A stretch of DNA of 64,000 nt from Microbacterium rhizosphaerae (lineage in GTDB: Bacteria; Actinomycetota; Actinomycetes; Actinomycetales; Microbacteriaceae). The notes under the pieces are model-generated. The model was not told the origin of the DNA, searched no databases, and saw nothing but the letters and a program-made list of their open reading frames with translations. The translations under genes were made by a program, and so were the position numbers. The stretch spans positions 3,658,001 through 3,722,000 of the forward strand of contig NZ_CP139368.1 of the NCBI RefSeq assembly GCF_034120055.1, written 5' to 3'. Positions 1-64,000 of this stretch are shown here, piece after piece. The stretch's first letter is position 1; each line of letters starts with the position of its first letter.

Positions 1-705
1 GCCCTCGGCCGCGAGGCGTCCGGCTCGACCCTTCTGAGCTCGCGCGCGGAAGCGATTCTCGATGCACAATCCACTGTCACGCCTGTGAACATCGCGTCCC
101 GGAACAGCCGGCGACCACGCGGCTTCGGAATTGCACGCGACGATACCTCCCGGAACCCGGTCGTCCCCGATCATCCGCTCGCCGTCGTCTCCGCCGGCGG
201 CCTTCGAGACACCTTCGTCCTGGCCGCGGCCGCTGTCGACGAAGCACAGGGGTTCCACCCCGCCACAGTCCCCATTCCCGCCTCAGGTCTGCTCGAGGGG
301 ATCCAAGACTTCACCGGCACCACCCGGGAAGCCATTCGGCGCGAATACGGCGACGGGGACCCTCAATCGAAGTGGCGCCGCCTGCTCGCCGACTACATCT
401 ACCGGCTTCCGGCCGCCCGCCTCGTGATGGCGCAACGGGCCGCAGGCGGCAACGCCGCATACCTCGACATCAGTCGAGATGACGGCGCCCCCGCTCATCA
501 TGGGGCAGAAGCACCAGCACTGTTCCAGCCACCGACCAACGACCGCGAACGCACGGTCGCGATTGCGGTTCTCGAGCTCATCCGGACAGGACGCGTCGAC
601 GCGGACGGCGTCCGAGAACCTTTCGTCGCGGGCGATGTCCTGCCTGTCGATGTCCTGCCACCGTCGCACCTGCTCGAACTCTGGGAAGGTGTCCCGAGAC
701 CATGA
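1..705 (+). CDS. Carboxylesterase type-B family, C-terminal part (cut by the left edge)
   Basis: The frame is open from the first base, so the gene starts outside the window; a GTG at 85 is internal. The visible part resembles the C-terminal third of type-B carboxylesterases: a 'PVVPDHPL' segment like the family's 'PV(V/I)DG..LP..P' block, then a segment where these enzymes have 'LIGT..DE', then a short tail. The nucleophile elbow would lie upstream and cannot be seen. The stop overlaps the next ATG by 4 bases, so it is translationally coupled to the AtuA-like gene. A role in cleaving an ester before acid catabolism is inference from that neighbour. The family call is moderate because only about 235 residues are visible and similarity is weak. 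Confidence 0.6.
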   Translation, partial: ALGREASGSTLLSSRAEAILDAQSTVTPVNIASRNSRRPRGFGIARDDTSRNPVVPDHPLAVVSAGGLRDTFVLAAAAVDEAQGFHPATVPIPASGLLEGIQDFTGTTREAIRREYGDGDPQSKWRRLLADYIYRLPAARLVMAQRAAGGNAAYLDISRDDGAPAHHGAEAPALFQPPTNDRERTVAIAVLELIRTGRVDADGVREPFVAGDVLPVDVLPPSHLLELWEGVPRP

Positions 706-2036
706 CCGCCAGTTACCGCATCGGAGCAGGATCCGGCTTCGCCGGCGACCGCATCGAACCAGCCGCGACTCTCGCCGAACGCTGTGATCTCGACGCCCTC
801 GTCTTCGAGTGCCTCGCCGAACGCACGATCGGGCTCGCACACCAGCGAATGACCCACGAGGACGCCGCCGGTTTCGATCCCGCCTTCCTTCAGCGTCTTC
901 GCGCGGTGCTTCCCACGCTCCCCGCCAAGACCAAGCTGCTCACCAACGCCGGCGCAGCCGACCCGCGCGGTCTCGCTCGCGAGATCCAACGCGAACTGGC
1001 CGAACACGCGCACCCCCGTTCTCTTTCTATCGCGGCCGTGTTCGGTGACGACGTCATCGACGTGCTACCCGGGTCCGCGCAGATCCTCGGCACCGATATG
1101 ACGGTCGCCGACCTCGGCGACCGAATCGTGTCCGCCAATGCCTACATCGGCGCAGCCGCAGCGGTCGCAGCGCTGGACGAGGGCGCAGATATCGTCGTGA
1201 CCGGTCGCATGGGCGATGCGGCACTCTTCGCCGCCCCGATCCTGCATCACTTCAACGCGGACCCCGACTCCCCCGACGCCGCCGCTGCCCCCACGCTCAT
1301 CGGTCACCTGCTCGAATGCGCCGGGCAACTCACCGGTGGCTACTTCGCCGATGGCATCCGCAAGACCGTCCCCGACCTCGCGCATCTCGGATTCCCCTTC
1401 GCAGGCGTGGAAAGCGACGGGTCAGCCGAATTCCGAAAGCCGGAGAACACCGGCGGAGTCTTGTCGCGCGAGACGGTGCTCGAACAGCTTCTCTACGAGA
1501 TCGACGACCCCCGCTGCTACCAGACCCCTGACACCACCCTCGACTTCACACCTGTCCTCATCCAGGAGACGGGACCCAACCGGGTGCGCGTCAGTGGAGT
1601 CCGATCAACGGGTCGCCCACAGCAGCTGAAGGTGAGCATCGGCGTCATGGACGGGTATCTCGCGGCAGGGAGCATCGCGTACGCGGGGCACGCCGCGCTC
1701 GAGCGGGCGCAGCTCGCGCTGGCGATCGTGAGCGAACGATGGGAATCCGTTCACGACCGCCCCGCGTCCGAGCTTCGGTTGGATCTGCAGGGCGCGAACT
1801 CGCTGCGGCCGTGGACGCAACCACCGCACGCTCCCGCCGAGGTGCGAGCCCGCATCGGCATCCGAAGTTTCGATCCTGGCGTGCCCGCTCTCCTGCGCCG
1901 GGAACTCGAATCCCTGTACACGAACGGCCCCTCCGGCGGAGGAGGAGTCGAGTTCTCGTCCTCCCAGACCGTCGGCATCGTCTCGGCCCTCATCGACCGC
2001 GACCTTGTCCAGCCGCGATTCGAGATGATGCGATGA
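702..2036 (+). CDS. AtuA-like acyclic-terpene-utilisation family protein (DUF1446)
   Basis: 444 residues. The N-terminus has the family-typical 'GAGSGFAGDR' followed by acidic and glycine-rich blocks ('ADIVVTGRMGDAAL', 'GHLLECAGQLTGGYF', 'NTGGVLSRETV'), all characteristic of DUF1446/AtuA proteins. AtuA was named from the citronellol/geraniol catabolic cluster of Pseudomonas, but its chemistry is unsettled and the family occurs in many carboxylic-acid catabolic clusters. No signal peptide is seen, so it is probably cytoplasmic. ATGA overlaps join it to the esterase upstream and to the small partner downstream, giving a three-gene unit. The substrate here is unknown; the plant-glycoside genes nearby argue against assuming terpenes. 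Confidence 0.85.
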   Translation: MTASYRIGAGSGFAGDRIEPAATLAERCDLDALVFECLAERTIGLAHQRMTHEDAAGFDPAFLQRLRAVLPTLPAKTKLLTNAGAADPRGLAREIQRELAEHAHPRSLSIAAVFGDDVIDVLPGSAQILGTDMTVADLGDRIVSANAYIGAAAAVAALDEGADIVVTGRMGDAALFAAPILHHFNADPDSPDAAAAPTLIGHLLECAGQLTGGYFADGIRKTVPDLAHLGFPFAGVESDGSAEFRKPENTGGVLSRETVLEQLLYEIDDPRCYQTPDTTLDFTPVLIQETGPNRVRVSGVRSTGRPQQLKVSIGVMDGYLAAGSIAYAGHAALERAQLALAIVSERWESVHDRPASELRLDLQGANSLRPWTQPPHAPAEVRARIGIRSFDPGVPALLRRELESLYTNGPSGGGGVEFSSSQTVGIVSALIDRDLVQPRFEMMR

Positions 2037-2338
2037 TCCAGCTGCACGAGGTCGCCCATGCACGCGCCGGCGACAAAGGCAACACGTCGATCATCATGGT
2101 CGCCCCGTACATCCCGGACGACTATGAGCGCATCGCAGCGGCCCTGACGCCTGCCCGCGTCGCCACCCACTTCGGGGTGCCGCTCGCAAACGTCACCATC
2201 CACGCTGCGGCCACATTGCGGGCGTTCACCATCGTGATTCGCGAACGCCTCGACGGCGGGGTCACCCGCTCCCGCGGTGCCGACCCCCATGGCAAGACGC
2301 TCTCCGGGCACCTCCTCGAGCTTTCCGTTCCCGACTGA
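2033..2338 (+). CDS. AtuA-related small domain protein (split-off C-terminal domain)
   Basis: 101 residues starting at an ATG inside the overlap ATGA with the preceding gene. It begins 'MIQLHEVAHARAGDKGN', the hallmark of the roughly 100-residue domain that is fused to the C-terminus of long AtuA proteins or encoded directly after short ones. Here it is separate, so the AtuA unit is a two-subunit version. It probably forms a complex with the 702-2036 product. The gene is too closely coupled to be expressed separately. Its function beyond association with AtuA is not known. Confidence 0.8.
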   Translation: MIQLHEVAHARAGDKGNTSIIMVAPYIPDDYERIAAALTPARVATHFGVPLANVTIHAAATLRAFTIVIRERLDGGVTRSRGADPHGKTLSGHLLELSVPD

Positions 2339-2394
2339 CCAGCGTCGCCGAAGCATATTTCGAGCGTGCCCCCGATCCATCCAGAAAGAGCACC

Positions 2395-2750
2395 GTGACC
2401 GCGTACGAGCCGCACCCGGAGGTCGGGGCACCGTCCTGCGACGTGCAAAGTGCCGTCATGCTCACGACGGCCCTGGGAATGGTCGACGCGTCCCTCAACG
2501 GCGCGCCTGTAAGTGAAGCAGTGCTCACGCCGGGGTGGACCAGTTACGAATGGCGGGTTCGCCATTCGGCCGACGAGGTGAGCAACCTCGTATCAGCTCG
2601 CGTTGGGTGCACCGATCGGGACAGCTCGAACTCGAAGCGGACGTTCCCGCTCCCGCCACCATTCGCCTTCCTGGCGCAGCTGACGAGCGCGTCGAGGCGG
2701 GCCATCACCGGCGGTCGGTCCCCTGGCCCGAAGCGGCGTACGCGCGGTAG
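2395..2750 (+). pseudogene. Remnant of a GH78 alpha-L-rhamnosidase gene with internal deletions
   Basis: A GTG at 2395 opens a frame whose first residues ('VTAYEPHPEVGAPS') look like a rhamnosidase N-terminus. It then jumps to the N-terminal jelly-roll block 'LNGAPVSEAVLTPGWTSYE', matching the family's 'LNG..VGD..L.PGWTSY'. From about 2590 similarity continues in the third frame with 'GQLELEADVPAPATIRLPG' and 'VEAGHH', which resembles the C-terminal beta-sandwich of the same family. The whole catalytic (alpha/alpha)6 barrel is missing. A normal GH78 enzyme has roughly 800-1100 residues; about 120 codons remain here. It lies 56 bases after the AtuA unit and was probably once the next gene of that operon. 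Confidence 0.72.
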
Positions 2751-2754
2751 GTGC

Positions 2755-3399
2755 TCAGTCGGTCGGCTCAGCGCCATCGCCGACTTCTCGTGCGAGAGCC
2801 GTGTTGCGGGCGGAACCAGCCCGCAGGGAGCGCCCGCAGGTCACTTTCGACCAGACAGCCAGGATCCGGCGTCTCACTGCGAACCGCCTGCCCGCGCGGC
2901 GGAGATCCTTCCGGACCATTCGCGAGGCACGATCCACGTGCAGGGCGTCCCCGCGGGCCGCTGCAGTCGGCTCTATGCGGTGTCGAACGAGGTCCTCCAG
3001 AGCGCTGCTGAGGGCGAGGGAGAGCTGGCCGTCGACGTAGACCGGATCTGACGCGGCGCTCTCGAGTCGAGCGGCCAGTCTCGACTCCACGTCTCGGCGC
3101 GCACGGAGGCCGGGAATGTCCACCGCGCGGTAGTCGTGGCGGTTGCGCCCGTATCCCTCGCGCCCCGACGCTGCCGCGATGGCGGAGGCCAGTCGGTCCG
3201 ACTCGGCGCGACGTTCGCGAGCGAGATCCCGAATGACCTCGCGCACCAAGCGACGAACGGCCTCACGGGAGAGTGAGCCGCCTCGGCTCATCGTGTGGCG
3301 GACGATCGCGTTCCGGATACACATCCGTGCCCCAGCCTCGGAGAGCAGGAACGCGTCGTCCACCATCGGTGCGAGGAAGTTGACCGACTCCTCACCCAT
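2755..3399 (-). CDS. Conserved basic helical protein, paralogue of the 12869-13549 gene
   Basis: 214 residues from the ATG at 3399, 7 bases after the GH1 stop and in the same direction, so probably co-transcribed. It is rich in Arg, Ala and Glu and predicted mostly helical, with no signal peptide or membrane segment. It shares an order of motifs with the protein encoded at 12869-13549: an 'R(M/L)..(R/K)N.I(V/L)' helix, then 'YG..(R/S)HDY...D...LR.RR', then an Ala/Leu-rich helix followed by a Ser/Arg-Ala-Ala-Asp segment. Members of this family are, from memory, sometimes labelled 'asparagine synthase' in actinobacterial genomes, but no synthetase domain is present. Function unknown. The open frame continues upstream into the GH1 gene, but that part is antisense-like shadow sequence. 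Confidence 0.6.
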   Translation of the reverse strand: MGEESVNFLAPMVDDAFLLSEAGARMCIRNAIVRHTMSRGGSLSREAVRRLVREVIRDLARERRAESDRLASAIAAASGREGYGRNRHDYRAVDIPGLRARRDVESRLAARLESAASDPVYVDGQLSLALSSALEDLVRHRIEPTAAARGDALHVDRASRMVRKDLRRAGRRFAVRRRILAVWSKVTCGRSLRAGSARNTALAREVGDGAEPTD

Positions 3400-3406
3400 C
3401 CCGGGT

Positions 3407-4657
3407 TCAGCGCTGCTGATCAGCGGTGGCCAATCCTGCGTCGACCAGGGCCCCCTGGCTGCGAGCAACCCGTCCCAGCCATTCCAGGCTCGGCTTCGGC
3501 GATCGCTCGAAGGTGACGCGATCGACCCCGATGAGCCCGAAAGTGGGCCCCCAGTGTCCCCACTCCCAGTTGTCCAACAGCGTCCAGTGCAGGTAGCCCA
3601 AGAGCTCGACGCCGTCGCGGGCGGCCGCGAAGAGCCCCCGCAGAGCCTCGGCCGTGTACTGGATCCGGCGGTCGTCATCGCCCGTCGCGATCCCGTTCTC
3701 CGTGACAAGCAGAGGTACACGCGCAACATCCCACGCGTGTCGGAGCGCGAGCCCGAGGGCGTCGGGGCGGAACGGAGTGCCGACGAGCGTGTTGCCCTCG
3801 GCCGGCTGATGAGCGATCGGGCCCTGCGGGCCGACGCTCTGCGCCGAATACGCCTGCACGCCCAGGAAGTCATCGGAACGGGCGGCCTCGAGGAACACAT
3901 CCTCTCGAGCTTCGCGCTCGTAGCGGAGGCGCTCCTCTCCGCCCTCGACCGCCTCGAAGACCTGGTTCGCGACACTCCATCCGACCCGTGCGTCGGTCCT
4001 GGCCGACAGCACGTCGCGAGCTGCTCGATGCGCCTCGATCAGACGTTCGCTGTGCTCCCTGGTCGGAGCCGGCAGCCCGCTCACATTGAGCACAGGCTCC
4101 TCATCGCCGTCACGCGCGACAGTCGGACTCTGCCAGGCGTTGAACGTCCCCTCGCGCATCATCTGCTCGATCGTCATCATCTGCGCGAGCATGTTGGGCT
4201 CGTTCATCGTGATCAGGTACGGCACGTCGCCCAAGATGGGCGCAACGGTCTCGGCGAAGAAGGTGAACCGGTCGACCGCGTTGGATCCCATCCACCCCCC
4301 TTCGTCGGCGAACCACAGCGGGTTCGAGAAGTGGTGCACTGTCACGACGGGGGTCACTCCCGCGTGCAGGCAGGTGTCGATCATGCGCCGATAGTGCGCG
4401 AGTTCGGCACGCGACACCTGACCGGGTCGCGGCTCGATGCGCGACCACTCGATGCCGAATCTGTACGTGTCGAGCCCGGACTCCGCCAGAAGCGCGATGT
4501 CTTCGGGATACCGGTGGTAGCTGTCGCAGGCGTCCCCGCTCGGTTCCATGCCCGGCGACGCCGCCTCACGGCGCCACCAATCCGAATTGAGATTGTTTCC
4601 CTCGATCTGCATCGGGGCGGTCGATGCCCCCCACAGGAACCTGTTGATGTCGGACAT
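3407..4657 (-). CDS. GH1 family beta-glucosidase / 6-phospho-beta-glucosidase-like
   Basis: 416 residues. The ATG at 4657 is chosen because AGAGGAA lies just upstream and the protein then starts with the GH1 opening 'FLWGASTAPMQIEG'. The acid/base glutamate is in 'TMNEPN' (E153), the nucleophile in 'LLVTENG' (E320), and the aglycone/glycone block 'LDNWEWGHWG' is present. The length is slightly short for GH1 (usually 440-480). There is no signal peptide, so it acts on imported glycosides in the cytoplasm. 'NCEP'-like variants are absent and the acid/base motif has Met in place of the usual Phe/Leu. It is transcribed away from the esterase/GH3 operon across a 600-base gap with a palindromic site, suggesting shared control. 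Confidence 0.88.
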   Translation of the reverse strand: MSDINRFLWGASTAPMQIEGNNLNSDWWRREAASPGMEPSGDACDSYHRYPEDIALLAESGLDTYRFGIEWSRIEPRPGQVSRAELAHYRRMIDTCLHAGVTPVVTVHHFSNPLWFADEGGWMGSNAVDRFTFFAETVAPILGDVPYLITMNEPNMLAQMMTIEQMMREGTFNAWQSPTVARDGDEEPVLNVSGLPAPTREHSERLIEAHRAARDVLSARTDARVGWSVANQVFEAVEGGEERLRYEREAREDVFLEAARSDDFLGVQAYSAQSVGPQGPIAHQPAEGNTLVGTPFRPDALGLALRHAWDVARVPLLVTENGIATGDDDRRIQYTAEALRGLFAAARDGVELLGYLHWTLLDNWEWGHWGPTFGLIGVDRVTFERSPKPSLEWLGRVARSQGALVDAGLATADQQR

Positions 4658-4871
4658 TCGCCGTTCCTCTCGTTCATTGAGCCGGAGCACCCACGGGGAG
4701 TCAAGGTAGACGGCATGCGATGCCGCCGGAGGGCACCTGGTGCCCACCCGCGATGCCGCTGCGGCGGCACCAGGACGCCCAGACTGCACCCGTTTGAAGT
4801 CCGTAGCCTTCGTCGGCTCGGGGGCGACCGGCACCCAGCACCACCGGCGCTGACCTTGGACACCCGCTCTC

Positions 4872-4883
4872 CTGTAATTACAG
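4872..4883. promoter_or_regulatory. Palindromic operator candidate CTGTAATTACAG
   Basis: A perfect 12-base palindrome in the divergent region between the GH1 gene and the esterase/GH3 operon. Its GTAATTAC core resembles the GT-TA-AC type sites bound by GntR-family (HutC/YtrA-like) repressors. No GntR gene is in the window, so the regulator is not identified. Confidence 0.4.
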
Positions 4884-4952
4884 TGCCTCACATAGTTCAT
4901 GCCTGTCAAGCGCCGGAGTGAGTCAGCTTCCATTGGCCTGGAGAATTGTTTC

Positions 4953-4982
4953 TTGCACCACGCTTCATTTTCGGGTTAGCCT
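4953..4982 (+). promoter_or_regulatory. Candidate sigma-70 promoter for the esterase/GH3 operon
   Basis: TTGCAC (4953-4958), an 18-base spacer and TAGCCT (4977-4982). Transcription would start about 4989, at an ATG that begins an 88-codon frame, or would give a 275-base leader to the first real gene at 5264. Confidence 0.35.
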
Positions 4983-5263
4983 GAACGTATGAGCAATGCC
5001 GCCCGGAGTCGCGTGCGGGTTCAATCGCGGCGCGACGACTTTCGACCGACAGCGCCCGAATTCGTCAGCGACAGACAGCGTGAAGATCGAGCGCAGCCCG
5101 CCAACCCGGTGGCCGCTGCATCCAGGCGACACCTACGGCCGACTGCAGGGCGCGTTCACAGCGCCACCGAAGCAACGCGGCCCGAAGACACGCCAACTCA
5201 TCATCGAACTCGCGATCCAAGACCTGAATCCGCAGGATCGTCGCGGAACATCTAAGGAGCCTC

Positions 5264-6253
5264 ATGCGACTCTTCACCCACACAGTCGGCACCCGCGGCG
5301 CGAGCCTCACCTGTTACATACAGGAGCCCGACGAGGGACTCAAGAACGCGACCGTACGCCCTGCCGCACTCATCCTGCCAGGCGGCGCATACATGTTCCT
5401 GTCGGCGGCCGAATCAGAGCCGGTTGCGCTCGCCTATGCCGCGGAGGGGTACAACACGTTCGTTCTGCGCTACACCGTGGGACCGGACAGCCCCGTTGCG
5501 GCAGCCTATGAGGACGGGCAGGCCGCGTTGGGGTGGCTTCGCGCCAACGCCACCGATCTGCACATCGATCCGGCGAAGATCGTCGCTGTCGGCTTCTCTG
5601 CCGGGGGCCACCTGGCGGCGAGCCTCGGTGCGTTCGGCCCCGAGCGCCCGAACGCTCTCGTCCTGGCGTACCCGGGCGTCGAGGGACCAACCGCTCGGGC
5701 AGGAGTTTCGCTGGCGGACGCGATCACTCCCGAGATGCCACCGGCATTCCTTTTCGGCACCGTGGGAGACGACGTCGTTCCGGCACGCCAGTGGCTCTCG
5801 CTTCTGCAGGCGCTGGAGTCGAACATCGTCCCCTTCGAGTCGCATCTCTACATGCTCGGACCTCATGGAGTGAGCCTTGCGAAGGCGCACACATCAAATG
5901 GCCGAGCAGCCGGCGTCTCGCCGGACACCGCACGGTGGTTCACGGACTCGGTTCGCTTCCTCACCGCGATCTTCGGCGACTTCCTCGTCTCCGGTGAACC
6001 TCAGGACTACTCCCAGCTGGCTGCCCGCGCGACGTACGGTCCGGACATGCCGATCTACCGGCTCATCGAAGAAGCAGGTCCCGCGGCGGTTCTCGAAGTG
6101 CACATCCCCGCGCTTCTCGAACGTCTCCGGGGAAGCGCCGGATCAGCGATGTCGCTGCGGCAGCTGTCCGAGTTCGCGCCCGACCACCTGCCGACTGCGA
6201 CCGTGGAACGCATCAGCGCGGACCTCGCCCGATTCAACGAGGTGACGGCATGA
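5264..6253 (+). CDS. Alpha/beta hydrolase of the acetyl-xylan-esterase / BD-FAE type
   Basis: 329 residues, with AAGGAG 6 bases before the ATG. The oxyanion block 'LPGGAYMF' is followed by the nucleophile elbow 'GFSAGGH' (S112), a likely Asp in 'GTVGDDVVP' (D170) and His in 'GPHG' (H201), the layout of Axe2/BD-FAE-like deacetylases. After about residue 235 there is an extra helical C-terminal domain of roughly 90 residues. It contains 'YGPDMPIYRLIEEAGP' and ends in helices, and it is not part of the standard hydrolase fold. No signal peptide. The stop overlaps the next start (ATGA). It probably removes acyl groups from imported plant glycosides; the exact substrate is not deducible. Confidence 0.78.
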   Translation: MRLFTHTVGTRGASLTCYIQEPDEGLKNATVRPAALILPGGAYMFLSAAESEPVALAYAAEGYNTFVLRYTVGPDSPVAAAYEDGQAALGWLRANATDLHIDPAKIVAVGFSAGGHLAASLGAFGPERPNALVLAYPGVEGPTARAGVSLADAITPEMPPAFLFGTVGDDVVPARQWLSLLQALESNIVPFESHLYMLGPHGVSLAKAHTSNGRAAGVSPDTARWFTDSVRFLTAIFGDFLVSGEPQDYSQLAARATYGPDMPIYRLIEEAGPAAVLEVHIPALLERLRGSAGSAMSLRQLSEFAPDHLPTATVERISADLARFNEVTA

Positions 6254-8256
6254 CCGCACAATTCGCTGACTACTTCGCTGCTCCCTACATCGATATCGAC
6301 GAGTGGCGAGAAGAGCCGACGAGGCACAGGTACCTGCACGGCGGCTTCGAATCCACCACGACGCGGTTCTCCCTCTACCTGCCGGAGGCCGATCGGTACG
6401 AGGGCCGCTTCTTCCAGTACGTCACACCCGTGCCCGACGACGAGAACATCTCCCAGGGCCAGGTCGGGGAAGAGGACAAGATCTCCTTCTCGATCGCGTC
6501 CGGCGCCTACTTCGTGGAGACCAACGGCGGCGGGAGCGTCGCAAAGGGTGAGTTCCCCCCGTCGCCTCTCATCAGTGCCTACGGCGCGAACGCCGCTGTG
6601 GCGGCATACAGTCGGGTCGTGGCTCAGGAGGTGTACGGACCACACCGGGCGTACGGCTACCTGTTCGGAGGGAGCGGCGGCGGGTTCCGCACGATGGGCG
6701 CGGCTGAGAACACCGAAGGCGTCTGGGACGGATTCGTGCCCTATGTCATCGGAAGTCCGATGGCCCTGCCGAACGTGTTCAGCGTACGTATGCACGCGCA
6801 GCGCATTCTGCGGGACAAGCTCGACGACATAGCCGATGCGATGGACGTCGGCGGATCCGGTGACCCCTATGCCACCCTGACCGAGGAGGAAGCCGCGGCG
6901 TTCCGCGAGGTGACGGCCATGGGATTCCCCACGCGTGCCTGGTTCGGTCATCGCGGTTTCGGCGCTCACGGCTATCCCGCGGTACGCGGGCCGATGACGA
7001 TGGTCGATCCGTCCTATTTCGAAGATTTCTGGAAGGAACCCGGATATCTGGGCTCCGATCCCGAATCGTCCGTGCACCGCGACCGCGTCGTGCACACGAC
7101 GTCGGTGACGGAGACTCTCTCGACGGCCGAACTCGCTGAGCTGAATCTGGCTGAACTGCCGCATCTGCAGCGCCAGACCAGCTCGGGTGGAGGCGTCGAC
7201 GAATCCTTCAAGCAGGATTCGGGCGGCAAGCGGAACGTCGCCGCCGTGCGCCTGGCGGCAGCCGCACCCGCCGACACACAGAGTGCCGACCTGATCATCG
7301 TGTCGGGACCCGCCGAGGGCACGGTGGTGCAGCTGCGCCTCGTCAAGAGCGACCTCGCGGTGCTCGACATCGGCAACGACCCTCGGGTGTTCGATCTGCT
7401 CGACGCTGGTGTAGCCGTCAAGATCGACAACTCGACGGCACTCGCAGCACAGACCTATCACCGGCACCAGGTGCCGGACGACCGCACGTTCGCCGTGTGG
7501 GATCAGTACCGCGACAACACCGGCAACCCGCGATTCCCGCAGCGATCCGTCGTCATCGGCCCCCTCATCACGCAGAGCGCGAGCGGTCAGCCGCAGACGG
7601 GGCGCTTCGAAGGAAAGATGATCGTCTGTGCGTCCTTGCTCGACCGCGAGGCTTTCCCCTGGCAAGCCTCCTGGTATGCCGACCGTGTCCGCGAGCATCT
7701 CGGCCCTCAGACAGACGACCGATTTCGGCTCTGGTTCACTGACAACGCCGTGCACGGGGATATTGCAGACGAAGGACAGCCGACGAGGATCGTCAGCTAT
7801 CTGGGCACGCTGCAGGCCGCGCTTCGCGCGCTCAGCGGGTGGGTCGAAGGCGGTATCGATCCGGCGCGCTCCACCGAGCATCGCGTCGTCGACGGCCAAG
7901 TGCTCGTGCTCGGTTCAGACCAGCCCGGTGGCGTTCAGCCGGTGGCGCTCCTGACCGCCGACGGCACCGAGCATGCGCATCCCGCAGTCGGTGAGGCAGT
8001 GGAGATCGTGCTCGAGGCCACCGCTCAGATCGGCGGCCTCGTATCCGTCAAGTGGGATCTCGATGGCGACGGTGTCTACGAGTCGATCGACCGTCTGACT
8101 GGAGAGAGCATCGTGCGCATTCTCCGAACCGCGCGCTTCGACACACCGGGTGTGCGTTTCCTGACGGCTCGGATCACCGCTCAGCCGGACAGCGACGCCG
8201 CGACACCCTTCGCGCGGCTATCGAACCTGGCGCGAGTTCGCATCTCCGTCGACTAG
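6250..8256 (+). CDS. Large tannase/feruloyl-esterase-like hydrolase with C-terminal PKD-like domain
   Basis: 668 residues. The N-terminal half has a hydrolase core with the nucleophile elbow 'FGGSGGGFR' (S142) and 'ENTEGVWDGFVPYVIGSP', which parallels the tannase segment after its catalytic serine. The matching histidine is probably in 'DNAVHGD' (H502). The last 100 residues contain 'VKWDLDGDGVYE', a PKD/Ig-like beta-sandwich motif normally found in exported enzymes, yet no signal peptide or TM segment precedes the domain. It is translationally coupled to the esterase before it and followed 55 bases later by the GH3 gene, so it likely attacks an ester on the same glycoside. It could represent a distinct esterase family; classification is moderate. 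Confidence 0.6.
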   Translation: MTAQFADYFAAPYIDIDEWREEPTRHRYLHGGFESTTTRFSLYLPEADRYEGRFFQYVTPVPDDENISQGQVGEEDKISFSIASGAYFVETNGGGSVAKGEFPPSPLISAYGANAAVAAYSRVVAQEVYGPHRAYGYLFGGSGGGFRTMGAAENTEGVWDGFVPYVIGSPMALPNVFSVRMHAQRILRDKLDDIADAMDVGGSGDPYATLTEEEAAAFREVTAMGFPTRAWFGHRGFGAHGYPAVRGPMTMVDPSYFEDFWKEPGYLGSDPESSVHRDRVVHTTSVTETLSTAELAELNLAELPHLQRQTSSGGGVDESFKQDSGGKRNVAAVRLAAAAPADTQSADLIIVSGPAEGTVVQLRLVKSDLAVLDIGNDPRVFDLLDAGVAVKIDNSTALAAQTYHRHQVPDDRTFAVWDQYRDNTGNPRFPQRSVVIGPLITQSASGQPQTGRFEGKMIVCASLLDREAFPWQASWYADRVREHLGPQTDDRFRLWFTDNAVHGDIADEGQPTRIVSYLGTLQAALRALSGWVEGGIDPARSTEHRVVDGQVLVLGSDQPGGVQPVALLTADGTEHAHPAVGEAVEIVLEATAQIGGLVSVKWDLDGDGVYESIDRLTGESIVRILRTARFDTPGVRFLTARITAQPDSDAATPFARLSNLARVRISVD

Positions 8257-8311
8257 CTCGCGAAGCCGGAGAGTCACCGTGCCGACAACATCATCGAAAG
8301 GCCAGATCGCC

Positions 8312-10612
8312 ATGTCCAGTGAAAGTGCAGCCCCTTATCGGGACCGCTCGCTCTCCATCGAGGAGCGCGTCGAGGATCTGCTCTCCCGTCTCACCCTGAC
8401 CGAGAAGGCAGGGCAGCTGACCCAGTACTTCTACATGGGTGTCGCGATCAACATGCCGTCGGATCTCGACATCGCCTCGATCCCGGACGAGCACCGCGCA
8501 CATGTGCAGCAGCCCTTCATGGTGCAGTCGGCCGTGCGGGCCGGGACCGCCGGGTCTGTGCTGTTCGCCAAGGATCCCGCACTCGTCAACCACCTGCAGC
8601 GCATCGCCGTGGAGGAGAGCCCGCACGGCATCCCCCTGCTCGTGGGCTACGACGTCATCCACGGCCTGCGCACGATCTTCCCCGTCCCGATCGCGCTCGC
8701 TGCCAGCTGGAATCCCGCTGTCGCAGAGGCCTCTCAGGCCGTCGCTGCCGCAGAGGCCCGCGCCGTCGGCATCAACTGGACCTTCGCTCCGATGATCGAC
8801 ATCGCGCGCGACCCGCGCTGGGGGCGGATCATCGAAGGCGCCGGCGAGGACCCCGTGCTCAGTGGCGCGATCGCCGCCGCGCAGGTCCGCGGCTTCCAAG
8901 GCGACGGTGGGGGCGGCAGTGTTCTCGCCGGACCCAAGCACTTCGTGGGCTACGGCGCCTCGCGCGGCGGCCGCGACTACGACGACGCGGAAATCTCCGA
9001 CTCCGAGCTGTGGAACGTCTACATCCCGCCGTTCCGCGCCGCCGTCGAAGCGGGAGCCGCGAACGTGATGAGTGCGTACATGGACCTGAACGGCGTCCCC
9101 GCCTCGGCCAGCAGCTGGCTGCTGAATGATGTGCTTCGGGATGAGCTCGGCTTCGACGGCTTCACCGTCTCGGATGCGAACGCCGTGCGCTCCCTCGAGG
9201 TTCAGCACTTCGCAAAGGACCTTCAGGACGCCGCTATCCGCGCGGTGAGCGCCGGCCTCGACGTCGAGATGGCGATGTTCGACCCCGCCTATGACCGCAT
9301 CCCCCAGGCAGTCAGCGAGGGAAGGCTGTCGGAGGCGACCGTCGACCGTGCGGTGCGGCGAGTGCTGACGGCGAAGTTCCGCCTCGGCCTGTTCGAGAAT
9401 CCCTTCGTCGACGAGGCTGGCGCCGCGACCGTCCTCGGCAGCACCGCCAGCCGCGACGCCGCAAAGGATGCCGCAGAGCAGACCTTCGTACTCCTGAAGA
9501 ACGACGACGCAGCCCTCCCCATCGCTGCGAACGCGCTGTCGTCGGTGGCGGTCATCGGTCAGCTCGCCGCAAGCAAGCGCGACGTTCTCGGCCCCTGGGT
9601 GTTCGACCACGATGTCGACGAGGCGGTTTCCGTCCTGAAGGGCCTCCGCGATCGGCTCGGCTCGGGTGTGCGCATCGAGTACGCGCCGGGCGCCAGCATC
9701 CCCGAACGTCTCCACCCCTCGCTCTTCGACCGGATGGACGCCGCGGTCGAAGCGACCCCCGCGGACTACGACGACGACGCCGAGATCGAACGCGCAGTGA
9801 CGATCGCCGCCGAGTCCGATGTCGCCATCGTCGTGGTGGGACAACGACAGAACCAGATCGGCGAGAAGTCATCTCAGGCGACCCTCGAACTCACCGGTCG
9901 TCAGCTCGAGCAGCTGAGGCGGATCACTGCAACCGGTACGCCGGTCATCCTCGTCGTCATGTCGGGGCGCCCTGTTGACCTGCAGTGGGCCGATGAGAAC
10001 GTCCCCGCGATCCTGCAAGCGTGGTACCCCGGCGTCCGCGGCGGCGACGCGATCGCGTCGGCTCTCGTCGGCGACATCTCACCCGCCGGCCGGCTCCCCT
10101 TCACCTGGCCCCGCAATGTCGGGCAGATCCCGATGATCTACGCGCACAATCGCACATTCCAGCCGGAGGAGCAGAGCCGTCGGTACTTCGATGAGCCGAG
10201 CACACCGCTCTATCCCTTCGGCTACGGGCTGTCCTACTCGGAGTTCTCCTACGGACCGGTCACTCTCGAACGCGACAGGATCGCGATCGGGGAGTCCGTG
10301 CGAGTTCGCGTCGATGTGACGAATGTCGGCAGCCGTCGCTCCGACGAAGTAGCCCAGCTCTACGTGCACCAGCGCTTCGGCACGTCCACCCGTCCCGTGC
10401 GCGAGCTGAAGGCGTTCCAGCGACTCCACATTCCTGCCGGCGAAACCCGCGAGCTCACGTTCGAACTCGGCCCCGACCAGCTGCGCTACTGGAGCGCGGC
10501 AGCGCGAGGCTACGTCCAGGATGACACCTTGATCGACATCGCGATCGGCGGAGACTCGACAGCGCCGTTCTCCGCCACGCTGACCGTTCACGGCGGGCCT
10601 CTCGAGTCATGA
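8312..10612 (+). CDS. GH3 family beta-glucosidase (BglX-like)
   Basis: 766 residues from ATG 8312; a GTG at 8279 with GGAG upstream would add 11 residues and cannot be excluded. The ATG is preferred because the protein then begins directly before the conserved 'YRDRSLSIEERVEDLLSRL' helix. GH3 landmarks follow: 'GPKHFVGYG' and the catalytic nucleophile in 'GFTVSDANA' (D288). The second (alpha/beta)6 sandwich and a C-terminal fibronectin-III-like domain ('RVRVDVTNVGSR..EVAQLYV') complete the three-domain BglX form. No signal peptide, so the enzyme is cytoplasmic. The stop overlaps the SDR start (ATGA). It probably removes terminal beta-glucose from the compound processed by the preceding esterases. 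Confidence 0.92.
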   Translation: MSSESAAPYRDRSLSIEERVEDLLSRLTLTEKAGQLTQYFYMGVAINMPSDLDIASIPDEHRAHVQQPFMVQSAVRAGTAGSVLFAKDPALVNHLQRIAVEESPHGIPLLVGYDVIHGLRTIFPVPIALAASWNPAVAEASQAVAAAEARAVGINWTFAPMIDIARDPRWGRIIEGAGEDPVLSGAIAAAQVRGFQGDGGGGSVLAGPKHFVGYGASRGGRDYDDAEISDSELWNVYIPPFRAAVEAGAANVMSAYMDLNGVPASASSWLLNDVLRDELGFDGFTVSDANAVRSLEVQHFAKDLQDAAIRAVSAGLDVEMAMFDPAYDRIPQAVSEGRLSEATVDRAVRRVLTAKFRLGLFENPFVDEAGAATVLGSTASRDAAKDAAEQTFVLLKNDDAALPIAANALSSVAVIGQLAASKRDVLGPWVFDHDVDEAVSVLKGLRDRLGSGVRIEYAPGASIPERLHPSLFDRMDAAVEATPADYDDDAEIERAVTIAAESDVAIVVVGQRQNQIGEKSSQATLELTGRQLEQLRRITATGTPVILVVMSGRPVDLQWADENVPAILQAWYPGVRGGDAIASALVGDISPAGRLPFTWPRNVGQIPMIYAHNRTFQPEEQSRRYFDEPSTPLYPFGYGLSYSEFSYGPVTLERDRIAIGESVRVRVDVTNVGSRRSDEVAQLYVHQRFGTSTRPVRELKAFQRLHIPAGETRELTFELGPDQLRYWSAAARGYVQDDTLIDIAIGGDSTAPFSATLTVHGGPLES

Positions 10613-11415
10613 CGAACGCTCCGTTCAGCAGCCAGAGTCCCTCGCTGGACTCTGCGACATCGGCGCCTGCTACCCGGTCAGGAGGCCGGGTAGCAGGCAA
10701 GGTCGCCCTGGTCACGGGCGCCGCACGCGGCCTCGGTGCCTCGTTCGCTCGCATGCTCGTCTCGGAAGGGGCGAGCGTGATTCTCACGGACGTCCTCGAC
10801 GAGATCGGCACCGAGCTGGCTGCATCCCTCGGCGACCGGGCACGATATGTGCACCTCGACGTGCGCGACTACGAGGAGTGGGAGCGCGCCGTCGCTGAGT
10901 CGATTGCGGCTTTCGGGCGACTGGACGTTCTTGTCAACAATGCCGGAGTGGTGCGAAGCTCCCCCATCGACGAGCATCCGACCGACGACTGGAAACTTGT
11001 CATCGACGTCAACCTGACCGGATCCTTCTACGGCATTCGAGCAGCAGCGGCGGCCTTGCGCGCATCCGGCTCGGCATCCATCATCAACGTCTCCTCCGAA
11101 GCGGGACTCCAAGGGTATGAGCGGATATCCGGCTACAACGCCTCGAAGTTCGGCCTTCGCGGATTGACCAAGAGCGCCGCTCTCGACCTCGGGCGCCACA
11201 ACATCCGAGTCAACACCGTTCATCCCGGCATGACCCGCACACCGCTGCTCGAGGGCAGGGAGTTCCCGCAGGATCACGTCGCGCTGCATCGGGTGGGAGA
11301 GATGGACGAGGTGGCGCGCCTGGTGCTCTTCCTCGCGTCGGACGAGTCATCGTTCTCGACAGGATCCGAGTTCGTCGCCGACGGAGGAGAAGCAGCAGGG
11401 CTCGTGCGCTCCTGA
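10609..11415 (+). CDS. Short-chain dehydrogenase/reductase
   Basis: 268 residues. Rossmann motif 'TGAARGLG' (36-43), 'NNAG' at 110-113, catalytic S163 and the pair Y176/K180 in 'YNASK' make it a classical SDR. A D at the end of strand beta-2 ('LTDV') suggests NAD(H) preference. An N-terminal extension of about 28 Ser/Ala-rich residues precedes the fold; the start was kept because its ATG overlaps the GH3 stop. As the last gene of the deacylase/glucosidase operon, it may oxidise the released sugar or aglycone. The substrate is unknown. Confidence 0.88.
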   Translation: MTNAPFSSQSPSLDSATSAPATRSGGRVAGKVALVTGAARGLGASFARMLVSEGASVILTDVLDEIGTELAASLGDRARYVHLDVRDYEEWERAVAESIAAFGRLDVLVNNAGVVRSSPIDEHPTDDWKLVIDVNLTGSFYGIRAAAAALRASGSASIINVSSEAGLQGYERISGYNASKFGLRGLTKSAALDLGRHNIRVNTVHPGMTRTPLLEGREFPQDHVALHRVGEMDEVARLVLFLASDESSFSTGSEFVADGGEAAGLVRS

Positions 11416-11452
11416 AGGCGGCAGACTTCCTCCTTCTTCTCTCTCCCCCTCG

Positions 11453-11550
11453 GACAACGCATCGATCTGCGCCGTGCTGGGTCAGCACGATGTGAAGATC
11501 GTCCCATCGACCTACTACGCCGCGAGATGCCGCGGCCGCTCGCCACAGGA
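11453..11550 (+). mobile_element. Scrap of an IS3-family transposase (OrfB)
   Basis: In frame with 11474 the translation contains 'SICAVLGQHDVKIVPSTYYA', closely matching the IS3 OrfB segment '..ICR.L.EHG..IAPSTYYA'. Only about 30 residues remain, without start, DDE motif or visible terminal repeats. The rest of 11551-11700 shows no recognisable coding sequence. This is a dead insertion fragment between the SDR and the toxin-antitoxin genes and marks past recombination here. Confidence 0.7.
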
Positions 11551-11719
11551 GGTGTCGGAAGGCGCGCACGCCTGGTCCCCGATCCGGGCACTGCCCGCAA
11601 GGGGATCCGCTTGCGTTCGTTCATCGGCGCAGGCTGCCCGTGCTCTGAGCTCGCGGCAGCGTCGATATCGCGCACGGGGTAACCGATCCACGCGACGAGA
11701 AGTCTCAGTGCTATCATTC

Positions 11720-11729
11720 TTGCTAGCAA
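11720..11729. promoter_or_regulatory. Toxin-antitoxin operator palindrome TTGCTAGCAA, with upstream -10
   Basis: A perfect 10-base palindrome ends 19 bases before the antitoxin ATG. A TATCAT box at 11712-11717 sits directly before it, so a bound antitoxin/toxin complex would block the start point, as in autoregulated FitAB/VapBC pairs. A GGGAGG ribosome site follows at 11735-11740. Confidence 0.5.
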
Positions 11730-11748
11730 CACGTGGGAGGTGAGTCAG

Positions 11749-11985
11749 ATGGCGACGATCGTGGTCCGGAACTTGCCCGAGGACGTGCGGGAGAACCTGC
11801 GCCTGCGTGCTCAACGGCATCACCAGTCGATGGAGGCCGAGGTCCGCGCGATCCTGTCCGAGGCGGTCGCTGACATCGATCCTGTCCTGGCATGGCTCGA
11901 CGAGTCCGCGCAGATCCGCGAAGAGACCGGTGGCGTCGATCTGCCTCAGCCGTCCCGCACAGCGGCGCGGGACGTCTCCCTGTGA
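11749..11985 (+). CDS. VapB/FitA-type ribbon-helix-helix antitoxin
   Basis: 78 residues from the ATG with GGGAGG 8 bases upstream; a GTG at 11740 is less well placed. The start 'MATIVVRNLPEDVRENLRLRA' is the beta-strand plus first helix of FitA/Arc-type RHH proteins, followed by 'SMEAEVRAILSEAV', the second helix. The C-terminal tail, rich in acidic residues and prolines, would wrap the toxin. Its stop overlaps the toxin GTG (GTGA), the standard arrangement of such pairs. It should repress its own promoter through the palindrome at 11720-11729. Confidence 0.88.
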   Translation: MATIVVRNLPEDVRENLRLRAQRHHQSMEAEVRAILSEAVADIDPVLAWLDESAQIREETGGVDLPQPSRTAARDVSL

Positions 11986-12398
11986 TCATCGTCGACACCA
12001 ACGTGTGGTCCGAGACCCTGCGGGCGGTACCAGACCCGCACGTCTTGCGGTGGTTTCGAGCAAACGCAGCCGATCTCTACATGCCGGCATTGGTCGTGCA
12101 CGAGCTGGTGTTCGGCATCGAGCTCCTCCCGGACGGGCGGAAGCGGACCCAGTTGGAACCGCATGTGCATGCGATGATCGCTCGGATCGCCAGGCGCGTG
12201 CTGCCCTACGACGCCGACACGGCGCGCACGCACGCGGCGCTGCGCGCGGCCGCGCGCCTGGCAGGCCGGGAGCCTTCAGCCCAAGACGGCCAGATCGCCG
12301 CCCACGCGGCCCATCACAACGCCGCCCTCGCGACCCGGAACACGACCGACTTCGCCGGCTTAAACATCACGCTCGTCAACCCCTGGGACGTGCGCTGA
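11982..12398 (+). CDS. vapC: PIN-domain toxin, VapC/FitB family
   Basis: 138 residues starting at a GTG that overlaps the antitoxin stop. The acidic PIN-domain residues are all present: D5 in 'VDTNVWSE', E41 in 'VVHELVFG', D102 in 'QDGQIAAHA' and D123 in 'TRNTTDF'. This is the metal-binding set of an active ribonuclease. The closest group is FitB ('DTNV.SE', 'NPW' near the end). Nothing suggests inactivation. With the antitoxin gene it would stabilise the island beside the tRNA gene. Confidence 0.9.
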   Translation: MIIVDTNVWSETLRAVPDPHVLRWFRANAADLYMPALVVHELVFGIELLPDGRKRTQLEPHVHAMIARIARRVLPYDADTARTHAALRAAARLAGREPSAQDGQIAAHAAHHNAALATRNTTDFAGLNITLVNPWDVR

Positions 12399-12694
12399 GG
12401 GATCATCCGCGCGCACGTCGGCAGGGTGCAGCGCCGCGGCCGCAGCATCCCCACGGTCGAAGCGTCAGAGATGTCCGGATGCAGATTCGTCAGGCATGTC
12501 CTGATACATCACAGACCGCGGCGGCTCAGATGCACACACAGGTGCACACATGCGGTGCACACATCGGCTCTGATTCCAAGGAGGTTTCCCAGCCCCCGAC
12601 CGTCCAGACTCGCGTAATCACGCGGAAGTTCGGCGTTACGGTCTCCGAGTCGGCGGCAAGCGCGATCAAACCCGATCAGAGCACCCCGGAAACA
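12399..12694 (+). other. Non-coding stretch with three TGCACACA repeats
   Basis: No gene is seen between the toxin and the terminator. TGCACACA occurs at 12531-12538, 12543-12550 and 12556-12563, about one helical turn apart; two of the copies sit in a longer GGTGCACACAT unit. The open frame that crosses this region only runs on into the tRNA antisense. This could be a leftover of an integrase-attachment region, but no integrase is visible. Confidence 0.4.
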
Positions 12695-12724
12695 AGAAAA
12701 GACCCGGCTGACCGGGTCTTTTCT
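12695..12724. terminator. Strong Rho-independent terminator, bidirectional
   Basis: A perfect hairpin with 13-base arms (AGAAAAGACCCGG) and loop CTGA, so each strand ends in a U-rich run. It lies just after the tRNA-Arg gene in its direction and also blocks read-through from the toxin side. Confidence 0.9.
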
Positions 12725-12746
12725 CATTCACTGTCTCAACACAGTG

Positions 12747-12819
12747 CGCGCCTGGAGGGACTCGAACCCCCAACCTTCTGATCCGTAGTCAGATGCTCTA
12801 TCCATTGAGCTACAGGCGC
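12747..12819 (-). tRNA. tRNA-Arg (anticodon ACG)
   Basis: The reverse strand reads GCGCCTGTAGCTCAATGGAT at its 5' end. It forms a 7-base acceptor stem (GCGCCTG with CAGGCGC), a D arm, an anticodon stem TCTGA/TCAGA around the loop CTACGGA (anticodon ACG) and a T arm with GGTTCGAGTCC. Discriminator G; the CCA is not encoded. ACG would be read as inosine-CG. A strong terminator follows 22 bases downstream. The flanking toxin-antitoxin pair and IS scrap make it a plausible integration site. Confidence 0.95.
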
Positions 12820-12868
12820 AGGACCCGTCGCGCGGGCCTCGACTACATTACCCCACGACGGGTCGAAC

Positions 12869-13549
12869 TCACGAATCGGCGCCGGGGGCGGCGTCCACGG
12901 ATGGCGATCCGCCGGCGCGGATCTCCTCGAGTCGGCGCTTGTGCGCGGCGAGCCGCGGAAGATCGACCAGGCGCAGCGACTGCATGCGCGCCTCGCGCAT
13001 CTTGTCGTAATCCGGCTCGAGGTCGGGCCGGGCCGCCTCGATCCGCAGCGTGCGGTCGATGTTGCGGGCGACGTCGGCCCAGGCGGCCTCGCGCGCCGCC
13101 TCGACGAGCTGGCGGAGCTCACCGTCGTCGGATGCCCGAGTGCGCAGCTCGGCGGCGACGCGCTCGGCCTGCTTGCGACGACGGCGCAGGTTTCGCACGT
13201 CCCGGCTGCTGTAGTCGTGCGAGCCGTACGGATCGCGGAAGCGCCGGCTGGCCTTCTTCTGCTCGCGGCGCGCCCGAGCCCCGTCGGCGTCGGCCTCGCC
13301 GGCGAGCGCGAGCAGCGTCTCCCGCGCATCGGGCAGGAACCGGTCGACATCGAAATCCGCGCCGCCCGCGAGGATCTCGACGAGGATCTTGTTCTTCAGC
13401 GCGAGCCGCGTCGCCGCCGCAGCGACGTAGACGCCCTCCGCGACGAGATCCCGCACGCGCACGTCCTCCCCCAGCACGCGGACCTCACCGCCCCCGTCGG
13501 ATTCGGGGGGCGGCCCGTCGTGTCTCTTCTTCTTGCGTGACAAGAGCAT
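12869..13549 (-). CDS. Conserved actinobacterial basic protein, paralogue of 2755-3399
   Basis: 226 residues beginning 'MLLSRKKKRHDGPPP', a very basic disordered N-terminus followed by helical sequence. Shared family landmarks with the 2755-3399 product are 'TRLALKNKILVEIL', 'YGSHDYSSRDVRNLRRR' and an Ala/Glu helix ending in 'AAWADVARNIDRTL'. No catalytic motif, signal peptide or membrane segment. Such proteins are, from memory, sometimes called 'asparagine synthase' in this bacterial group, which the sequence does not justify. It starts 9 bases after the small membrane protein at 13559-13705, in the same direction, so the two are probably one transcript. Confidence 0.75.
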   Translation of the reverse strand: MLLSRKKKRHDGPPPESDGGGEVRVLGEDVRVRDLVAEGVYVAAAATRLALKNKILVEILAGGADFDVDRFLPDARETLLALAGEADADGARARREQKKASRRFRDPYGSHDYSSRDVRNLRRRRKQAERVAAELRTRASDDGELRQLVEAAREAAWADVARNIDRTLRIEAARPDLEPDYDKMREARMQSLRLVDLPRLAAHKRRLEEIRAGGSPSVDAAPGADS

Positions 13550-13558
13550 CCGTCCGGA

Positions 13559-13705
13559 CTACACGGGCGTCGTGTAGGTCGACCTTCCGAAGCCGAGGAT
13601 GAAGAACCCGATCACGCTGAGGATCCGCAGCAGGAGGAACGAGAGGACCGCGCCATGGGCACCCGGGGCCGCCGCGGTGTCGGTGATGTTCTCGAGCGCG
13701 ACCAT
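13559..13705 (-). CDS. Small single-span membrane protein (48 aa)
   Basis: Reading from the ATG at 13705 gives 'MVALENITDTAAAPG', a hydrophobic stretch 'AVLSFLLLRILSVIGFFILG' and a short tail 'FGRSTYTTPV'. There is one membrane span of about 20 residues. AGGA lies about 8 bases before the start. It ends 9 bases before the next gene, so the two look co-transcribed. Function unknown. It is short and easily missed, but has a clear start signal, a clean hydrophobic core and a tight link to a conserved gene. Confidence 0.6.
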   Translation of the reverse strand: MVALENITDTAAAPGAHGAVLSFLLLRILSVIGFFILGFGRSTYTTPV

Positions 13706-13744
13706 GCGCTCATCCTAGGGGGCCGCGGCGACGCCCGGCTGCCG

Positions 13745-14785
13745 TCATCCGGCGCTCGCGGGAACGCCCGACAGCAGCTCCGCGAAGACCTCGGCCGCCG
13801 TCTCGCCGCGCGAGAGGCCGGCCGCCTGCCCGGCCCACAGCGACACCAGCTCGCCGTCGCCCTTCGCGCCGGCCGCGGCGCGGAATCCTCCGGTCAGCCA
13901 GTTCTGCGCCGGGAACGGGGCGATGACGCCGCTCGCCTCGATCTCGCGCATCGCGCGATTCGGGATGCCGCGGGCCAGCCGCCCGCTCATCGCCCGCGTG
14001 AGGACGGTGGAGGTGTCGGATGCCGCCGCGAGCGCGGCGCGATGCGCATCCGTCGCCGCCGACTCGCGCGTGCGCAGGAACGCCGACCCGACCTGCACGC
14101 CCGAGGCCCCGAGGGCGAAGGCCGCGGCGACCCCGCGACGGTCGGCGATGCCGCCCGCCGCGATCACCGGCGCGCGGACCGCGTCGACCACCTGTGGGAT
14201 GAGCGCGAACGTTCCGACGAGGGACTTCTCCGCGGGGGCGGCGAACGAGACGCGGTGACCGCCGGCCTCCGAGCCGCTGGCGACGATCGCGTCGACGCCC
14301 GCGGCATCCAGCGACACCGCCTCATGAACGGTCGTCGCCGTGCCGACCACCCGGATGCCCTTCGCCTGCAGCCGCTGCACCACGTCGCGCGGGGGCACGC
14401 CGAACACGAGACTCAGCACCGCGGGCGCGGCCTCCTCCACGGCCTCGAGCTGCACCCGCAGGTCGGGCAGGAAAGCCTGTGGCACGGTCGGCGGCTCGAG
14501 TCCGAGCTCCGCATAGAACGGAGCGACCGCATCGATGAACGGCCCGAGATCCAGCCGCGGGGGCACCACCTCGTCGCCCGTGGGCAGCCACAGGTTCACC
14601 GCGAACGGACGGGACGTCGCATCCTTCAGCTGCGCGATCGTGTCGTGGATGCGCTGCGCCGAGTATCCGTACAGGCCGTAGCCGCCGAGGCCGCCGAGAT
14701 TGCTGACCGCAGCGGTCAGCTCGATCGAGGAGAGCCCGCCGAAGGGGCCGAGGAGGATGGGGTGTTCGACGCCGAAGATGCTCAT
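13745..14785 (-). CDS. Nitronate monooxygenase / 2-nitropropane dioxygenase-like flavoprotein
   Basis: 346 residues from the ATG at 14785, where the protein opens 'MSIFGVEHPILLGPFGGLS' as this TIM-barrel FMN family does. The 'GSEAGGHR' loop (catalytic His and phosphate contact) and 'VIAAGGIADRRGVAAAFALG' FMN-phosphate motif are intact, as is 'GVQVGSAFL'. The family oxidises alkyl nitronates with FMN and O2; some members are enoyl reductases, so the substrate is not certain. Cytoplasmic. It is divergent from the MFS gene at 14885, with a shared short promoter region. Confidence 0.85.
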   Translation of the reverse strand: MSIFGVEHPILLGPFGGLSSIELTAAVSNLGGLGGYGLYGYSAQRIHDTIAQLKDATSRPFAVNLWLPTGDEVVPPRLDLGPFIDAVAPFYAELGLEPPTVPQAFLPDLRVQLEAVEEAAPAVLSLVFGVPPRDVVQRLQAKGIRVVGTATTVHEAVSLDAAGVDAIVASGSEAGGHRVSFAAPAEKSLVGTFALIPQVVDAVRAPVIAAGGIADRRGVAAAFALGASGVQVGSAFLRTRESAATDAHRAALAAASDTSTVLTRAMSGRLARGIPNRAMREIEASGVIAPFPAQNWLTGGFRAAAGAKGDGELVSLWAGQAAGLSRGETAAEVFAELLSGVPASAG

Positions 14786-14884
14786 GCCCGCGACGCTACT
14801 CCGCGGGTCCGAACCGGGCTCCGGGTGCGGCAGGTCCTCCCCGGTAGGATGGAACGCTTGGCCCGGATTCGGAAGGGAGGCTCC

Positions 14885-16123
14885 ATGACTCGGAAGAACG
14901 AGCCGAGCCTCATCGGCGCCACGGGCTTCGCCTACTTCCCCATCGCCCTCATCGCCCGCTTCCCCTACGCGATGATGGTCGTCGGCGTGCTGACCCTCGT
15001 CGTCTCCGGGCGCGGATCGCTCGCGCTCGGCGGAGTGAACTCTGCGATGGTCGGCCTCGGCGCCGCGATCTGCGGCCCGCTCATCGGCGTCGCCGCCGAC
15101 CGCTGGGGGCAGCGCCCCGTCGTGCTGGCGACGGCGATCGCCAACAGCATCGTGCTGCTGACCCTCGCGTGGGTCGTCTACAGCCCGCTTCCCGATCCGG
15201 CGGTGCTGCTCACCTCGCTCCTGGTCGGAGCGACGGCCCCCCAGGTGTCGCCCATGTCGCGCAGCCGACTCGTCGGCATCATCGACCGGGTGTTCCCGCG
15301 GGCGCGGCGACCCCGCATCCTGAACGGCACGATGGCGTACGAGTCGTCGGCCGACGAGATCGTCTTCGTCTTCGGTCCGGTCGTCGTCGGCGTGCTCGCG
15401 ACGGCGTTCAGCCCTGCCGCGCCGATCGTCGCGGCCGCGGTGCTGACGGCCGTGTTCGTCACCGCATTCGCGCTGCACCGCACGGGGCGCACCACCGTCC
15501 CGATCACGCGTCCGGAGGGCATGCCGCCGGCGACGGCGGACATCGCGACACAGGCTCCCGCGCGGGAGCTGCTCGGCATCCGTCTGATCACGATCACCGT
15601 GGGAGCGCTCGGCATGGGCCTCTTCTTCGGCGCGATGCTGACGTCGCTCACAGCATTCATGACCGATCGGGGCGCCGCGACCGAGGCGGGACTCGTGTAC
15701 GGCGCCATGGGCGTGGGCTCGGCGATCTTCGCGCTCGGGGTCATGATCCTGCCGCCGCGGTTCTCACTGCGGGCGCGTTGGCTGGTGTTCTCGAGCATCG
15801 TGCTGCTCGGAAGCCTCTCGCTCCCCTTCGTCCGCGACGTGCCGCAGATGGCGTGGGCGCTGCTCGTGATCGGCGTCGGCATCGGGCCGACGCTCGTGAC
15901 GCAGTACAGCCTCGGCGCGGCGTACAGCCCGCGCGGACGGTCGGCCACCGTCATGACGATCCTCGGCTCGGGGGTGATCGTCGGGCAGTCGGCGGCATCG
16001 GCCATCACCGGCGCGATCGGACAGTCGATGGGGACCCCCGCCGCGCTCCTCACCCCCATCGTCGCCGCGGCGGTCGTCGCGGGCGCGGGCATCGTGAACG
16101 CCGCGCTCGGCTCGCGGCACTGA
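14885..16123 (+). CDS. MFS transporter
   Basis: 412 residues with 12 predicted membrane spans in two halves separated by a loop around residues 200-235. GGGAGG lies 5 bases before the ATG. The motif-A-like 'GVAADRWGQRPVVL' after TM2 is typical of drug or metabolite exporters of the major facilitator superfamily. Resemblance to the YfkF-type 'Bcr/CflA-like' group is loose, and no substrate can be assigned. It faces the nitronate-monooxygenase-like gene across 100 bases. Confidence 0.85.
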   Translation: MTRKNEPSLIGATGFAYFPIALIARFPYAMMVVGVLTLVVSGRGSLALGGVNSAMVGLGAAICGPLIGVAADRWGQRPVVLATAIANSIVLLTLAWVVYSPLPDPAVLLTSLLVGATAPQVSPMSRSRLVGIIDRVFPRARRPRILNGTMAYESSADEIVFVFGPVVVGVLATAFSPAAPIVAAAVLTAVFVTAFALHRTGRTTVPITRPEGMPPATADIATQAPARELLGIRLITITVGALGMGLFFGAMLTSLTAFMTDRGAATEAGLVYGAMGVGSAIFALGVMILPPRFSLRARWLVFSSIVLLGSLSLPFVRDVPQMAWALLVIGVGIGPTLVTQYSLGAAYSPRGRSATVMTILGSGVIVGQSAASAITGAIGQSMGTPAALLTPIVAAAVVAGAGIVNAALGSRH

Positions 16124-16130
16124 GCCGGCC

Positions 16131-16991
16131 TCAGGCGGTGTCGTCGACGACGGGATCGATGGATGCTGCGACCCCCCGCATCCCCATCGCGGACGACAAG
16201 TGCGCGAGCGCGTCGCGGGCGGTCGTCACCGCGACGAGCGCGTAGACCACGAGGGAGGACTGCCGCGTATCGGTTTCGACGTGCAGCTCGGCGTCGTTCT
16301 TCGCCAGCGTGAAGCCGAAATGCGTGAGGTCGGCCAGAGCCGTCCAGGCGACGTGCGGCAGGCTGCCGTCGCCGTACGCCTCGGCGACCGGCACGGACGG
16401 GGGCAGCTCGCGCCGCACGGCTCGGGTCGTGACGCCCGCCGCGAGAGCCGCCGCGTCGATGTGGGCGAGCGCGGCGTCGCCGTGTTCCGCGAGGCGTGAT
16501 GCCAGCTGGTCGTAGAGCTGCGGGGGGATCGACGCATCCCTCGCCTGGGCCAGACGCTCGTGATCGGCGGCGAACCGGCTCACGTCGGCGCGCAGGGCGC
16601 GCGCGAAGCGCTCGAGCCGCTGCTGGCGGGTCTCGGGCGCGAGCAGCCACGTGAGGGTCGCCGCGTTCTCGATGGCTCCGCGCAGGAGCGGCGGCAGCAG
16701 CACGAGGTCGAGCGCCAGCTCGCCGGGCGCCGTGCGCAGCGCCGAGCGGTGCAGCTCGTCGAGGTAGGTCGCGGCCGCGGTCGCACGCTGCTGCACGTAC
16801 ACCGCGAAGGCCAGGCGGCCCTCCGCGGTGCGCGTCGCCTCCTCGTCCGCGCGCAGGCTCGCCTCCGCGGAGACGGGGGCAGCAGCGAGCGACCGGAGCG
16901 CATCGGACAGCTCACCGCACGTCGTGAACGCGCGCCGCAGCGCCGTCGTCATGTCTGCGTCGGTGGGGTGGGGCACGGCGGCCTCGGGCAT
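16131..16991 (-). CDS. Hypothetical helical protein
   Basis: 286 residues from the ATG at 16991; the open frame upstream to 17321 is rejected because it overlaps the promoter of the divergent permease. Mostly alpha-helical, Ala/Leu/Arg-rich, without signal peptide or membrane segment. A Trp-containing block 'IENAATLTWLLAPETRQQRL' and a 'DLTHFGFTLAKND' block stand out and may be a conserved core. I do not recognise the family. It converges with the MFS gene with 7 bases between stops and diverges from the TauE-like permease. Confidence 0.65.
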   Translation of the reverse strand: MPEAAVPHPTDADMTTALRRAFTTCGELSDALRSLAAAPVSAEASLRADEEATRTAEGRLAFAVYVQQRATAAATYLDELHRSALRTAPGELALDLVLLPPLLRGAIENAATLTWLLAPETRQQRLERFARALRADVSRFAADHERLAQARDASIPPQLYDQLASRLAEHGDAALAHIDAAALAAGVTTRAVRRELPPSVPVAEAYGDGSLPHVAWTALADLTHFGFTLAKNDAELHVETDTRQSSLVVYALVAVTTARDALAHLSSAMGMRGVAASIDPVVDDTA

Positions 16992-17130
16992 CCCGTCAGT
17001 ATGCCCGAGGCGTGGCGCGGGATCGCACCGGCGGAAGCGCTCGTCTTTCGCGTGTCCCCGGCGCGGGCCGTGTCGGGCGAGGGCGGCGCGCAGACGTAGG
17101 ATCGTCGCGACGTTCAGCCGGAAAGGACGC

Positions 17131-17874
17131 ATGCTCGATCTGATGCCGTGGGCGTGGGCCCTGCTCGCCCTGGCGGCGGCGATCGTCGGCGTGTCCAAGA
17201 CCGCACTCCCCGGTGCGAGCACGATCTCGGTCGCGATCTTCGCCGCGTTCCTGCCCGCGCGGACCTCGACGGGAGCGCTCCTGATCCTCCTGATCGTCGG
17301 CGACGTCTTCGCCCTGCTCACCTACCGCCGGCACGCGCACTGGCCGACGCTGCTGCGCCTGGCCCCGCCCGTCGCGGCCGGCATCGCGTTGGGCGCACTC
17401 TTCCTCGCCTTCGCGAGCAACGCGATCGTGAAGCCCGTCATCGGCGTCATCCTCCTGGGCATGGTGGCGATCACGCTCTGGCGGAGGCGCTCCGCATCCA
17501 CCGACGCCATCACGCACACGAATCTGTCCGCGACGATCGGCTACGGCACGCTCGGCGGGTTCACCACGATGGTGGCCAACGCCGGCGGACCGGTCATGTC
17601 GATGTACCTGCTCGCGATGCGCACGCCGGTCAAGGTGTTCCTCGGCACCGCGGCGTGGTTCTTCGCGATCGTGAACATCATCAAGCTGCCGATCCTCGTC
17701 GGCCTCGGCCTCATCACGGTGCCGGTGCTGCTGCTGGATGCGGTCCTCATCCCGCTCGTGGTCGTGGGGGCGCTGCTCGGCCGATGGATGATCCCCCGCA
17801 TCCACCAGGCGCTCTTCGACCGGATCGTGCTCATCCTCACGATCGTCGGCGCCGCGTATCTGCTCATCCCCTGA
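17131..17874 (+). CDS. TauE/SafE family sulfite/sulfonate-type permease
   Basis: 247 residues with 7-8 predicted spans and the two halves of the TauE/SafE fold, 'GVSKTALPGASTISVAIFA' early and 'GFTTMVANAGGPVMSMYLL' later, each with the Gly/Pro-rich signature of the family. GAAAGGA precedes the ATG by 3-5 bases. These proteins move sulfite, sulfoacetate or other small anions, generally as exporters; which one applies here is not shown by the sequence or the neighbours. Confidence 0.87.
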   Translation: MLDLMPWAWALLALAAAIVGVSKTALPGASTISVAIFAAFLPARTSTGALLILLIVGDVFALLTYRRHAHWPTLLRLAPPVAAGIALGALFLAFASNAIVKPVIGVILLGMVAITLWRRRSASTDAITHTNLSATIGYGTLGGFTTMVANAGGPVMSMYLLAMRTPVKVFLGTAAWFFAIVNIIKLPILVGLGLITVPVLLLDAVLIPLVVVGALLGRWMIPRIHQALFDRIVLILTIVGAAYLLIP

Positions 17875-18006
17875 TCGCGCGGACCTTTGCAGACGCCGCG
17901 AGATCGTGCAACCCCCTGACGCCGGAGAGCCCCGGTGGAACAATGGAGACGTCGGGGATGCACCCATGACGAGAGCGCTCCCCCGGCGTCGGGAGGAGGA
18001 CGAGCA

Positions 18007-18471
18007 GTGAACGCATCGAGAGACGACACCACGCCGGGAACGACCCACGGCAGCTGGGGTGCGGGGCATCCCCACCTCATCGTGTCGCAGGACGGCACGC
18101 ACCGCATCTTCAACCTCGAGTCCGACAACGTGCGCATCGGCAGCGCGGTCGATTCGGAGCTCAGGCTGGCGGACATCGACCCGCTGCACGCGCAGATCGT
18201 GCACGACGCCCACGACGAGTACGTGCTGATCCCGCACGGGGCGATGGATCTCAGCCACGCTCCGATGTACATCGAGGCCGTCGACGCCGAGGGCGCGATC
18301 CTGCGCACCGGCGCACGGTTCACGATGGGCGGATGGATGTTCGTGTACGCGCGCGACGAGTTCGCCGACCACGGCCGGCCCTACGGCGGCCGGGAAGGCG
18401 GCGAGGGCACGCACCAGTCGCGGCAGCCGGAGCGCCCGGACTACACCGGATCGCACCCGACCGGGCCATGA
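18007..18471 (+). CDS. FHA-domain protein
   Basis: 154 residues. GTG start chosen from GGGAGGAGGA 6-15 bases upstream. Residues about 24-115 form an FHA-like domain: 'NVRIGSAVDSELRLADIDPLHAQI' matches the FHA core 'x.IGR...d..l.d..vSr.HA.i', with S-for-R at the phosphothreonine-contacting site and 'PLHAQI' where 'SRRHA' is usual. Phosphopeptide binding may therefore be weak. The C-terminal 40 residues are Gly/Arg/Pro-rich and probably disordered. No kinase gene adjoins it. Cytoplasmic. Confidence 0.75.
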   Translation: MNASRDDTTPGTTHGSWGAGHPHLIVSQDGTHRIFNLESDNVRIGSAVDSELRLADIDPLHAQIVHDAHDEYVLIPHGAMDLSHAPMYIEAVDAEGAILRTGARFTMGGWMFVYARDEFADHGRPYGGREGGEGTHQSRQPERPDYTGSHPTGP

Positions 18472-18504
18472 CGGCCGCCGAGTCCTGACGTTGGCACCGA
18501 CCGG

Positions 18505-19518
18505 TCAGTCGCCCGGCGGGGCCCCCGTCGTCGAGCGCACCACGAGCTCGTAGGGCGCCGGCGGCACATCGGGCCAGTCGCCCGAGCCGCCCACCAGATG
18601 TCCGAGCACCCAGCCGGCGGCGTCGCGTCCCTGCTGCTCCGGCTCCTGCTGGACGGTCGTGAGGCCGAGCGCCTCGGCGTAGTCGTGGCCGTCGATGCCG
18701 ATCACCGACACCTCGTCCGGCACGACGATCCCTGCGGCCTGCAGCGCGAACAGCACCCCGGCGGCCATCTCGTCCGAGGTGCACAGGAGCGCGGTGGGCA
18801 GCTCCTCGCCCGACGCGAGCAGGCGATCCATCGCCTGCTTGGCCACGCCGAAGCGATAGCCCCCGGACAGCATCCATTCGTCGCGCACGTCGATGCCCGC
18901 CTCCGCGAGTGTGTCGACGAAGGCGGCCGAGCGGATCTGCGGCACCGTGCTGTTCAGTCCCTCGGCGTCGACCCCGCCGACGAGGCCGATGCGCCGGTGG
19001 CCCAGCCCGATGAGATGCCGTGTCGCCGTCACCACGACGGCGTGGTCGTCGACGCCGACGCGCGGCATCCCGTGGGTGGGACCGCCGACGCCGATCGTCG
19101 GCAGTCCCACCTCGTCGAGCTGACGGAGCTCCTCCGCCGCGAAGTCCGTCGACAGCACGATGAGACCGTCGACCCGCCGCCGCAGGAGCGACCGGTGGAA
19201 CAGCCGCTCCTCGCCGCCGCCGCGACTGAGGTCGAACAGCACCACGTCGTAGTTCGCCTCGGCGAGCGCGGCGTCGATGCCGCTCACGACGGATGCGTAG
19301 AACCAGCGCCGCAGCGACGGCACCACGACGCCGATCGCATGATGCCTCCCGGTCGTGAGACCGGATGCAGCCAGCGACGGGATGTAGCCGTCGCGCTCGG
19401 CCACCCCGCGCACCGCCTCCACGGTGGCCGGCGAGATCCCCGGCATGCCGCGCAGTGCCCGCGAGACGGTGGATTTCGACAGCCCCAACTCGCGGGCGAT
19501 GTCTATGAGGGAGGTCAT
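18505..19518 (-). CDS. LacI-family repressor of the alpha-glucoside ABC operon
   Basis: 337 residues from the ATG at 19518. The N-terminal HTH 'LIDIARELGLSKSTVSRALR' and hinge are followed by a periplasmic-binding-like effector domain ending near '..VVRSTTGAPPGD'. It is the last gene of the leftward operon SBP-permease-permease-two-TM protein-LacI, with only 14 bases to the gene before it. Its likely sites are the two CAACCGGTTG palindromes at 23111-23134 in front of that operon, whose central CG is typical for LacI proteins. The effector is probably an imported alpha-glucoside. Confidence 0.9.
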   Translation of the reverse strand: MTSLIDIARELGLSKSTVSRALRGMPGISPATVEAVRGVAERDGYIPSLAASGLTTGRHHAIGVVVPSLRRWFYASVVSGIDAALAEANYDVVLFDLSRGGGEERLFHRSLLRRRVDGLIVLSTDFAAEELRQLDEVGLPTIGVGGPTHGMPRVGVDDHAVVVTATRHLIGLGHRRIGLVGGVDAEGLNSTVPQIRSAAFVDTLAEAGIDVRDEWMLSGGYRFGVAKQAMDRLLASGEELPTALLCTSDEMAAGVLFALQAAGIVVPDEVSVIGIDGHDYAEALGLTTVQQEPEQQGRDAAGWVLGHLVGGSGDWPDVPPAPYELVVRSTTGAPPGD

Positions 19519-19532
19519 GACACACGTCCGTC

Positions 19533-19760
19533 CTATCGATCGGCACCTCCGCCCGTACCAGCGGAGATGCGGCTCCTGCGCCGATACAGGATGGCGACGA
19601 CCACGGCGACGACACCGGTCAGCGTCGCCCACAGCAGCGCCGGCTGACCGGTGATCTCGCACCCCAGCGTGATCAGGAACAGCCCCCCGCCGAGGGCCAC
19701 CAGCACCCCCAGCGCAAAATCGAGCCTAGTGGTGGGCCGGCGAGGGGCGCGGTACGTCAC
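19533..19760 (-). CDS. Small two-span membrane protein of the sugar ABC operon
   Basis: 75 residues from a GTG at 19760, just 2 bases after the stop of the upstream permease, so it is part of the operon. Two hydrophobic segments (about residues 14-33 and 41-59) with a short 'GCEITGQPA' turn between them, then a basic and Gly-rich tail. The N-terminal 'RAPRRPTTRLD' is positive, so both ends are probably cytoplasmic. No family recognised. Its place between permease and repressor suggests a helper of the transporter, but that is inference. Confidence 0.65.
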   Translation of the reverse strand: MTYRAPRRPTTRLDFALGVLVALGGGLFLITLGCEITGQPALLWATLTGVVAVVVAILYRRRSRISAGTGGGADR

Positions 19761-19762
19761 GG

Positions 19763-20680
19763 TCAGCCCTTCACTCCGCCGGCGGTCAGGCCGGCGACGA
19801 TCTTGCGCTGGAGGATCAGCACCAGGATGACGAGCGGCACGGTCACGATGGTGCCCGCCGCCATGATGGCGGTGTAGGGCTCCTGGTGGGGCTGCGACCC
19901 GGTGAACCCGGCGATCGCGACCGTCACCGTCTGCGTGGCGTCGGTCGACAGCACGCTCGCGATCAGGTACTCGTTCCAGCTGGCGATGAAGGCGAGGATC
20001 GCGGTGGTGAACACGGCGGGCGCGGCCAGCGGCAGGATGATCTTGATGAACGCCGTGAAACGTGTGCAGCCGTCGACGCGCGCCGCCTCCTCGAGATCCC
20101 ATGGCATCTCGCGCAGGAACGACGCCAAGGTGTACACCGTCAGAGGCAGCGCGAACGAGATGCTCGGGATGATCAGTACCTGGTAGGTGCCCGTCCAGCC
20201 GAGGTTCGTGAACAGCTGGAACAGCGGCGTCAGCAGCGCGACCGCGGGGAACATCGACGCCCCGAGGATGATACCGGCCAGGAACGCCTTTCCGGCGAAC
20301 TCGAGTCGCGCCAGTGCATAGGCGGCCGTGACGCCGAACACGAGCGCGATGAGCGTCACGCTGACACCGACGATGAGGCTGTTGCCGATCGCGCGCAGGA
20401 GGTGATTGCCCAGCTGCGTCGAGAAGGCCGTCACGAAGTTGTCGAGCGTCGCAGGGATCGGGATCAGCGAGGTGTCGTACGTGTAGTCCACCGGGCGGAA
20501 GGCCGTGACGATCATCCAGTAGAACGGTGCCAGGCACCAGATGACGATGATGATCGCCTGGACGCCCGTCCGGATGCTCGCTCCGGCCTTCTTGCGCGCG
20601 CGGGTGCTGTTGCGGGTCCTGTTCTCCGCTGCGGGCTTCGGGGTCGTACCGGCGGCGACCTCGGTGCTGGTGACGCTCAC
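19763..20680 (-). CDS. Carbohydrate ABC transporter permease, MalG type
   Basis: 305 residues from a GTG that overlaps the preceding permease stop by 4 bases. A basic, Thr/Arg-rich N-terminus (about 35 residues) leads into six predicted spans. The ATPase-docking EAA loop is 'EEAARVDGCTRFTAFIKIIL', and the C-terminus 'QRKIVAGLTAGGVKG' is the classic end of MalG-like permeases. With the MalF partner and the SBP it forms an importer. No ATPase gene is present in the operon, so a shared MsmK-type ATPase elsewhere must energise it. Confidence 0.93.
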   Translation of the reverse strand: MSVTSTEVAAGTTPKPAAENRTRNSTRARKKAGASIRTGVQAIIIVIWCLAPFYWMIVTAFRPVDYTYDTSLIPIPATLDNFVTAFSTQLGNHLLRAIGNSLIVGVSVTLIALVFGVTAAYALARLEFAGKAFLAGIILGASMFPAVALLTPLFQLFTNLGWTGTYQVLIIPSISFALPLTVYTLASFLREMPWDLEEAARVDGCTRFTAFIKIILPLAAPAVFTTAILAFIASWNEYLIASVLSTDATQTVTVAIAGFTGSQPHQEPYTAIMAAGTIVTVPLVILVLILQRKIVAGLTAGGVKG

Positions 20681-21687
20681 CGGAGTTCTCCCTTCTGCTG
20701 CGCTTCCGTCGTCGCCACCACGTTGGCGCCGAGGAAGCGCACGAAGATGAAGGCGACGGCGAAGATGAGCAGGAACGTCAGCGTCGACAGCGCGGCCGCC
20801 GCATTGAAGCCCTGCCTGATCTGATTGACCACGAGTATCGACAGGGTGGTCGTGGCATTGCCTGGCCCACCGCCCGTCAGGATCGCCGGCAGGTCGTACA
20901 TGCGCAGCGCGTCCAGCGTGCGGAAGAGGATCGCGACCATGAGGGCGGGCTTGATCAGCGGCAGCGTGATGCGGAAGAACTGCTGCACCGTGCTCGCGCC
21001 GTCCACCCGGGAGGCCTCATAGATCTCGTCCGGGATGATCTGCAGCCCTGCGAGGATCAGCAGAGCCATGAACGGTGTCGTCTTCCAGACGTCGGCGATG
21101 ATGATGGCGATGCGCGCCGGCCATGCCTGACTGGTCCAGAGGATCTGCGCATGGAGTATCACGTTCGCGATGCCGGCGGTGGCGAAGATGAAGAACCACA
21201 GCTTGGCCGTGACAGCCGTGGGGATCGCCCACGGGACGAGGACCGAGGCCCGAACGAGCGCGCGGCCGCGGTAGGCGCGGTTCATGATCAGCGCCATCCA
21301 CAGGCCGAGGATCGTCTCGAGGACCACGGTCGTGATCGTGAAGAAGAACGTGTTGAAGATCGACGTCCAGAAGCTGGCGCCGTTCGTGCCCGGCGGGCAG
21401 GGAACGGGTCCACACTGCTGGAGCAGCCAGTGGGTGTAGTTCGAGAACCCGGCGAAGCCGCCCTGCTCGAACAGTCCCGTGGCTGCGTTGAGGCCGGCGT
21501 CCTTCTGGAACGACTGGATGACCGCCGCCACGAGCGGATATCCGATCACCACCGCGAGGATCAGGATGCTCGGGGCGATCAGCCAGAGCGCTGCGCGGCG
21601 TTCGTGGGTCTTGACCGCCGCCTTGTCGGATTTCCTGCCGCGGGGCGACTTGGCCTTCGCCTCGGGCGCGGCGTCTACGACTGCCAT
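20677..21687 (-). CDS. Carbohydrate ABC transporter permease, MalF type
   Basis: 336 residues. Starts with a charged 30-residue cytoplasmic tail, then TM1 and a long extracytoplasmic loop containing 'QQCGPVPCPPG', with two cysteines that could form a disulfide. The EAA loop is 'YEASRVDGASTVQQFFRITL', with Ser replacing the second Ala. 'LTGGGPGNATTTLSILVV' is typical of MalF-like sugar permeases. It overlaps the MalG start by 4 bases and follows the SBP gene by 97 bases. Confidence 0.93.
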   Translation of the reverse strand: MAVVDAAPEAKAKSPRGRKSDKAAVKTHERRAALWLIAPSILILAVVIGYPLVAAVIQSFQKDAGLNAATGLFEQGGFAGFSNYTHWLLQQCGPVPCPPGTNGASFWTSIFNTFFFTITTVVLETILGLWMALIMNRAYRGRALVRASVLVPWAIPTAVTAKLWFFIFATAGIANVILHAQILWTSQAWPARIAIIIADVWKTTPFMALLILAGLQIIPDEIYEASRVDGASTVQQFFRITLPLIKPALMVAILFRTLDALRMYDLPAILTGGGPGNATTTLSILVVNQIRQGFNAAAALSTLTFLLIFAVAFIFVRFLGANVVATTEAQQKGELR

Positions 21688-21784
21688 GGGAGGACTCCTC
21701 TCTCCGTTGAGTGGGTCGGATGACGTTCTTGGGGATGAGGGATCCGGGACGGCCGGCGGACCGGCCGCCCCGGATCGAGGATGG

Positions 21785-23035
21785 TTATCCGTTTGCTGCG
21801 GACTTGATCGCGTCCTGCATGTTCTTCAGGCCGCTGTTGACGTCGGCCGCCCCGGAGAGCACCTGGAAGGCGTTCACCTGGATGGCCTGCGTGACCGCGG
21901 GGTAGAACGGCGTGACGGGGCGCGGAACCGCCTTCAGGATCGACTGCTTCAGCACGGGCAGGTACGGGTTCGTCTTGATCAGATCCTGATCGTCGTACAG
22001 GGCCGTGATGACCGGGGCGAGGGATGCCTTCTGCACGAAGATCTTCTGGATCTCCTGGCTCTCGAGGAACTGCAGGAAGTCGTGCGCCGTCGCCTGGTGC
22101 TTCGAGTACGCCGAGATGGCCGCGTTGTGGCCACCCAGCGAGGAGGCCGTCACGAGCGGGGCGATCGCGAACTTGTCCTTGACCACCGAGGTGGCGTCGG
22201 TCGTCGCGAGGCTGTAGGCGTAGGGCCAGTTGCGCATGAAGAGGTACTTGCCCGCCTCGAACGCCTGACGGCTCGGCTCCTCCATGAACGTCAGGTTCTC
22301 CTGGGGGATGTTGCCGTTCTTGAAGGCGTCGACCAACTGCTGCATGCCCTTCTTGGCCGCGTCCGTCTCCAGGTTCGGCGTCTTGCCGTCCGACTTGACG
22401 ATCTCGCCGCCCGCACCGTTGATGCTCTCGGCCACGTTGACCGTCAGGCCCTCGTACTGCTTGAACTGGCCGGCGTAGCAGTTGATGCCTGCGGCCTTGG
22501 CCTTCGCGCAGTCGGCCATCATCTCGTCCCACGTGGTCGGGGGCGTGGAGATGATGTCCTTGCGGTAGTACAGCAGGCCGCCGTCCGACGACACCGGTGC
22601 GGCATAGAGCTTGCCGATGTAGGTCGCCGACTTCACCGTGGCGGGCAGGAGGTTGCTCGTGTCGATCTTGAGGGCGCCCTCGAGCGGCTGCAGCCACCCC
22701 TTGGCCGCGAACTCGGCCGTCCACACCACGTCGACGCTGACGACGTCGTAGTTGGAGTTCTTGGCCTGGAAATTCTGCACGAGGTCGTCGTGCTGCTGGT
22801 TGGCGTCCGTGGACTGCTCCTTGAGCGTGACCTTCTCGCTCGGGTGCTTCTGGTTCCACATGTCGATGACGGGCTGGACGACGTTGTTGTTGTCCTTGCC
22901 CTGCACGTACGTGATCGGACCGCGGCTGCTGTTCGCCGCGCCGCTGGAAGAGCCTCCTCCACTGCCCGAACAACCGCTCAGCGCCAGTCCTCCGACCGCG
23001 AGAGCGGTCGCGAAGACAAGTGTTGCTTTCTTCAC
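21785..23035 (-). CDS. Sugar-binding lipoprotein of the alpha-glucoside ABC system
   Basis: 416 residues. Start GTG at 23035 chosen because GAGGAG is 5 bases upstream and the signal peptide then begins 'VKKATLVFATALAVGG', followed by lipobox LSGC (C22). This is a Sec-type lipoprotein signal without twin arginines. The mature part is an extracytoplasmic solute-binding protein family 1 fold ('VVSVDVVWTAEFAAKGWLQP', 'APVSSDGGLLYYRKDI'), similar to ThuE/AglE-like trehalose or maltose binders. Together with the divergent alpha-glucosidase this suggests import of maltose, trehalose or isomaltose-type sugars. Repressed through the operators upstream. Confidence 0.92.
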   Translation of the reverse strand: MKKATLVFATALAVGGLALSGCSGSGGGSSSGAANSSRGPITYVQGKDNNNVVQPVIDMWNQKHPSEKVTLKEQSTDANQQHDDLVQNFQAKNSNYDVVSVDVVWTAEFAAKGWLQPLEGALKIDTSNLLPATVKSATYIGKLYAAPVSSDGGLLYYRKDIISTPPTTWDEMMADCAKAKAAGINCYAGQFKQYEGLTVNVAESINGAGGEIVKSDGKTPNLETDAAKKGMQQLVDAFKNGNIPQENLTFMEEPSRQAFEAGKYLFMRNWPYAYSLATTDATSVVKDKFAIAPLVTASSLGGHNAAISAYSKHQATAHDFLQFLESQEIQKIFVQKASLAPVITALYDDQDLIKTNPYLPVLKQSILKAVPRPVTPFYPAVTQAIQVNAFQVLSGAADVNSGLKNMQDAIKSAANG

Positions 23036-23084
23036 TGTGTTCTCCTCACTGAGACGCAAGCCTCTTGGGGCTCGATCTGGGGTG

Positions 23085-23114
23085 ACGATACACGCCTCGG
23101 AACCCTTGGTGCAA
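23085..23114 (-). promoter_or_regulatory. Promoter of the alpha-glucoside ABC operon
   Basis: On the minus strand: TTGCAC (23114-23109), 18-base spacer, TATCGT (23090-23085). The -35 box overlaps the first operator palindrome, so repressor binding would exclude RNA polymerase. The leader is about 45 bases. Confidence 0.6.
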
Positions 23115-23134
23115 CCGGTTGCGACAACCGGTTG
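23111..23134. promoter_or_regulatory. Tandem LacI-type operators (GCAACCGGTTGC and CAACCGGTTG)
   Basis: Two perfect palindromes, 23111-23122 (12 bases) and 23125-23134 (10 bases), 14 bases apart centre to centre. They lie between the leftward ABC operon and the rightward alpha-glucosidase. A symmetrical core with central CG is the usual form of LacI-family sites, and the LacI gene of this cluster (18505-19518) is the natural candidate to bind them. The rightward promoter is probably TTGCAC (23143-23148), 17 bases, CAGGAT. Confidence 0.75.
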
Positions 23135-23235
23135 CGCCTCCCTTGCACAGCACGTTGCGGCGTGCCAGGATGACGGGACCCAAAAATCGTGCGAGACCTG
23201 CGGCGGCCTGCCGCCGACGACATGAGCGAGGCGAT

Positions 23236-24912
23236 GTGAGCGACACCTTCTCCACTACCGGGACCGAGTCCGACGCGACGGAGGCCGCGAGCGCCGACGA
23301 CAGGTGGTGGCGGGACGCCGTCGTGTACCAGATCTACCCGCGCTCGTTCGCGGACGGCGACGGCGACGGGATGGGCGACTTCGCCGGCATCACCTCGAAG
23401 GTCCCGTACCTCGCGCGCCTCGGCGTGGACGCGGTGTGGATCTCTCCGTTCTACGTCTCGCCGCAGCGCGATGCCGGCTACGACGTCGCCGACTACACCG
23501 ACGTCGACCCGCGTTTCGGCTCACTGGCCGACGTCGACGCCTTCATCGCCGTCGCGCATGCCGCCGGCATCCGCGTCATCGTCGACCTCGTCCCCAACCA
23601 CTCCTCGAGCGCGCACCCGTGGTTCCAGGCCGCGCTCGCGTCGGCGCCCGGCAGCCGTGAGCGCGCCCGGTACATGTTCCGCCGCGGCTCGGGGCCGGAT
23701 GCCTCGCTGCCCCCGAACAACTGGCACTCGGTGTTCGGCGGCTCCGCGTGGGAGCCCGTCGGCGACGGCGACTGGTATCTGCACCTGTTCGATCCCAGCC
23801 AGCCCGACTTCGACTGGTCCGACCCGGAGGTCGCCGACATGTTCGACGACGTCCTGCGCTTCTGGCTCGACCGCGGCGTCGACGGCTTCCGCGTCGACGT
23901 CGCCCACAGCCTCGTGAAGGCCGAGGGACTCCCCGACAACACGGTCATGCGCGACATCCAGGGCGCCGGCGGCGACCGCGGTCCGATGTGGGACCAGGAC
24001 GGCGTCCACGACATCTACCGGCGCTGGCGCCGGCTGCTGGACGCGTACACCCCGCCCCGCATCCTCGTCGCGGAGGCGTGGGTCCACCCCGCCGACCGCA
24101 TGGCGCGCTACGTGCGCGCCGATGAGATGCACCAGGCCTTCAACTTCCCGTACATGCTGTCGGGATGGTCGGCGCAGGCGCTGCGCGCGACGATCGACGA
24201 GTCGCTCGCGGCGAACCACGCGGTGGATGCCACGACCACGTGGGTGCAGTCGAACCACGACGTCGTGCGGCATGCGACGCGGTTCGGCCAGGCCGATCCG
24301 ACGACGTGGGTCAACGGCATCGGGCCCGACGACCCGCAGCCCGACCGGGAGCTCGGCCTCCGGCGGGCGCGGGCGATCGCGCTGCTGACCCTCGCCCTCC
24401 CGGGCTCCGCGTACATCTACCAAGGAGAGGAGCTGGGGCTCCCGGACCACACGACTCTTCCCGCCGACGTGCGGCAGGACCCGACGTTCATCCGGACGGG
24501 CGGCGCCGAGATCGGGCGGGATGGATGCCGGGTCCCGCTCCCCTGGCGCGCCGACGCGCCGGCCTTCGGCTTCAACGAGACGGGCGCGTCGTGGCTGCCC
24601 CAGCCCGCGGTCTTCGGCGAGCTCGCCGCAGATGTGCAGGAGGACGACCCCGCATCCACGCTCTCGCTGTATCGCTCGGCACTCCGGCTGCGGCACGAGC
24701 GCGGACTCGGACGCACCGCCCTGGCGTGGAACGACAGCCCCGCGACGGCGCTGGATGCCGACCTCGGCGATCTCCGCATGATCGTCAACACCGGCTCCGA
24801 GCCGGTCGCGCTGCCGGAGGACGCCCGCGTCCTGCTGGCGAGTGTGCCGGATGCCGTGGCCGACGGTCGCCTGGCGGGAGATGCCGCCGTCTGGCTCGAC
24901 CTGCGCGGTTGA
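23236..24912 (+). CDS. GH13 alpha-glucosidase (oligo-1,6-glucosidase / maltase type)
   Basis: 558 residues from a GTG with GAGCGAGG just upstream; the frame extends left to 23119 but that part overlaps the promoter. GH13 regions are intact: 'DLVPNHSS', 'GFRVDVAH' with nucleophile D221, acid/base E280 in 'ILVAEAW', and D342 in 'VQSNHDVVRH'. The 'QPDFDWSDPEV' region and domain B length fit the GH13 subfamilies of cytoplasmic alpha-glucosidases. No signal peptide: it hydrolyses oligosaccharides after import by the divergent ABC system. Controlled from the shared operators at 23111-23134. Confidence 0.94.
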   Translation: MSDTFSTTGTESDATEAASADDRWWRDAVVYQIYPRSFADGDGDGMGDFAGITSKVPYLARLGVDAVWISPFYVSPQRDAGYDVADYTDVDPRFGSLADVDAFIAVAHAAGIRVIVDLVPNHSSSAHPWFQAALASAPGSRERARYMFRRGSGPDASLPPNNWHSVFGGSAWEPVGDGDWYLHLFDPSQPDFDWSDPEVADMFDDVLRFWLDRGVDGFRVDVAHSLVKAEGLPDNTVMRDIQGAGGDRGPMWDQDGVHDIYRRWRRLLDAYTPPRILVAEAWVHPADRMARYVRADEMHQAFNFPYMLSGWSAQALRATIDESLAANHAVDATTTWVQSNHDVVRHATRFGQADPTTWVNGIGPDDPQPDRELGLRRARAIALLTLALPGSAYIYQGEELGLPDHTTLPADVRQDPTFIRTGGAEIGRDGCRVPLPWRADAPAFGFNETGASWLPQPAVFGELAADVQEDDPASTLSLYRSALRLRHERGLGRTALAWNDSPATALDADLGDLRMIVNTGSEPVALPEDARVLLASVPDAVADGRLAGDAAVWLDLRG

Positions 24913-24936
24913 GCGGGCGCCGAGCGGGCTGCTCGA

Positions 24937-25821
24937 TCAGAGCGGCAGCTCGGCGCTCCACGGCGGGTTCGCGCCGGGGCGCGAGACGGTGATGGCCGCA
25001 CTCTCGAGCGCGACCTGGAGCACGTGCGCCCACCCGAGCGCCGGCGCCCCGCCCGCTGCCACGACGGCGGCCCCTTCGTCAGCCGCGACGGCCGCCAGGA
25101 GCCCGGACATGAAGGCGTCGCCCGCGCCCACGGTGTCGGCGACGACCACCGGGCGCGCCGGGACGTCCAGCACGATGTCGTCCGCCAGGGCGACGCATCC
25201 CGCCGGCCCGCGGGTGGCGATCGCGAGCCGGACGCCGAGCGCCTGGAACCGCCGCAGCACGCCCTCGAGCGACTCGCCGGGGTAGAGCCATGCGGCGTCC
25301 TCGTCGCTGAGCTTCACCACGTGGCTCGCGGCCGCGAGGCGCTCGGTCTGCACGATCGCCTCCGCACGCGGACCGATGAGGGCCGGGCGGATGTTGGGGT
25401 CGAAGCTCACGAGCGTTCGCCGGTCCACAGCCTCGAGGGCATCGTTCACGACGGACGCGCCGGGCTCGAGGTAGGCGCCGATCGAGCCGATGTGGACCAG
25501 GTCGAAGCTGGCGAGGTCGACCGGCGGCAGGTCCCACACGACGTCGAAGTCGTATCGCGCGACTCCTTCGTCGTCCAGCACGACGACCGCCGCCGACGTC
25601 CGCTCGTCCACGACCGACCCGTCCAGGAGGGCGACTCCCGAGCCGGTCACATGCTCCTCGATCAGCCGCCCGTGCTCGTCGCTCCCGATGCGCGTGGTCA
25701 TCGAGACATCCATCCCGAGACGCGCGAGTCCGACAGCGACGTTCACGGGAGAGCCGCCCGGATGCGGCACTCCGCGGATGACGTCGACGAGCGCCTCCCC
25801 GATCACGGCCACCCGTGTCAT
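24937..25821 (-). CDS. PfkB-family sugar kinase, probable fructokinase
   Basis: 294 residues. 'MTRVAVIGEALVDVI' start, substrate-binding 'HPGGSPVNVAVGLARLG' and the C-terminal signature 'DTVGAGDAFMSG' (229-240, catalytic base D235) define a ribokinase/PfkB enzyme. It is last in the fructan operon and overlaps the GH32 stop by 4 bases, so fructose set free by the two GH32 enzymes is the expected substrate, giving fructose-6-phosphate. Cytoplasmic. Substrate from context, family from sequence. Confidence 0.9.
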   Translation of the reverse strand: MTRVAVIGEALVDVIRGVPHPGGSPVNVAVGLARLGMDVSMTTRIGSDEHGRLIEEHVTGSGVALLDGSVVDERTSAAVVVLDDEGVARYDFDVVWDLPPVDLASFDLVHIGSIGAYLEPGASVVNDALEAVDRRTLVSFDPNIRPALIGPRAEAIVQTERLAAASHVVKLSDEDAAWLYPGESLEGVLRRFQALGVRLAIATRGPAGCVALADDIVLDVPARPVVVADTVGAGDAFMSGLLAAVAADEGAAVVAAGGAPALGWAHVLQVALESAAITVSRPGANPPWSAELPL

Positions 25822-27206
25822 GCACCACCTCCGAGATCGATCACGGCAAGAGTCTCGACGACAGCGGTGCCCTCTGTCGAGACCTCGAGCCGCCGCGCAT
25901 CGCCGAGCAGTGCCAGGTCGGTGATCGAGCGCAGACCTCCGGCAGCGAACACCTCGACCGAGCAGGTGTCCACGACGATGGTGACATCGACGGCGTCCGC
26001 ATCGCCGGGCACGCAGGCGGATTCGACGCTCGGGAAGCCGGGATGGATCTCACCCGCCGCCCTGCGGTCGACGGTGACGCGGCCGCGCCGGCAGCCGACC
26101 GACACCCGGCCTTCGGCGCCGACCAGGTCGATGCAGACTCCGCCGCCATCCCCGCCCAGGCTCGCGCGCACATCGATGCGAGCCGCAGCGGGAAGCTCCG
26201 CCGTGGGTTCGATCGCCTCACCCGCGGGGAGGATCGGCTGCGACCGCAGCTGAGGACGCCCATCCACCGTGACGAGGCTCAGCCGCCGCGGCACCGTCAT
26301 GGAGCCGCGCCACGGCGAGGTCGGCACTTCGGCTGCATAGTCCCAATTGCTCATCCACGCGATCAGCGTCCGCTCGTGCAGCGGCAGCCCGTTGAACGTC
26401 ACACCGGCATAGCAGTCGCGGCCGAGATCGAGCCAGTCGACGTCGGCGAGGTCGTCGCCGACCGGCCGATCCGGTGTGAACCGCACACCGTCGAAGGATC
26501 CCACGACGTACTGCGTGCCCGAGCCGCCGGCGACCCCGCCGGGGTAGAGGCTGATGACGAGCACCCACCGGATGTCGTCCGGGTCGTCGTCCAGCGCCAG
26601 CGGGAACAGGTCCGGGCACTCCCACGCCCCTCCGACGGCGCCGGCCGGCCCGTAGGCCGAGAGGTACTCCCACGATCGCAGGTCGTCCGAGCGGTAGAGC
26701 ACGATCTGCCGGTCCTCGGCCTCCACGGCGACCATGACCCAGAACGCGTCCGCCCCGTCGCCGTAGCGGAAGACCTTGGGATCGCGGAAGTCCCGCGATC
26801 CCCGATCGAGCACCGGGTTGCCGGCGTGCTTCGTCCACGTGATTCCACCGTCCACGCTGTAGGCGAGAGCCTGCCGCTGGATCAGCGTGACCGCGTCCAC
26901 CGAGGTGTAGACCGCGACGAGCGGCGTCTGCCCGGGGGCGCCGAACCCGCTCGTGTCGTCGGCATCCACGACGGCCGAACCGGAGAAGATCCACTCGCCC
27001 TCGTCGCACGGGATGGCGACCGGATGCTCCTCCCACCGCATCAGATCGACGCTCGAGGCGTGCCCCCAGCTCATGTGGCTGTGGAGGTCGCCGAAAGGAT
27101 TGTGCTGGAAGAAGAGGTGGTAGCGACCCTCGTGGAAGACGAGTCCGTTGGGGTCGTTCAGCCAGTTGCGCGCCGCGGTGAAGTGGATGAGGGGCCGGCG
27201 CGTCAT
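25818..27206 (-). CDS. GH32 beta-fructosidase (levanase/sucrase type), cytoplasmic
   Basis: 462 residues. GH32 landmarks are complete: 'NWLNDPNG' with nucleophile D18, 'FRDPKVF' (transition-state Asp at 142) and 'ECPDLF' with acid/base E196; the C-terminal beta-sandwich follows ('VDTCSVEVFAAGG'). The canonical WxNDPNG block fits exo-acting inulinase/levanase and sucrose-6-phosphate hydrolase. No signal peptide, so it works on imported sucrose or fructo-oligosaccharides. ATGA overlaps with tatA upstream and with the kinase downstream make expression tightly coupled. Confidence 0.93.
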   Translation of the reverse strand: MTRRPLIHFTAARNWLNDPNGLVFHEGRYHLFFQHNPFGDLHSHMSWGHASSVDLMRWEEHPVAIPCDEGEWIFSGSAVVDADDTSGFGAPGQTPLVAVYTSVDAVTLIQRQALAYSVDGGITWTKHAGNPVLDRGSRDFRDPKVFRYGDGADAFWVMVAVEAEDRQIVLYRSDDLRSWEYLSAYGPAGAVGGAWECPDLFPLALDDDPDDIRWVLVISLYPGGVAGGSGTQYVVGSFDGVRFTPDRPVGDDLADVDWLDLGRDCYAGVTFNGLPLHERTLIAWMSNWDYAAEVPTSPWRGSMTVPRRLSLVTVDGRPQLRSQPILPAGEAIEPTAELPAAARIDVRASLGGDGGGVCIDLVGAEGRVSVGCRRGRVTVDRRAAGEIHPGFPSVESACVPGDADAVDVTIVVDTCSVEVFAAGGLRSITDLALLGDARRLEVSTEGTAVVETLAVIDLGGGA

Positions 27207-27400
27207 CCGGACACATCCGTGATGCGGTCGGTCTCGAGCGGAGCCGCGGCGCCGTCCTCGTGCAGGGCCTTCATCTCGCCCTTGAACACGCGGGCCGACT
27301 GCCCGACGCTCTTGGCGAGAGCGGGCAGCTTGGCGGCGCCGAACAGCAGGATGAGGACGGCGACGATCAGCAGCAGATGCGGCCAGCCGAGCATTCCCAT
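27203..27400 (-). CDS. tatA: TatA/E-type twin-arginine translocase subunit inside a sugar operon
   Basis: 65 residues: a single N-terminal span (about residues 6-20), the 'LFGAAKLP' hinge and an amphipathic helix 'LAKSVGQSARVFKGEMK', all hallmarks of TatA/TatE. AAGGAG precedes the ATG by 8 bases. It lies between two GH32 genes and overlaps the second by 4 bases, so it is an integral operon member. The operon's own binding protein (30697-32124) carries a twin-arginine lipoprotein signal, which gives this TatA an obvious client. tatB and tatC are not in the window, so it would work with a general TatBC. Confidence 0.85.
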   Translation of the reverse strand: MGMLGWPHLLLIVAVLILLFGAAKLPALAKSVGQSARVFKGEMKALHEDGAAAPLETDRITDVSG

Positions 27401-27427
27401 GTGAGTTCTCCTTCGGAAGTGGTGGCG

Positions 27428-28840
27428 TCAGTCGCGCCGGTTGATGATGAGAGAGGCGAGCGATGCCTCGCCGTCGGACGCGAAGAATCCGATCCGCGAC
27501 CCCGAGCGGGCGTAGAACCGCGTGCTCAGCGCGACCTGGTCGTCGACGACCACGACGACGACCTCTCCGTCGGTGAGCACGTCGATCGTGTGACGGCCGG
27601 CGTCCAGGCGCACAGGCCGTTCGAATTCGAACGGCACATCGCCGGAGATCTGCCACTGCTCGGCGCCGGTGACGGTGCGCGGCCACCGGTCGAAGACCAC
27701 GCGGTGGCGCCGCGGCTCGAGCTGCACGATGCCGCCCTCTCCCTCGGCGTCCGAGCGCAGCACGAGTCCGACCGGTCCCGAGCCCACCGCGATGTCGATC
27801 TGCGCCCGCAGGTGGAACCGGTCGGGAAGCTCTTCGGTGCCGACGACCGCGCGATACGAGTCGGAAGCCGACAGGGTCAGGGGCGAGGGCAGACCGGTCG
27901 CCACCGGCACGTCGAAGCTCGCCGTGAGCTCCGCGGGAAGGTGGAAGGCGAGGGAGCCGTCGGGGCGCTGGGCCGCCTCCAGCACCGACATCGTGCCGGC
28001 CCACTGCCACCGCCCGTCATCGGAGTCGCCCTCCCGTGTCGCGATCCAGCCGACGAAGAAGCGCCGTCCGTCTCGGCCGACGGTCTTGGCGGCGTAGAAC
28101 GCGCGCGTGTCGATCGCATCGTCGTCCGGTGCGAGCCAGGGTCCTTCGAGGGAACGGGCCATCCGATACCGCGTGCAGAAGCTGTCGCTGAACTCCGAGT
28201 AGACGAGGTACCACCAGTCGTTCCACCGGAAGACGTCGGGGCACTCGTGGGCGACGAACCTGCGCGGATCCCACAAGGGCTCGACGGGTGTCCATGCGCG
28301 GAGATCCTCGGAGACCAACTGCGCGACCGTTCCGCGCCGACGGTCGGGCCCGTCGGTGTGGCGCGCGGCGACCAGCATCCGCCAGTTCACTCCGTCGTGG
28401 AAGACGAACGGATCCCGCCAGTCGCCGGACTCGTAGCCGTCCGGCGCACCGAACGTCAGCTCCGGATGCTTCCGCCACGGCCCGTCGGGGGTCGCGCTCG
28501 TGGCGTGCGCCACGAGCTGCAGGGGGCGACCGTCCGCCCCGCGCCGCCCGGGATTCTGCGCCGTCGAGAACAGGTGCCAGGTGACGTCCGGCCCCTCGGC
28601 GACCGAGCCCGTGTAGACGTTGAAGTCCTCGGACTCCGGCCCGCCCGACGCCACAGCCTCACCCCGGTCGTCGAAGCCAACGAAGTCCGTCGTCGTGACC
28701 AGGTGCCACGGCATCCCCGGCTTCGGCTCGCGGCGATCGTCGTACAGGTACCAGAGGTGGAAGACCCCGTCGTGCTCGGCCGGGATGACGTCTCCGACCC
28801 AGGCGGGCGCCGGACGGAAGAAGACGGGCGCGTCGCTCAT
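27428..28840 (-). CDS. Second GH32-like enzyme, variant N-terminal motif
   Basis: 470 residues. In place of WxNDPNG it has 'AWVGDVIPAEHDGVFHLWYL', placing the presumed nucleophile at D17, as in the 'GD(V/T)MP' branch of GH32. The other two carboxylates are conserved: 'DWRDPFVF' (D143) and 'HECPDVF' (E199). A C-terminal sandwich ends in 'SLIINRRD'. No signal peptide. Retention of all three acids suggests activity, probably on a different fructoside from that of the 25818-27206 enzyme (for example a linkage or end-product variant); this is inference. It overlaps the permease stop by 4 bases and precedes tatA by 27 bases. Confidence 0.82.
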   Translation of the reverse strand: MSDAPVFFRPAPAWVGDVIPAEHDGVFHLWYLYDDRREPKPGMPWHLVTTTDFVGFDDRGEAVASGGPESEDFNVYTGSVAEGPDVTWHLFSTAQNPGRRGADGRPLQLVAHATSATPDGPWRKHPELTFGAPDGYESGDWRDPFVFHDGVNWRMLVAARHTDGPDRRRGTVAQLVSEDLRAWTPVEPLWDPRRFVAHECPDVFRWNDWWYLVYSEFSDSFCTRYRMARSLEGPWLAPDDDAIDTRAFYAAKTVGRDGRRFFVGWIATREGDSDDGRWQWAGTMSVLEAAQRPDGSLAFHLPAELTASFDVPVATGLPSPLTLSASDSYRAVVGTEELPDRFHLRAQIDIAVGSGPVGLVLRSDAEGEGGIVQLEPRRHRVVFDRWPRTVTGAEQWQISGDVPFEFERPVRLDAGRHTIDVLTDGEVVVVVVDDQVALSTRFYARSGSRIGFFASDGEASLASLIINRRD

Positions 28841-29736
28841 CGGGAGGAGCCCGCCGTCACTCCGGCGATGAAGTACCGCTGCGCGACGATGAACAGCAGC
28901 ACGCTCGGAATCATCGCGATCACGACGCCCGCGAGCACCACCGAGATGGACCCGGTTCCGAGGTTGCCCTGCAGTCCGACGAGCCCGAGAGGCAGCGTGA
29001 ACTTGTCCTGCGACTGCAGGAAGATCAGCGGACGGTAGAACTCGGCCCAGAACCCGGAGAAGTTCAGGATCGCGAGCGTCGCGATCGCAGGCGCCGCCAT
29101 CCGGGCGTAGACGTGCCGGAACACGCCCCACTGGCTCGCACCGTCGATGCGCGCGGCCTCGCCGAGCTCGCGCGGCATCTGCATGAAGTACTGGCGCATC
29201 AGGAACGTTCCGAAGGCGCTCCCGAGCGCCGGGACGACCAGCGCCATCAGGCTGTCATTGAGGCCCAGCGTCTTGATGATGATGAACACGGGGATGATGA
29301 TCGTCTGCAGCGGCACCATCATCGTCGCCAGGAACGCCCCGAAGATCACGTTCTTGCCGGGGAACGAGATCATCGCGAACGCGTACCCGGACAGCGTGCA
29401 CGTCACGGTCTGCCCCACGACGATCAGCACGGTCACGATGACGCTGTTCATGAAGAACGTGCCGATCGGGATCTGCTGGAACACCGCGGCGTAGTTGCTG
29501 AAATCGGGATGCAGGGGAAGCCATTGCGGCGGGTTGTCGAACGCGTCGGCCGGGGTGCGCAGCGAGGTCGTCACCGTCCACAGCAGCGGACCGAGGGCGA
29601 AGACCGCCGCGATGATGAGCACGACGAGTCCGACGAACTTGCCGACTTTGAACACCCCTCGCCGACGCCCTGCGACGGGGTGCATCGGGTGGGCTTGGCC
29701 GCTGACGACGGCTGCCGTGTCGATGGTCGTGCTCAT
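28837..29736 (-). CDS. Carbohydrate ABC transporter permease, MalG type (fructan system)
   Basis: 299 residues, six predicted spans. The EAA loop is 'GEAARIDGASQWGVFRHVY', and the protein ends 'AQRYFIAGVTAGSSR', typical for MalG-like permeases. ATGA-type overlaps join it to the MalF partner before it and the GH32-like gene after it. The frame extends upstream to 30171 but that part is shadow of the MalF gene. It probably passes sucrose or short fructans into the cell; an ATPase gene is again absent. Confidence 0.93.
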   Translation of the reverse strand: MSTTIDTAAVVSGQAHPMHPVAGRRRGVFKVGKFVGLVVLIIAAVFALGPLLWTVTTSLRTPADAFDNPPQWLPLHPDFSNYAAVFQQIPIGTFFMNSVIVTVLIVVGQTVTCTLSGYAFAMISFPGKNVIFGAFLATMMVPLQTIIIPVFIIIKTLGLNDSLMALVVPALGSAFGTFLMRQYFMQMPRELGEAARIDGASQWGVFRHVYARMAAPAIATLAILNFSGFWAEFYRPLIFLQSQDKFTLPLGLVGLQGNLGTGSISVVLAGVVIAMIPSVLLFIVAQRYFIAGVTAGSSR

Positions 29737-30695
29737 TGGTAGAACACCAGCTTCCGGGAGGCGAGGAACTGCAGTCCGGTGATCGCGAGGATCAGGAGCA
29801 GAAGGACGATGGCGATCGCGGACGAGTAGCCGAACTGGAGGTTCTGGAACCCGGTCTGGTACATCGAGATCGTCGCGGTGGTGGTGGCCGTGCCCGGCCC
29901 GCCCTTGGTCATGATGAACGGCTGGTCGAACAGCTGCATCGCGTTGATGAGCGAGATGACGGCGGCGAACAGGATCGTCGGGCTGATGAGCGGGATCTTG
30001 ATCCGGAACAGCGTGCGCACAGGACCGGCGCCGTCGATGGATGACGCCTCCAGCACATCCTCCGGGACGGACATCAGGGCGGCGACGAACAGCACGAAGG
30101 TGAATCCGACCTGCTGCCAGACGACGATCAGCACGATCGTCACCTGCGCGCCGAGCGGGCTGGTCAGCCACGGGATGGCGGGGATGCCGAACAGCCCCAG
30201 GTAGTAGTTGATCGCTCCGAACTGATAGTCGAAGAGATAGCCCATGAAGATCGAGACCGCGGCGGTGGACGCCAGAAGCGGCAGATAGAAGGTCGTGCGG
30301 AAGAACGTCCTGCCGAAAGTCGACGTGCGCTGATTGACGAGCACCGCCAGGAACAGGCCGAGCGAGAGCTGGAGCACGACGATCGCGACCGCCATGGCGA
30401 TCGTCACCCCGAACGACTGCAGCACGGGCTCATCGGAGAAGAACCGCTGATAGTTGCCCAGGCCGGCCCACGTCGGCGGACTGATGACGTCCCAGTCGAA
30501 GAACGAGAGGCCGAGCGAGGCGAGGATCGGGAGGAAGGTGAACACGGTCACGAACAGCATCGCGAGACCGATCATCGCGAAACCGAAGACGGCCTCCCGC
30601 CGGGCCGTCCGCCGCGCGCCGGGGCGGCGGCGGACGGGCCGGGCAGGTCGGTCTTCGCGCGACGGAGCCGGCGGCGCGGAGACGACGGCGGTCAT
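29733..30695 (-). CDS. Carbohydrate ABC transporter permease, MalF type (fructan system)
   Basis: 320 residues from the ATG at 30695, 1 base after the SBP stop. Arg/Pro-rich cytoplasmic N-terminus (about 45 residues), then six spans; 'LEASSIDGAGPVRTLFRIKI' is the ATPase-contact loop and 'MTKGGPGTATTTATISMYQ' the MalF/UgpA-type signature. Longer upstream starts would run into the SBP gene. Works with the MalG product at 28837-29736. Confidence 0.93.
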   Translation of the reverse strand: MTAVVSAPPAPSREDRPARPVRRRPGARRTARREAVFGFAMIGLAMLFVTVFTFLPILASLGLSFFDWDVISPPTWAGLGNYQRFFSDEPVLQSFGVTIAMAVAIVVLQLSLGLFLAVLVNQRTSTFGRTFFRTTFYLPLLASTAAVSIFMGYLFDYQFGAINYYLGLFGIPAIPWLTSPLGAQVTIVLIVVWQQVGFTFVLFVAALMSVPEDVLEASSIDGAGPVRTLFRIKIPLISPTILFAAVISLINAMQLFDQPFIMTKGGPGTATTTATISMYQTGFQNLQFGYSSAIAIVLLLLILAITGLQFLASRKLVFYQ

Positions 30696-30696
30696 G

Positions 30697-32124
30697 TCAG
30701 CTGCCCTTCGAGATCTTCTCGAGATCCGCCTGCATGGCGTCCAGCGACGGCTTCGCACGCCCGGCGGAGACCGCCTGCGTGGTGCGCTGGTTCAGCGAGG
30801 TGGCCAGCGCGTTGTAGTACGGCGGTGCCGAGATCGGCACCGAGCCGTCGAGCTGGTCGTAGAAGACCTTCCAGTTGTCGGGCCCGGTCGGCGCGTAGCG
30901 CTGCGCGGTCATCAGAGACTTGCGTCCGGGGGTCGTCACGTTGCCGGGGAACATGATGTCGAAGCTCTCCGGCCGGATCATCATCTTGATGACCTCCCAG
31001 GCGGCATCCTTCTTCTGCGACGACTCGAAGATCGAGTACCCGCCGGTGCCGAACAGCGACTTGTTGCTCTTCCAGCGGGGGAAGAACTGGACGTTGAAGC
31101 TGCCCGGAGCCATCCCCGCGTTGTGGAGGCCGCCGGCCCAGAATCCGCCGCCGATCGACATGCCGATCCGGCCCGACGAGAACAGGCCCTGCAGCGTGCC
31201 GCCGCCGCCCACATCCGGCGAGGGCGAGAGACCGGCCTTCTGCATGTCGATGACGTACTGCAGCGCCTCGACCGCGGCATCCGAGTTCGCGGTGGGCGTG
31301 CCCCACTTCCAGCCGCCCTGGCGGCCCGCGATGGCGGGGTCGCCGGCGGCATACGCCTTGCTCCACAGCCAGTCGCCACCGGGATACTTGCCCTCTTCGA
31401 GGAGGTTGCCGTCGTTGGCGTACAGGAACGAGGTCCAGCTGCCCCAGAGGCGCACCACCCAGTCGAACGGCAGGATCTGGCCGCCGGTGGACTTGATCTG
31501 CTGCGCCGTCGTGTGGAAGTCGTCCATGGTCCACGTCGGCCCGGGCGCCGCGGCGCCGGCCTTCTGGAGCACCCCGCTGTTGAAGAACATGCTTCCGGCG
31601 TTGAAGCTGTCCGGCATGTTGTACAGGTGCCCCTCGAACATCATCGCCTCGATGAGCGCGGGGTGGATGTCGTTGAAGTACGTGTCCTTGAGGGTGGCCA
31701 TGTCCTTCGTGACGTACGAGTCGAGCGGCGTGATGAGCTTCTTCGACGCCATGAGCTGCAAGCCCTCCGTCGCCACGCTCACGAGGTCGGGCGCCTGGCC
31801 GGCGGCGATGAGGGTGAGCACCTTCGCGAGGAAGTCGTTCCAGTCCGTGCCGTTGATCGCCGTGACCTTGATCGACAGATCCTTGTCGATCTTCTTGACC
31901 TGCGGCTGCAGCGAGTTCTGCAGTGTCGTGGCGGCCTTCTGGTCGCCGAAGTACAGCATGTTCAGGGTTCCCGTGCTGGACGACCCGCCTCCGCTGCCGG
32001 ATGCCGTCGGCGCGCAGCCGGTGAGACCCGTGCCGACGCCGGCGAGCGCGATCCCCGCCAGCCCCAGGCCGCCGAGCCGCAACAGATCACGACGGCTCAC
32101 GTCCGGTCCGAATGCTCGTGCCAT
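30697..32124 (-). CDS. Twin-arginine-signal sugar-binding lipoprotein (fructan system)
   Basis: 475 residues from the ATG at 32124 (AGAGAGGAG 6 bases before; a TTG codon directly upstream is not needed). The signal is 'PDVSRRDLLRLGGLGLAGIA' with R11-R12, a hydrophobic core and lipobox LTGC (C37), i.e. a Tat-dependent lipoprotein. The mature part is an extracytoplasmic solute-binding family 1 protein ('QKAGLSPSPDVGGGGTLQGL', 'FFPRWKSNKSLFGTGGYSIF'). It heads the operon with two permeases, two GH32 enzymes, tatA and fructokinase, so the ligand is probably sucrose or fructo-oligosaccharide. The folded-state export implied by Tat is unusual beside the Sec-type SBP at 21785-23035. Confidence 0.9.
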   Translation of the reverse strand: MARAFGPDVSRRDLLRLGGLGLAGIALAGVGTGLTGCAPTASGSGGGSSSTGTLNMLYFGDQKAATTLQNSLQPQVKKIDKDLSIKVTAINGTDWNDFLAKVLTLIAAGQAPDLVSVATEGLQLMASKKLITPLDSYVTKDMATLKDTYFNDIHPALIEAMMFEGHLYNMPDSFNAGSMFFNSGVLQKAGAAAPGPTWTMDDFHTTAQQIKSTGGQILPFDWVVRLWGSWTSFLYANDGNLLEEGKYPGGDWLWSKAYAAGDPAIAGRQGGWKWGTPTANSDAAVEALQYVIDMQKAGLSPSPDVGGGGTLQGLFSSGRIGMSIGGGFWAGGLHNAGMAPGSFNVQFFPRWKSNKSLFGTGGYSIFESSQKKDAAWEVIKMMIRPESFDIMFPGNVTTPGRKSLMTAQRYAPTGPDNWKVFYDQLDGSVPISAPPYYNALATSLNQRTTQAVSAGRAKPSLDAMQADLEKISKGS

Positions 32125-32170
32125 CAACTACTCCTCTCTGAGTGATCGCCCTCCATCAGGCGATCTTGCG

Positions 32171-32197
32171 GAACCGATTTAGCAGAACCGATTTAGC
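32171..32197. promoter_or_regulatory. Tandem operator-like repeat GAACCGATTTAGC (two copies)
   Basis: GAACCGATTTAGC occurs at 32171-32183 and 32185-32197, 14 bases apart, upstream of the fructan SBP gene. Each copy contains TTTAGC, the half-site of the palindrome at 32230-32243. They probably overlap the -10 region of the leftward promoter (CTAAAT on the minus strand) and would serve the LacI regulator encoded at 32297. Confidence 0.6.
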
Positions 32198-32229
32198 CGA
32201 CGGTAACAGCCCTGCGGCCGCCTCGCAAG

Positions 32230-32243
32230 ATTTAGCGCTAAAT
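32230..32243. promoter_or_regulatory. LacI operator palindrome ATTTAGCGCTAAAT
   Basis: A perfect 14-base palindrome with central CG, 54 bases before the LacI start. A TGTAAT -10 box lies at 32255-32260; its -35 region falls inside the palindrome, so the regulator would repress itself as well as the leftward fructan operon. Confidence 0.75.
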
Positions 32244-32296
32244 TAGTTCAGCACTGTAATCTGTCCGTGAGATTGAGAAACCGGAGGTGGACCCGG

Positions 32297-33340
32297 ATGA
32301 CGGCAGCACGAAGGCCGACGCTCGCCGATGTCGCGAAGCTGTCCGGACTGTCCAAGACCGCCGTCAGTCTCATCCTGAACAACCGTCCGGGCACGCGCCT
32401 GTCGGAGGACGCCGTCGAGCGCGCGCATGCGGCCGCTGCCCAGCTGGGCTACAAGCCGAACCCCGCCGCACAGAGCCTGCGATCGGGCAAGACACGCTCG
32501 ATCGGCTTCATCTCCGACCAGGTGACGATCACGCGCTTCGCGTCGGCCATGGTGCGCGGCACTCTGCGCGCCGCGAAGGAGCTCGGTCACACCGTCCTGA
32601 TCGCGGAGACCGGCGACCACGTCTCACAGCTGGAAGAGGCCTTCGACGAGATGATCGACCGCCGCGTCGACGGCGTGATCGTCGGGCTGATGGCGGCGCG
32701 CATGGTGGACGTGCCGGCTGCACCTCACGGCGTCCCCGTCGTCATCGTCAACGGCACGACTCCCGACGACCTGCCGAGCGTGCTGCCCGATGAATACGCC
32801 GCCGGGCGGGCGATGGCGACGCTGCTGCTCGAGGCCGGCCATCGGCGCATCGGCTTCATCGGCGATGTCCCTCACATCGCCGGGGATCTCCGGCGGTCCG
32901 CGACGATCGCGCGGCGCCTCGCCGGCATCCGGGAGGCCCTCGCCGATCGCGACGTCACGCCCGTCGAAGTCGTGGTGGACGATTGGACACCGCAGATCGG
33001 CTACGCCGAGGCGCACCGCATGCTGTCGGCCCACCGCGACCTCACCGCCGTGATCGCCGCCACCGACGGCGTCGCGTTCGGCGTGTACCAGGCGATCGCC
33101 GACCTCGGCCTGCGCGTGCCGCACGACATCTCGGTCGTCTCGTTCGACGACGAGGAGCTGGCGAACCTCGTCCGTCCCGGCCTCACGACCGCGCGGCTGC
33201 CGTACGAGGAGATGGCGCGGCACGGCGTGGAGATGCTGCTCGGGGATCGCGAACTCGCCCACGAGCTGCTCCCGATGCCCGTCATCCGGCGCGACTCGGT
33301 GAGAGAGCTCGCAGAGGCGCCGGCCGTCGCCGGCGACTGA
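32297..33340 (+). CDS. LacI-family regulator of the fructan/sucrose operon
   Basis: 347 residues from the ATG with GGAGG 9 bases upstream. HTH 'TLADVAKLSGLSKTAVSLIL' then hinge and effector domain ('VIAATDGVAFGVYQAIADLG', 'DISVVSFDDEELA'). Divergent to the seven-gene fructan operon across 172 bases that hold the palindrome ATTTAGCGCTAAAT and two related repeats. Induction by sucrose, fructose or a fructoside is inferred from the genes controlled. The stop is directly followed by the convergent gluconokinase stop. Confidence 0.9.
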   Translation: MTAARRPTLADVAKLSGLSKTAVSLILNNRPGTRLSEDAVERAHAAAAQLGYKPNPAAQSLRSGKTRSIGFISDQVTITRFASAMVRGTLRAAKELGHTVLIAETGDHVSQLEEAFDEMIDRRVDGVIVGLMAARMVDVPAAPHGVPVVIVNGTTPDDLPSVLPDEYAAGRAMATLLLEAGHRRIGFIGDVPHIAGDLRRSATIARRLAGIREALADRDVTPVEVVVDDWTPQIGYAEAHRMLSAHRDLTAVIAATDGVAFGVYQAIADLGLRVPHDISVVSFDDEELANLVRPGLTTARLPYEEMARHGVEMLLGDRELAHELLPMPVIRRDSVRELAEAPAVAGD

Positions 33341-33871
33341 TCAGCCGAGGCCGAGGCGGGCGATGATCGAGTCCACCTCGGTCTGCGGCGATCCCGCGGC
33401 GGACACGACGATGCCGCGCTCGTCGGACTGAAGGGGCTCGAGGGTCGCCAGCTGCGAGTCGAGGAGCGATGCCGGCATGAAGTGATCGGCGCGATGCTCC
33501 ATGCGGTTGGCGATCACGTCGGGATCGACGGTGAGGTGCACGAACTCGACGTCCGGCCGGGCCAGCAGGTTCCGGTACGCGCGTTTGAGGGCCGAGCAGG
33601 TGATGACTCCGTGCGCGCCGTCCGCGCGGTGCGCGTCGATCCACTCGGCGACGCGCCGAAGCCACGGCCACCGGTCTTCGTCCGTGAGCGGTACCCCGGC
33701 GGACATCTTCGCGACGTTGGCGGCCGGGTGGAGGTCGTCGCCCTCCTGGAGCTCCCACCCCAGTCGTTGGGCCAGCAGCTTCGCGACCGTGGACTTGCCG
33801 CTTCCCGATACGCCCATCACCACGAGCACCGCGGGCGGGCCCGCTTCCTGTCGCTGTTCCATCGGGGCCAT
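33341..33871 (-). CDS. gntK: Gluconokinase, GntK type
   Basis: 176 residues (ATG at 33871; ATG 33862 gives 173). P-loop 'GVSGSGKST' (20-28), 'EGDDLHP..NVAKMSAGVPLTDEDRWPW' region and 'CSALKRAYRNLL' are diagnostic of the small GntK family that converts gluconate to 6-phosphogluconate with ATP. No Shine-Dalgarno stands before either ATG, and the likely promoter at 33887-33915 would give a very short leader. No gluconate transporter adjoins it. It converges on the LacI gene with no gap. Confidence 0.93.
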   Translation of the reverse strand: MAPMEQRQEAGPPAVLVVMGVSGSGKSTVAKLLAQRLGWELQEGDDLHPAANVAKMSAGVPLTDEDRWPWLRRVAEWIDAHRADGAHGVITCSALKRAYRNLLARPDVEFVHLTVDPDVIANRMEHRADHFMPASLLDSQLATLEPLQSDERGIVVSAAGSPQTEVDSIIARLGLG

Positions 33872-33886
33872 CGTACCGATGCTCGG

Positions 33887-33915
33887 AGATAGCACCGCGT
33901 CTGGGACGGGGTCAA
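33887..33915 (-). promoter_or_regulatory. Promoter of the gluconokinase gene
   Basis: On the minus strand TTGACC (33915-33910), 17-base spacer, CTATCT (33892-33887). Start expected near 33880, less than 20 bases before either possible ATG, consistent with a leaderless or near-leaderless message. Confidence 0.55.
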
Positions 33916-34118
33916 GCCCCATGGGTTCTCCGCAGGCCGCGCATAGCCTTGACCCGGATGGGCGGCAGGATCGTCCGAGGGCGAGACGGGAAGGGGAACG
34001 CGGACGCCGGTTCACACTCCGGCGACCACGCAATCCCGCACTCCCACGACCACACGGCTGGGCGTTCGCCTTCGCCAGCGCTGACGCGCGAGAGCGCCGG
34101 CCATGACCTCGACGAAGA

Positions 34119-34157
34119 GGGCGGGGCAGGACTCCCTGAGGGAAGTCCGCCCCGCCC
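34119..34157 (-). terminator. Terminator after the small hydrophobic protein gene
   Basis: GC-rich hairpin: GGGCGGGGC pairs with GCCCCGCCC and the inner GGACT with AGTCC, with one bulged A and loop CCCTGAGGGA. Lies 20 bases after the 34178-34342 stop. The U-tract is poor, so function as a classical intrinsic terminator is likely but not certain. Confidence 0.65.
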
Positions 34158-34177
34158 CGATTCCCGTGATCGCGATG

Positions 34178-34342
34178 TCAGGCGCGGTTGCGGCCCATCA
34201 TCGCGCGGATCAGCCAGGCGATGACGGCCAGCACCAGGAGGATGATGCCGATCCACAGCAGGAAGCTGAGGGACTGCACCAGTCCTCCCGTGATCGCGAT
34301 GATGATCGCGATGATGATGATGACGATAAACAGAATGTTCAC
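34178..34342 (-). CDS. Small two-span hydrophobic protein (54 aa)
   Basis: Starts with GTG at 34342, with AAGGGA 5-10 bases upstream: 'VNILFIVIIIIAIIIAITGG', then 'LVQSLSFLLWIGIILLVLAV' and a basic end 'RAMMGRNRA'. Two membrane spans with a short loop, the size and form of stress-related hydrophobic peptides common in actinobacteria. Located in a run of small stress-type genes (Rho-N-like, SRPBCC, DUF7882). Too short and repetitive in codon composition (runs of ATC) for a family call. Confidence 0.65.
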   Translation of the reverse strand: MNILFIVIIIIAIIIAITGGLVQSLSFLLWIGIILLVLAVIAWLIRAMMGRNRA

Positions 34343-34380
34343 TGTGTTCCCTTCTTTCCGCGACGGGCGTCGCAGGTGCT

Positions 34381-34650
34381 CTAGTGGTTGCGCAGCATGG
34401 AGATGAGCTCGGACTTCCGCTTTCCGGAATACCCCTTCAAGCCCAGTTCCTTCGCTCGGGCGCGCAACTCGCCAACGGTGCGCTCGTCGTAATCGGTCGC
34501 ACGGGCGCCTTTTCGCGCGACAGTCTTGCGTCCGCTGCGTGCTGCGGCGTTGGAGATGCGTGCAGCCTTCTCCTCCGACGCACCGTCTTCACGCAGGCGG
34601 TCATACATCGCCGGATCCTTGATGCTGCTGGAACGACGCTCCCTGGGCAT
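34381..34650 (-). CDS. Small Rho-N/SAP-like protein (DUF7218-like)
   Basis: 89 residues, GAAGGAGG 6 bases before the ATG. The N-terminal half 'IKDPAMYDRLREDGASEEKA' resembles ChaB/DUF7218-type helices; the C-terminal half 'RTVGELRARAKELGLKGYSG' is a Rho-termination-factor N-terminal (SAP-like) nucleic-acid-binding motif ending 'KRKSELISMLRNH'. Highly charged and soluble, probably a DNA- or RNA-associated stress protein. Not coupled to neighbours. Confidence 0.78.
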   Translation of the reverse strand: MPRERRSSSIKDPAMYDRLREDGASEEKAARISNAAARSGRKTVARKGARATDYDERTVGELRARAKELGLKGYSGKRKSELISMLRNH

Positions 34651-34770
34651 GACGGCCTCCTTCCGGGGACGTACGTCAACGTTAGAGGTGCGCGGGCCGA
34701 GTAACGAGGGGGTTGACAGCGCCTGCGCGATACGGCATCGGGCGGCCGCATCTTCGGCGCCGAGAGTGAG

Positions 34771-34799
34771 GAGCTACCGGCGGGCTGTGCTGCGGTCAA
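34771..34799 (-). promoter_or_regulatory. Promoter candidate for the Rho-N-like gene
   Basis: Minus strand TTGACC (34799-34794), 17-base spacer, TAGCTC (34776-34771). Its -35 lies in GAGGGGGTTGAC, which also occurs on the plus strand at 34706-34717, giving a 12-base inverted repeat with 77 bases between. Confidence 0.4.
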
Positions 34800-34863
34800 C
34801 CCCCTCACAGACACGCGCGCGCTCGCCTATCGTGGCCGTTCCGCATATGGAGAGGAGGGCGTG

Positions 34864-35364
34864 ATGACGAGCCGAGTCACCGCCGAAATCGAGATCGATG
34901 CCCCGGTCCGGGTCGCGTACGACCAGTGGACCCAGTTCGAGGAGCTTCCCGAGTTCATGCACAACGTGAACTCCGTACGCCAGATCGACGACGAGACCAC
35001 GCACTGGGTCGCGCAGATCGGCGGCGTGACCCGGGAGTTCGACGCCCGCATCACCGATCAGGTGCCCGACGACCACATCGCCTGGGAGAGCGTCGACGGG
35101 CGGTTGCTGGCGGGACGCGTCGAGTTCCAGCCCATCGACGGCGACCGGACACGTGTCACGCTGAGCATGGAGTGGGAGCCCGAGACCTTCACCGAGAAAG
35201 CCGGCGCGGCGCTGCAGCTGGACGACCTCGCAGTCGAGCAGGACCTCCACCGCTTCAAGAGGCTGATCGAGGACCAGGGCATGGCGACGGGCGGCTGGCG
35301 CGGCGAGGTGCACGGCGGCGACGCCACCGGTGCGACGGCCGGCAGGCTCGCAGAGGATCTCTGA
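34864..35364 (+). CDS. SRPBCC (polyketide cyclase/dehydrase-like) family protein
   Basis: 166 residues from the ATG; a GTG directly before it is in the same frame, but GGAGAGGAGG suits the ATG. 'VTAEIEIDAPVRVAYDQWTQ' and 'FEELPEFMHNVNSVRQID' are the START/SRPBCC opening found in the CoxG-like 'cyclase/dehydrase' branch; a helix near the end closes the helix-grip fold. No catalytic residues can be named. Members of this branch occur in stress clusters of Actinobacteria beside DUF3618 and holin-like genes, as here. Confidence 0.85.
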   Translation: MTSRVTAEIEIDAPVRVAYDQWTQFEELPEFMHNVNSVRQIDDETTHWVAQIGGVTREFDARITDQVPDDHIAWESVDGRLLAGRVEFQPIDGDRTRVTLSMEWEPETFTEKAGAALQLDDLAVEQDLHRFKRLIEDQGMATGGWRGEVHGGDATGATAGRLAEDL

Positions 35365-35380
35365 GCCCGAACCCACCGAC

Positions 35381-35403
35381 GGCCGGCGGCAGTGCCGCCG
35401 GCC
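35381..35403. terminator. Hairpin between convergent genes
   Basis: GGCCGGCGGC and its exact complement around the loop AGT. It separates the SRPBCC gene from the convergent DUF7882 gene. No U-tract, so possibly a stem that slows polymerase in both directions. Confidence 0.6.
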
Positions 35404-35447
35404 GCGCGACCGTGTCGTGGAGAGCCCGAGGCCCGCTCCGGCGGGCG

Positions 35448-35777
35448 CTAAGCCCGGCCGCTCGACTCCCGGGACTCGATGTGCTCGTCGACGAGCTGGA
35501 TGCCGCCCGAGGTGTTCGCCGAGTTCGCGAGGTCCTCGATCCACGCCCGGCTCAGCTCGGGCGGCTCGGGGTCGTCGAAGACGAACAGCAGCGGGATGGC
35601 CGGATGCAGCCAGATCGTGGACCGGCCGGGCGCCTCGTCCTCGTCGTGGTGCCGCCACGACAGCGTGAAGCTCTCGTTCCGGCGGAGTTTGGTCGCGATG
35701 ACGACCTTCAGATGGGCAAGAGCACGGTCGTCGATATGGATCGCCATGTCCTGTCCGCCGTAGTAAAGCGTTCCCAT
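35448..35777 (-). CDS. DUF7882-type small protein A
   Basis: 109 residues: 'MGTLYYGGQDMAIHIDDRAL' followed by 'LKVVIATKLRRNESFTLSW' and 'STIWLHPAIPLLFVFDDPEP'. It aligns along its length with the protein at 36093-36416. The family is found across Microbacteriaceae. From memory it is often labelled 'ATP-dependent DNA ligase', because it resembles a small region beside such enzymes, but no ligase nucleotidyltransferase motif (KxDG) is present. Transcribed away from its paralogue across about 315 bases. Confidence 0.8.
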   Translation of the reverse strand: MGTLYYGGQDMAIHIDDRALAHLKVVIATKLRRNESFTLSWRHHDEDEAPGRSTIWLHPAIPLLFVFDDPEPPELSRAWIEDLANSANTSGGIQLVDEHIESRESSGRA

Positions 35778-35821
35778 GCGAGGAACGTTACCCTGCGTCT
35801 GACGTTGATACGAACTCTCTG

Positions 35822-35905
35822 TCACTGCGCGCCTCCGAGCTGGTTCCCGTACGTGGTATCCGATTTCCGCATGTCACGGTCGGCGGGGTCCTCCATGATG
35901 CTCAT
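35822..35905 (-). CDS. Possible small peptide gene (27 aa)
   Basis: From the ATG at 35905 reads 'MSIMEDPADRDMRKSDTTYG' plus a short tail. GAGGG sits about 10 bases upstream. Hydrophilic, no known family. Located between the two divergent DUF7882 genes. It may be a real small ORF or chance; codon use is in line with a gene but the length is too short to judge. Confidence 0.3.
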   Translation of the reverse strand: MSIMEDPADRDMRKSDTTYGNQLGGAQ

Positions 35906-35960
35906 GTCGCTCTTTCCCTCGCCTTCAACGTAAGAAGATGTCCCACGGTTCGCACCCGGG

Positions 35961-35989
35961 TTGACAGGTCCGCCACCGTGGCCTACCCC
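35961..35989 (+). promoter_or_regulatory. Promoter candidate for DUF7882 gene B
   Basis: TTGACA (35961-35966), 17-base spacer, TACCCC (35984-35989), within a GGGTTGACA context like that seen near 34706. The -10 box is weak. The expected leader is about 95 bases. Confidence 0.35.
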
Positions 35990-36092
35990 GCAGGGTGCCG
36001 GAAGCTTCCCCGCCGCGATGCGGTGATGGGCGTAGCGTGGATGCCACGAGCCCGTGGCGCAGTCGCCGCGCCGTGTCCAGGAGGAGGTCCGC

Positions 36093-36416
36093 ATGGGTCG
36101 GATGATCTACGAGGGGTCGGTGCGCCTGGACACGGACGACCGCACCCTGTCGCACCTCGTGGTCGTGATCAGCTCGAAGCTGCGCCGGGGCGAGTCGTTC
36201 CACTTCTCCTGGCGCAATGACGCCTCGGTCGGCGACGGACGCACCACCATCTGGGTGCACCCCCAGGCGTCGCTCGTGTTCGAGTTCGACGGCAGCCGCC
36301 GCCCGTCCTACAACCGCAGCTGGCTCGAGGCGCTCTCGGTGGCCGCGAACTCCCCCGAGGGTCTGCGCATCGTTCCGGAGCCCGCCGACTCCGACTCAGG
36401 AGTGAACGTCCCCTGA
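36093..36416 (+). CDS. DUF7882-type small protein B
   Basis: 107 residues; GGAGGAGG 5-12 bases before the ATG. 'MGRMIYEGSVRLDTDDRTLS', 'HLVVVISSKLRRGESFHFSW' and 'TTIWVHPQASLVFEFDGSRR' mirror the protein at 35448-35777 segment by segment. The 'SWLEALSVAANSPEGLRIV' ending matches 'AWIEDLANSANTSGGIQLV' of its partner. Probably an old duplication, now divergently transcribed. Cytoplasmic; function unknown. Confidence 0.8.
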   Translation: MGRMIYEGSVRLDTDDRTLSHLVVVISSKLRRGESFHFSWRNDASVGDGRTTIWVHPQASLVFEFDGSRRPSYNRSWLEALSVAANSPEGLRIVPEPADSDSGVNVP

Positions 36417-36447
36417 GCCGTCCCGCACCGGTCGCCGCCCGGGGCGC

Positions 36448-36741
36448 TCAGAGCACCCGATCAGCCCGGCCCGCCCGCGCGGCGAGCGCTCGCGATGCGA
36501 GTGCCGCAGGAGCCCTCGTCCCGAGGCGGATCACCGCTGCATCCAGGATCGCCTCGAGGCTCTCGAACCGCGACGGCGTCCGCGGGCCCAGCATCCACAC
36601 GACGTCGTAGCCCTCGCGGACGCGCTCGACGTAACCGATGAGGCCCGCCGCGTCGCCGGACCCGGCGCGTCGATCGCAGATCCTCCAGGACCGTCGATCC
36701 AGCGGCTTGAACTCGATCTCGGCGCGTAGCGATCGCTGCAT
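36448..36741 (-). CDS. Small hypothetical protein
   Basis: 97 residues from the ATG at 36741 with AAGGAG 7 bases upstream. Basic N-terminal 'MQRSLRAEIEFKPLDRRSW', a beta-rich middle 'IGYVERVREGYDVVWMLGP' and an Ala/Arg-rich helical end. The middle looks like a compact alpha/beta domain. No family recognised. It points towards the DUF7882 gene B and does not form an operon with anything. Confidence 0.6.
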   Translation of the reverse strand: MQRSLRAEIEFKPLDRRSWRICDRRAGSGDAAGLIGYVERVREGYDVVWMLGPRTPSRFESLEAILDAAVIRLGTRAPAALASRALAARAGRADRVL

Positions 36742-36851
36742 CCGTCTCTCCTTGCTCAGTCGACGGGAAGCCGGGGACCGAAGGTCCGAAGGTCGTGCCG
36801 CGTCGCATGACCAGATCAGCATCGGTCATCGGCGTCCTGCGCTGCAATGGC

Positions 36852-36880
36852 TTGACACACGGGATTGCGAGGGCTATCGC
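36852..36880 (+). promoter_or_regulatory. Promoter of the glycosyltransferase gene
   Basis: TTGACA (36852-36857), 17-base spacer, TATCGC (36875-36880). Leader about 100 bases, ending in GGAGGAGG before the ATG at 36986. Confidence 0.5.
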
Positions 36881-36985
36881 TTCGCGGCTACACCTTGCTC
36901 CAGCCCGCCGCAAGCCCCAGCCTCCTCCCGGGGGTCGGCCCCTAGGGTGCCTTGGCAGCGGATCATCGAGGGAGGAGGTGCCGGG

Positions 36986-37993
36986 ATGAGGGTCCTGTTC
37001 TGGCACCTGCACACGAGCTACACGAATGCATTCGTCGCGGGTCGGCACGAGTACCTCCTGCCGGTCGACACGGCAGGGGATGCGGGCTGCCGAGGCCTGG
37101 AGGGCCACGATTGGCCGCGGGCCCGCGGCGCCTCCTGGCGTGAGCTGCGCGGCGATCCCGTCGACGTCGTCGTGCTGCAGCGCCCCGGGGAGATCGACGT
37201 CGTCCACGAGATGACCGGCCGGCGCCCGGGCCGCGACATCCCGGCCGTCTATCTCGAGCACAGCGTGCCGGGCCCCGACGCCTGCCGCAGCATCCACCCG
37301 CTCGCCGACAGCCCCGACATCCCGATCGTCCACGTGAGCGACTTCAACCGCCTCTACTGGGACAGCGGCCGTGCGCGCACCTTCGTCATCCACCCTGGGA
37401 TCCCCGATCCCGGCCTGCAGTACACCGGGGAGCTCGACCGCATCGGGGTCGTGATCAACGATCCGGTCGTGCACGGCCGGGCGGCGGGCACCGACCTGCT
37501 TCCGCGCTTCGGACGCATCGCCGCGGTCGACGTGTTCGGGCGCGGCGGCAACGAGCTGATCCGGAGCCTCGCGGCCGACGCCGGGGGTGTCCACGCCGGC
37601 GGCGACCTCCCGCCGGCGCGGCTCGCGACGGAGCTCGCCCGGCACCGCGTGTACCTGCATCCCTCACGGTGGACGTCGCTCGGGTTCGCGCTGCTCGAGG
37701 CGATGCAGCTCGGCATGCCGATCGTGGCCGTCCCCGGACCGGGGATCGCCCGCGCGGTGCCCACGGATGTCGGGGTGGTGTCGGCGGATGTCGACGTGCT
37801 GTGCCATGCGGTCGCCGACTGCATGGAGGATCCGGAGCTCGCCCGGGAGATGGGAGCGCGCGCCCGACGGCACGCGCTCGTGCACTACGGGCACGAGAGA
37901 TTCCTGCGGGACTGGGACGACGTCCTGGTCGAGGTCGCCGCCGGAGATGGCCGCGAGCGCTCGCTCGCGACGGCGGAGCGGCGACTGTCGTGA
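36986..37993 (+). CDS. GT4-like glycosyltransferase
   Basis: 335 residues with GGGAGGAGG 8 bases before the ATG. The C-terminal half carries 'HRVYLHPSRWTSLGFALLEA' and 'MQLGMPIVAVPGPGI', the donor-binding E-x7-E region of GT4/GT1 Rossmann enzymes. The N-terminal half is short and atypical, with 'VLFWHLHTSYTNAFV' and 'IPAVYLEHSVPGPDACRSIH' in place of the usual GG loop. No signal or membrane segment. The monocistronic promoter at 36852 fits isolated expression. Acceptor and product unknown. Confidence 0.75.
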   Translation: MRVLFWHLHTSYTNAFVAGRHEYLLPVDTAGDAGCRGLEGHDWPRARGASWRELRGDPVDVVVLQRPGEIDVVHEMTGRRPGRDIPAVYLEHSVPGPDACRSIHPLADSPDIPIVHVSDFNRLYWDSGRARTFVIHPGIPDPGLQYTGELDRIGVVINDPVVHGRAAGTDLLPRFGRIAAVDVFGRGGNELIRSLAADAGGVHAGGDLPPARLATELARHRVYLHPSRWTSLGFALLEAMQLGMPIVAVPGPGIARAVPTDVGVVSADVDVLCHAVADCMEDPELAREMGARARRHALVHYGHERFLRDWDDVLVEVAAGDGRERSLATAERRLS

Positions 37994-38067
37994 GAATGGG
38001 GCGCGGACGGGCGCAGTCCGCGGTTCTTCGCGTGCCCGGATGACGCTGCACCGCGGCACACTCGCGT

Positions 38068-38096
38068 GCGATATCTGCGCGACGGCCGCCTGTCAA
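38068..38096 (-). promoter_or_regulatory. Orphan leftward promoter behind the glycosyltransferase gene
   Basis: Minus strand TTGACA (38096-38091), exactly 17 bases, TATCGC (38073-38068), identical in both boxes and spacing to the promoter at 36852-36880. It would fire leftwards into the 3' end of the glycosyltransferase gene, with no leftward gene nearby. Confidence 0.4.
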
Positions 38097-38171
38097 GCCC
38101 ATCCCACCCGGGAGAGACCCTGGCCCATGATCGCTGGACACGTTGAACCAACGAAGCGAAGGGGGCACCGG

Positions 38172-38756
38172 ATGTCGATTCCGGATGACCGTTCCGAAGG
38201 CACGCCGATCTTTGAGAACGCACGACACACGCACGAGCCGGACACGGTCGCCACGGGGGGCGCAGCCCCGACCGAGGTGGCGAAGGAGCAGGCGAGCAGG
38301 GTCGCCGACTCCGCGGTCGATGCGGGCAAGGACGTGATGGGCGTCGCGAAGAGCGAGGCCGGCAATGTCGTGGAGGAGGCGAAGTATCAGGCGCGGGACC
38401 TCCTGCACCAGGCTCAGGACGAGCTGCGCCAACAGGCGTCGCACCAGCAGACGCGCCTCTCGCAGGGCCTGCGCTCGGTGGGTGACGATCTGCACAGGAT
38501 GGCATCGGCCTCCGACACGAAGGGCGTCGCGAGCGACCTCGTCCGCCAGGCGGCGCGTCGCACCCACAGTGCCGCGAGCTGGCTGGCCGCGCGCGACCCG
38601 GAGGGCGTGCTGCGCGAGTTGAAGTCGTACGCGCGACGCCGGCCCGGCGTGTTCATCGCCGGCGCGATCGTGGCCGGTGCGGTCGTGGGTCGTCTGACGC
38701 GCGCCCTCGCCGCCGGCCCGGCGCAACCGTCAGGGGAGACCGAGCATGACCGGTGA
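38172..38756 (+). CDS. Membrane-anchored helical stress protein (first gene of the DUF3618/holin-like trio)
   Basis: 194 residues; AAGGGGG 8 bases before the ATG. After an acidic 40-residue start it has a long Ala/Glu/Gln coiled-coil region with repeated 'AK.EA.NVVEEAK'-like heptads (about 40-140), then one membrane span 'GVFIAGAIVAGAVVGRL' near residue 165 and a short tail. It resembles nutrient-deprivation-induced or LEA-like membrane proteins of Actinobacteria. Overlaps the next gene by 11 bases, so it belongs to a three-gene unit. Confidence 0.75.
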   Translation: MSIPDDRSEGTPIFENARHTHEPDTVATGGAAPTEVAKEQASRVADSAVDAGKDVMGVAKSEAGNVVEEAKYQARDLLHQAQDELRQQASHQQTRLSQGLRSVGDDLHRMASASDTKGVASDLVRQAARRTHSAASWLAARDPEGVLRELKSYARRRPGVFIAGAIVAGAVVGRLTRALAAGPAQPSGETEHDR

Positions 38757-39165
38757 GCCGATGACGCCTTCCGAGAGACGGGCGACGGACGAGTCGCTGG
38801 GCGAGCTCCTCAGCGACGTCACACGCGATCTGTCGACGCTGATCCGTCAGGAGATGGAGCTCGCGAGGGCCGAGTTCACGCGGATGGCCGTGCGCGCCAG
38901 CCGCAGCGCAGGCCTGTTCGGCGGCGCCGGCTACGCGGCCCTGATGGCGGTCTTCTTCCTGTCGATCGCCCTCTGGTGGGGGCTGGGCTACGTGATGGGC
39001 AACGCCTGGTCTGCCGTCGTGGTCGCCGTGATCTGGGCGATCATCGGCCTGATCCTCTACCTGGCCGGACGCAATCAGCTGAAGACGGTGGAAGGGATGC
39101 CGCAGACCGTCGAGACGGTCAAGGAGATCCCCGAGACCCTGAAACGAAACGGAGAGAACCGATGA
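38746..39165 (+). CDS. Putative actinobacterial holin-X / phage-holin-family protein (PF07332)
   Basis: 139 residues: amphipathic N-terminal helix 'LGELLSDVTRDLSTLIRQEM' with 'ELARAEF', then two membrane spans around 'GGAGYAALMAVFFLSIALWW' and 'AVVVAVIWAIIGLILYLAG'. This is the standard form of PF07332 proteins, which sit in chromosomal envelope-stress operons and not in prophages; no phage genes adjoin it. Its stop overlaps the DUF3618 start (ATGA). Confidence 0.88.
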   Translation: MTGEPMTPSERRATDESLGELLSDVTRDLSTLIRQEMELARAEFTRMAVRASRSAGLFGGAGYAALMAVFFLSIALWWGLGYVMGNAWSAVVVAVIWAIIGLILYLAGRNQLKTVEGMPQTVETVKEIPETLKRNGENR

Positions 39166-39728
39166 GCGACGACCCTGATGTCATCCGCGCGAACATCGAG
39201 GTGACGCGCGCCGAACTGGGCGGAGACGTCGATGCGCTCGCCGACAAGGTGACGCCGAGCAAGATCGCCGACCGCCAGATGAACAAGGTGAAGGGCGTGT
39301 TCCGCACCCTCGGCGACAAGGTGATGGGAACCGCCGAGGCGGCGGGAGACAGTCTCGACGACGCACGGGAGGCCACCATGGATGCCGGCAGGCAGGTGGT
39401 CGTGAAGGCTCAGGGCAACCCCGTCGCGGTGGGACTCATCGCGTTCGGGATCGGGCTGCTCACCGCATCCCTCATCCCGCCCAGCGATGCGGAGCGCAAG
39501 CTCGCCGCGCAGGCGAAGGATGCCGCGCAGCCGATGATCGACGAGGTGTCCGAAGCCGGCCAGCAGGCCGCGCAGCACCTGAAGCAGCCGGCTCAGGATG
39601 CGGTCCAGGCGGTCAAGGAGACCGCGCAGGACGCCACCGAGAACATCACGTCCGAGGCGACGGACCGCACGAACGACGTGATCGACGACGCGAAGGACGC
39701 CGGCCGCCGCTTCCAGGACGGCAGCTGA
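39162..39728 (+). CDS. DUF3618 family protein
   Basis: 188 residues. The N-terminus 'DPDVIRANIEVTRAELGGDV' with 'DALADKVTPSKIADRQ' is the exact DUF3618 signature. A single span 'VAVGLIAFGIGLLTASLIP' at about 88-107 is followed by an Ala/Gln/Lys-rich coiled-coil tail with 'AKDAAQP..DEVSEAGQQAA' repeats, longer than in most members. The trio with the PF07332 protein and the coiled-coil membrane protein is a known Actinobacterial arrangement of unclear, probably envelope-related function. A strong hairpin follows. Confidence 0.9.
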   Translation: MSDDPDVIRANIEVTRAELGGDVDALADKVTPSKIADRQMNKVKGVFRTLGDKVMGTAEAAGDSLDDAREATMDAGRQVVVKAQGNPVAVGLIAFGIGLLTASLIPPSDAERKLAAQAKDAAQPMIDEVSEAGQQAAQHLKQPAQDAVQAVKETAQDATENITSEATDRTNDVIDDAKDAGRRFQDGS

Positions 39729-39735
39729 GCAGAGG

Positions 39736-39772
39736 CGAAGCGGCGGGCGGCCATCCGGCGCCCGCCGCTTCG
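39736..39772. terminator. Bidirectional terminator hairpin
   Basis: CGAAGCGGCGGGCG pairs exactly with CGCCCGCCGCTTCG over 14 bases around a 9-base loop. It lies between the convergent DUF3618 gene and the potassium channel gene. Confidence 0.8.
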
Positions 39773-39807
39773 TCGCGTCCCGGGCCTTCCCGCTGCGCCG
39801 GGACGCG

Positions 39808-40773
39808 TCAGCCGGCCGCGTCGAGGACGCCGCGCATCTCGGCGAGCGCCGCCTCCGAGTCGGCGAGGGCCGACTCCGACCGGCTGAGCAGCTCGCGCAG
39901 CTGAGCGAGCTCGGCGGCCGAGCCGTCGACCGGGGCCGCCGCCGGCACCGGCGCGGGAGGCGAGGGAGTGGCGGGTTCGGCTGCGCCTGCCGACACGGGT
40001 TCGGCAGCAGGTGCCGAAGCCGCAGGAGCAGTGGCATGCGTCGGCACCGTGCTCGTGGCATCGGCGGACGAGGCATCCGTCTGCTGGTCGGCGGGCTCCG
40101 CCGACTTGCCCGGCCCGAGGAAGGCGTTGGCGAGGTAGCCGGTGAAGGTTCCGAAGATGCCGACGCCCACGATGATGATGAAGGAGCCGATGATGCGACC
40201 GGCGTTCGTGACCGGGTAGCGATCGCCGTAGCCGACCGTCGAGATCGTCACGATCGTGTACCAGAGGGCGTCGGAGGCATCGGTGATGTTCGCGCCGGTC
40301 GCGTGCTCCTCGACCTTGAGGATCGCGAGGCTGCCGTACTGCAGCACCAGGACGCCCATGAGGAGCAGTGTCGCCAGGGCGCTGTTCGCGCGATCGCGGA
40401 GCACCCGGCGGGCGATCGTGCGCGGGCCGAGCTCCCGCATCAGGCGGATGACGCGGAACACCCGGAACAGGCGGAGGATCTTGAGCTCCGCCAGGGGAAG
40501 GCTCGCCAGCAGGTCGGCCCAGCCGTACTGGACGAAGAAGTAGCGCGACGCAGAGGGCGCCGTGGTGATGCGGTACGTGAAGTCGATCAGGAAGATGATG
40601 CTGAAGATCACGTTCATCACGAGAAGGACGTCGCGCAGCTCAGGGTCCCTGATGACGAGCGCGAGGACGAGGTTGACGACCGACAGGATCGACAGGACGC
40701 CGATGAAGATCTCGTAGGAGAGGTTCTTCAGCTCGCTCCGCGCCCGCGGATGCCGTTCGCGTCTTCTGGCCAT
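39808..40773 (-). CDS. Voltage-gated-type potassium channel with Pro/Ala-rich tail
   Basis: 321 residues, GGAGG before the ATG at 40773. Four-span sensor region with S4-like 'LRLFRVFRVIRLMRELGPR', then S5, the pore helix and the selectivity filter 'TISTVGYGDRYP', then S6 'GSFIIIVGVGIFGTFTGYLA'. After residue 235 there is an unusual Ala/Pro/Ser/Thr-rich linker of about 55 residues and a terminal coiled coil 'LAQLRELLSRSESALADSEA', possibly for tetramer assembly. No RCK/TrkA domain. Integral inner-membrane protein. Confidence 0.93.
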   Translation of the reverse strand: MARRRERHPRARSELKNLSYEIFIGVLSILSVVNLVLALVIRDPELRDVLLVMNVIFSIIFLIDFTYRITTAPSASRYFFVQYGWADLLASLPLAELKILRLFRVFRVIRLMRELGPRTIARRVLRDRANSALATLLLMGVLVLQYGSLAILKVEEHATGANITDASDALWYTIVTISTVGYGDRYPVTNAGRIIGSFIIIVGVGIFGTFTGYLANAFLGPGKSAEPADQQTDASSADATSTVPTHATAPAASAPAAEPVSAGAAEPATPSPPAPVPAAAPVDGSAAELAQLRELLSRSESALADSEAALAEMRGVLDAAG

Positions 40774-40839
40774 GGTTCCTCCGGGTTCACGCGCCCGGCG
40801 AGCCGGCCGTGGACCCATTGTGGATCATGGCTCGCCGTT

Positions 40840-42423
40840 TCAGTCGTCGCGTTTGCGGAACATCTTCGGCGGATCGTCGATGGCCGGCCGCTCCGCGACC
40901 ACGGGGAAGGTGCCGGTGTGGCCCTCGCGTGCAGCGGCCGCGGCCGCGATGCGCGTGCGGAATGAGAACCAGCCGATGATCAGCAGCGGGATGATGAGGA
41001 CGAGGGATGCGAGCACCCACCGGCCGGTCGGCGTGAACGCCATCGTCACCAGGACGAACACCAGGAAGGCGAGCGTCAGCCACGCGGTGAAGGGCGCCCC
41101 GAACAGGCGGAACGACGGCCGCTCGATGCGGCCGGCCCGCGCCCACCGGTGCAGCTTCATCTGGCAGAGGATGATCGTCCCCCAGCCGCCGATGATGCCG
41201 AGCGCCGATACGTTCAGCACGATCTCGAACGCCTGCTGCGGCACGACGGCGTTCAGGCCCACGCCGAGGAGCGTGATGCACGACGTCAGGAGGATGCCGC
41301 CGTAGGGCACACCGTGACGGCTCATCCGCATCGTGAACAGGGGCGCGGAGCCGTTCACCGCCATCGACCGCAGGATGCGTCCGGTCGAGTACAGACCCGC
41401 GTTCAGGCTCGACAGGGCGGCGGTCAGCACGACGAAGTTCATGATGGATGCCGACACCTCCCCGGCCTGCGGCGACCCGATGTGCGAGAAGAACGTCACG
41501 AACGGGGACTCGTCCGCCGAGTACGTGCTGTACGGCAGCAGGAGCGACAGCAGCAGGATCGAGCCGACGTAGAAGACCGCGATCCGGATCACGACGGTGT
41601 TGACCGCGCGTGGCATGATCTTCCGCGGCTCCGCGGTCTCGCCCGCCGCCGTGCCGACGAGCTCGATCGCCGCGTATGCGAACACGACGCCGCTGATCGC
41701 GAGGAGCGGCGCGAACGCGCCCATCGGGAACCATCCGCCGTTGTCCTGGATGACGGTGATGCCGGTGGGCCCCACATCCGTGTGCCCGACGAAGAGGAGG
41801 AAGATCACGCCGATGATGAGGAAGATCACCAGCGCGGCGACCTTGATCATCGCGAACCAGAACTCCATCTCGCCGAAGACCCGCACCGACACGAGGTTGA
41901 GCGACAGCACGACGATCAGCGCGACGAGGGCGATCGCCCACTGCGGCACGGCCTGCAGGAAGGGGACGTACGGCGCCCAGAACTTGACGTACAGGGCCAC
42001 GGCGGTGACATCGACGATCGACGTGAACGCCCAGTTCAGGAAGTACAGCCAGCCGGCGGTGTACGCCATCTTCTCGCCGTAGAACTCCCGGGCGTACGAG
42101 ACGAACGAGCCGGACGACGGCCGGTGCAGCACGAGCTCGCCGAGCGCGCGCAGGATCAGGAACGCGAAGAACCCGCACAGCGCGTACACGAAGACCAGCG
42201 ACGGTCCGGAGCTGGCGAGTCTGCCGCCGGCGCCCAGGAACAGTCCCGTTCCGATCGCGCCGCCGATCGCGATCATCTGGATCTGCCGCGGCAGGAGGGT
42301 CTTGTGGTACCCCTCCTCCTCGCTCGAGAAGTCCTGCGCCGCCAGCATGACGTCGCCGACGAGCTCGCGGCTGTTCTCGAGTTCCTGCTCCGGGTCGTGG
42401 GGGTGCTGATCGGTCGCACTCAT
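40840..42423 (-). CDS. Amino-acid permease, AnsP/GabP type (APC superfamily)
   Basis: 527 residues with 12 spans. '[18 protein letters not shown]' in TM1 is the substrate-binding signature of the AAT family; '[20 protein letters not shown]' in the TM6-TM7 region is strongly conserved in asparagine, GABA and aromatic amino-acid permeases. Asp/Asn or GABA are the likely substrates, but the sequence does not decide. A charged 40-residue N-terminal tail precedes TM1. Single gene, with a 100-base gap upstream. Confidence 0.9.
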
Positions 42424-42523
42424 GGCGTCTCCTCGGTGCTCGGTCTGGGGAACGAGTCAGTCCACCCGGTTTACCGAATCGCTCGGGAACGCACAAGTGA
42501 CACGCGCGGCGGCGGCGCCCGCG

Positions 42524-42865
42524 TCAGTCGTTGGTGAGATCGCCGTCCAGCAGAGCCGGCCGCTCGGACCGCGCCTGGATCTCGTAGGGGTCCAGGCTCA
42601 CCTCTGCGTCGATCGGCTCGAAGTCGCCGAGGTTCTCGGGCACGACCGGCTGGACCATCTTCGCGATCTTGCGGAGACGATCGGTGGCGGCGTTCTCGGC
42701 GAGCACGGGAACGTAATCGCGCACCCGTGCACCGCTCAGGCTGCCGTACTCCTCCCGGACGATCGTCGCGATGGTGTCGCGATCGACCGAGGGGAACCGC
42801 TCCGACAGGCGGGCGATGGCCTCCTCGAGGGCGCGCTGTTCGCTCTGTGTGTCCACGGTGATCAT
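42524..42865 (-). CDS. Small protein with a three-helix-bundle dimerisation domain
   Basis: 113 residues from the ATG at 42865; a GTG two codons earlier is possible. 'ARLSERFPSVDRDTIATIVR' and 'EEYGSLSGARVRDYVPVLAE' are the helices of the domain found in many small actinobacterial proteins, followed by a charged tail. Soluble. No partner is identifiable from the neighbours. It diverges from lgt. Confidence 0.7.
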   Translation of the reverse strand: MITVDTQSEQRALEEAIARLSERFPSVDRDTIATIVREEYGSLSGARVRDYVPVLAENAATDRLRKIAKMVQPVVPENLGDFEPIDAEVSLDPYEIQARSERPALLDGDLTND

Positions 42866-42980
42866 TGTCACCCACGGAGGATCCGCGCGGAAGCCGGGCG
42901 GATCGCGATCCGCTCAGCGGACCCTGGGTTGCGCCCTCTATGCTGACCCCCGCCCGCATCCCCTCCGGAAAGCCTCCCGC

Positions 42981-43892
42981 GTGAAGATCACCAGCATCCC
43001 CAGCCCTCCCCCGGCGTGGGCCCAGTTCCAGCTCGGACCGCTCACCATCCACACGTACGCGCTGTGCATCATCGCGGGCATCATCGCGGCCGTGTGGATC
43101 ACGGGCAGACGACTCGCGAAACGCGGGGTGGATGCCGGGTTCGCCATCGATGCCGCGCTGTGGGCCGTGCCCCTCGGGATCATCTGCGCGCGGTTCTACC
43201 ACGTGTTCACGCACGTGGGGGACTACTTCTTCCCCGGTGCGAACCTGTGGAACGTCTTCGCGATCTGGGACGGCGGCAACGCCATCTACGGAGCGCTGAT
43301 CGGCGGCGCGCTCGGCATCTGGATCGCCTGCCGCCGCGCCGGCGTCCGCTTCTGGACCTTCGCCGACGCGCTCGCGCCGGCGCTGCTGGTCGCCCAGTCC
43401 CTCGGCCGGTTCGGCAATTACTTCAACCACGAGCTGTACGGCATCCCCACCACCCTTCCCTGGGGCCTGCAGATCGAGTCGACCAACCCGAAGTTCCCGC
43501 CGGGACTGCCGGCGGGCACCCTGTTCCACCCGCTGTTCCTGTACGAGATCATCTGGAACCTGGTCGGCTTCGCCGTGCTGCTCCTGCTCGAGCGGCGCTT
43601 CACGCTCCAGTGGGGCAAGATGCTCGCGCTGTACCTCATCTGGTACGGCACCGGCCGCAGCTACCTCGAGTCGATCCGCATCGACCCCTCGAGCAACAGT
43701 TTCCTCGGCATCCCCGCGAACGTCTGGGCCTCGTTCGTCGCCGTCATCCTCGGCGTCGTCCTGCTCGTCGTGCAGTCGCGCCGCCATCCCGGCGCCGAGC
43801 CGTCTCCGTTCACGCGACCCGATTCGCGGGCCCGCCGCAAGGATCCGGTGGCCCCTGCCGGCGAGTCCGAGGAACAGATCTCGCGCTCCTGA
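42981..43892 (+). CDS. lgt: Prolipoprotein diacylglyceryl transferase
   Basis: 303 residues from a GTG. Transfers a diacylglyceryl group to the lipobox cysteine, as needed for both binding lipoproteins in this window. Seven spans and the Lgt signature 'LGRFGNYFNHELYG', with 'FHPLFLYEIIWNL' later, are complete; the essential 'HGG'-type motif appears as 'IWDGGNAIYGALIGG', as in Actinobacteria. The C-terminal 35 residues are basic and extend beyond the usual end. The usual neighbours (trp genes, gltB) are absent, so the locus is rearranged or specific to the genus. Confidence 0.95.
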   Translation: MKITSIPSPPPAWAQFQLGPLTIHTYALCIIAGIIAAVWITGRRLAKRGVDAGFAIDAALWAVPLGIICARFYHVFTHVGDYFFPGANLWNVFAIWDGGNAIYGALIGGALGIWIACRRAGVRFWTFADALAPALLVAQSLGRFGNYFNHELYGIPTTLPWGLQIESTNPKFPPGLPAGTLFHPLFLYEIIWNLVGFAVLLLLERRFTLQWGKMLALYLIWYGTGRSYLESIRIDPSSNSFLGIPANVWASFVAVILGVVLLVVQSRRHPGAEPSPFTRPDSRARRKDPVAPAGESEEQISRS

Positions 43893-43904
43893 GCCCGCCT
43901 CGGC

Positions 43905-44693
43905 CTACAACTCCGCTGTCAGGCCGCCGTCGATGACGAAGTCGGCGCCCGTGATGTTGCCGGCGACCAGATCGCTGGCGAGGAACACGACGAGCGCTGC
44001 GACCTCCTCCGGCTTCGTGAAGCGACCCGTGACCATCGACGCCTCCGCACCGGCGACGATCTGCGCGCGCTCGGCGCCTGCGGCGGCGGACACGGTCGCG
44101 GCCACTCCCCCGTCGCCGAGCCACAGGTCCGTGGCGACGGGTCCGGGGCTGACCGTGTTGACGCGGATACCGTCGGCGCCGACCTCTTTCGACAGCGACT
44201 TCGAGAAGTTCACGAGCGCGGCCTTCGCCGCGCTGTAGTCGATGACCGCGGGATCGGGCAGCCGCGCGTTGACCGACGCGACCGTGACGACCGAGCCCCG
44301 CCGTGCGTCGCGCATCACGGGGAGCGCTGCGCGCGTCATCCGGATCGCCGTGAGCGCATCGAGCTGGAACGTGCCCATCCACTCGTCGTCGGAGACCGCG
44401 GCGAAGCCGCCCGTGCGCGGACGCACGCCGCCCACGTTGTTCACGAGGATGCCGACGGGGCCGAGGTCGCCGGCCCGCGCGACGAGCTCGTCCGCGACGC
44501 TCGGATCGGTGAGGTCGGCGGCGATCGCGGTCACGCCACCGGCCTCGGCGAGCGCCGCCAGATCGGGGGTGATGCTGCGCGAGGCGGCGAGCACCCGTGC
44601 ACCCTCGGCGACGAGGGTCCGGGTCACGGCGAGGCCGATCCCCCGGCCCGCGCCCGTGACGATGGCAACGGTGCCCTCGAGGCCGAGATCCAC
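43905..44693 (-). CDS. SDR-family oxidoreductase
   Basis: 262 residues; the GTG at 44693 is chosen since it lies 1 base after the upstream stop and the Rossmann motif 'VTGAGRGIG' then begins at residue 11. 'NNVGG', the catalytic Ser in 'VASVNAR', 'YSAAKAAL' (Tyr/Lys pair) and 'SPGPVATDLW' mark a classical SDR. Coupled to the alpha/beta hydrolase before it, and the pair faces a LysR regulator across a perfect dyad. Substrate unknown. Confidence 0.87.
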   Translation of the reverse strand: MDLGLEGTVAIVTGAGRGIGLAVTRTLVAEGARVLAASRSITPDLAALAEAGGVTAIAADLTDPSVADELVARAGDLGPVGILVNNVGGVRPRTGGFAAVSDDEWMGTFQLDALTAIRMTRAALPVMRDARRGSVVTVASVNARLPDPAVIDYSAAKAALVNFSKSLSKEVGADGIRVNTVSPGPVATDLWLGDGGVAATVSAAAGAERAQIVAGAEASMVTGRFTKPEEVAALVVFLASDLVAGNITGADFVIDGGLTAEL

Positions 44694-44694
44694 G

Positions 44695-45495
44695 TCAGAG
44701 ACCCTGCACCGTGAGCCACTCCAGGACGGCGTCCGCGACATCGGCCCAGCCGTGGTCGATCGTCAGGGAGTGCCCGCGCCCCTCGAACTGCTGGAGCTCG
44801 TTCACGGTCATCGCATCCCGGTACTGCTTGAGGGTCGAACGGGTGACGACGTCGGGCACGGTGTGGTCGGCCGTCCCCGAGATCAGCAGCAGCGGCCCCC
44901 GCGGCTCGCGCTTCGTGTCGACGGCGGCGGGCGAGTGCATCGAGAAGTTCGCTCCCGCGGCCTGGAACAGCGGGCGCCCCGGCGACGGGATGGTCCAGCG
45001 CTCGTACAGGGCGTCCGACTCCTCCTGGTCCAGCGCATTGCCGAAGCCGTAGCGGAACTGCTCCTTCGTCAGGGAGATGGCCTTGTGCCGGTTGGCGGGG
45101 TTGCCCAGCACGGGGAACCCGGACCTCAGCTGTGCCAGCGGGAGCGGCAGCACGCCCTTGATCTGCGCCGGGTCGATCGCGACGGCGCCCGCGCCGACGC
45201 CCTCCCCGAGGAGCTTCTCGGCGAGGAGCCCGCCGAACGAGTGCCCGATGAGGATCGTGTCGTCGCCGAGACCGTTCGCCACCTCGGCGAAGTGGTCTGC
45301 CGCCTCGTCGATGCCGATGTCGGCGACGGCATCCGGATTCTCGCGCGCCGCGGCGACCGTGTCGGCCTCGTTCGGCCACCCGGGGGCGACCGGCTCGTAA
45401 CCGGCGGCGCGGAACTTCTCGATCCAGGGGCCCCAGCTCGTGGCGTGCAGCCAGAGGCCGTGGATGAAGACGACGGGACGAGGGCTTTCGGCCAT
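44695..45495 (-). CDS. Alpha/beta hydrolase
   Basis: 266 residues from the ATG at 45495. 'VVFIHGLWLHATSWGPW' supplies the oxyanion hole, 'LIGHSFGGLLA' the nucleophile Ser, 'ISGTADHTVP' the Asp and 'EGRGHSLTIDHGWADVADAV' the His. No signal peptide. It belongs to the broad haloperoxidase/esterase type often regulated by LysR proteins. First gene of a two-gene operon with the SDR and probable target of the divergent LysR protein. Confidence 0.85.
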   Translation of the reverse strand: MAESPRPVVFIHGLWLHATSWGPWIEKFRAAGYEPVAPGWPNEADTVAAARENPDAVADIGIDEAADHFAEVANGLGDDTILIGHSFGGLLAEKLLGEGVGAGAVAIDPAQIKGVLPLPLAQLRSGFPVLGNPANRHKAISLTKEQFRYGFGNALDQEESDALYERWTIPSPGRPLFQAAGANFSMHSPAAVDTKREPRGPLLLISGTADHTVPDVVTRSTLKQYRDAMTVNELQQFEGRGHSLTIDHGWADVADAVLEWLTVQGL

Positions 45496-45568
45496 GGGAG
45501 CGCTCCTAGCAGTCGGGACTCCAGCACACACCCCAGCCGACGGCGGCGTCCAGAACCGTTTGGACACG

Positions 45569-45593
45569 GATCGATGCACGTCTTGCATCGATC
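45569..45593. promoter_or_regulatory. LysR recognition site: GATCGATGCA-N5-TGCATCGATC
   Basis: Two 10-base arms, perfectly complementary, around the spacer CGTCT. It contains the T-N11-A type core of LysR sites and lies between the divergent hydrolase/SDR operon and the LysR gene, 38 bases before the latter's start. It is probably both autorepression and activation site. Confidence 0.8.
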
Positions 45594-45630
45594 GCCGCGG
45601 GTGCGAGAGCCTTCCCTGTGGGGAGGACTC

Positions 45631-46569
45631 GTGGACCTCGATCTTCGGCTCGTGCGCTCCTTCGTCGCGGTGGCCGACGAGCTGCACTTCGGACGTGCGG
45701 CGGCGCGCCTGCACGTCAGCCAGCCCGCCCTCTCGCGACAGATCCGCCGCCTCGAGGACGACCTCGGCTTCACGCTGTTCGCGCGCGACAGCCGGCGCGT
45801 GGCGCTGACGCCGCAGGGAGCGCGCTTCCTGAAGGACGCGCGCCCGCTCCTGGCTCAGGCGGCCAGAATGATGCACCCCGACGACCCGGGCATCCGGATC
45901 GCCCACATCTTCGACCTCGACACCGGGCGGCTCGTCGCAGACGCGTTCGCCGAGCGGCATCCCGACGTCCCGGTGATCGCCAGCTCGATGGACAGCCGGC
46001 GGCAGTTCGACGCGCTCGTGGCGGGTCTGCTCGACATCGGGATCCTCCGCCTGACGCCGTCGATGGTCGGGGAGCATCCCACCGGATGGCGCCATCGCCC
46101 GCTGCGGCTGGAGCCGTTCTGGCTGGTGGGACGTTCGGGCGGCCGCGTCGCCGAGACCGTTTCGCTGCGCGAGCGCCCGGTCGAGGTCTTCGGCGACCCC
46201 CTCGGCTCCGCCCTGTTCAACGCCCACGGCGCCTACCTGCGGGCGCTCGAGGCGCACAGCGATCTGGCCTTCCGCTGGCTCGGCAACCCCGGAACGTTCG
46301 ACCAGTGCCTCCCGCACGTGCGGCGGGCGACGGATGCCGCGTACCTCCTCGAGTTCGAGTCGTACGCGCTGCGCTACCGGCGGCTCGGCATCCCCATCCA
46401 TCGCCCCGCCGAGCTCCAGCCCGTCTATCCGTGGTCGATCGTGTGGCGCGAGGACCCGAATCCACCCGCCGTGGCCGACTTCCTCGACGTCGCCGCGGAG
46501 CAGGCGCGGGAGCGCGACTGGCTGACGCCGGAGTCGGCGGCGCCGCTGTGGCAGCCCTCGTCGGGGTGA
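45631..46569 (+). CDS. LysR-family regulator
   Basis: 312 residues from a GTG with GGGGAGGA 5 bases upstream. HTH 'LHFGRAAARLHVSQPALSRQ' followed by 'IRRLEDDLGFTLFARDSRRV' is textbook; the effector domain is of ordinary length. Divergent from the hydrolase/SDR pair with a 25-base perfect dyad in between, so it most likely controls that pair. Confidence 0.93.
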   Translation: MDLDLRLVRSFVAVADELHFGRAAARLHVSQPALSRQIRRLEDDLGFTLFARDSRRVALTPQGARFLKDARPLLAQAARMMHPDDPGIRIAHIFDLDTGRLVADAFAERHPDVPVIASSMDSRRQFDALVAGLLDIGILRLTPSMVGEHPTGWRHRPLRLEPFWLVGRSGGRVAETVSLRERPVEVFGDPLGSALFNAHGAYLRALEAHSDLAFRWLGNPGTFDQCLPHVRRATDAAYLLEFESYALRYRRLGIPIHRPAELQPVYPWSIVWREDPNPPAVADFLDVAAEQARERDWLTPESAAPLWQPSSG

Positions 46570-46621
46570 GCCGTCGCCGGAAACCGACCGGCGTGTTTCG
46601 GCGGCGCGTATCGTCGGGGTC

Positions 46622-47620
46622 ATGACTGCGCTTCGACTCCTCTTCCTCGGCGGCACCGGCACCATCAGCCACGCCTGCGTCACCGCGGCTTCCGCCGCCG
46701 GCCACGACGTCACCGTCCTCCACCGCGGGCGCAGCGACCGCCCGCTGCCCGACGGCGTGCGCACCGTCCTCGGCGATGTGCGGGACGCGACCTCGATGCG
46801 CGCGGCCGTCGGCGGCGAGCGGTTCGACGTCGTCCTCGACTTCCTGTCGTTCGTGCCCGCACACGTCGAGACGGTGCTCTCCGTGTTCGAGGGCCACGTC
46901 GGGCAGTACGTCTTCATCAGCTCCGCATCTGCGTACCAGAAGCCGCCCCGCTCCCTCCCCGTCACCGAGTCGACACCGCTGCGCAACCCGTTCTGGCAGT
47001 ACTCGCGAGACAAGATCGCCTGCGAAGACCTCCTGGTGGGCGCCTACCGCGAGCGCGCGCTGCCGGTGACGATCGTGCGTCCCTCGCACACCTACGACGA
47101 GCGGCTGATCCCGACCACCGGCGGCTGGACAGACATCGCGCGCCTGCGCGACGGCAAGCCGGTGGTCGTGCACGGCGACGGCACGACCCAGTGGACGCTG
47201 ACGCACGCCGACGACTTCGCCGTCGCCTTCACGGGACTGCTCGGCAACCCCGCCGCCATCGGCGAGGCGTATACGATCACCGGCTCGCACGCGCCGACGT
47301 GGAACGAGATCTACGGCTGGCTGGCCGAGGCGGCGGGCGTCGACGACCCGCAGTTCGTCCACATCGCGAGCGAGACGATCGCCGCCTTCGCCCCCGACGC
47401 CGGGCCCGGCCTCATCGGCGACAAGGCCCACTCGATGGTCTTCGATGCATCGAAAGTCACGCGTCTCGTCCCCGAGTTCCGCACGACCATCACCTTCGAC
47501 GAGGGCGCCCGACGCATCCTCGCCTTCTACGATGCGCATCCCGAATCGCGGCGAGTGGATGCCGACGTGGATGCCGCGTTCGACCGGATGATCGCCCACG
47601 CCCGCGCAGCGGGCGCTTGA
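46622..47620 (+). CDS. NAD-dependent epimerase/dehydratase family protein
   Basis: 332 residues. 'LLFLGGTGTISHACVTAA' is a variant Rossmann GxxGxxS motif; 'SSASAYQ' holds the serine site and the catalytic tyrosine appears as 'QYSRDKIACE' (YxxxK). The extended-SDR C-terminal domain is present ('VHGDGTTQWTLTHADDFAVA'). Resembles plant-CSP41-like and UDP-sugar epimerase-type proteins. Substrate uncertain. It runs ahead of the VOC gene by 22 bases, in one direction. Confidence 0.82.
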   Translation: MTALRLLFLGGTGTISHACVTAASAAGHDVTVLHRGRSDRPLPDGVRTVLGDVRDATSMRAAVGGERFDVVLDFLSFVPAHVETVLSVFEGHVGQYVFISSASAYQKPPRSLPVTESTPLRNPFWQYSRDKIACEDLLVGAYRERALPVTIVRPSHTYDERLIPTTGGWTDIARLRDGKPVVVHGDGTTQWTLTHADDFAVAFTGLLGNPAAIGEAYTITGSHAPTWNEIYGWLAEAAGVDDPQFVHIASETIAAFAPDAGPGLIGDKAHSMVFDASKVTRLVPEFRTTITFDEGARRILAFYDAHPESRRVDADVDAAFDRMIAHARAAGA

Positions 47621-47642
47621 CCAGGAAGTGGAGATCACAGCC

Positions 47643-48272
47643 ATGCCCGACGACATCGATCTGAAGCTCGAGGCCATCGTCATCCCGGTCGCCGACGTCG
47701 ACCGTTCCAAGGCGTTCTACGCACAGCTCGGGTGGCGTCTCGACGCCGACTTCGCGTTCGACAACGGCTTCCGGGTCGTGCAGTTCACCCCGCCGGGGTC
47801 GCCCGCCTCGATCCAGTTCGGGACGCGGATCACGCAGCAGCGGCCAGGGACGGCCGAGGGCGTCTACCTCGTCGTCAACGATGCGCAAGCGGCGCACGAG
47901 CGCCTCGCGGCGCTCGGCGCCGAGGTCGAGGATGTCTTCCACCCGACCGCACCCGGTGCGCAGTTCGGCCACGTCGACGGGCGCGAGGCGGGCGCCGGCG
48001 AGCGGGCCAGCTACGGCACCTTCGCGTCCTTCCGGGATCCCGACGGCAACACGTTCCTGCTGCAGGAGGTCACCACGCGCCTGCCGGGCCGCATCGACGC
48101 GCACGAGACTACCTACGCCTCGCAGGCCGACCTCGAAGCCGCGCTGGTGCGCGCGGCAGCCGCGCACGGCGTGCACGAGGCCGCCGACCTCGGCGGAGTC
48201 CGCGACGAGCAGTGGCCGCAGTGGTACGCGGCCTACATGGTCGCCGAGCAGCACGGCACCGACCTCCCCTGA
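47643..48272 (+). CDS. VOC (glyoxalase/bleomycin-resistance) family protein with helical extension
   Basis: 209 residues from the ATG, preferred over a GTG at 47628 because GGAG lies 9 bases upstream. The first 140 residues are one VOC module ('EAIVIPVADVDRSKAFYAQL', 'SFRDPDGNTFLLQEVTTRLP'). A C-terminal extension of about 60 residues, 'TYASQADLEAALVRAAAAHG' and 'QWPQWYAAYMVAEQHG', is known from a VOC subgroup in soil bacteria. Metal-dependent chemistry is likely but the reaction is unknown. Confidence 0.87.
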   Translation: MPDDIDLKLEAIVIPVADVDRSKAFYAQLGWRLDADFAFDNGFRVVQFTPPGSPASIQFGTRITQQRPGTAEGVYLVVNDAQAAHERLAALGAEVEDVFHPTAPGAQFGHVDGREAGAGERASYGTFASFRDPDGNTFLLQEVTTRLPGRIDAHETTYASQADLEAALVRAAAAHGVHEAADLGGVRDEQWPQWYAAYMVAEQHGTDLP

Positions 48273-48289
48273 CCCGATCGGAACAGAGC

Positions 48290-48826
48290 ATGCGCACGCT
48301 CGTGGTGTACGAACTCGTCTCGCTGGACGGCTTCGCCGACGACCCCGACCGGTTCGTGACCGACTGGGACGTCGAGATGGACGCGAATCTCGCCGCCGTG
48401 ATCGGGGCTCAGGATGCCGTCATCCTCGGACGCCGCAGCTACGACGAGTGGTCGCGGTATTGGCCGACGAGCACGATCGAGCCCTTCGCGACCTTCATCA
48501 ACACCGTGCCGAAGTATGTCGCCACGACGTCGCCGCTCGCGACCCCGTGGACGGATTCGCATACGCTCGACGGCGACCTCGTCGAATCGGTGCGAGGACT
48601 GAAGGAGAAGCCGGGCGGCGACATCGGCGTGCACGGGAGCATCTCCGTCGCCCGCGCCCTCCTGGATGCCGGTCTCGTCGACGAGCTGCGGCTCGTCATC
48701 GCTCCGCACATCATCGGCGAGGGCCGTCGGCTGCTCGACGGGCTGCCGGCGATGCGCCTCCAGACGATCCGGAGCTCGACCTCGCCGACGGGCTACCTCT
48801 TGGTGGACTACCTCGTCACGACGTGA
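48290..48826 (+). CDS. Dihydrofolate-reductase-like protein (RibD C-terminal family)
   Basis: 178 residues: 'YELVSLDGFADDPDRFVTDW', 'AVILGRRSYDEWSRYWP' and 'GGDIGVHGSISVARALLDAG' are the NADPH-binding pattern of the RibD_C/DHFR-like family, distinct from true folA. 18 bases after the VOC gene, so perhaps co-transcribed. The last 11 bases overlap the convergent flavin oxidoreductase gene. Substrate unknown. Confidence 0.88.
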   Translation: MRTLVVYELVSLDGFADDPDRFVTDWDVEMDANLAAVIGAQDAVILGRRSYDEWSRYWPTSTIEPFATFINTVPKYVATTSPLATPWTDSHTLDGDLVESVRGLKEKPGGDIGVHGSISVARALLDAGLVDELRLVIAPHIIGEGRRLLDGLPAMRLQTIRSSTSPTGYLLVDYLVTT

Positions 48827-49916
48827 ACAGGTCGCGGTGCTGCCGCGGCTGCGATCGCAGGTACTGCGGCGCGACGCGCACCTGAGCCCCGAGCTCGGCC
48901 GCCGCGTGCCACGGCCAGCGCGGGTCGTAGAGGGCGGTGCGGGCGAGCGCGACGAGGTCTGCGTCGCCCGTGGCGACGATGGCCTCGGCCTGCTCATACC
49001 CCGTGATGAGCCCGACCGCGACCACGGGGATGTCGACGCCCTCCTTGACCGCACGCGCGAGAGGCACCTGGTAGCCCGGTCCGACCGGGATGACCTGCTG
49101 CGGGCTGAGGCCGCCGCTCGACACATGGACGGCGTCGCATCCGGACGCCTCCAGAGCCTGTGCGAACTCGACCGTCTGCGCGATGTCCCATCCCCCCGGC
49201 ACCCAGTCCGTGCCCGAGACGCGCACCGACACCGGCAGCTCCGGCACGGCCTGCTTCACGGCGTCGAGCACCTCGAGCGGGAACCGCATCCGGTTCTCGA
49301 GCGAACCGCCGTACTCGTCGGTGCGCCGGTTCGACAGCGGCGAGAGGAACTCGTGGAGCAGGTAGCCGTGCGCTGCGTGCAGCTGCACGGCGTCGATGCC
49401 GATCCTCGCCGCACGCGCCGCGGCGTGCGCAAAGCCGTCGCGCACGCGCGAGAGGCCCTCGCGATCGAGCGCGTGCGGCGCGACCTCGCCCTCGAGGAAC
49501 GGGATCGCGGACGGTGCGACGGTCTGCCACCCGTTCGGGTCGCGAGGCGGGAGCTGCGCGCCGCCCCGCCAGGGAACCTCGGTCGACGCCTTGCGGCCGG
49601 CGTGGGCGAGCTGCACGGCGATCGGCGTCTGCGACCATCGGCGGATGCGCTCGATCGTCGATCCCATCGCCGCCGCGGTCCGGTCGTCCCACAGCCCCGT
49701 GTCGGCGTAACTGATGCGACCCTCCGGGACCACGGCGGTCGCCTCGATCGTCAGCAGCGCCGCCCCGGACTGCGCGAGCTGGCCGAGGTGGATGAGATGC
49801 CAGTCGGTCATCTCGCCGTCCTCGGCGGAGTACTGGCACATGGGCGCGATCACGATGCGGTTGGCGAGCTCCAGCGAGCCGACGCGGATGGGCTCGAACA
49901 GCACGGGGTGTGGCAC
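48816..49916 (-). CDS. Old yellow enzyme, NADH:flavin oxidoreductase (YqjM type)
   Basis: 366 residues from a GTG with GAGGAG upstream. FMN and substrate residues in 'NRIVIAPMCQYSAEDG' (with the YqjM-type Cys), 'QLAHAGRKAS' and 'QLHAAHGYLLHEFLSPLSNR' are intact, followed by 'NRMRFPLEVLDAVKQAVP'. It reduces activated C=C bonds with NAD(P)H, often in detoxification. Cytoplasmic, single gene. Confidence 0.93.
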   Translation of the reverse strand: MPHPVLFEPIRVGSLELANRIVIAPMCQYSAEDGEMTDWHLIHLGQLAQSGAALLTIEATAVVPEGRISYADTGLWDDRTAAAMGSTIERIRRWSQTPIAVQLAHAGRKASTEVPWRGGAQLPPRDPNGWQTVAPSAIPFLEGEVAPHALDREGLSRVRDGFAHAAARAARIGIDAVQLHAAHGYLLHEFLSPLSNRRTDEYGGSLENRMRFPLEVLDAVKQAVPELPVSVRVSGTDWVPGGWDIAQTVEFAQALEASGCDAVHVSSGGLSPQQVIPVGPGYQVPLARAVKEGVDIPVVAVGLITGYEQAEAIVATGDADLVALARTALYDPRWPWHAAAELGAQVRVAPQYLRSQPRQHRDLFTS

Positions 49917-50033
49917 GGGGACTCCTCAGGGGTGCGCGGGCCCGATCGACGATACGCCGCTGCCGCAGGTGCGGGACGCGCGGGGCGCCCGGATGACGGA
50001 TCCTTGCGGCGCCGCCCGCGGAGTGGGATCATT

Positions 50034-50063
50034 CCATTAATTCATCGAACGATGAATTAATGG
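50034..50063. promoter_or_regulatory. 30-base operator palindrome before the PEP-utilising gene
   Basis: Arms CCATTAATTCATCG and CGATGAATTAATGG are exact complements around a 2-base centre AA. It lies 18-47 bases before the ATG at 50081 and includes the alternative ATG at 50060. TTCATCG/CGATGAA is typical of MarR- or TetR-type dimer sites. No regulator gene adjoins it. Confidence 0.8.
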
Positions 50064-50080
50064 AGCCCGAAGGCAGTCAG

Positions 50081-52684
50081 ATGGATGCATCAGCACCGAA
50101 CCTCATCCTCGATCTCGCGCGGGTCTCGGCCGCCGACCTGCCCGACGTGGGCGGGAAGGCCGCGAACCTCGGAGAGCTGATCGCCGCCGGATTCGATGTG
50201 CCACCCGGCTTCTGCGTCACGACCGAGGCCTACCGGCTCGCCGTGCGGGGGACGCCCGTCGAGTCCGGGAGGGAGGCGGATGCCGGGGCGGCCCGCGCGG
50301 CGATCATGGCCGCCCCCGTCCCGGCGGCGGTGGCCGACGCGGTCCGCGAGGCATACGCGCAGCTCGGCGCGGGCCCGGTCGCCGTGCGCTCGTCCGCCAC
50401 CGCGGAGGACCTGCCGGGGGCGAGCTTCGCCGGCCAGCAGGACACCTACCTCGGCATCGACGGCATCGACGAGGTGCTCGACGCGGTGCACCGCTGCTGG
50501 GCGTCACTCTGGACCGACCGCGCCGTCGCCTATCGCGCCGCGCAGGACATCCCGGGCGCCGGCGTCGCCCTGGCCGTGGTGGTGCAGCGGATGGTGGATG
50601 CCGCGTCGGCGGGCGTCCTGTTCACCGCCGACCCCGTGACCGGTCGGCGGCGGCAGGCGGTCATCGACGCCGCGCACGGTCTCGGCGACGCCGTCGTGTC
50701 GGGCGCCGTGGACCCGGATCAGGTCGTCATCGACACTCGGAGCAGCCGCATCCTGGATCGTCGCCCGGGGGGCCCGGGCGACGGCGGGCCGGTGCTCACG
50801 GATGCCGAGGCCCGGGCGCTCGCCGCGCTCGGGGATCGGGTCGAGCGGCACTTCGGGGCCCCGCAGGACATCGAATGGGCCATCGACGCCGGCGGACACC
50901 TCTGGCTGACCCAGTCCCGCCCGATCACGACCCTCTACCCCGTGCCGGTGCGGGACGCGCCGCGGCGCGGCGACGAGACGCGCGTCTACTTCTGCATCAC
51001 GCTCGCGCAGGGCCTGCACCGACCGATCACGCCGCTCGGGATCGCCGCGTTCCGGATCGTCGGGGCGGGCGGCCTGGACCTCATCGGCCGCCGGCCCCCG
51101 CGCATCGTCGACGGTCCGGGCGGCTTCGCCATCGGCGGGGACCGCATCTTCCTCGATGCCACTCCGATCGTGCGCTCCGCCTTCGGCCGCGAGATCTTCC
51201 CGCGCGCCCTCCAGGTCATGGAGACGCGATCGGCGGTGGTGCTGCGCGGACTGTTCGACGACCCGCGGTTCTCGGTGCTGCCCGGGTCGCGTCGCCGCTT
51301 CGCCGTCCCTGCGCTGCGGCTCGCGCTGCGCATCCGGCTGCCCCTGCTCGCCGTGCAGGCGGTCGCGAGTCCGCCGGCCGCGCACCGGCGCCTGCGTCGC
51401 CTGGCCGACGACATCCGGACCCGCAGCATCCCGGCCGGCGACATCCCGTCCCGCGTCGACGCGACCGTCGACCTGCTGTTCCACGCGACGCCCCTCGCGC
51501 CGCGCAGTCTGCCCGGAGCCGCCGTCGGCTTCGGGATGCTGGGACTCGCGGGGCGCCTGCTCGGGGATGCGGTGCGCCCCGGCGACCTTCAAGCGGTGCT
51601 CCGCAGCGTGCCCGACAACGTGACCACCGAGATGGATCTCGATCTGTGGCGCATCGCGGTGCGGACTCGCACGGATGCCGAGTCGGCCGCCGCCCTGCGC
51701 GACCTCTCGGCGCGCGACCTCGCCGACCGCTATCTCGGCGGTGGCCTGCCCGCGGGTCTGCAGCACGAGATGGCGCGGTTCCTGGAGCTGTACGGGCACC
51801 GCGCGGTCGCCGAGATCGATCTCGGGATGCCGCGCTGGGCCGATGACCCGGCGCACCTTTTCGGCGTGCTGTCGGGCTACGTGCGGCTGGACCCGGATGC
51901 CGAGTCCCCCGAGCAGCACTTCGCGGAGGGCGCTCGCGATGCCCGCGCCATGATGAACGAGCTGATCGGGCGGGCACGTCGGCGCAGCCGACTGCGCGCC
52001 GCGGCCGTGAGCTTCTGTCTCCGCCGCGCCCGGGCACTCATCGGCATCCGCGAGATGCCGAAGTTCCTCGTGGTCATCGCGCTGCGGACGGCGCGGACGG
52101 CGATGCTCGGCATCGGCGCGGAACTGGCGGAAGCCGGCCGGATCGAGACTGCCGACGACATCGCCTTCCTCGATTTCGACGACGCCAAGCGGGCCGCCGC
52201 GGGCGAGGACCTTCGCGCCGTGGTCGCCGAACGCAGAGCGCGTTACGACGCGGAACTGCGCCGCCGGCACGTTCCGCGCGTGCTGCTGTCGGACGGGACG
52301 GAGCTGGAGGCCCTCGCATCCCACGGCGAGACGGACGAGCCGGGCACGCTGCGCGGCACCCCCGCGTCGGCGGGCGCCGTGACGGCACGCGCGCGCGTGA
52401 TCCTCGACCCCGTCGGCGCGCAGCTCGAACCCGGCGAGATCCTCGTCGCCCCCTCCACCGACCCGGGGTGGACGCCGCTGTTCCTCACCGCCGGCGGCCT
52501 CGTGATGGAGATGGGCGGCGCGAACAGCCACGGCGCCGTCGTCGCGCGGGAGTACGGCATCCCCGCCGTCGTCGGCGTCGCCCGCGCCACCGAGGCCATC
52601 CGCACCGGCGACGAGGTCACGGTCGACGGAGCCGGCGGTGTCGTGTCGATCACCGCCGGGGCCGAGGTGACGACGCCGGCGTGA
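50081..52684 (+). CDS. PEP-utilising enzyme, rifampicin-phosphotransferase-like (PEP synthase family)
   Basis: 867 residues from ATG 50081 (GAAGG upstream; the ATG at 50060 lies inside the operator palindrome). The N-terminal ATP-grasp domain has 'DVGGKAANLGELIAAGFDVP' and 'SSATAEDLPGASFAGQQDTY', and a C-terminal swivelling domain has 'EMGGANSHGAVVAREYGIPA' with the phospho-acceptor H817. A long middle region (about 320-740) is helical. The SHG-type histidine site and the length near 865 match rifampin phosphotransferase (Rph) better than PEP synthase (near 790, TGG..SHAA). It may inactivate rifamycins or act on another substrate. The known rifamycin-associated element is not seen upstream. 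Confidence 0.82.
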   Translation: MDASAPNLILDLARVSAADLPDVGGKAANLGELIAAGFDVPPGFCVTTEAYRLAVRGTPVESGREADAGAARAAIMAAPVPAAVADAVREAYAQLGAGPVAVRSSATAEDLPGASFAGQQDTYLGIDGIDEVLDAVHRCWASLWTDRAVAYRAAQDIPGAGVALAVVVQRMVDAASAGVLFTADPVTGRRRQAVIDAAHGLGDAVVSGAVDPDQVVIDTRSSRILDRRPGGPGDGGPVLTDAEARALAALGDRVERHFGAPQDIEWAIDAGGHLWLTQSRPITTLYPVPVRDAPRRGDETRVYFCITLAQGLHRPITPLGIAAFRIVGAGGLDLIGRRPPRIVDGPGGFAIGGDRIFLDATPIVRSAFGREIFPRALQVMETRSAVVLRGLFDDPRFSVLPGSRRRFAVPALRLALRIRLPLLAVQAVASPPAAHRRLRRLADDIRTRSIPAGDIPSRVDATVDLLFHATPLAPRSLPGAAVGFGMLGLAGRLLGDAVRPGDLQAVLRSVPDNVTTEMDLDLWRIAVRTRTDAESAAALRDLSARDLADRYLGGGLPAGLQHEMARFLELYGHRAVAEIDLGMPRWADDPAHLFGVLSGYVRLDPDAESPEQHFAEGARDARAMMNELIGRARRRSRLRAAAVSFCLRRARALIGIREMPKFLVVIALRTARTAMLGIGAELAEAGRIETADDIAFLDFDDAKRAAAGEDLRAVVAERRARYDAELRRRHVPRVLLSDGTELEALASHGETDEPGTLRGTPASAGAVTARARVILDPVGAQLEPGEILVAPSTDPGWTPLFLTAGGLVMEMGGANSHGAVVAREYGIPAVVGVARATEAIRTGDEVTVDGAGGVVSITAGAEVTTPA

Positions 52685-52738
52685 TCGCCGCATCCCGAGC
52701 CCCTGTCGGGAACCGATCGCACCACGTACAGTGAGCCT

Positions 52739-52951
52739 GTGAAGCGGAGCTGGCCTTACCTCGTGCCGGGCGTGATCCTCGCCCTCATCGGCCTGGTGTG
52801 GACCCTGCAGGGCATGAACGTGCTGCGAGGGTCGGTGATGAGCGGGTCGCCGCTGTGGGGCACGATCGGCCCGATCGTGCTCGTGATCGGCGTCGTGCTG
52901 ATCGTCATCGGCATCGTCGTCGCCGCGCGGCGACGGCGCGCCGGGTCGTAA
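52739..52951 (+). CDS. Small two-span membrane protein (70 aa)
   Basis: Starts with GTG and probably lacks a leader: TACAGT at 52727-52732 as -10 box places the start near the GTG, and no Shine-Dalgarno is present. 'WPYLVPGVILALIGLVWTLQ' and 'GPIVLVIGVVLIVIGIVVAA' are two membrane spans, with a basic C-terminus. Such proteins are common in Microbacteriaceae; function unknown. Confidence 0.75.
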   Translation: MKRSWPYLVPGVILALIGLVWTLQGMNVLRGSVMSGSPLWGTIGPIVLVIGVVLIVIGIVVAARRRRAGS

Positions 52952-53053
52952 GTCAGCCTCGCGACCGAGAGCCGCTCATGCGGCGAGGTTCGGGCTTTCG
53001 GAGCGGCGATCCCGATCGGGGCCGCCGGTCGTAGCATCGGCGCCGTACACGTG

Positions 53054-53668
53054 TCACGACGCGGATTCGACCTCGAACCCGTCGGCGCCCGGATCGGGCC
53101 AGCCCGTCGGGAAGCCGTCGATGCTGTACCCGTTCTTCTCGTGCTGATATCGTCGCAGGCCGTCCGGGCCCTTGTGAGCGGCCCACGAGTCCATGAGCGT
53201 CCGCTGCTCCTGGTAGTCGAAGAGCGGCACGCCGAAGCCGCACGAGGTCTGAACGAGATCGATGTCGACGTCGAAGATGTTCCGCGCGCCCCGCATGGGC
53301 GGGAGGAGCCCGACGAGCTCCTCCCACTCCGTGTCGCCCTCGTGGATCGCGCGCGCCGTGCCGTAGAGGCGCAGGATGAGCGGCTTGCCCGACAGCGCAC
53401 AGAACATCAGCGTCATCCGCGGCGAATCGAGGATGTGCGCTGCGGACTCATTGCCGCTGCCCGTGCCGTTGAGCCACACGACGCGGTTCGGCCCGAGGAC
53501 GCGCAGCGAGTCCAATCCCTTCGGCGACACGTTGACCCGCCCGTCGCGGGCGGCGGTCGCGACGAAGAACATGTGCTGCGCCGCGATGAACCGGCCGAGC
53601 CGATCGCTGATCTCGCCGAACTGAGTCGCGACGGGTCCATTCTCGCAGTCGGCGGTGCGCCGGCGCAT
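53054..53668 (-). CDS. Pyridoxamine-5'-phosphate-oxidase-like flavin-binding protein
   Basis: 204 residues from the ATG at 53668. 'FIAAQHMFFVATAARDGRVN' plus 'VSPKGLDSLRVLGPNRVVWL' define the split-barrel PNPOx-like family; the RidA/pdxH active-site residues are not all present, so it is not a true pyridoxine oxidase. FMN or F420 might bind. Downstream of the aldose epimerase by 17 bases, with GAGG before the start. Confidence 0.85.
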   Translation of the reverse strand: MRRRTADCENGPVATQFGEISDRLGRFIAAQHMFFVATAARDGRVNVSPKGLDSLRVLGPNRVVWLNGTGSGNESAAHILDSPRMTLMFCALSGKPLILRLYGTARAIHEGDTEWEELVGLLPPMRGARNIFDVDIDLVQTSCGFGVPLFDYQEQRTLMDSWAAHKGPDGLRRYQHEKNGYSIDGFPTGWPDPGADGFEVESAS

Positions 53669-53685
53669 CGGCGCCTCGGCGTCCG

Positions 53686-54627
53686 TCAGTCGATGGCGCT
53701 GATCGTCCAGCCCGCCTCGAAGGACTGCCCGGGCTCGATCACGACGAGGCCGGTGTCGAACGGGTACACGGGCGCGTTGAACGCATCGGGGGCACAGGTC
53801 ATGGGCTCGACGGCCAGGCCGGCGCGGTGCGCCGGGTTCGCCGGATCGAGGTCGGCGGTGTGGATCTGCACCCAGGGGCACGCCGCATCCCAGCGCATCG
53901 CCACACCGCGGCCGTCGGCATCCGTCAGCCGGACCGTCGCGATCCCCGCGTCATCCCGCTGCAGGTCGGTGTAGGCATGATCGATCGCGGCACCGGCGAT
54001 CGTCCGCGGAATGCGGAAGTCGAACCGCTGCGGGTCGCCGTCGTCGACGGGACGCAGGACGGTCGGCGCGAGCCGCTCGTCGACGTGCAGGACGGATGCG
54101 GCGGGCAGGTCGAGCGTCCAGTCGTCGACGCGGCCCGCCCCGGCGACGAGGTAGGGATGCGGGCCGGTGCCGAACGGTGCCGGCTCGTCGCTCAGGTTCG
54201 TGGCGCGAACGGTCTGCACGAGACCGTCGGCGCTCAGCGTGAACGTCGTCTCGATCCCGACGCGGTACGGGTAGCCGGTCTGGGCCTCGACAACGGCCTC
54301 GAGCCGCACCCGATCCTCGCCGACGGACACGGCGCGGTAGTCGAGCCACACGGCGAGGCCGTGCAGGGAGTGGCCGCGCGCGGGCTCGGTCAGCGGAAGC
54401 TGCTCCTCCTGCCCGCCGAACGTGTACCGCCCGTCGACAACGCGGTTGGGCCAGGGCACCAGCGTCACGCCGCGGTAGCCCGGGCGCAGCGCGTCTGCCT
54501 CGTACGGCACGACGAGATCGCGTCCGTTGTGCTGGAACGAGCGCAGCGAGGCGCCGATGCTCGCCACGACGGCCGTGTCGGCGCCGCGGGTCAGCGTGAA
54601 CTGCGTGCCCGAGAGCGGCGCGGGCAT
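53686..54627 (-). CDS. Aldose 1-epimerase (GalM family)
   Basis: 313 residues from the ATG at 54627; the frame extends left to 54801 but that region is not family-like. 'ARGHSLHGLAVWLDY' and 'GTGPHPYLVAGAG' carry the catalytic histidines; 'LAVEPMTCAPDAFN' carries the glutamate. It interconverts alpha and beta sugar forms in the cytoplasm and suits the beta-glucosidase and GH32 activities of this genome. 17 bases before the PNPOx-like gene. Confidence 0.92.
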   Translation of the reverse strand: MPAPLSGTQFTLTRGADTAVVASIGASLRSFQHNGRDLVVPYEADALRPGYRGVTLVPWPNRVVDGRYTFGGQEEQLPLTEPARGHSLHGLAVWLDYRAVSVGEDRVRLEAVVEAQTGYPYRVGIETTFTLSADGLVQTVRATNLSDEPAPFGTGPHPYLVAGAGRVDDWTLDLPAASVLHVDERLAPTVLRPVDDGDPQRFDFRIPRTIAGAAIDHAYTDLQRDDAGIATVRLTDADGRGVAMRWDAACPWVQIHTADLDPANPAHRAGLAVEPMTCAPDAFNAPVYPFDTGLVVIEPGQSFEAGWTISAID

Positions 54628-54754
54628 CAGCGGCCCCGCCCTTCGGCTCGAGCCGTCGGGACGACCATCGACGTCGGTCGGGGGTGAAGGAGACGCATGA
54701 CAGCATCCTCTCGCACCCGCCGCCGCCCGATTCGCCACGTTGCGGACGACGGGT

Positions 54755-55603
54755 TCACCCACCCAGGCGATCGAGCGCGGTCCGCGCGGCCTCGAGGTCA
54801 CGCTGCGCCCCGGCGACCGCGTCGCCCGCGGCCGTCCGGCGCTCGTCGAGCTCGGGGGCGCGGGACTTCGCCTCCCCGAGCTCCTCGCGGGTCGCGTCGA
54901 GCTGCGCCTGCAGGTCGCGCTCGCGCGCGGCCAGGTCGTCGACGCGGCGGGCGAGATTGCGCACCTCGCTCTCGACTTTCGTCTCGTCGCGCTGCGCGCG
55001 GAGCACCTCCTGCTCGGCGTTGTGCACCGCCGCCTCGGCCTCGCGGCGTTCGCGCCGCGCCTTCACCTCGTCGGTCGGCGGCGGCGCGACCTCCAGCGGC
55101 TCGGGACGACCGCCGCCGACTGCGACGTCGAGATCGACGGGGGTGGATGCCTCGAGCTCGCGGACCAGGCGCCCGGAGGCGACGGCGGCCGCCGCATCCG
55201 CGTCGAAGAAGGCGGCCGTGATGGTCTGCTGCACCGCCTCGCCGGTGGCCGGCGTGACCCGCTCGCCGCGCGAGGACGCCAGCCCGACGGCCTCGCGAGC
55301 GAGTTGCGCGGTGAGTGCACGGCGCTGGCGCCCCAGCTGCGCGAGGGTCGCGGCATCCAGGTCGTCCTGCGCCTCGCGCAGCTCCTGCGCCAGCTGCAGT
55401 GCCTGGCCGAGCTGCACGGTCCGCTCCTGCGCGAAGACGTTCACGACCCACGCGGCGATCGAGGGCTTGCGCAGCGCCTTGATCTGCGCCGCGAGCGCAG
55501 AATCCGCGACCTCCGTGGCGCGCGCATTGCGGGCCGCGACGAACGCGTCCGGCGGGCCCGCGTAGAGCTCCGCGGCGATGTCCGCCAGCGATGCGTCGGC
55601 CAT
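54755..55603 (-). CDS. Coiled-coil protein of unknown function
   Basis: 282 residues from the ATG at 55603. Nearly all helix: an N-terminal conserved block 'LYAGPPDAFVAARNARATEV' with 'ALRKPSIAAWVVNVFAQER', then heptad-rich coiled coil from about 170 ('VHNAEQEVLRAQRDETKVES'). The first part is common to many actinobacterial proteins near DNA-handling genes; nothing enzymatic is visible. Divergence from the neighbours is simple; there is no operon. Confidence 0.72.
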   Translation of the reverse strand: MADASLADIAAELYAGPPDAFVAARNARATEVADSALAAQIKALRKPSIAAWVVNVFAQERTVQLGQALQLAQELREAQDDLDAATLAQLGRQRRALTAQLAREAVGLASSRGERVTPATGEAVQQTITAAFFDADAAAAVASGRLVRELEASTPVDLDVAVGGGRPEPLEVAPPPTDEVKARRERREAEAAVHNAEQEVLRAQRDETKVESEVRNLARRVDDLAARERDLQAQLDATREELGEAKSRAPELDERRTAAGDAVAGAQRDLEAARTALDRLGG

Positions 55604-55703
55604 CGCGTCCTCCCGGCCGTCAGGCGAGCGCCGGTCGCGCGCGCATGAAGAGGCTAACGGGATGCCGCGCCGCCCGCACCGGCATCCCTCCTCCGCCTCT
55701 GCG

Positions 55704-57044
55704 CTAGCCCCAGATCGTGTACCAGGTGCCGTAGACGCCCGCGACGCACATCACCGCCGTCGTGATCCAGCCGAGCCACTGCGCCAGAGGGCCGTTGCGG
55801 TACCGGCCCATGATGCCGCGATCGCGGGAGATCAGCATCATGATCACCAGGAACGGGCCGGCCGCGATCCCGTTGACAGTGGCGGACAGCACGAGGATCT
55901 GGATCGGGTTGTGGATGAAGACCGCGAGCAGCGTGCCCGCGACGATCCCGACGCCGAGCAGGATGTAGAACAGCGGAGCCTGTTGCGGCGACTTCTCGAG
56001 CCCCCACTGCTTGTCGAGCAGGCCGGCCATTCCGGCGGCGCCGGCCGCGGCGAGCACCGGCACGGCCAGGACGCCAGAGCCGATGAAGCCGACCGCGAAG
56101 AGCAGACTGGCGTAGCTGCCCGCGATCGGCTGCAGCGCCTTCGCCGCCTCGGCGGCACTGCTGACCGACGTGTGGTGCGCGCCGAGCGTGGCGGCGCTCG
56201 CGGCCATGATCGCGAACATGATCAGCGCCGAGAAGACCATGCCCGTGAAGACGTCGATCCTGCCCGTCTTCAGGCGACGCCGAGCGCCCTGCTGCGAGCG
56301 GTCGTCGAGCGCCGGAGCGTGGTCGCCGCCGAGGTCCTCGTCCCGCAGCTCCTCGATCCGCTGGGCGGTCTGCCAGAAGAACATGTACGGACTGATCGTC
56401 GTGCCGAGCACGGCCACGACCAGAGCCCAGTAGGCGGGCGAGCCCGCGATACTCGCGCCGACCAGGCCTCTGAGTACGTCCGCCCAGTGGACGTGCGTCA
56501 CGAACAGGACGGCCACGTAGACGAGCAGGACGAGGCAGAGCCACTTGAAGATCCGGCCGATCCACTCGAACGAGCCCGCGACGACCGCGACGCCGATCGC
56601 GACCCCCGCGATCGCGGACCACAGCGCCGCGGGGCCGGCGTGGAGCAGCCGCATCCCCTGCCCGATGGCCATCAGATCGGCCCCGAGGTTCAGCGTGTTG
56701 GCCACGATGAGCGCGGCGATCAGCACCGCGATGATCGTGCGCGTCCCGTCGTGGAAGCGCCGACGGATCAGCTTGCCGAAGCTGTCGCCGGTCGCGAGCG
56801 TCATCCGGTCGCAGATCTCCTGCGTCGCCATCATCATCGGCAGGGTGGCCGGCACGGTCCACAGCATGCTGTTGCCATAGGTCGCACCGGCTTGGGAGTA
56901 CGTCGCGATCCCCGACGGGTCGTCGTCGGCCGCGCCCGTCACCAGGCCCGGGCCGAGGAGGCCGAAGAAGCGCATCACGGGGTTCCTGCGCTTCTGCGGG
57001 CCCTCGTCATCCGTCGGACCCGCTCCGGTTCCTGGTCGTGCCAC
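55704..57044 (-). CDS. Nramp-family metal transporter, divergent TM1 motif
   Basis: 446 residues from a GTG with GGAGGAG just upstream; 10-12 spans. TM1 carries 'TGAADDDPSGIATYSQAGA', where canonical Mn/Fe transporters have DPGN; TM6 has 'VGFIGSGVLAVPVLAAAGAA' where canonical proteins have a MPH motif, which is lost here. These changes are typical of the non-canonical Nramp-related group (which includes Mg2+ transporters), so metal choice cannot be assumed. Inner membrane. Single gene. Confidence 0.85.
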   Translation of the reverse strand: MARPGTGAGPTDDEGPQKRRNPVMRFFGLLGPGLVTGAADDDPSGIATYSQAGATYGNSMLWTVPATLPMMMATQEICDRMTLATGDSFGKLIRRRFHDGTRTIIAVLIAALIVANTLNLGADLMAIGQGMRLLHAGPAALWSAIAGVAIGVAVVAGSFEWIGRIFKWLCLVLLVYVAVLFVTHVHWADVLRGLVGASIAGSPAYWALVVAVLGTTISPYMFFWQTAQRIEELRDEDLGGDHAPALDDRSQQGARRRLKTGRIDVFTGMVFSALIMFAIMAASAATLGAHHTSVSSAAEAAKALQPIAGSYASLLFAVGFIGSGVLAVPVLAAAGAAGMAGLLDKQWGLEKSPQQAPLFYILLGVGIVAGTLLAVFIHNPIQILVLSATVNGIAAGPFLVIMMLISRDRGIMGRYRNGPLAQWLGWITTAVMCVAGVYGTWYTIWG

Positions 57045-57242
57045 GACTCCTCCTCTCCCGGAAGCGAAAGTAGTCGCGGGAAAGGGCGGACACAGAGGGC
57101 ATTGCGTCTGCATCCATCACGCGCTACTGGACGCAGCTGCAGCCCATGGATCGCGTCATCCGCCGTTCGCAACCCCCTGCGGAAACACCGGGCTCGGCGG
57201 ATAGCCTGCGGTGTCGGATGAATTGGGGAGGCGAGGGCAGCC

Positions 57243-57746
57243 ATGACCGACGACGAGAGCGGCGATGTGGCCCCGGACGGCCGCGACGAGACCGCGGCTC
57301 AGCGTGCGGACCGCAATTGGACGGAGATCCTGCAGGAGCTGCGGGTGACCCAGACCGGCACTCAGGTGCTCGCCGGATTCCTGCTGACCGTGGCGTTCCA
57401 GGCCAGGTTCCCGCAGCTGCTTGCCTACCAGCAGGTCGTCTACCTGGCCCTTGTCGTCCTTGCGGCGGCGACCACGACCGTGGGGCTCGTGACCGTGAGC
57501 CTCCACCGGCGGATGTTCCGGCGGCGACAGAAGCCGGAGCTCGTGCGCCGGGGCGACTTCCACCTCAAGCTCAACCTGGCGCTGCTGAGCCTGCTCAGCG
57601 CCGGAGTCGTGTTCTTCCTCTTCGACGTGGTGACGACGCTCCCGATCGCCGTCGTCGCGGGCATCATCGTGGCGCTCGGGATGCTCGGCGGCATGCTGGT
57701 CTACCCCTTGGTCACCGTGCGGGGCGGTCCGAGGCAGCGGGGCTGA
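57243..57746 (+). CDS. DUF6328 family membrane protein
   Basis: 167 residues: acidic start, then 'RNWTEILQELRVTQTGTQVL' (the family signature) and four spans: 'AGFLLTVAFQARFPQLL', 'YLALVVLAAATTTVGLVTVS', 'LALLSLLSAGVVFFLFDVV' and 'IAVVAGIIVALGMLGGMLVY'. Function unknown; frequent in Actinobacteria. Its end overlaps the convergent acyltransferase gene by 35 bases. Confidence 0.85.
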   Translation: MTDDESGDVAPDGRDETAAQRADRNWTEILQELRVTQTGTQVLAGFLLTVAFQARFPQLLAYQQVVYLALVVLAAATTTVGLVTVSLHRRMFRRRQKPELVRRGDFHLKLNLALLSLLSAGVVFFLFDVVTTLPIAVVAGIIVALGMLGGMLVYPLVTVRGGPRQRG

Positions 57747-59013
57747 GGTCGGCACCTCCGGTCAGACGGCGGAATTCTTCCGCCATGGCGCGAGCGAAGT
57801 CGTCTCCGGGCACGGTGTCCGCATCGAAATGGACACCGCAGCAGAGCCGCTGGTCGTACGAGACCGCAGCGACCCCCAGCCGGACATTCGCGGCCAACAC
57901 CGCCACGGGCCACAGCGCGGCTATCGGGGCGCCGGCAAGGCGAAGGGTCCCGGGCGGTCCGGGAACGTTCGTGACGAACCCCGCGACCAGGTGCTGCCGG
58001 TGCGCAAGGTGATCCATCATCCGCGCACCGGCGGGACCCCGCATAAGCTCGAGCGTTCCCTGTCCGCGCGCCCGCTCCTTCTCGGACCGGGTCTGGGCGG
58101 CGATGAGGCGTAGCCGCACATCGGGGTCCGCCTCCCCTAGCGGCAGGCGCACCAGCATCACTCCGACCCGGTTCGCGACGGTCCCTCGCCGCGGCAGCGC
58201 CACGGGCACCGAGACCGGCAGGCGATCGGGGATGGACTCGCCCGCGCGCGAGAGCGCCTTTCGATATCCCGAGGACACGGCGGCAAGGAGGGCATCGTTG
58301 ATCGTCGCTCCCGCGTCTCGGCTCCGAGCCTCGAGCATGCCGAGATCCGTACTGAGAAAGCGCACACTGCGGTGGGGACTGCGCTCTCCCAGCAGCACCG
58401 TCTCGCCGACTTCACGGCCGAAGAGAGTCATCCGCACCCGCTCGAGTCCGTATCCGATCCGAGCCCGGCCATCCGGTCGCTCTCGCCCGCCCGTCAGCGG
58501 CGGTGGCGGCGGGTCCGGCCCGACCGGTCCGGCGTGATCGAACAGCCGTTGGATGATCCCGACGGCAGCCATGCCGTCGGCGATGGCATGGTGGATGCGG
58601 AGAATCAGACCGACGCCACGGGGGCTCGCTCCGGGAACCAGGAGCAGCTCCCACAACGGACGATCGCGAGGCAGCGGCACGGTCATGAGCTCTCCGCACA
58701 CTCGCTCGAACCCTGCTGGTCCGTCCACACGGGCGATGCTGCGCACGTGATGATCGAGATCCGGCGTGGCATCGCGCCAGCGATGTCGACGGCCGTGACC
58801 GACGGGCACACACCGGAGTTGAGGCAGCTCAACGATCCGCTCGGCGATCACCGTGCGGAGCAGATCCAGATCGGCCTCGCCGTGGCCGAGGAATCCGCCC
58901 TCCTCCGGGACGAGCACACCGGCGACAAGGAACACATTGGTCTGACCGGCGTGATCGAGCACGAGATTGGCTTCGTCGACCGGTGCGAGCCGCTGCTCCT
59001 GCCGCGACGGCAT
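57712..59013 (-). CDS. Wax-ester synthase / diacylglycerol acyltransferase family protein
   Basis: 433 residues. The catalytic motif 'HHAIADG' (141-147), with the preceding 'PLPRDRPLWELLLV' block, and the later 'VTNVPGPPGTLRLAGAPI' are the three WS/DGAT signatures. It transfers acyl-CoA to an alcohol or diacylglycerol, giving storage lipid, at the cytoplasmic membrane. It starts 1 base after the CPBP protease stop. The 35-base antisense overlap at its end is notable. Confidence 0.9.
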   Translation of the reverse strand: MPSRQEQRLAPVDEANLVLDHAGQTNVFLVAGVLVPEEGGFLGHGEADLDLLRTVIAERIVELPQLRCVPVGHGRRHRWRDATPDLDHHVRSIARVDGPAGFERVCGELMTVPLPRDRPLWELLLVPGASPRGVGLILRIHHAIADGMAAVGIIQRLFDHAGPVGPDPPPPPLTGGRERPDGRARIGYGLERVRMTLFGREVGETVLLGERSPHRSVRFLSTDLGMLEARSRDAGATINDALLAAVSSGYRKALSRAGESIPDRLPVSVPVALPRRGTVANRVGVMLVRLPLGEADPDVRLRLIAAQTRSEKERARGQGTLELMRGPAGARMMDHLAHRQHLVAGFVTNVPGPPGTLRLAGAPIAALWPVAVLAANVRLGVAAVSYDQRLCCGVHFDADTVPGDDFARAMAEEFRRLTGGADLSPAASDRPAR

Positions 59014-59014
59014 C

Positions 59015-59965
59015 TCACGCCACCAGCGCGAGCGCGATGAAGACGAAGATGACGACATCGCTGAGGAAGTGGATCCACCACGCCCAGAAGAGGCCACGCG
59101 TCTCCAGCATGGCCTTGCCGAGCATCCACCCCATGAAGATCGAGAGCATCACGCCGAGCGGTCCGCCGGGAGTGCCGAAGTAGTGCGCGGCGCCGAACAG
59201 GACGGCCGACTGCCACAGCGCCTGGCTGCTTCCGACGGCCGGTTCGAGCGTCGCCAGCATAGGCGCCCGATAGATCATCTCCTCGCTGAAGGCGTTGAGC
59301 GCTGCGTACATGATGATCGACGGGATCATCGGAACGAGGGCGGCGAACTCGGTTGCTGTGGGTCGGACCGCGAGATACTGCGCGACGCCGAGCGCACCCG
59401 CGATCCCGAACCCCCAGATCAGTCCGAAACGGCGCCAGGAGTCCGCATGCGGGAAGCCGAGCAGCGGAACCGGACGGATGGGGGCGGTGATGTTGCCGAG
59501 ACGCAGGAAGAGGTCCCGCGATCGCAGTCCCGTGAGCAGCAGCGAGACGATCATCACGAGCGCGACAAGGAGCTTCGCGGTCTGCTCCGCCTGCATGCGG
59601 CCGTCGAAGGAAGTGGCACCGAGCAGCGACTGCAACGGCGCGATCGTCAGATCCACGAGCGGCAGGACATCGATGAGGATGAGCAGCAGGCACATCGTCA
59701 GGCCGAATCGCCAGAGCGGCCGCAATCGGCGAGAGAGGATCGTCGCGACGAGGAGGGCGGACGGGACGGCGATCTGCGCGATGGTCAGCCATGCCGGTAC
59801 CCGCCCGACGAACTCCGTCCACAGGATGGCCGGGACGGTGCCGGCCAGCAGAGTCGTCGCCCACGATGCCCACACCGCCCAGGTTGCAGGCGCCGGTCGG
59901 GGCTTCCACGCCTCCGCTGCTCCGGCTCGTGAGCGTAGGACCCCGAGGTCGCGCCTGTCACTCAT
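59015..59965 (-). CDS. CPBP-family intramembrane metalloprotease
   Basis: 316 residues from the ATG at 59965 with GAGGAG upstream. Eight or so spans; 'AFSEEMIYRAPM' (E228-E229, R233), 'LFGAAHYFG' (H261) and 'WIHFLSDV' (H299) are the three Abi/CAAX-protease motifs. Its role (processing of prenylated or bacteriocin-like proteins, or anti-sigma factor cleavage) is unknown. Probably one transcript with the WS/DGAT gene. Confidence 0.88.
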   Translation of the reverse strand: MSDRRDLGVLRSRAGAAEAWKPRPAPATWAVWASWATTLLAGTVPAILWTEFVGRVPAWLTIAQIAVPSALLVATILSRRLRPLWRFGLTMCLLLILIDVLPLVDLTIAPLQSLLGATSFDGRMQAEQTAKLLVALVMIVSLLLTGLRSRDLFLRLGNITAPIRPVPLLGFPHADSWRRFGLIWGFGIAGALGVAQYLAVRPTATEFAALVPMIPSIIMYAALNAFSEEMIYRAPMLATLEPAVGSSQALWQSAVLFGAAHYFGTPGGPLGVMLSIFMGWMLGKAMLETRGLFWAWWIHFLSDVVIFVFIALALVA

Positions 59966-60243
59966 CTTCGGCCGCTCCTCGTGATCGCCCGGCGGGGCGA
60001 GTAAGGCGTCACGCCGATGTTCCACGGCCGTACTCGCACCGCTGCCCGGATGGTGCGAGCACCAGCTTCCGGCAGGCGCGGTCCGCAGCAGAAGGTCGAA
60101 GGTCCCGCCGGCCGACGCCCCAGCCACGCCATCGCCCGTCATGGACGAGCTCTGCGCGTAGCGATCGTCAGCGGCGATATCCCCACGAACCGCGATTGTC
60201 AACGGTTCGGCTCGTGTGGCGGGTTGCGGGTACGGTCGTCCGT

Positions 60244-60435
60244 ATGAGCAAGCGCCAGGAGCCCGGCCGGAGCATGTCGAAGGGACCGATCCGCGTCACC
60301 CGCCGTGAGGCATCGGCATCGGCTGCCGTCGTCTCGGTCGCCTGGACGTACGACAACGAACGCGGTCGGACCGTGTGGCTGCGCCCCGCGAGCGGGATCG
60401 AGATCGCCGGTCGTCCCCATCCGTCGCTTCGGTGA
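60244..60435 (+). CDS. Small basic hypothetical protein (63 aa)
   Basis: 'MSKRQEPGRSMSKGPIRVTR' then 'EASASAAVVSVAWTYDNERG' and a short Pro/His end. No Shine-Dalgarno; TACGGT at 60231-60236 could act as -10 for a leaderless message. No family recognised. Its stop lies 46 bases before the convergent LacI gene. The long open frame to its left has no supporting signal. Confidence 0.4.
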   Translation: MSKRQEPGRSMSKGPIRVTRREASASAAVVSVAWTYDNERGRTVWLRPASGIEIAGRPHPSLR

Positions 60436-60481
60436 CCTCGGCCGTCATCTGTTCGCCGGTCCGTGATCGCCCGGGATACCA

Positions 60482-61546
60482 TCATCCACTCGGTCGCGGG
60501 GCCCCGGATGCCAGCGCTCGGTGCTGGCCCGCCGGAATCAGCGCGGGCTCGATGACGACGTGCCGATGGATGTGACCGACGCCCTCGTCGATCTCGCTCA
60601 ACAAGAGTCTGACGGCGTGCTCGCCCACGACCTCGCCCATCTGGTCGACGGTGGTGAGGGGGACTCGGCTGTTCCATGCCGCCCGATTGTCGTCGTAGCC
60701 CGTGATCGCGATCTCGGCGGGGACGCCGACGCCTTCGGTCTCCAGAGCTTGCACCAGCCCCATCGCCAACAGGTCCGCCGCGCCGACGATCCCGTCGGGA
60801 CGGGCCTCTGGCGGCCGCGCGGCGATGGCGACGCCGAGCCGGCGGCCGTCCTCCACCTCGACGTCCGCTGAGGGCAGGATCTCGAGGGTCGAAGCGCCGT
60901 TCGCCTCCCGCACCGCGCGCACGACTCCCCGCAGCCGGTCGTGCACCACAGGCGCGATGCCCTCGCCCCCGGCGAATGCGAGGCGTCGCCGCCCGCGTTC
61001 GAGCAGGTGTCGGGCAGCGAGGTAGCCGCCACGTTCGTTGTCGGTGGTGACGTTGCAGAAGTCGCCGCCGGCATCGTGATTGACCACCACGACGCATCGC
61101 CCGGGCGCGCGGAACTGCCGAAGGTCGTCCAGCGTGCCCCGCACGGGGGCCACGAGCATCCCCGAGACGTGCTCGGTACCGAGCAGCCGCAGATAGCCGC
61201 GCTGGGTGACTGCGGTGTTGTCCGAGTTGGCCAGGAGGAGCCGTGTCCCGACCGCTTCGCCATACGTCTGCGCCCCTCGCGCGATATCCAGGAAGAAGGA
61301 GTTCTCCAGATCCTCGACGACGAACCCCACCGTCGCGGTCAGTCCCGTCACGAGGGTTCGGGCGGCGCGGTTGGGCACGAAGCCCGGCGCGAGGATCGCT
61401 CGCTCTACCCGTTCGCGCGTCTGCAACGCGACCAGGGCAGGCCTGTTCAGCACGTTCGACACGGTGCCCGTCGACACCCGTGCCATCGTCGCCACATCCA
61501 AGACGGTGGGGCGACCCCCTCCGCTGCGCTGGGCAGTCGCTCGCAT
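60482..61546 (-). CDS. LacI-family regulator beside the CBM9/CE15 gene
   Basis: 354 residues from the ATG at 61546 with GGGAG upstream. HTH 'TVLDVATMARVSTGTVSNVL' and effector domain ('VVVVNHDAGGDFCNVTTDNE', 'EIAITGYDDNRAAW'). It follows the glucuronoyl-esterase-like gene in the same direction beyond a hairpin, so it may be separately transcribed. A role in control of plant-polymer genes is inferred from position; its operator is not visible in the window. Confidence 0.9.
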   Translation of the reverse strand: MRATAQRSGGGRPTVLDVATMARVSTGTVSNVLNRPALVALQTRERVERAILAPGFVPNRAARTLVTGLTATVGFVVEDLENSFFLDIARGAQTYGEAVGTRLLLANSDNTAVTQRGYLRLLGTEHVSGMLVAPVRGTLDDLRQFRAPGRCVVVVNHDAGGDFCNVTTDNERGGYLAARHLLERGRRRLAFAGGEGIAPVVHDRLRGVVRAVREANGASTLEILPSADVEVEDGRRLGVAIAARPPEARPDGIVGAADLLAMGLVQALETEGVGVPAEIAITGYDDNRAAWNSRVPLTTVDQMGEVVGEHAVRLLLSEIDEGVGHIHRHVVIEPALIPAGQHRALASGAPRPSG

Positions 61547-61587
61547 CCTCGTCTCCCGTATGCGTCGGCGTTCGTGAAGTCCGAAGA

Positions 61588-61633
61588 GCTCCCGCGAGCC
61601 GGATGATCCGCAGATCACCCGGTTCGCGGGAGC
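61588..61633 (-). terminator. Terminator hairpin between the CE15 gene and LacI
   Basis: GCTCCCGCGAGCCGG pairs with CCGGTTCGCGGGAGC except for a wobble position, extended by GATC/GATC across the loop CGCA. It lies 41 bases after the CE15 gene stop in its direction. Confidence 0.65.
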
Positions 61634-61674
61634 CCGGATGTCCCGCTTGGGCCACCACGGCCCTGCCGGTCGTC

Positions 61675-64000
61675 CTAGCTCTGCGGTGCGCCCGCCGCGT
61701 TGAGGAAGAGCACGAGCTGCTGCGCGCTGCTCACGATTCGACCGGCCTCGGGTGAGGAGACGATCCCCGCTTGGCCGAACCCGGCGACCTGGGTGATGAA
61801 GTCTCCCAGTACGACCGCCGCTTCGGACGGCTGGTCGCTCGCCTGCAGCTTCTTCACGTGATCGAGCTTCACGGTCAACGCGGTGGCGCGTCCCTGGTTC
61901 AGCCCCAGCCCGGCCACCGTGGAGCGGAGGTCGGCCAACTCGGACGCGAAGCCCGAGAAGTACCAGCCGTCGCCCCCGCCGACACCCGTCTTGCCGCCGG
62001 TGATCGTGTTGTAGCCGCCCCAGTAGTAGTCGTACGGGTTCTGCGTCTGCCCGTCCGACACCTTCAGCGAATACGGGTCGGTGTTCAGGCGTGCCGACTC
62101 TTCGGCGGTCAGCGTCTTCGTGCCGTAGAGCAGATCGCTGAGGTAGTGGCCCTCCGGCGTCGCGCTCGCCGCACCGTGCGGGTCGCCCGACGACACGTAG
62201 TTGCCGCTGTTGAACTTCACGAAGTCGGATCCGTTGACGCCCATGTTGTCGTAGACGCTCTTGGCGATCTCGAGGCTCATGTTGTCGGTGACGGCGCCGT
62301 CGTTGTAGTCGTTCAGGTTCGTGTCGATGATGATCGCTCGATCCGGAGCGAGGGTGGCCACCAGATCCGCCTGGTCGAACGGGAGCCGGCTGTAGTCGCC
62401 GTACCCGTACGAGCCGTCCTGGTGGTCGTACTCGTGGCCATAGGGAAGGAAGTGACGGAACAGCTCCGTCTCACGGACGCGGTTGTGCCGGTAGCTGTTG
62501 CCCGGACCCTCCGTACCGTGGGAGACGATGTTCTGCGCGCCCGGGTTGTCGTACGCGGTTCCGCTGAAATCGAACTCCTGCCCTTGGGCGTTGTACCGCC
62601 AGTTGGCCGGACCTGTCGCGCCCGCACCCCCCGCGACCACGGCCTTCACCCGGTCGTCGAAGACCGCGGCGACGAACGCCTCCTTCCCGTTGATCGAGAA
62701 GCCTTTCGTCACGGCGGTGGCCGGGTCGATCTTGGCTGCGAGCGCCGCGTTGGCGGCGACGGCTGCCTGCAGCGCATCGAGATAGACCGAGACCGCCGTC
62801 GCGTTCGCGATCAGGATGCTCGAGTCCGCCGACGTGCTGTTCCGCTGGTACGGGAAGAGCGTGTAGAACGTGCCCACCCGGTTCGGGTTGCCCCAGGCGC
62901 CCGCGTCGGTGCGATTGTCGCCGCCCCAGTTCGGGAAGGTGACGTTCGCGATGCCGTTCGCCGTGAAGTTCGTGCTGAAGCCCACCGCCGCCTCTCCTCC
63001 GCCGGGGACCGACGCCGGAAGCGTGATCGGGATGGAGATGTTGACCGGGACGCCACCGGCGAAGTTGGCGTTCGTGGGTACGACCTGCGCCGTCACGACG
63101 GGATTGCCGGTGCCGTTGTACGCGTTGCCCGTCACGTTGATCGTGTAGTCCACGCCGAGCTGCGGCTTGTACCCGTACTCGTAGAACTGCGCGAGGTCGA
63201 GGATCTCCTTCTTGCGCTTCTGCCATTGCGCCGCGTTCGTCACCTGACCGTTCGTGCCCTTGGTGGGGTCGAAGAACGTGTAGGCGCTCGGCAGCGTCTG
63301 CAGCTGCGGCAGATCGTGCGGATCCGGATACTTCGTGTCCGCCCAGCGCAGCCCGTCGAAGGCATCCGTCACCGCCGTGACTGCGGCCTCCTTGTCCGCA
63401 CGGGATGCCGTCGCGGAGTCCTTGATCGCGAGGTACGCATTCTTCGCGCTGACGAACGCGTTCTTGGATGCGGGCGTCCACACCGCGCTGCCGTCACCGT
63501 TCGCGCCCGGCTGGGTGCCGTTGCCCGAACCGCCCGGGTTGCTCTTGGAATTCCAGAACCGGATGTCCTCGTCCGCGCTCCACCCGCTGTAGGCGAACGG
63601 GGTCTTCTTGTCCCAGCCGTCGAGGGTGACGACGCCCCAGTCGCGGTTCGGCGTCCGCTGGGCGTCCGGCAGGTTGGAGCCGTCCTCCAGGCCCGTGTAG
63701 TACTGGCTCTTGCTCCAGTAGGTGAAGGAGTTGCCCTGGTCGTAGGCCCCCACCTCGAGGCCCACCTTCGTGCCGTCCGTCAGCTGACGGTTCGGCTCAT
63801 CTCCCCAGCCTTCGATCTGCAGCGCGAACTCGTAGGTGTAGTTGACGCCGTCGCCCGGGGTGTACCCCGACGACTTGAACGCCTTCAGCCGCGTCGAGTA
63901 GTCCTGATTGGTGGGATTGAAGAACGACCCCAGCGAGGGAATCGTCGGGTTGTTGTACGACGTCACCGAGGTGAGGTTCGGGTTCGCGCTCAGGAAGAAC
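61675..64000 (-). CDS. CBM9-plus-CE15 (glucuronoyl esterase-like) protein, 5' end cut by the right edge
   Basis: More than 770 residues; the frame is open through the window edge, and the GTG at 63966 is internal. In order: a CBM9-type carbohydrate-binding module ('EFALQIEGWGDEPNRQLTDG', 'TPNRDWGVVTLDGWDKKTPF'), a Gly/Ser-rich linker, a helical FIVAR-like segment, and a CE15-like catalytic domain. The CE15 nucleophile is in 'GFSINGKEAF' (Ser codon 62695-62697; classical motif GCSRxGK), with acidic and His residues at 'GDPHG'. It probably cleaves ester links between lignin and glucuronoxylan, or a related ester, outside the cell. Earlier modules and the signal peptide lie beyond the window. 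Confidence 0.82.
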   Translation of the reverse strand, partial: FFLSANPNLTSVTSYNNPTIPSLGSFFNPTNQDYSTRLKAFKSSGYTPGDGVNYTYEFALQIEGWGDEPNRQLTDGTKVGLEVGAYDQGNSFTYWSKSQYYTGLEDGSNLPDAQRTPNRDWGVVTLDGWDKKTPFAYSGWSADEDIRFWNSKSNPGGSGNGTQPGANGDGSAVWTPASKNAFVSAKNAYLAIKDSATASRADKEAAVTAVTDAFDGLRWADTKYPDPHDLPQLQTLPSAYTFFDPTKGTNGQVTNAAQWQKRKKEILDLAQFYEYGYKPQLGVDYTINVTGNAYNGTGNPVVTAQVVPTNANFAGGVPVNISIPITLPASVPGGGEAAVGFSTNFTANGIANVTFPNWGGDNRTDAGAWGNPNRVGTFYTLFPYQRNSTSADSSILIANATAVSVYLDALQAAVAANAALAAKIDPATAVTKGFSINGKEAFVAAVFDDRVKAVVAGGAGATGPANWRYNAQGQEFDFSGTAYDNPGAQNIVSHGTEGPGNSYRHNRVRETELFRHFLPYGHEYDHQDGSYGYGDYSRLPFDQADLVATLAPDRAIIIDTNLNDYNDGAVTDNMSLEIAKSVYDNMGVNGSDFVKFNSGNYVSSGDPHGAASATPEGHYLSDLLYGTKTLTAEESARLNTDPYSLKVSDGQTQNPYDYYWGGYNTITGGKTGVGGGDGWYFSGFASELADLRSTVAGLGLNQGRATALTVKLDHVKKLQASDQPSEAAVVLGDFITQVAGFGQAGIVSSPEAGRIVSSAQQLVLFLNAAGAPQS

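Follow-up and report, generated by a model that had tools for sequence, protein, structure and literature searches.

Why should an operon for sugar uptake carry a gene for TatA, a component of the twin-arginine translocation (Tat) machinery? In the window, i.e. the whole stretch of 64,000 nucleotides of the Microbacterium rhizosphaerae genome that was analysed, such a gene lies within a minus-strand run of seven contiguous genes (32124 to 24937; table 1) for an ABC solute-binding protein (SBP), two permeases, a first GH32-type hydrolase (GH32 b), TatA, a second GH32-type hydrolase (GH32 a) and a fructokinase-like PfkB kinase; these genes are presumably co-transcribed, and a LacI gene is divergently oriented at the head of the operon. 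This gene layout bears out the preliminary description, in which tatA was seen as part of a seven-gene sugar operon. The translational coupling that was also proposed holds on the downstream side, where the tatA stop overlaps the start of GH32 a (ATGA, a 4-bp overlap), but not on the upstream side, where 27 bp lie between the end of GH32 b and tatA, which is preceded by an AAGGAG of its own. By the strength of its Shine–Dalgarno sequence, tatA is not set apart from the other genes of the operon.

Since the kinase is fructokinase-like and no signal peptide is seen by eye in either of the two GH32 hydrolases, the operon is likely to import a fructose-containing oligosaccharide. With its SBP, two permeases, GH32 genes, fructokinase-like kinase and LacI regulator, and with no ATPase gene of its own, it resembles the GH32-containing sugar ABC importers of Actinobacteria, a class which we take to be CUT1-type; unlike these, it combines a twin-arginine (RR) signal on the SBP with an embedded tatA. 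The palindrome listed as a candidate LacI operator is not conserved as such in the seven relatives compared.

Table 1. Features of the tatA-containing sugar operon and its flank; positions are those of the window.
Feature	Position	Strand	Basis and remarks
LacI-family regulator	32297..33337	+	PF00356/PF13377 above cut-off; bounds by gene caller, start uncertain
Perfect 14-bp palindrome ATTTAGCGCTAAAT	32230..32243		between LacI and SBP genes; candidate LacI operator
ABC solute-binding lipoprotein, twin-arginine signal	30697..32124	-	PF01547, 85.4 bits; predicted Tat client
ABC permease, MalF/UgpA type	29733..30695	-	PF00528
ABC permease, MalG/UgpE type	28837..29736	-	PF00528
GH32-type hydrolase b	27428..28840	-	PF00251, 82.2 bits (cut-off 22.1)
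Accessory tatA, canonical type	27203..27400	-	65 aa; PF02416 and TIGR01411
GH32-type hydrolase a	25818..27206	-	PF00251, 286.6 bits (cut-off 22.1)
PfkB-family kinase, fructokinase-like	24937..25821	-	PF00294; top NCBIfam match fructokinase, below cut-off

The SBP itself has the features of a Tat lipoprotein substrate, i.e. an RR motif, a hydrophobic core and a lipobox. As had been read from the sequence at the outset, its N-terminus, MARAFGPDVSRRDLLRLGGLGLAGIALAGVGTGLTGC, contains SRRDLLR followed by LTGC, whereas the neighbouring SBP (21788–22906) has no RR. Nor is RR the default in this genome, in which 4 of 30 SBP_bac_1 proteins have it, one of them weakly (30 of 39 matches were scored; for L224, L226 and L236 the script found no convincing N-terminus). 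Because the RR pair is conserved, being invariant across ten aligned SBP orthologues, the SBP lipoprotein would be expected to depend on Tat and to be exported in a folded state.

The embedded gene belongs to the TatA family by curated models. Its product scores 54.9 bits against PF02416 (cut-off 21) and 54.8 bits against TIGR01411 tatAE (cut-off 53.9), falls below the stricter NCBI equivalog NF001854 (66.7 versus 72 bits) and reaches only 26.6 of the 56.5 bits set by the TatB model TIGR01410. By eye, it consists of a short N-terminal transmembrane helix, an FG hinge and an amphipathic helix, which are features of TatA/TatE and not of TatB. These curated family matches, together with the selection described below and the coupling, rule out a chance open reading frame.

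It is also an extra copy. The genome, a single 4.06-Mb contig, has two PF02416 genes above the cut-off, the second being a canonical tatA at C1:2233845 that adjoins the sole tatC of the genome at C1:2233051, and a TatB-like gene at C1:2602266 remains below its model cut-off (75.9 versus 96). That the operon gene might be the only tatA of the genome, in which case the preliminary description would have regarded its link to the operon as incidental, is thereby ruled out. Since the sole TatC is the housekeeping one, the operon TatA, if functional, must use it.

Where, then, does this copy come from? The operon TatA is 75% identical to the canonical TatA of the same genome over residues 1–56, with a different C-terminal tail. 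It contains SARVFKGEM, and among the proteins examined the corresponding motif SAR[VI]F[KR][GS]EM is present in 49 of 49 canonical TatA proteins of the genus and in 1 of 48 accessory ones; a second operon TatA, found in Microbacterium mangrovi (see below), is one residue off SARVFKGEM. Both operon copies have GWPH, as do 29 of the 49 canonical proteins, including that of the window's genome, and none of the 48 accessory ones. The 29 are the best-scoring canonical matches to the operon TatA, and those lacking GWPH comprise 19 lower-scoring matches and the canonical TatA of M. mangrovi itself. The operon copy in M. mangrovi is thus not a recent duplicate of its own housekeeping gene, and these motifs suggest that it probably arrived as part of the operon, which would have been inherited or transferred from a lineage of the GWPH type. 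A TatA tree that includes the main tatA, a comparison proposed from the beginning, likewise groups the operon TatA with canonical TatA, although the three-member operon clade has no support value and sits at the root used, and two cores cut at the wrong place (L166 and L132_12842) form a false outgroup. Motif counts and tree together rule out an origin from one of the accessory tat sets of the genus.

That the operon TatA is of canonical type and lacks a TatC of its own speaks for additional supply and less for a translocase in its own right. With moderate confidence, we favour the answer that this accessory TatA is co-expressed with a Tat-client SBP and adds protomers to translocons of the only TatC, which would avert a shortage of TatA for an abundant, induced client. 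A canonical-type tatA would have entered the operon before its window and M. mangrovi versions diverged, or would have spread along with the operon; TatA would then be produced whenever the operon is expressed, the additional protomers would join translocons built on the TatC that serves the whole cell, and the supply of TatA would rise while the SBP is made in quantity. The benefit of the extra copy would thus be a local dosage of TatA upon induction by the sugar. If TatA supply does limit export of an induced client, operon-borne TatA would amount to a built-in scaling of the pathway to demand.

A strict partnership of tatA with the RR signal does not emerge from the relatives. Searching 366 genomes of the genus with the SBP (E <= 1e-150) yielded eight orthologues, all of which carry the RR signal, but tatA accompanies only two of them, i.e. 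in the window and in M. mangrovi MUSC 115 (G100, L171); in the other six operons, tatA is absent and the two GH32 genes abut directly. A wider collection of named homologues (52 loci, reduced to 51 by dropping L222 with 21% identity) extends over Nocardioides, Kribbella, Streptomyces, Sinomonas and Curtobacterium. RR is found in all 51 (in 48 by script, and in L208, L213 and L221 by eye; no lipobox was found in L213 and L221), and a tat gene in the locus stretch of six, leaving 45 with an RR-bearing SBP and no tat gene there, as judged with Microbacteriaceae seeds only and a threshold of 35 bits. The presence of tatA therefore does not track the client across relatives, and the one-to-one tie that had been envisaged between tatA and the RR signal has to be given up. 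Since RR is invariant, it offers no variation with which the presence of tatA could be correlated, and co-variation of the two is ruled out. RR is thus a fixed property of the SBP family that requires no local tatA. The two tatA-bearing and six tatA-less relatives form a natural comparison set.

A concatenated tree of the SBP, the permeases and GH32 b pairs the operon of the window with that of M. mangrovi at 100% support, and does so equally when the operons of G129 and G744 are added. Next to this pair stands Psychromicrobium, with P. xiongbiense having the nearest GH32 a and no tatA, and the six tatA-less operons of the genus form another clade. As the GH32 genes abut in these six, tatA was either inserted between coupled genes or lost elsewhere. 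Between the window and M. mangrovi, tatA has a dN/dS of 0.245 (one pair, 54 codons), which is within the range of the other operon genes (0.145–0.389); in this one pair, the operon tatA shows the mark of purifying selection.

At loci homologous to this one, tat genes occur repeatedly. The fructan loci of a Leifsonia metagenome-assembled genome (L177) and of G422 (L117) contain tatA-tatB-tatC, and those of Curtobacterium contain tatC-tatA-tatB (L185), tatA-tatB (L183) or tatC-tatA followed by a GH32 gene with an RR start (L189 and L191). The TatA proteins of these Leifsonia-like and Curtobacterium loci fall into two clades, supported at 100 and 93, that are separate from that of the window. Tat genes are present at 8 of 22 family loci (the window and L117 included, and with L204 placed in the family) versus 0 of 31 other loci, where the tatA-less G744 operon would raise the family denominator to 23 and L217, L218 and likewise L181 stop two bases past the SBP, with the downstream side outside the view. 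The chance of three tat placements within 20 kb among the family loci is approximately 1e-5; this estimate, for which 21 family loci were counted against 32, presupposes that placement is uniform and that the three events are independent, and uses a baseline of approximately 0.34 accessory tatA copies per genome of the genus (81 plus those of G000 and G100, over 247 genomes).

Accessory tatA genes elsewhere in the genus point in a similar direction. More than one TatA match is present in 64 of 247 genomes. From 81 extra copies in 62 genomes, some of which may be assembly duplicates (G202), 41 tatA genes at 40 loci were picked by hand, a non-random and mainly lower-scoring sample; 30 of these 41 have a gene with an RR signal no more than four genes away. 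RR genes make up 34 of 267 genes near accessory tatA versus 3 of 185 farther off (p = 5e-6); around canonical tatA, they make up 2 of 91. These counts follow a rule in which the N-region had been widened from 36 to 70 residues after lipoproteins were seen to be missed; under the stricter first rule, the values are 17 of 267 versus 3 of 185 (p = 0.011). For accessory tatA without a detected tatC, an RR gene is near in 9 of 11 cases. The 30 positive loci include 18 that represent one recurring context and two doubtful ones (L148 and L158). When contexts are collapsed by hand, with L148 and L158 entered as negative and L159 set aside, 8 of 14 are positive (p = 8e-5, or 0.009 at twice the baseline). 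Judged by Pfam name, there are sugar SBPs among the RR neighbours, as well as GH127 and GH43 proteins, one with a PHP domain, a heparinase-like protein and a Dioxygenase_C lipoprotein, and two contexts echo the window itself by combining a sugar ABC operon and an RR SBP with tatA or tatA-tatC (L131/L142 and L134/L141). Tat genes thus repeatedly lie close to genes whose products have an RR signal, and we give almost even chances to the broader idea that Tat capacity in Microbacteriaceae is modular. Operons for Tat clients (sugar-binding lipoproteins, glycoside hydrolases and dioxygenase-like lipoproteins) would repeatedly capture either a spare tatA or a complete tatABC set, with the fructan importer locus being a hot spot of at least three separate captures, and induction would bring on the export machinery along with its cargo. 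The occurrence of accessory tat genes next to genes with an RR signal would then help to identify Tat substrates, as well as spare Tat systems, in Actinobacteria.

Could tatA nevertheless be a mere passenger, i.e. a duplicate that entered a coupled operon without polar damage and has no tie to the SBP, being kept because it adds weakly to the general TatA supply or because its loss would uncouple the downstream GH32? Its confinement to one small clade and its absence from six of the eight operons that encode this RR SBP in the genus would fit such an origin, but purifying selection on tatA resembles that on its neighbours, and tat genes recur at homologous loci and beside other RR genes, so that we consider it unlikely. 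Because the gene is of canonical type, has a dN/dS of about 0.25, finds counterparts in tat genes at homologous loci and matches a pattern of RR genes beside accessory tatA, its link with the operon does not look incidental. Still less probable is that the main clients are other co-induced Tat proteins such as secreted GH32 enzymes, with the operon TatA serving a general sugar-induced Tat load. In the window's genome, two GH32 genes at C1:3757146–3768860 look secreted and one of them does start with MTTLSKRRTLIALAAAVGLAAAGVAPAFA, and RR-start GH32 genes follow tatC-tatA in the two Curtobacterium loci mentioned above; the operon has, however, its own candidate in the RR SBP, co-regulation of the distant GH32 genes is an assumption, and KRR is an imperfect motif. 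That the operon TatA confers specificity rather than dosage, recognizing the mature domain of the SBP and escorting it to the TatC complex by analogy with TatE/NosZ and TatAd/PhoD, is quite improbable. Binding of TatA to mature domains and substrate-specific TatA proteins are reported (PMC4361764) and the C-terminal tail is unlike that of canonical TatA, but 75% identity to the latter and the same SBP in relatives without an operon tatA speak against it.

The linkage of a TatA to its client, as it is seen here, has partial precedents. By gene layout, the operon tatA shares an operon with its predicted client, and housekeeping tatA and tatC are located elsewhere. In Pseudomonas stutzeri, tatE is located in the nos cluster, and in Bacillus subtilis the gene order is phoD-tatAd-tatCd. 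The preliminary description regarded an operon-linked TatA for a sugar SBP as undescribed. Indeed, our searches of the open-access literature, which leaves out most subscription papers, brought up no sugar ABC-importer operon described as containing tatA, and no dedicated nosZ/tatE paper either; client-linked TatA as such, however, is already known (PMC4148689, PMC4361764, PMC3827258), so that what is new here is the sugar-importer client. As reported in PMC4148689, Campylobacter jejuni has a second TatA-type gene, tatA2 (cj0786), in the nap operon together with a Tat client; it is expressed from the nap operon promoter and is missing in many species. This arrangement is like the one in the window, but the client is a redox enzyme and not a sugar-binding lipoprotein accompanied by a canonical-looking TatA, and the tatA2 result also advises caution in that position in an operon does not guarantee a dedicated role. 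Substrate-specific TatA proteins named in PMC4361764 are TatE, which acts for NosZ, and TatAd, which acts for PhoD. In P. stutzeri, a protein of the TatA type is likewise dedicated to a single client, yet this client is a redox protein and the TatE is proteobacterial. Finally, the tatCd operons of B. subtilis, which PMC3827258 describes as associated with phoD, also link Tat components to a client gene; having a TatC of its own, the phoD system is nearer to the Leifsonia-like tatABC and Curtobacterium tatC-tatA fructan loci than to the window.

Among 40 Microbacterium loci with an accessory tatA, which were hand-picked rather than randomly sampled, 18 carry the same cassette, i.e. a tatA adjoining a gene for a twin-arginine (RR) lipoprotein of approximately 320-364 amino acids. 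In the one member tested (L133), this lipoprotein has a Dioxygenase_C domain. Besides tatA, the cassette usually also comprises tatC and tatB; near tatA, tatC was not detected at L133, L149 and L155.

Besides the fructan operon, there is a second sugar importer that adjoins tatA. Its operon also holds a gene of 750-763 amino acids, with a FAD_oxidored match in the copy tested (L131), and tatA is the last gene of the operon in L131 and divergent from it in L142; in neither locus was tatC detected with tatA. In two Curtobacterium fructan loci, one of which (L191) lies on the same contig as L121, the gene following tatC-tatA is a GH32 with its own RR start. Elsewhere in the source genome, a second GH32 region holds two secreted-looking GH32 genes, of which one starts with a KRR motif; they are possible further Tat clients.

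Coordinates of the features discussed (L, locus; G, genome; C, contig)
Feature	Position	Source
tatA adjoining RR lipoprotein	L133, L143, L145, L147, L149-L156, L160, L162, L163, L165, L167, L168	genus genomes
Sugar ABC operon, RR SBP, tatA	L131:8024-13872; L142:2342-8254	
tatC-tatA, then RR GH32	L191:15702-18646; L189:15704-18663	Curtobacterium
Two secreted-looking GH32 genes	G000:C1:3757146-3768860 (L263, L264)	source genome, outside window
Operon TatA	L171:7745-7936	M. mangrovi
Canonical TatA	L293, G100:C2:12000-14800	M. mangrovi
Palindrome ATTTAGCGCTAAAT	32230-32243	window
SBP orthologue with stop codon	L062:11931-13406 / L193:10001-11410	M. bovistercoris

Because the GWPH motif is present in the operon TatA of M. 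mangrovi and absent from its canonical TatA, there is a hint that operon and tatA derive from a different lineage. Among the 48 accessory TatA proteins of the genus that were compared, the canonical SARVFKGEM motif occurs only in L136, where no tatC was detected with tatA and the final script found no RR gene nearby. This tatA sits on G083:C2, a small second contig of 129,823 bases and possibly a plasmid.

The perfect palindrome upstream of the SBP gene is not conserved as such in the seven relatives compared, several of which show a TAAATCGGTT-like box near its site. The M. bovistercoris copy of the SBP gene contains a single in-frame stop codon, reflecting either a sequencing error or a pseudogene; undisrupted orthologues occur elsewhere. 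An SBP locus closely resembling the actinobacterial ones also occurs on a contig labelled Acidobacteriaceae (L184), which is possibly mis-binned.
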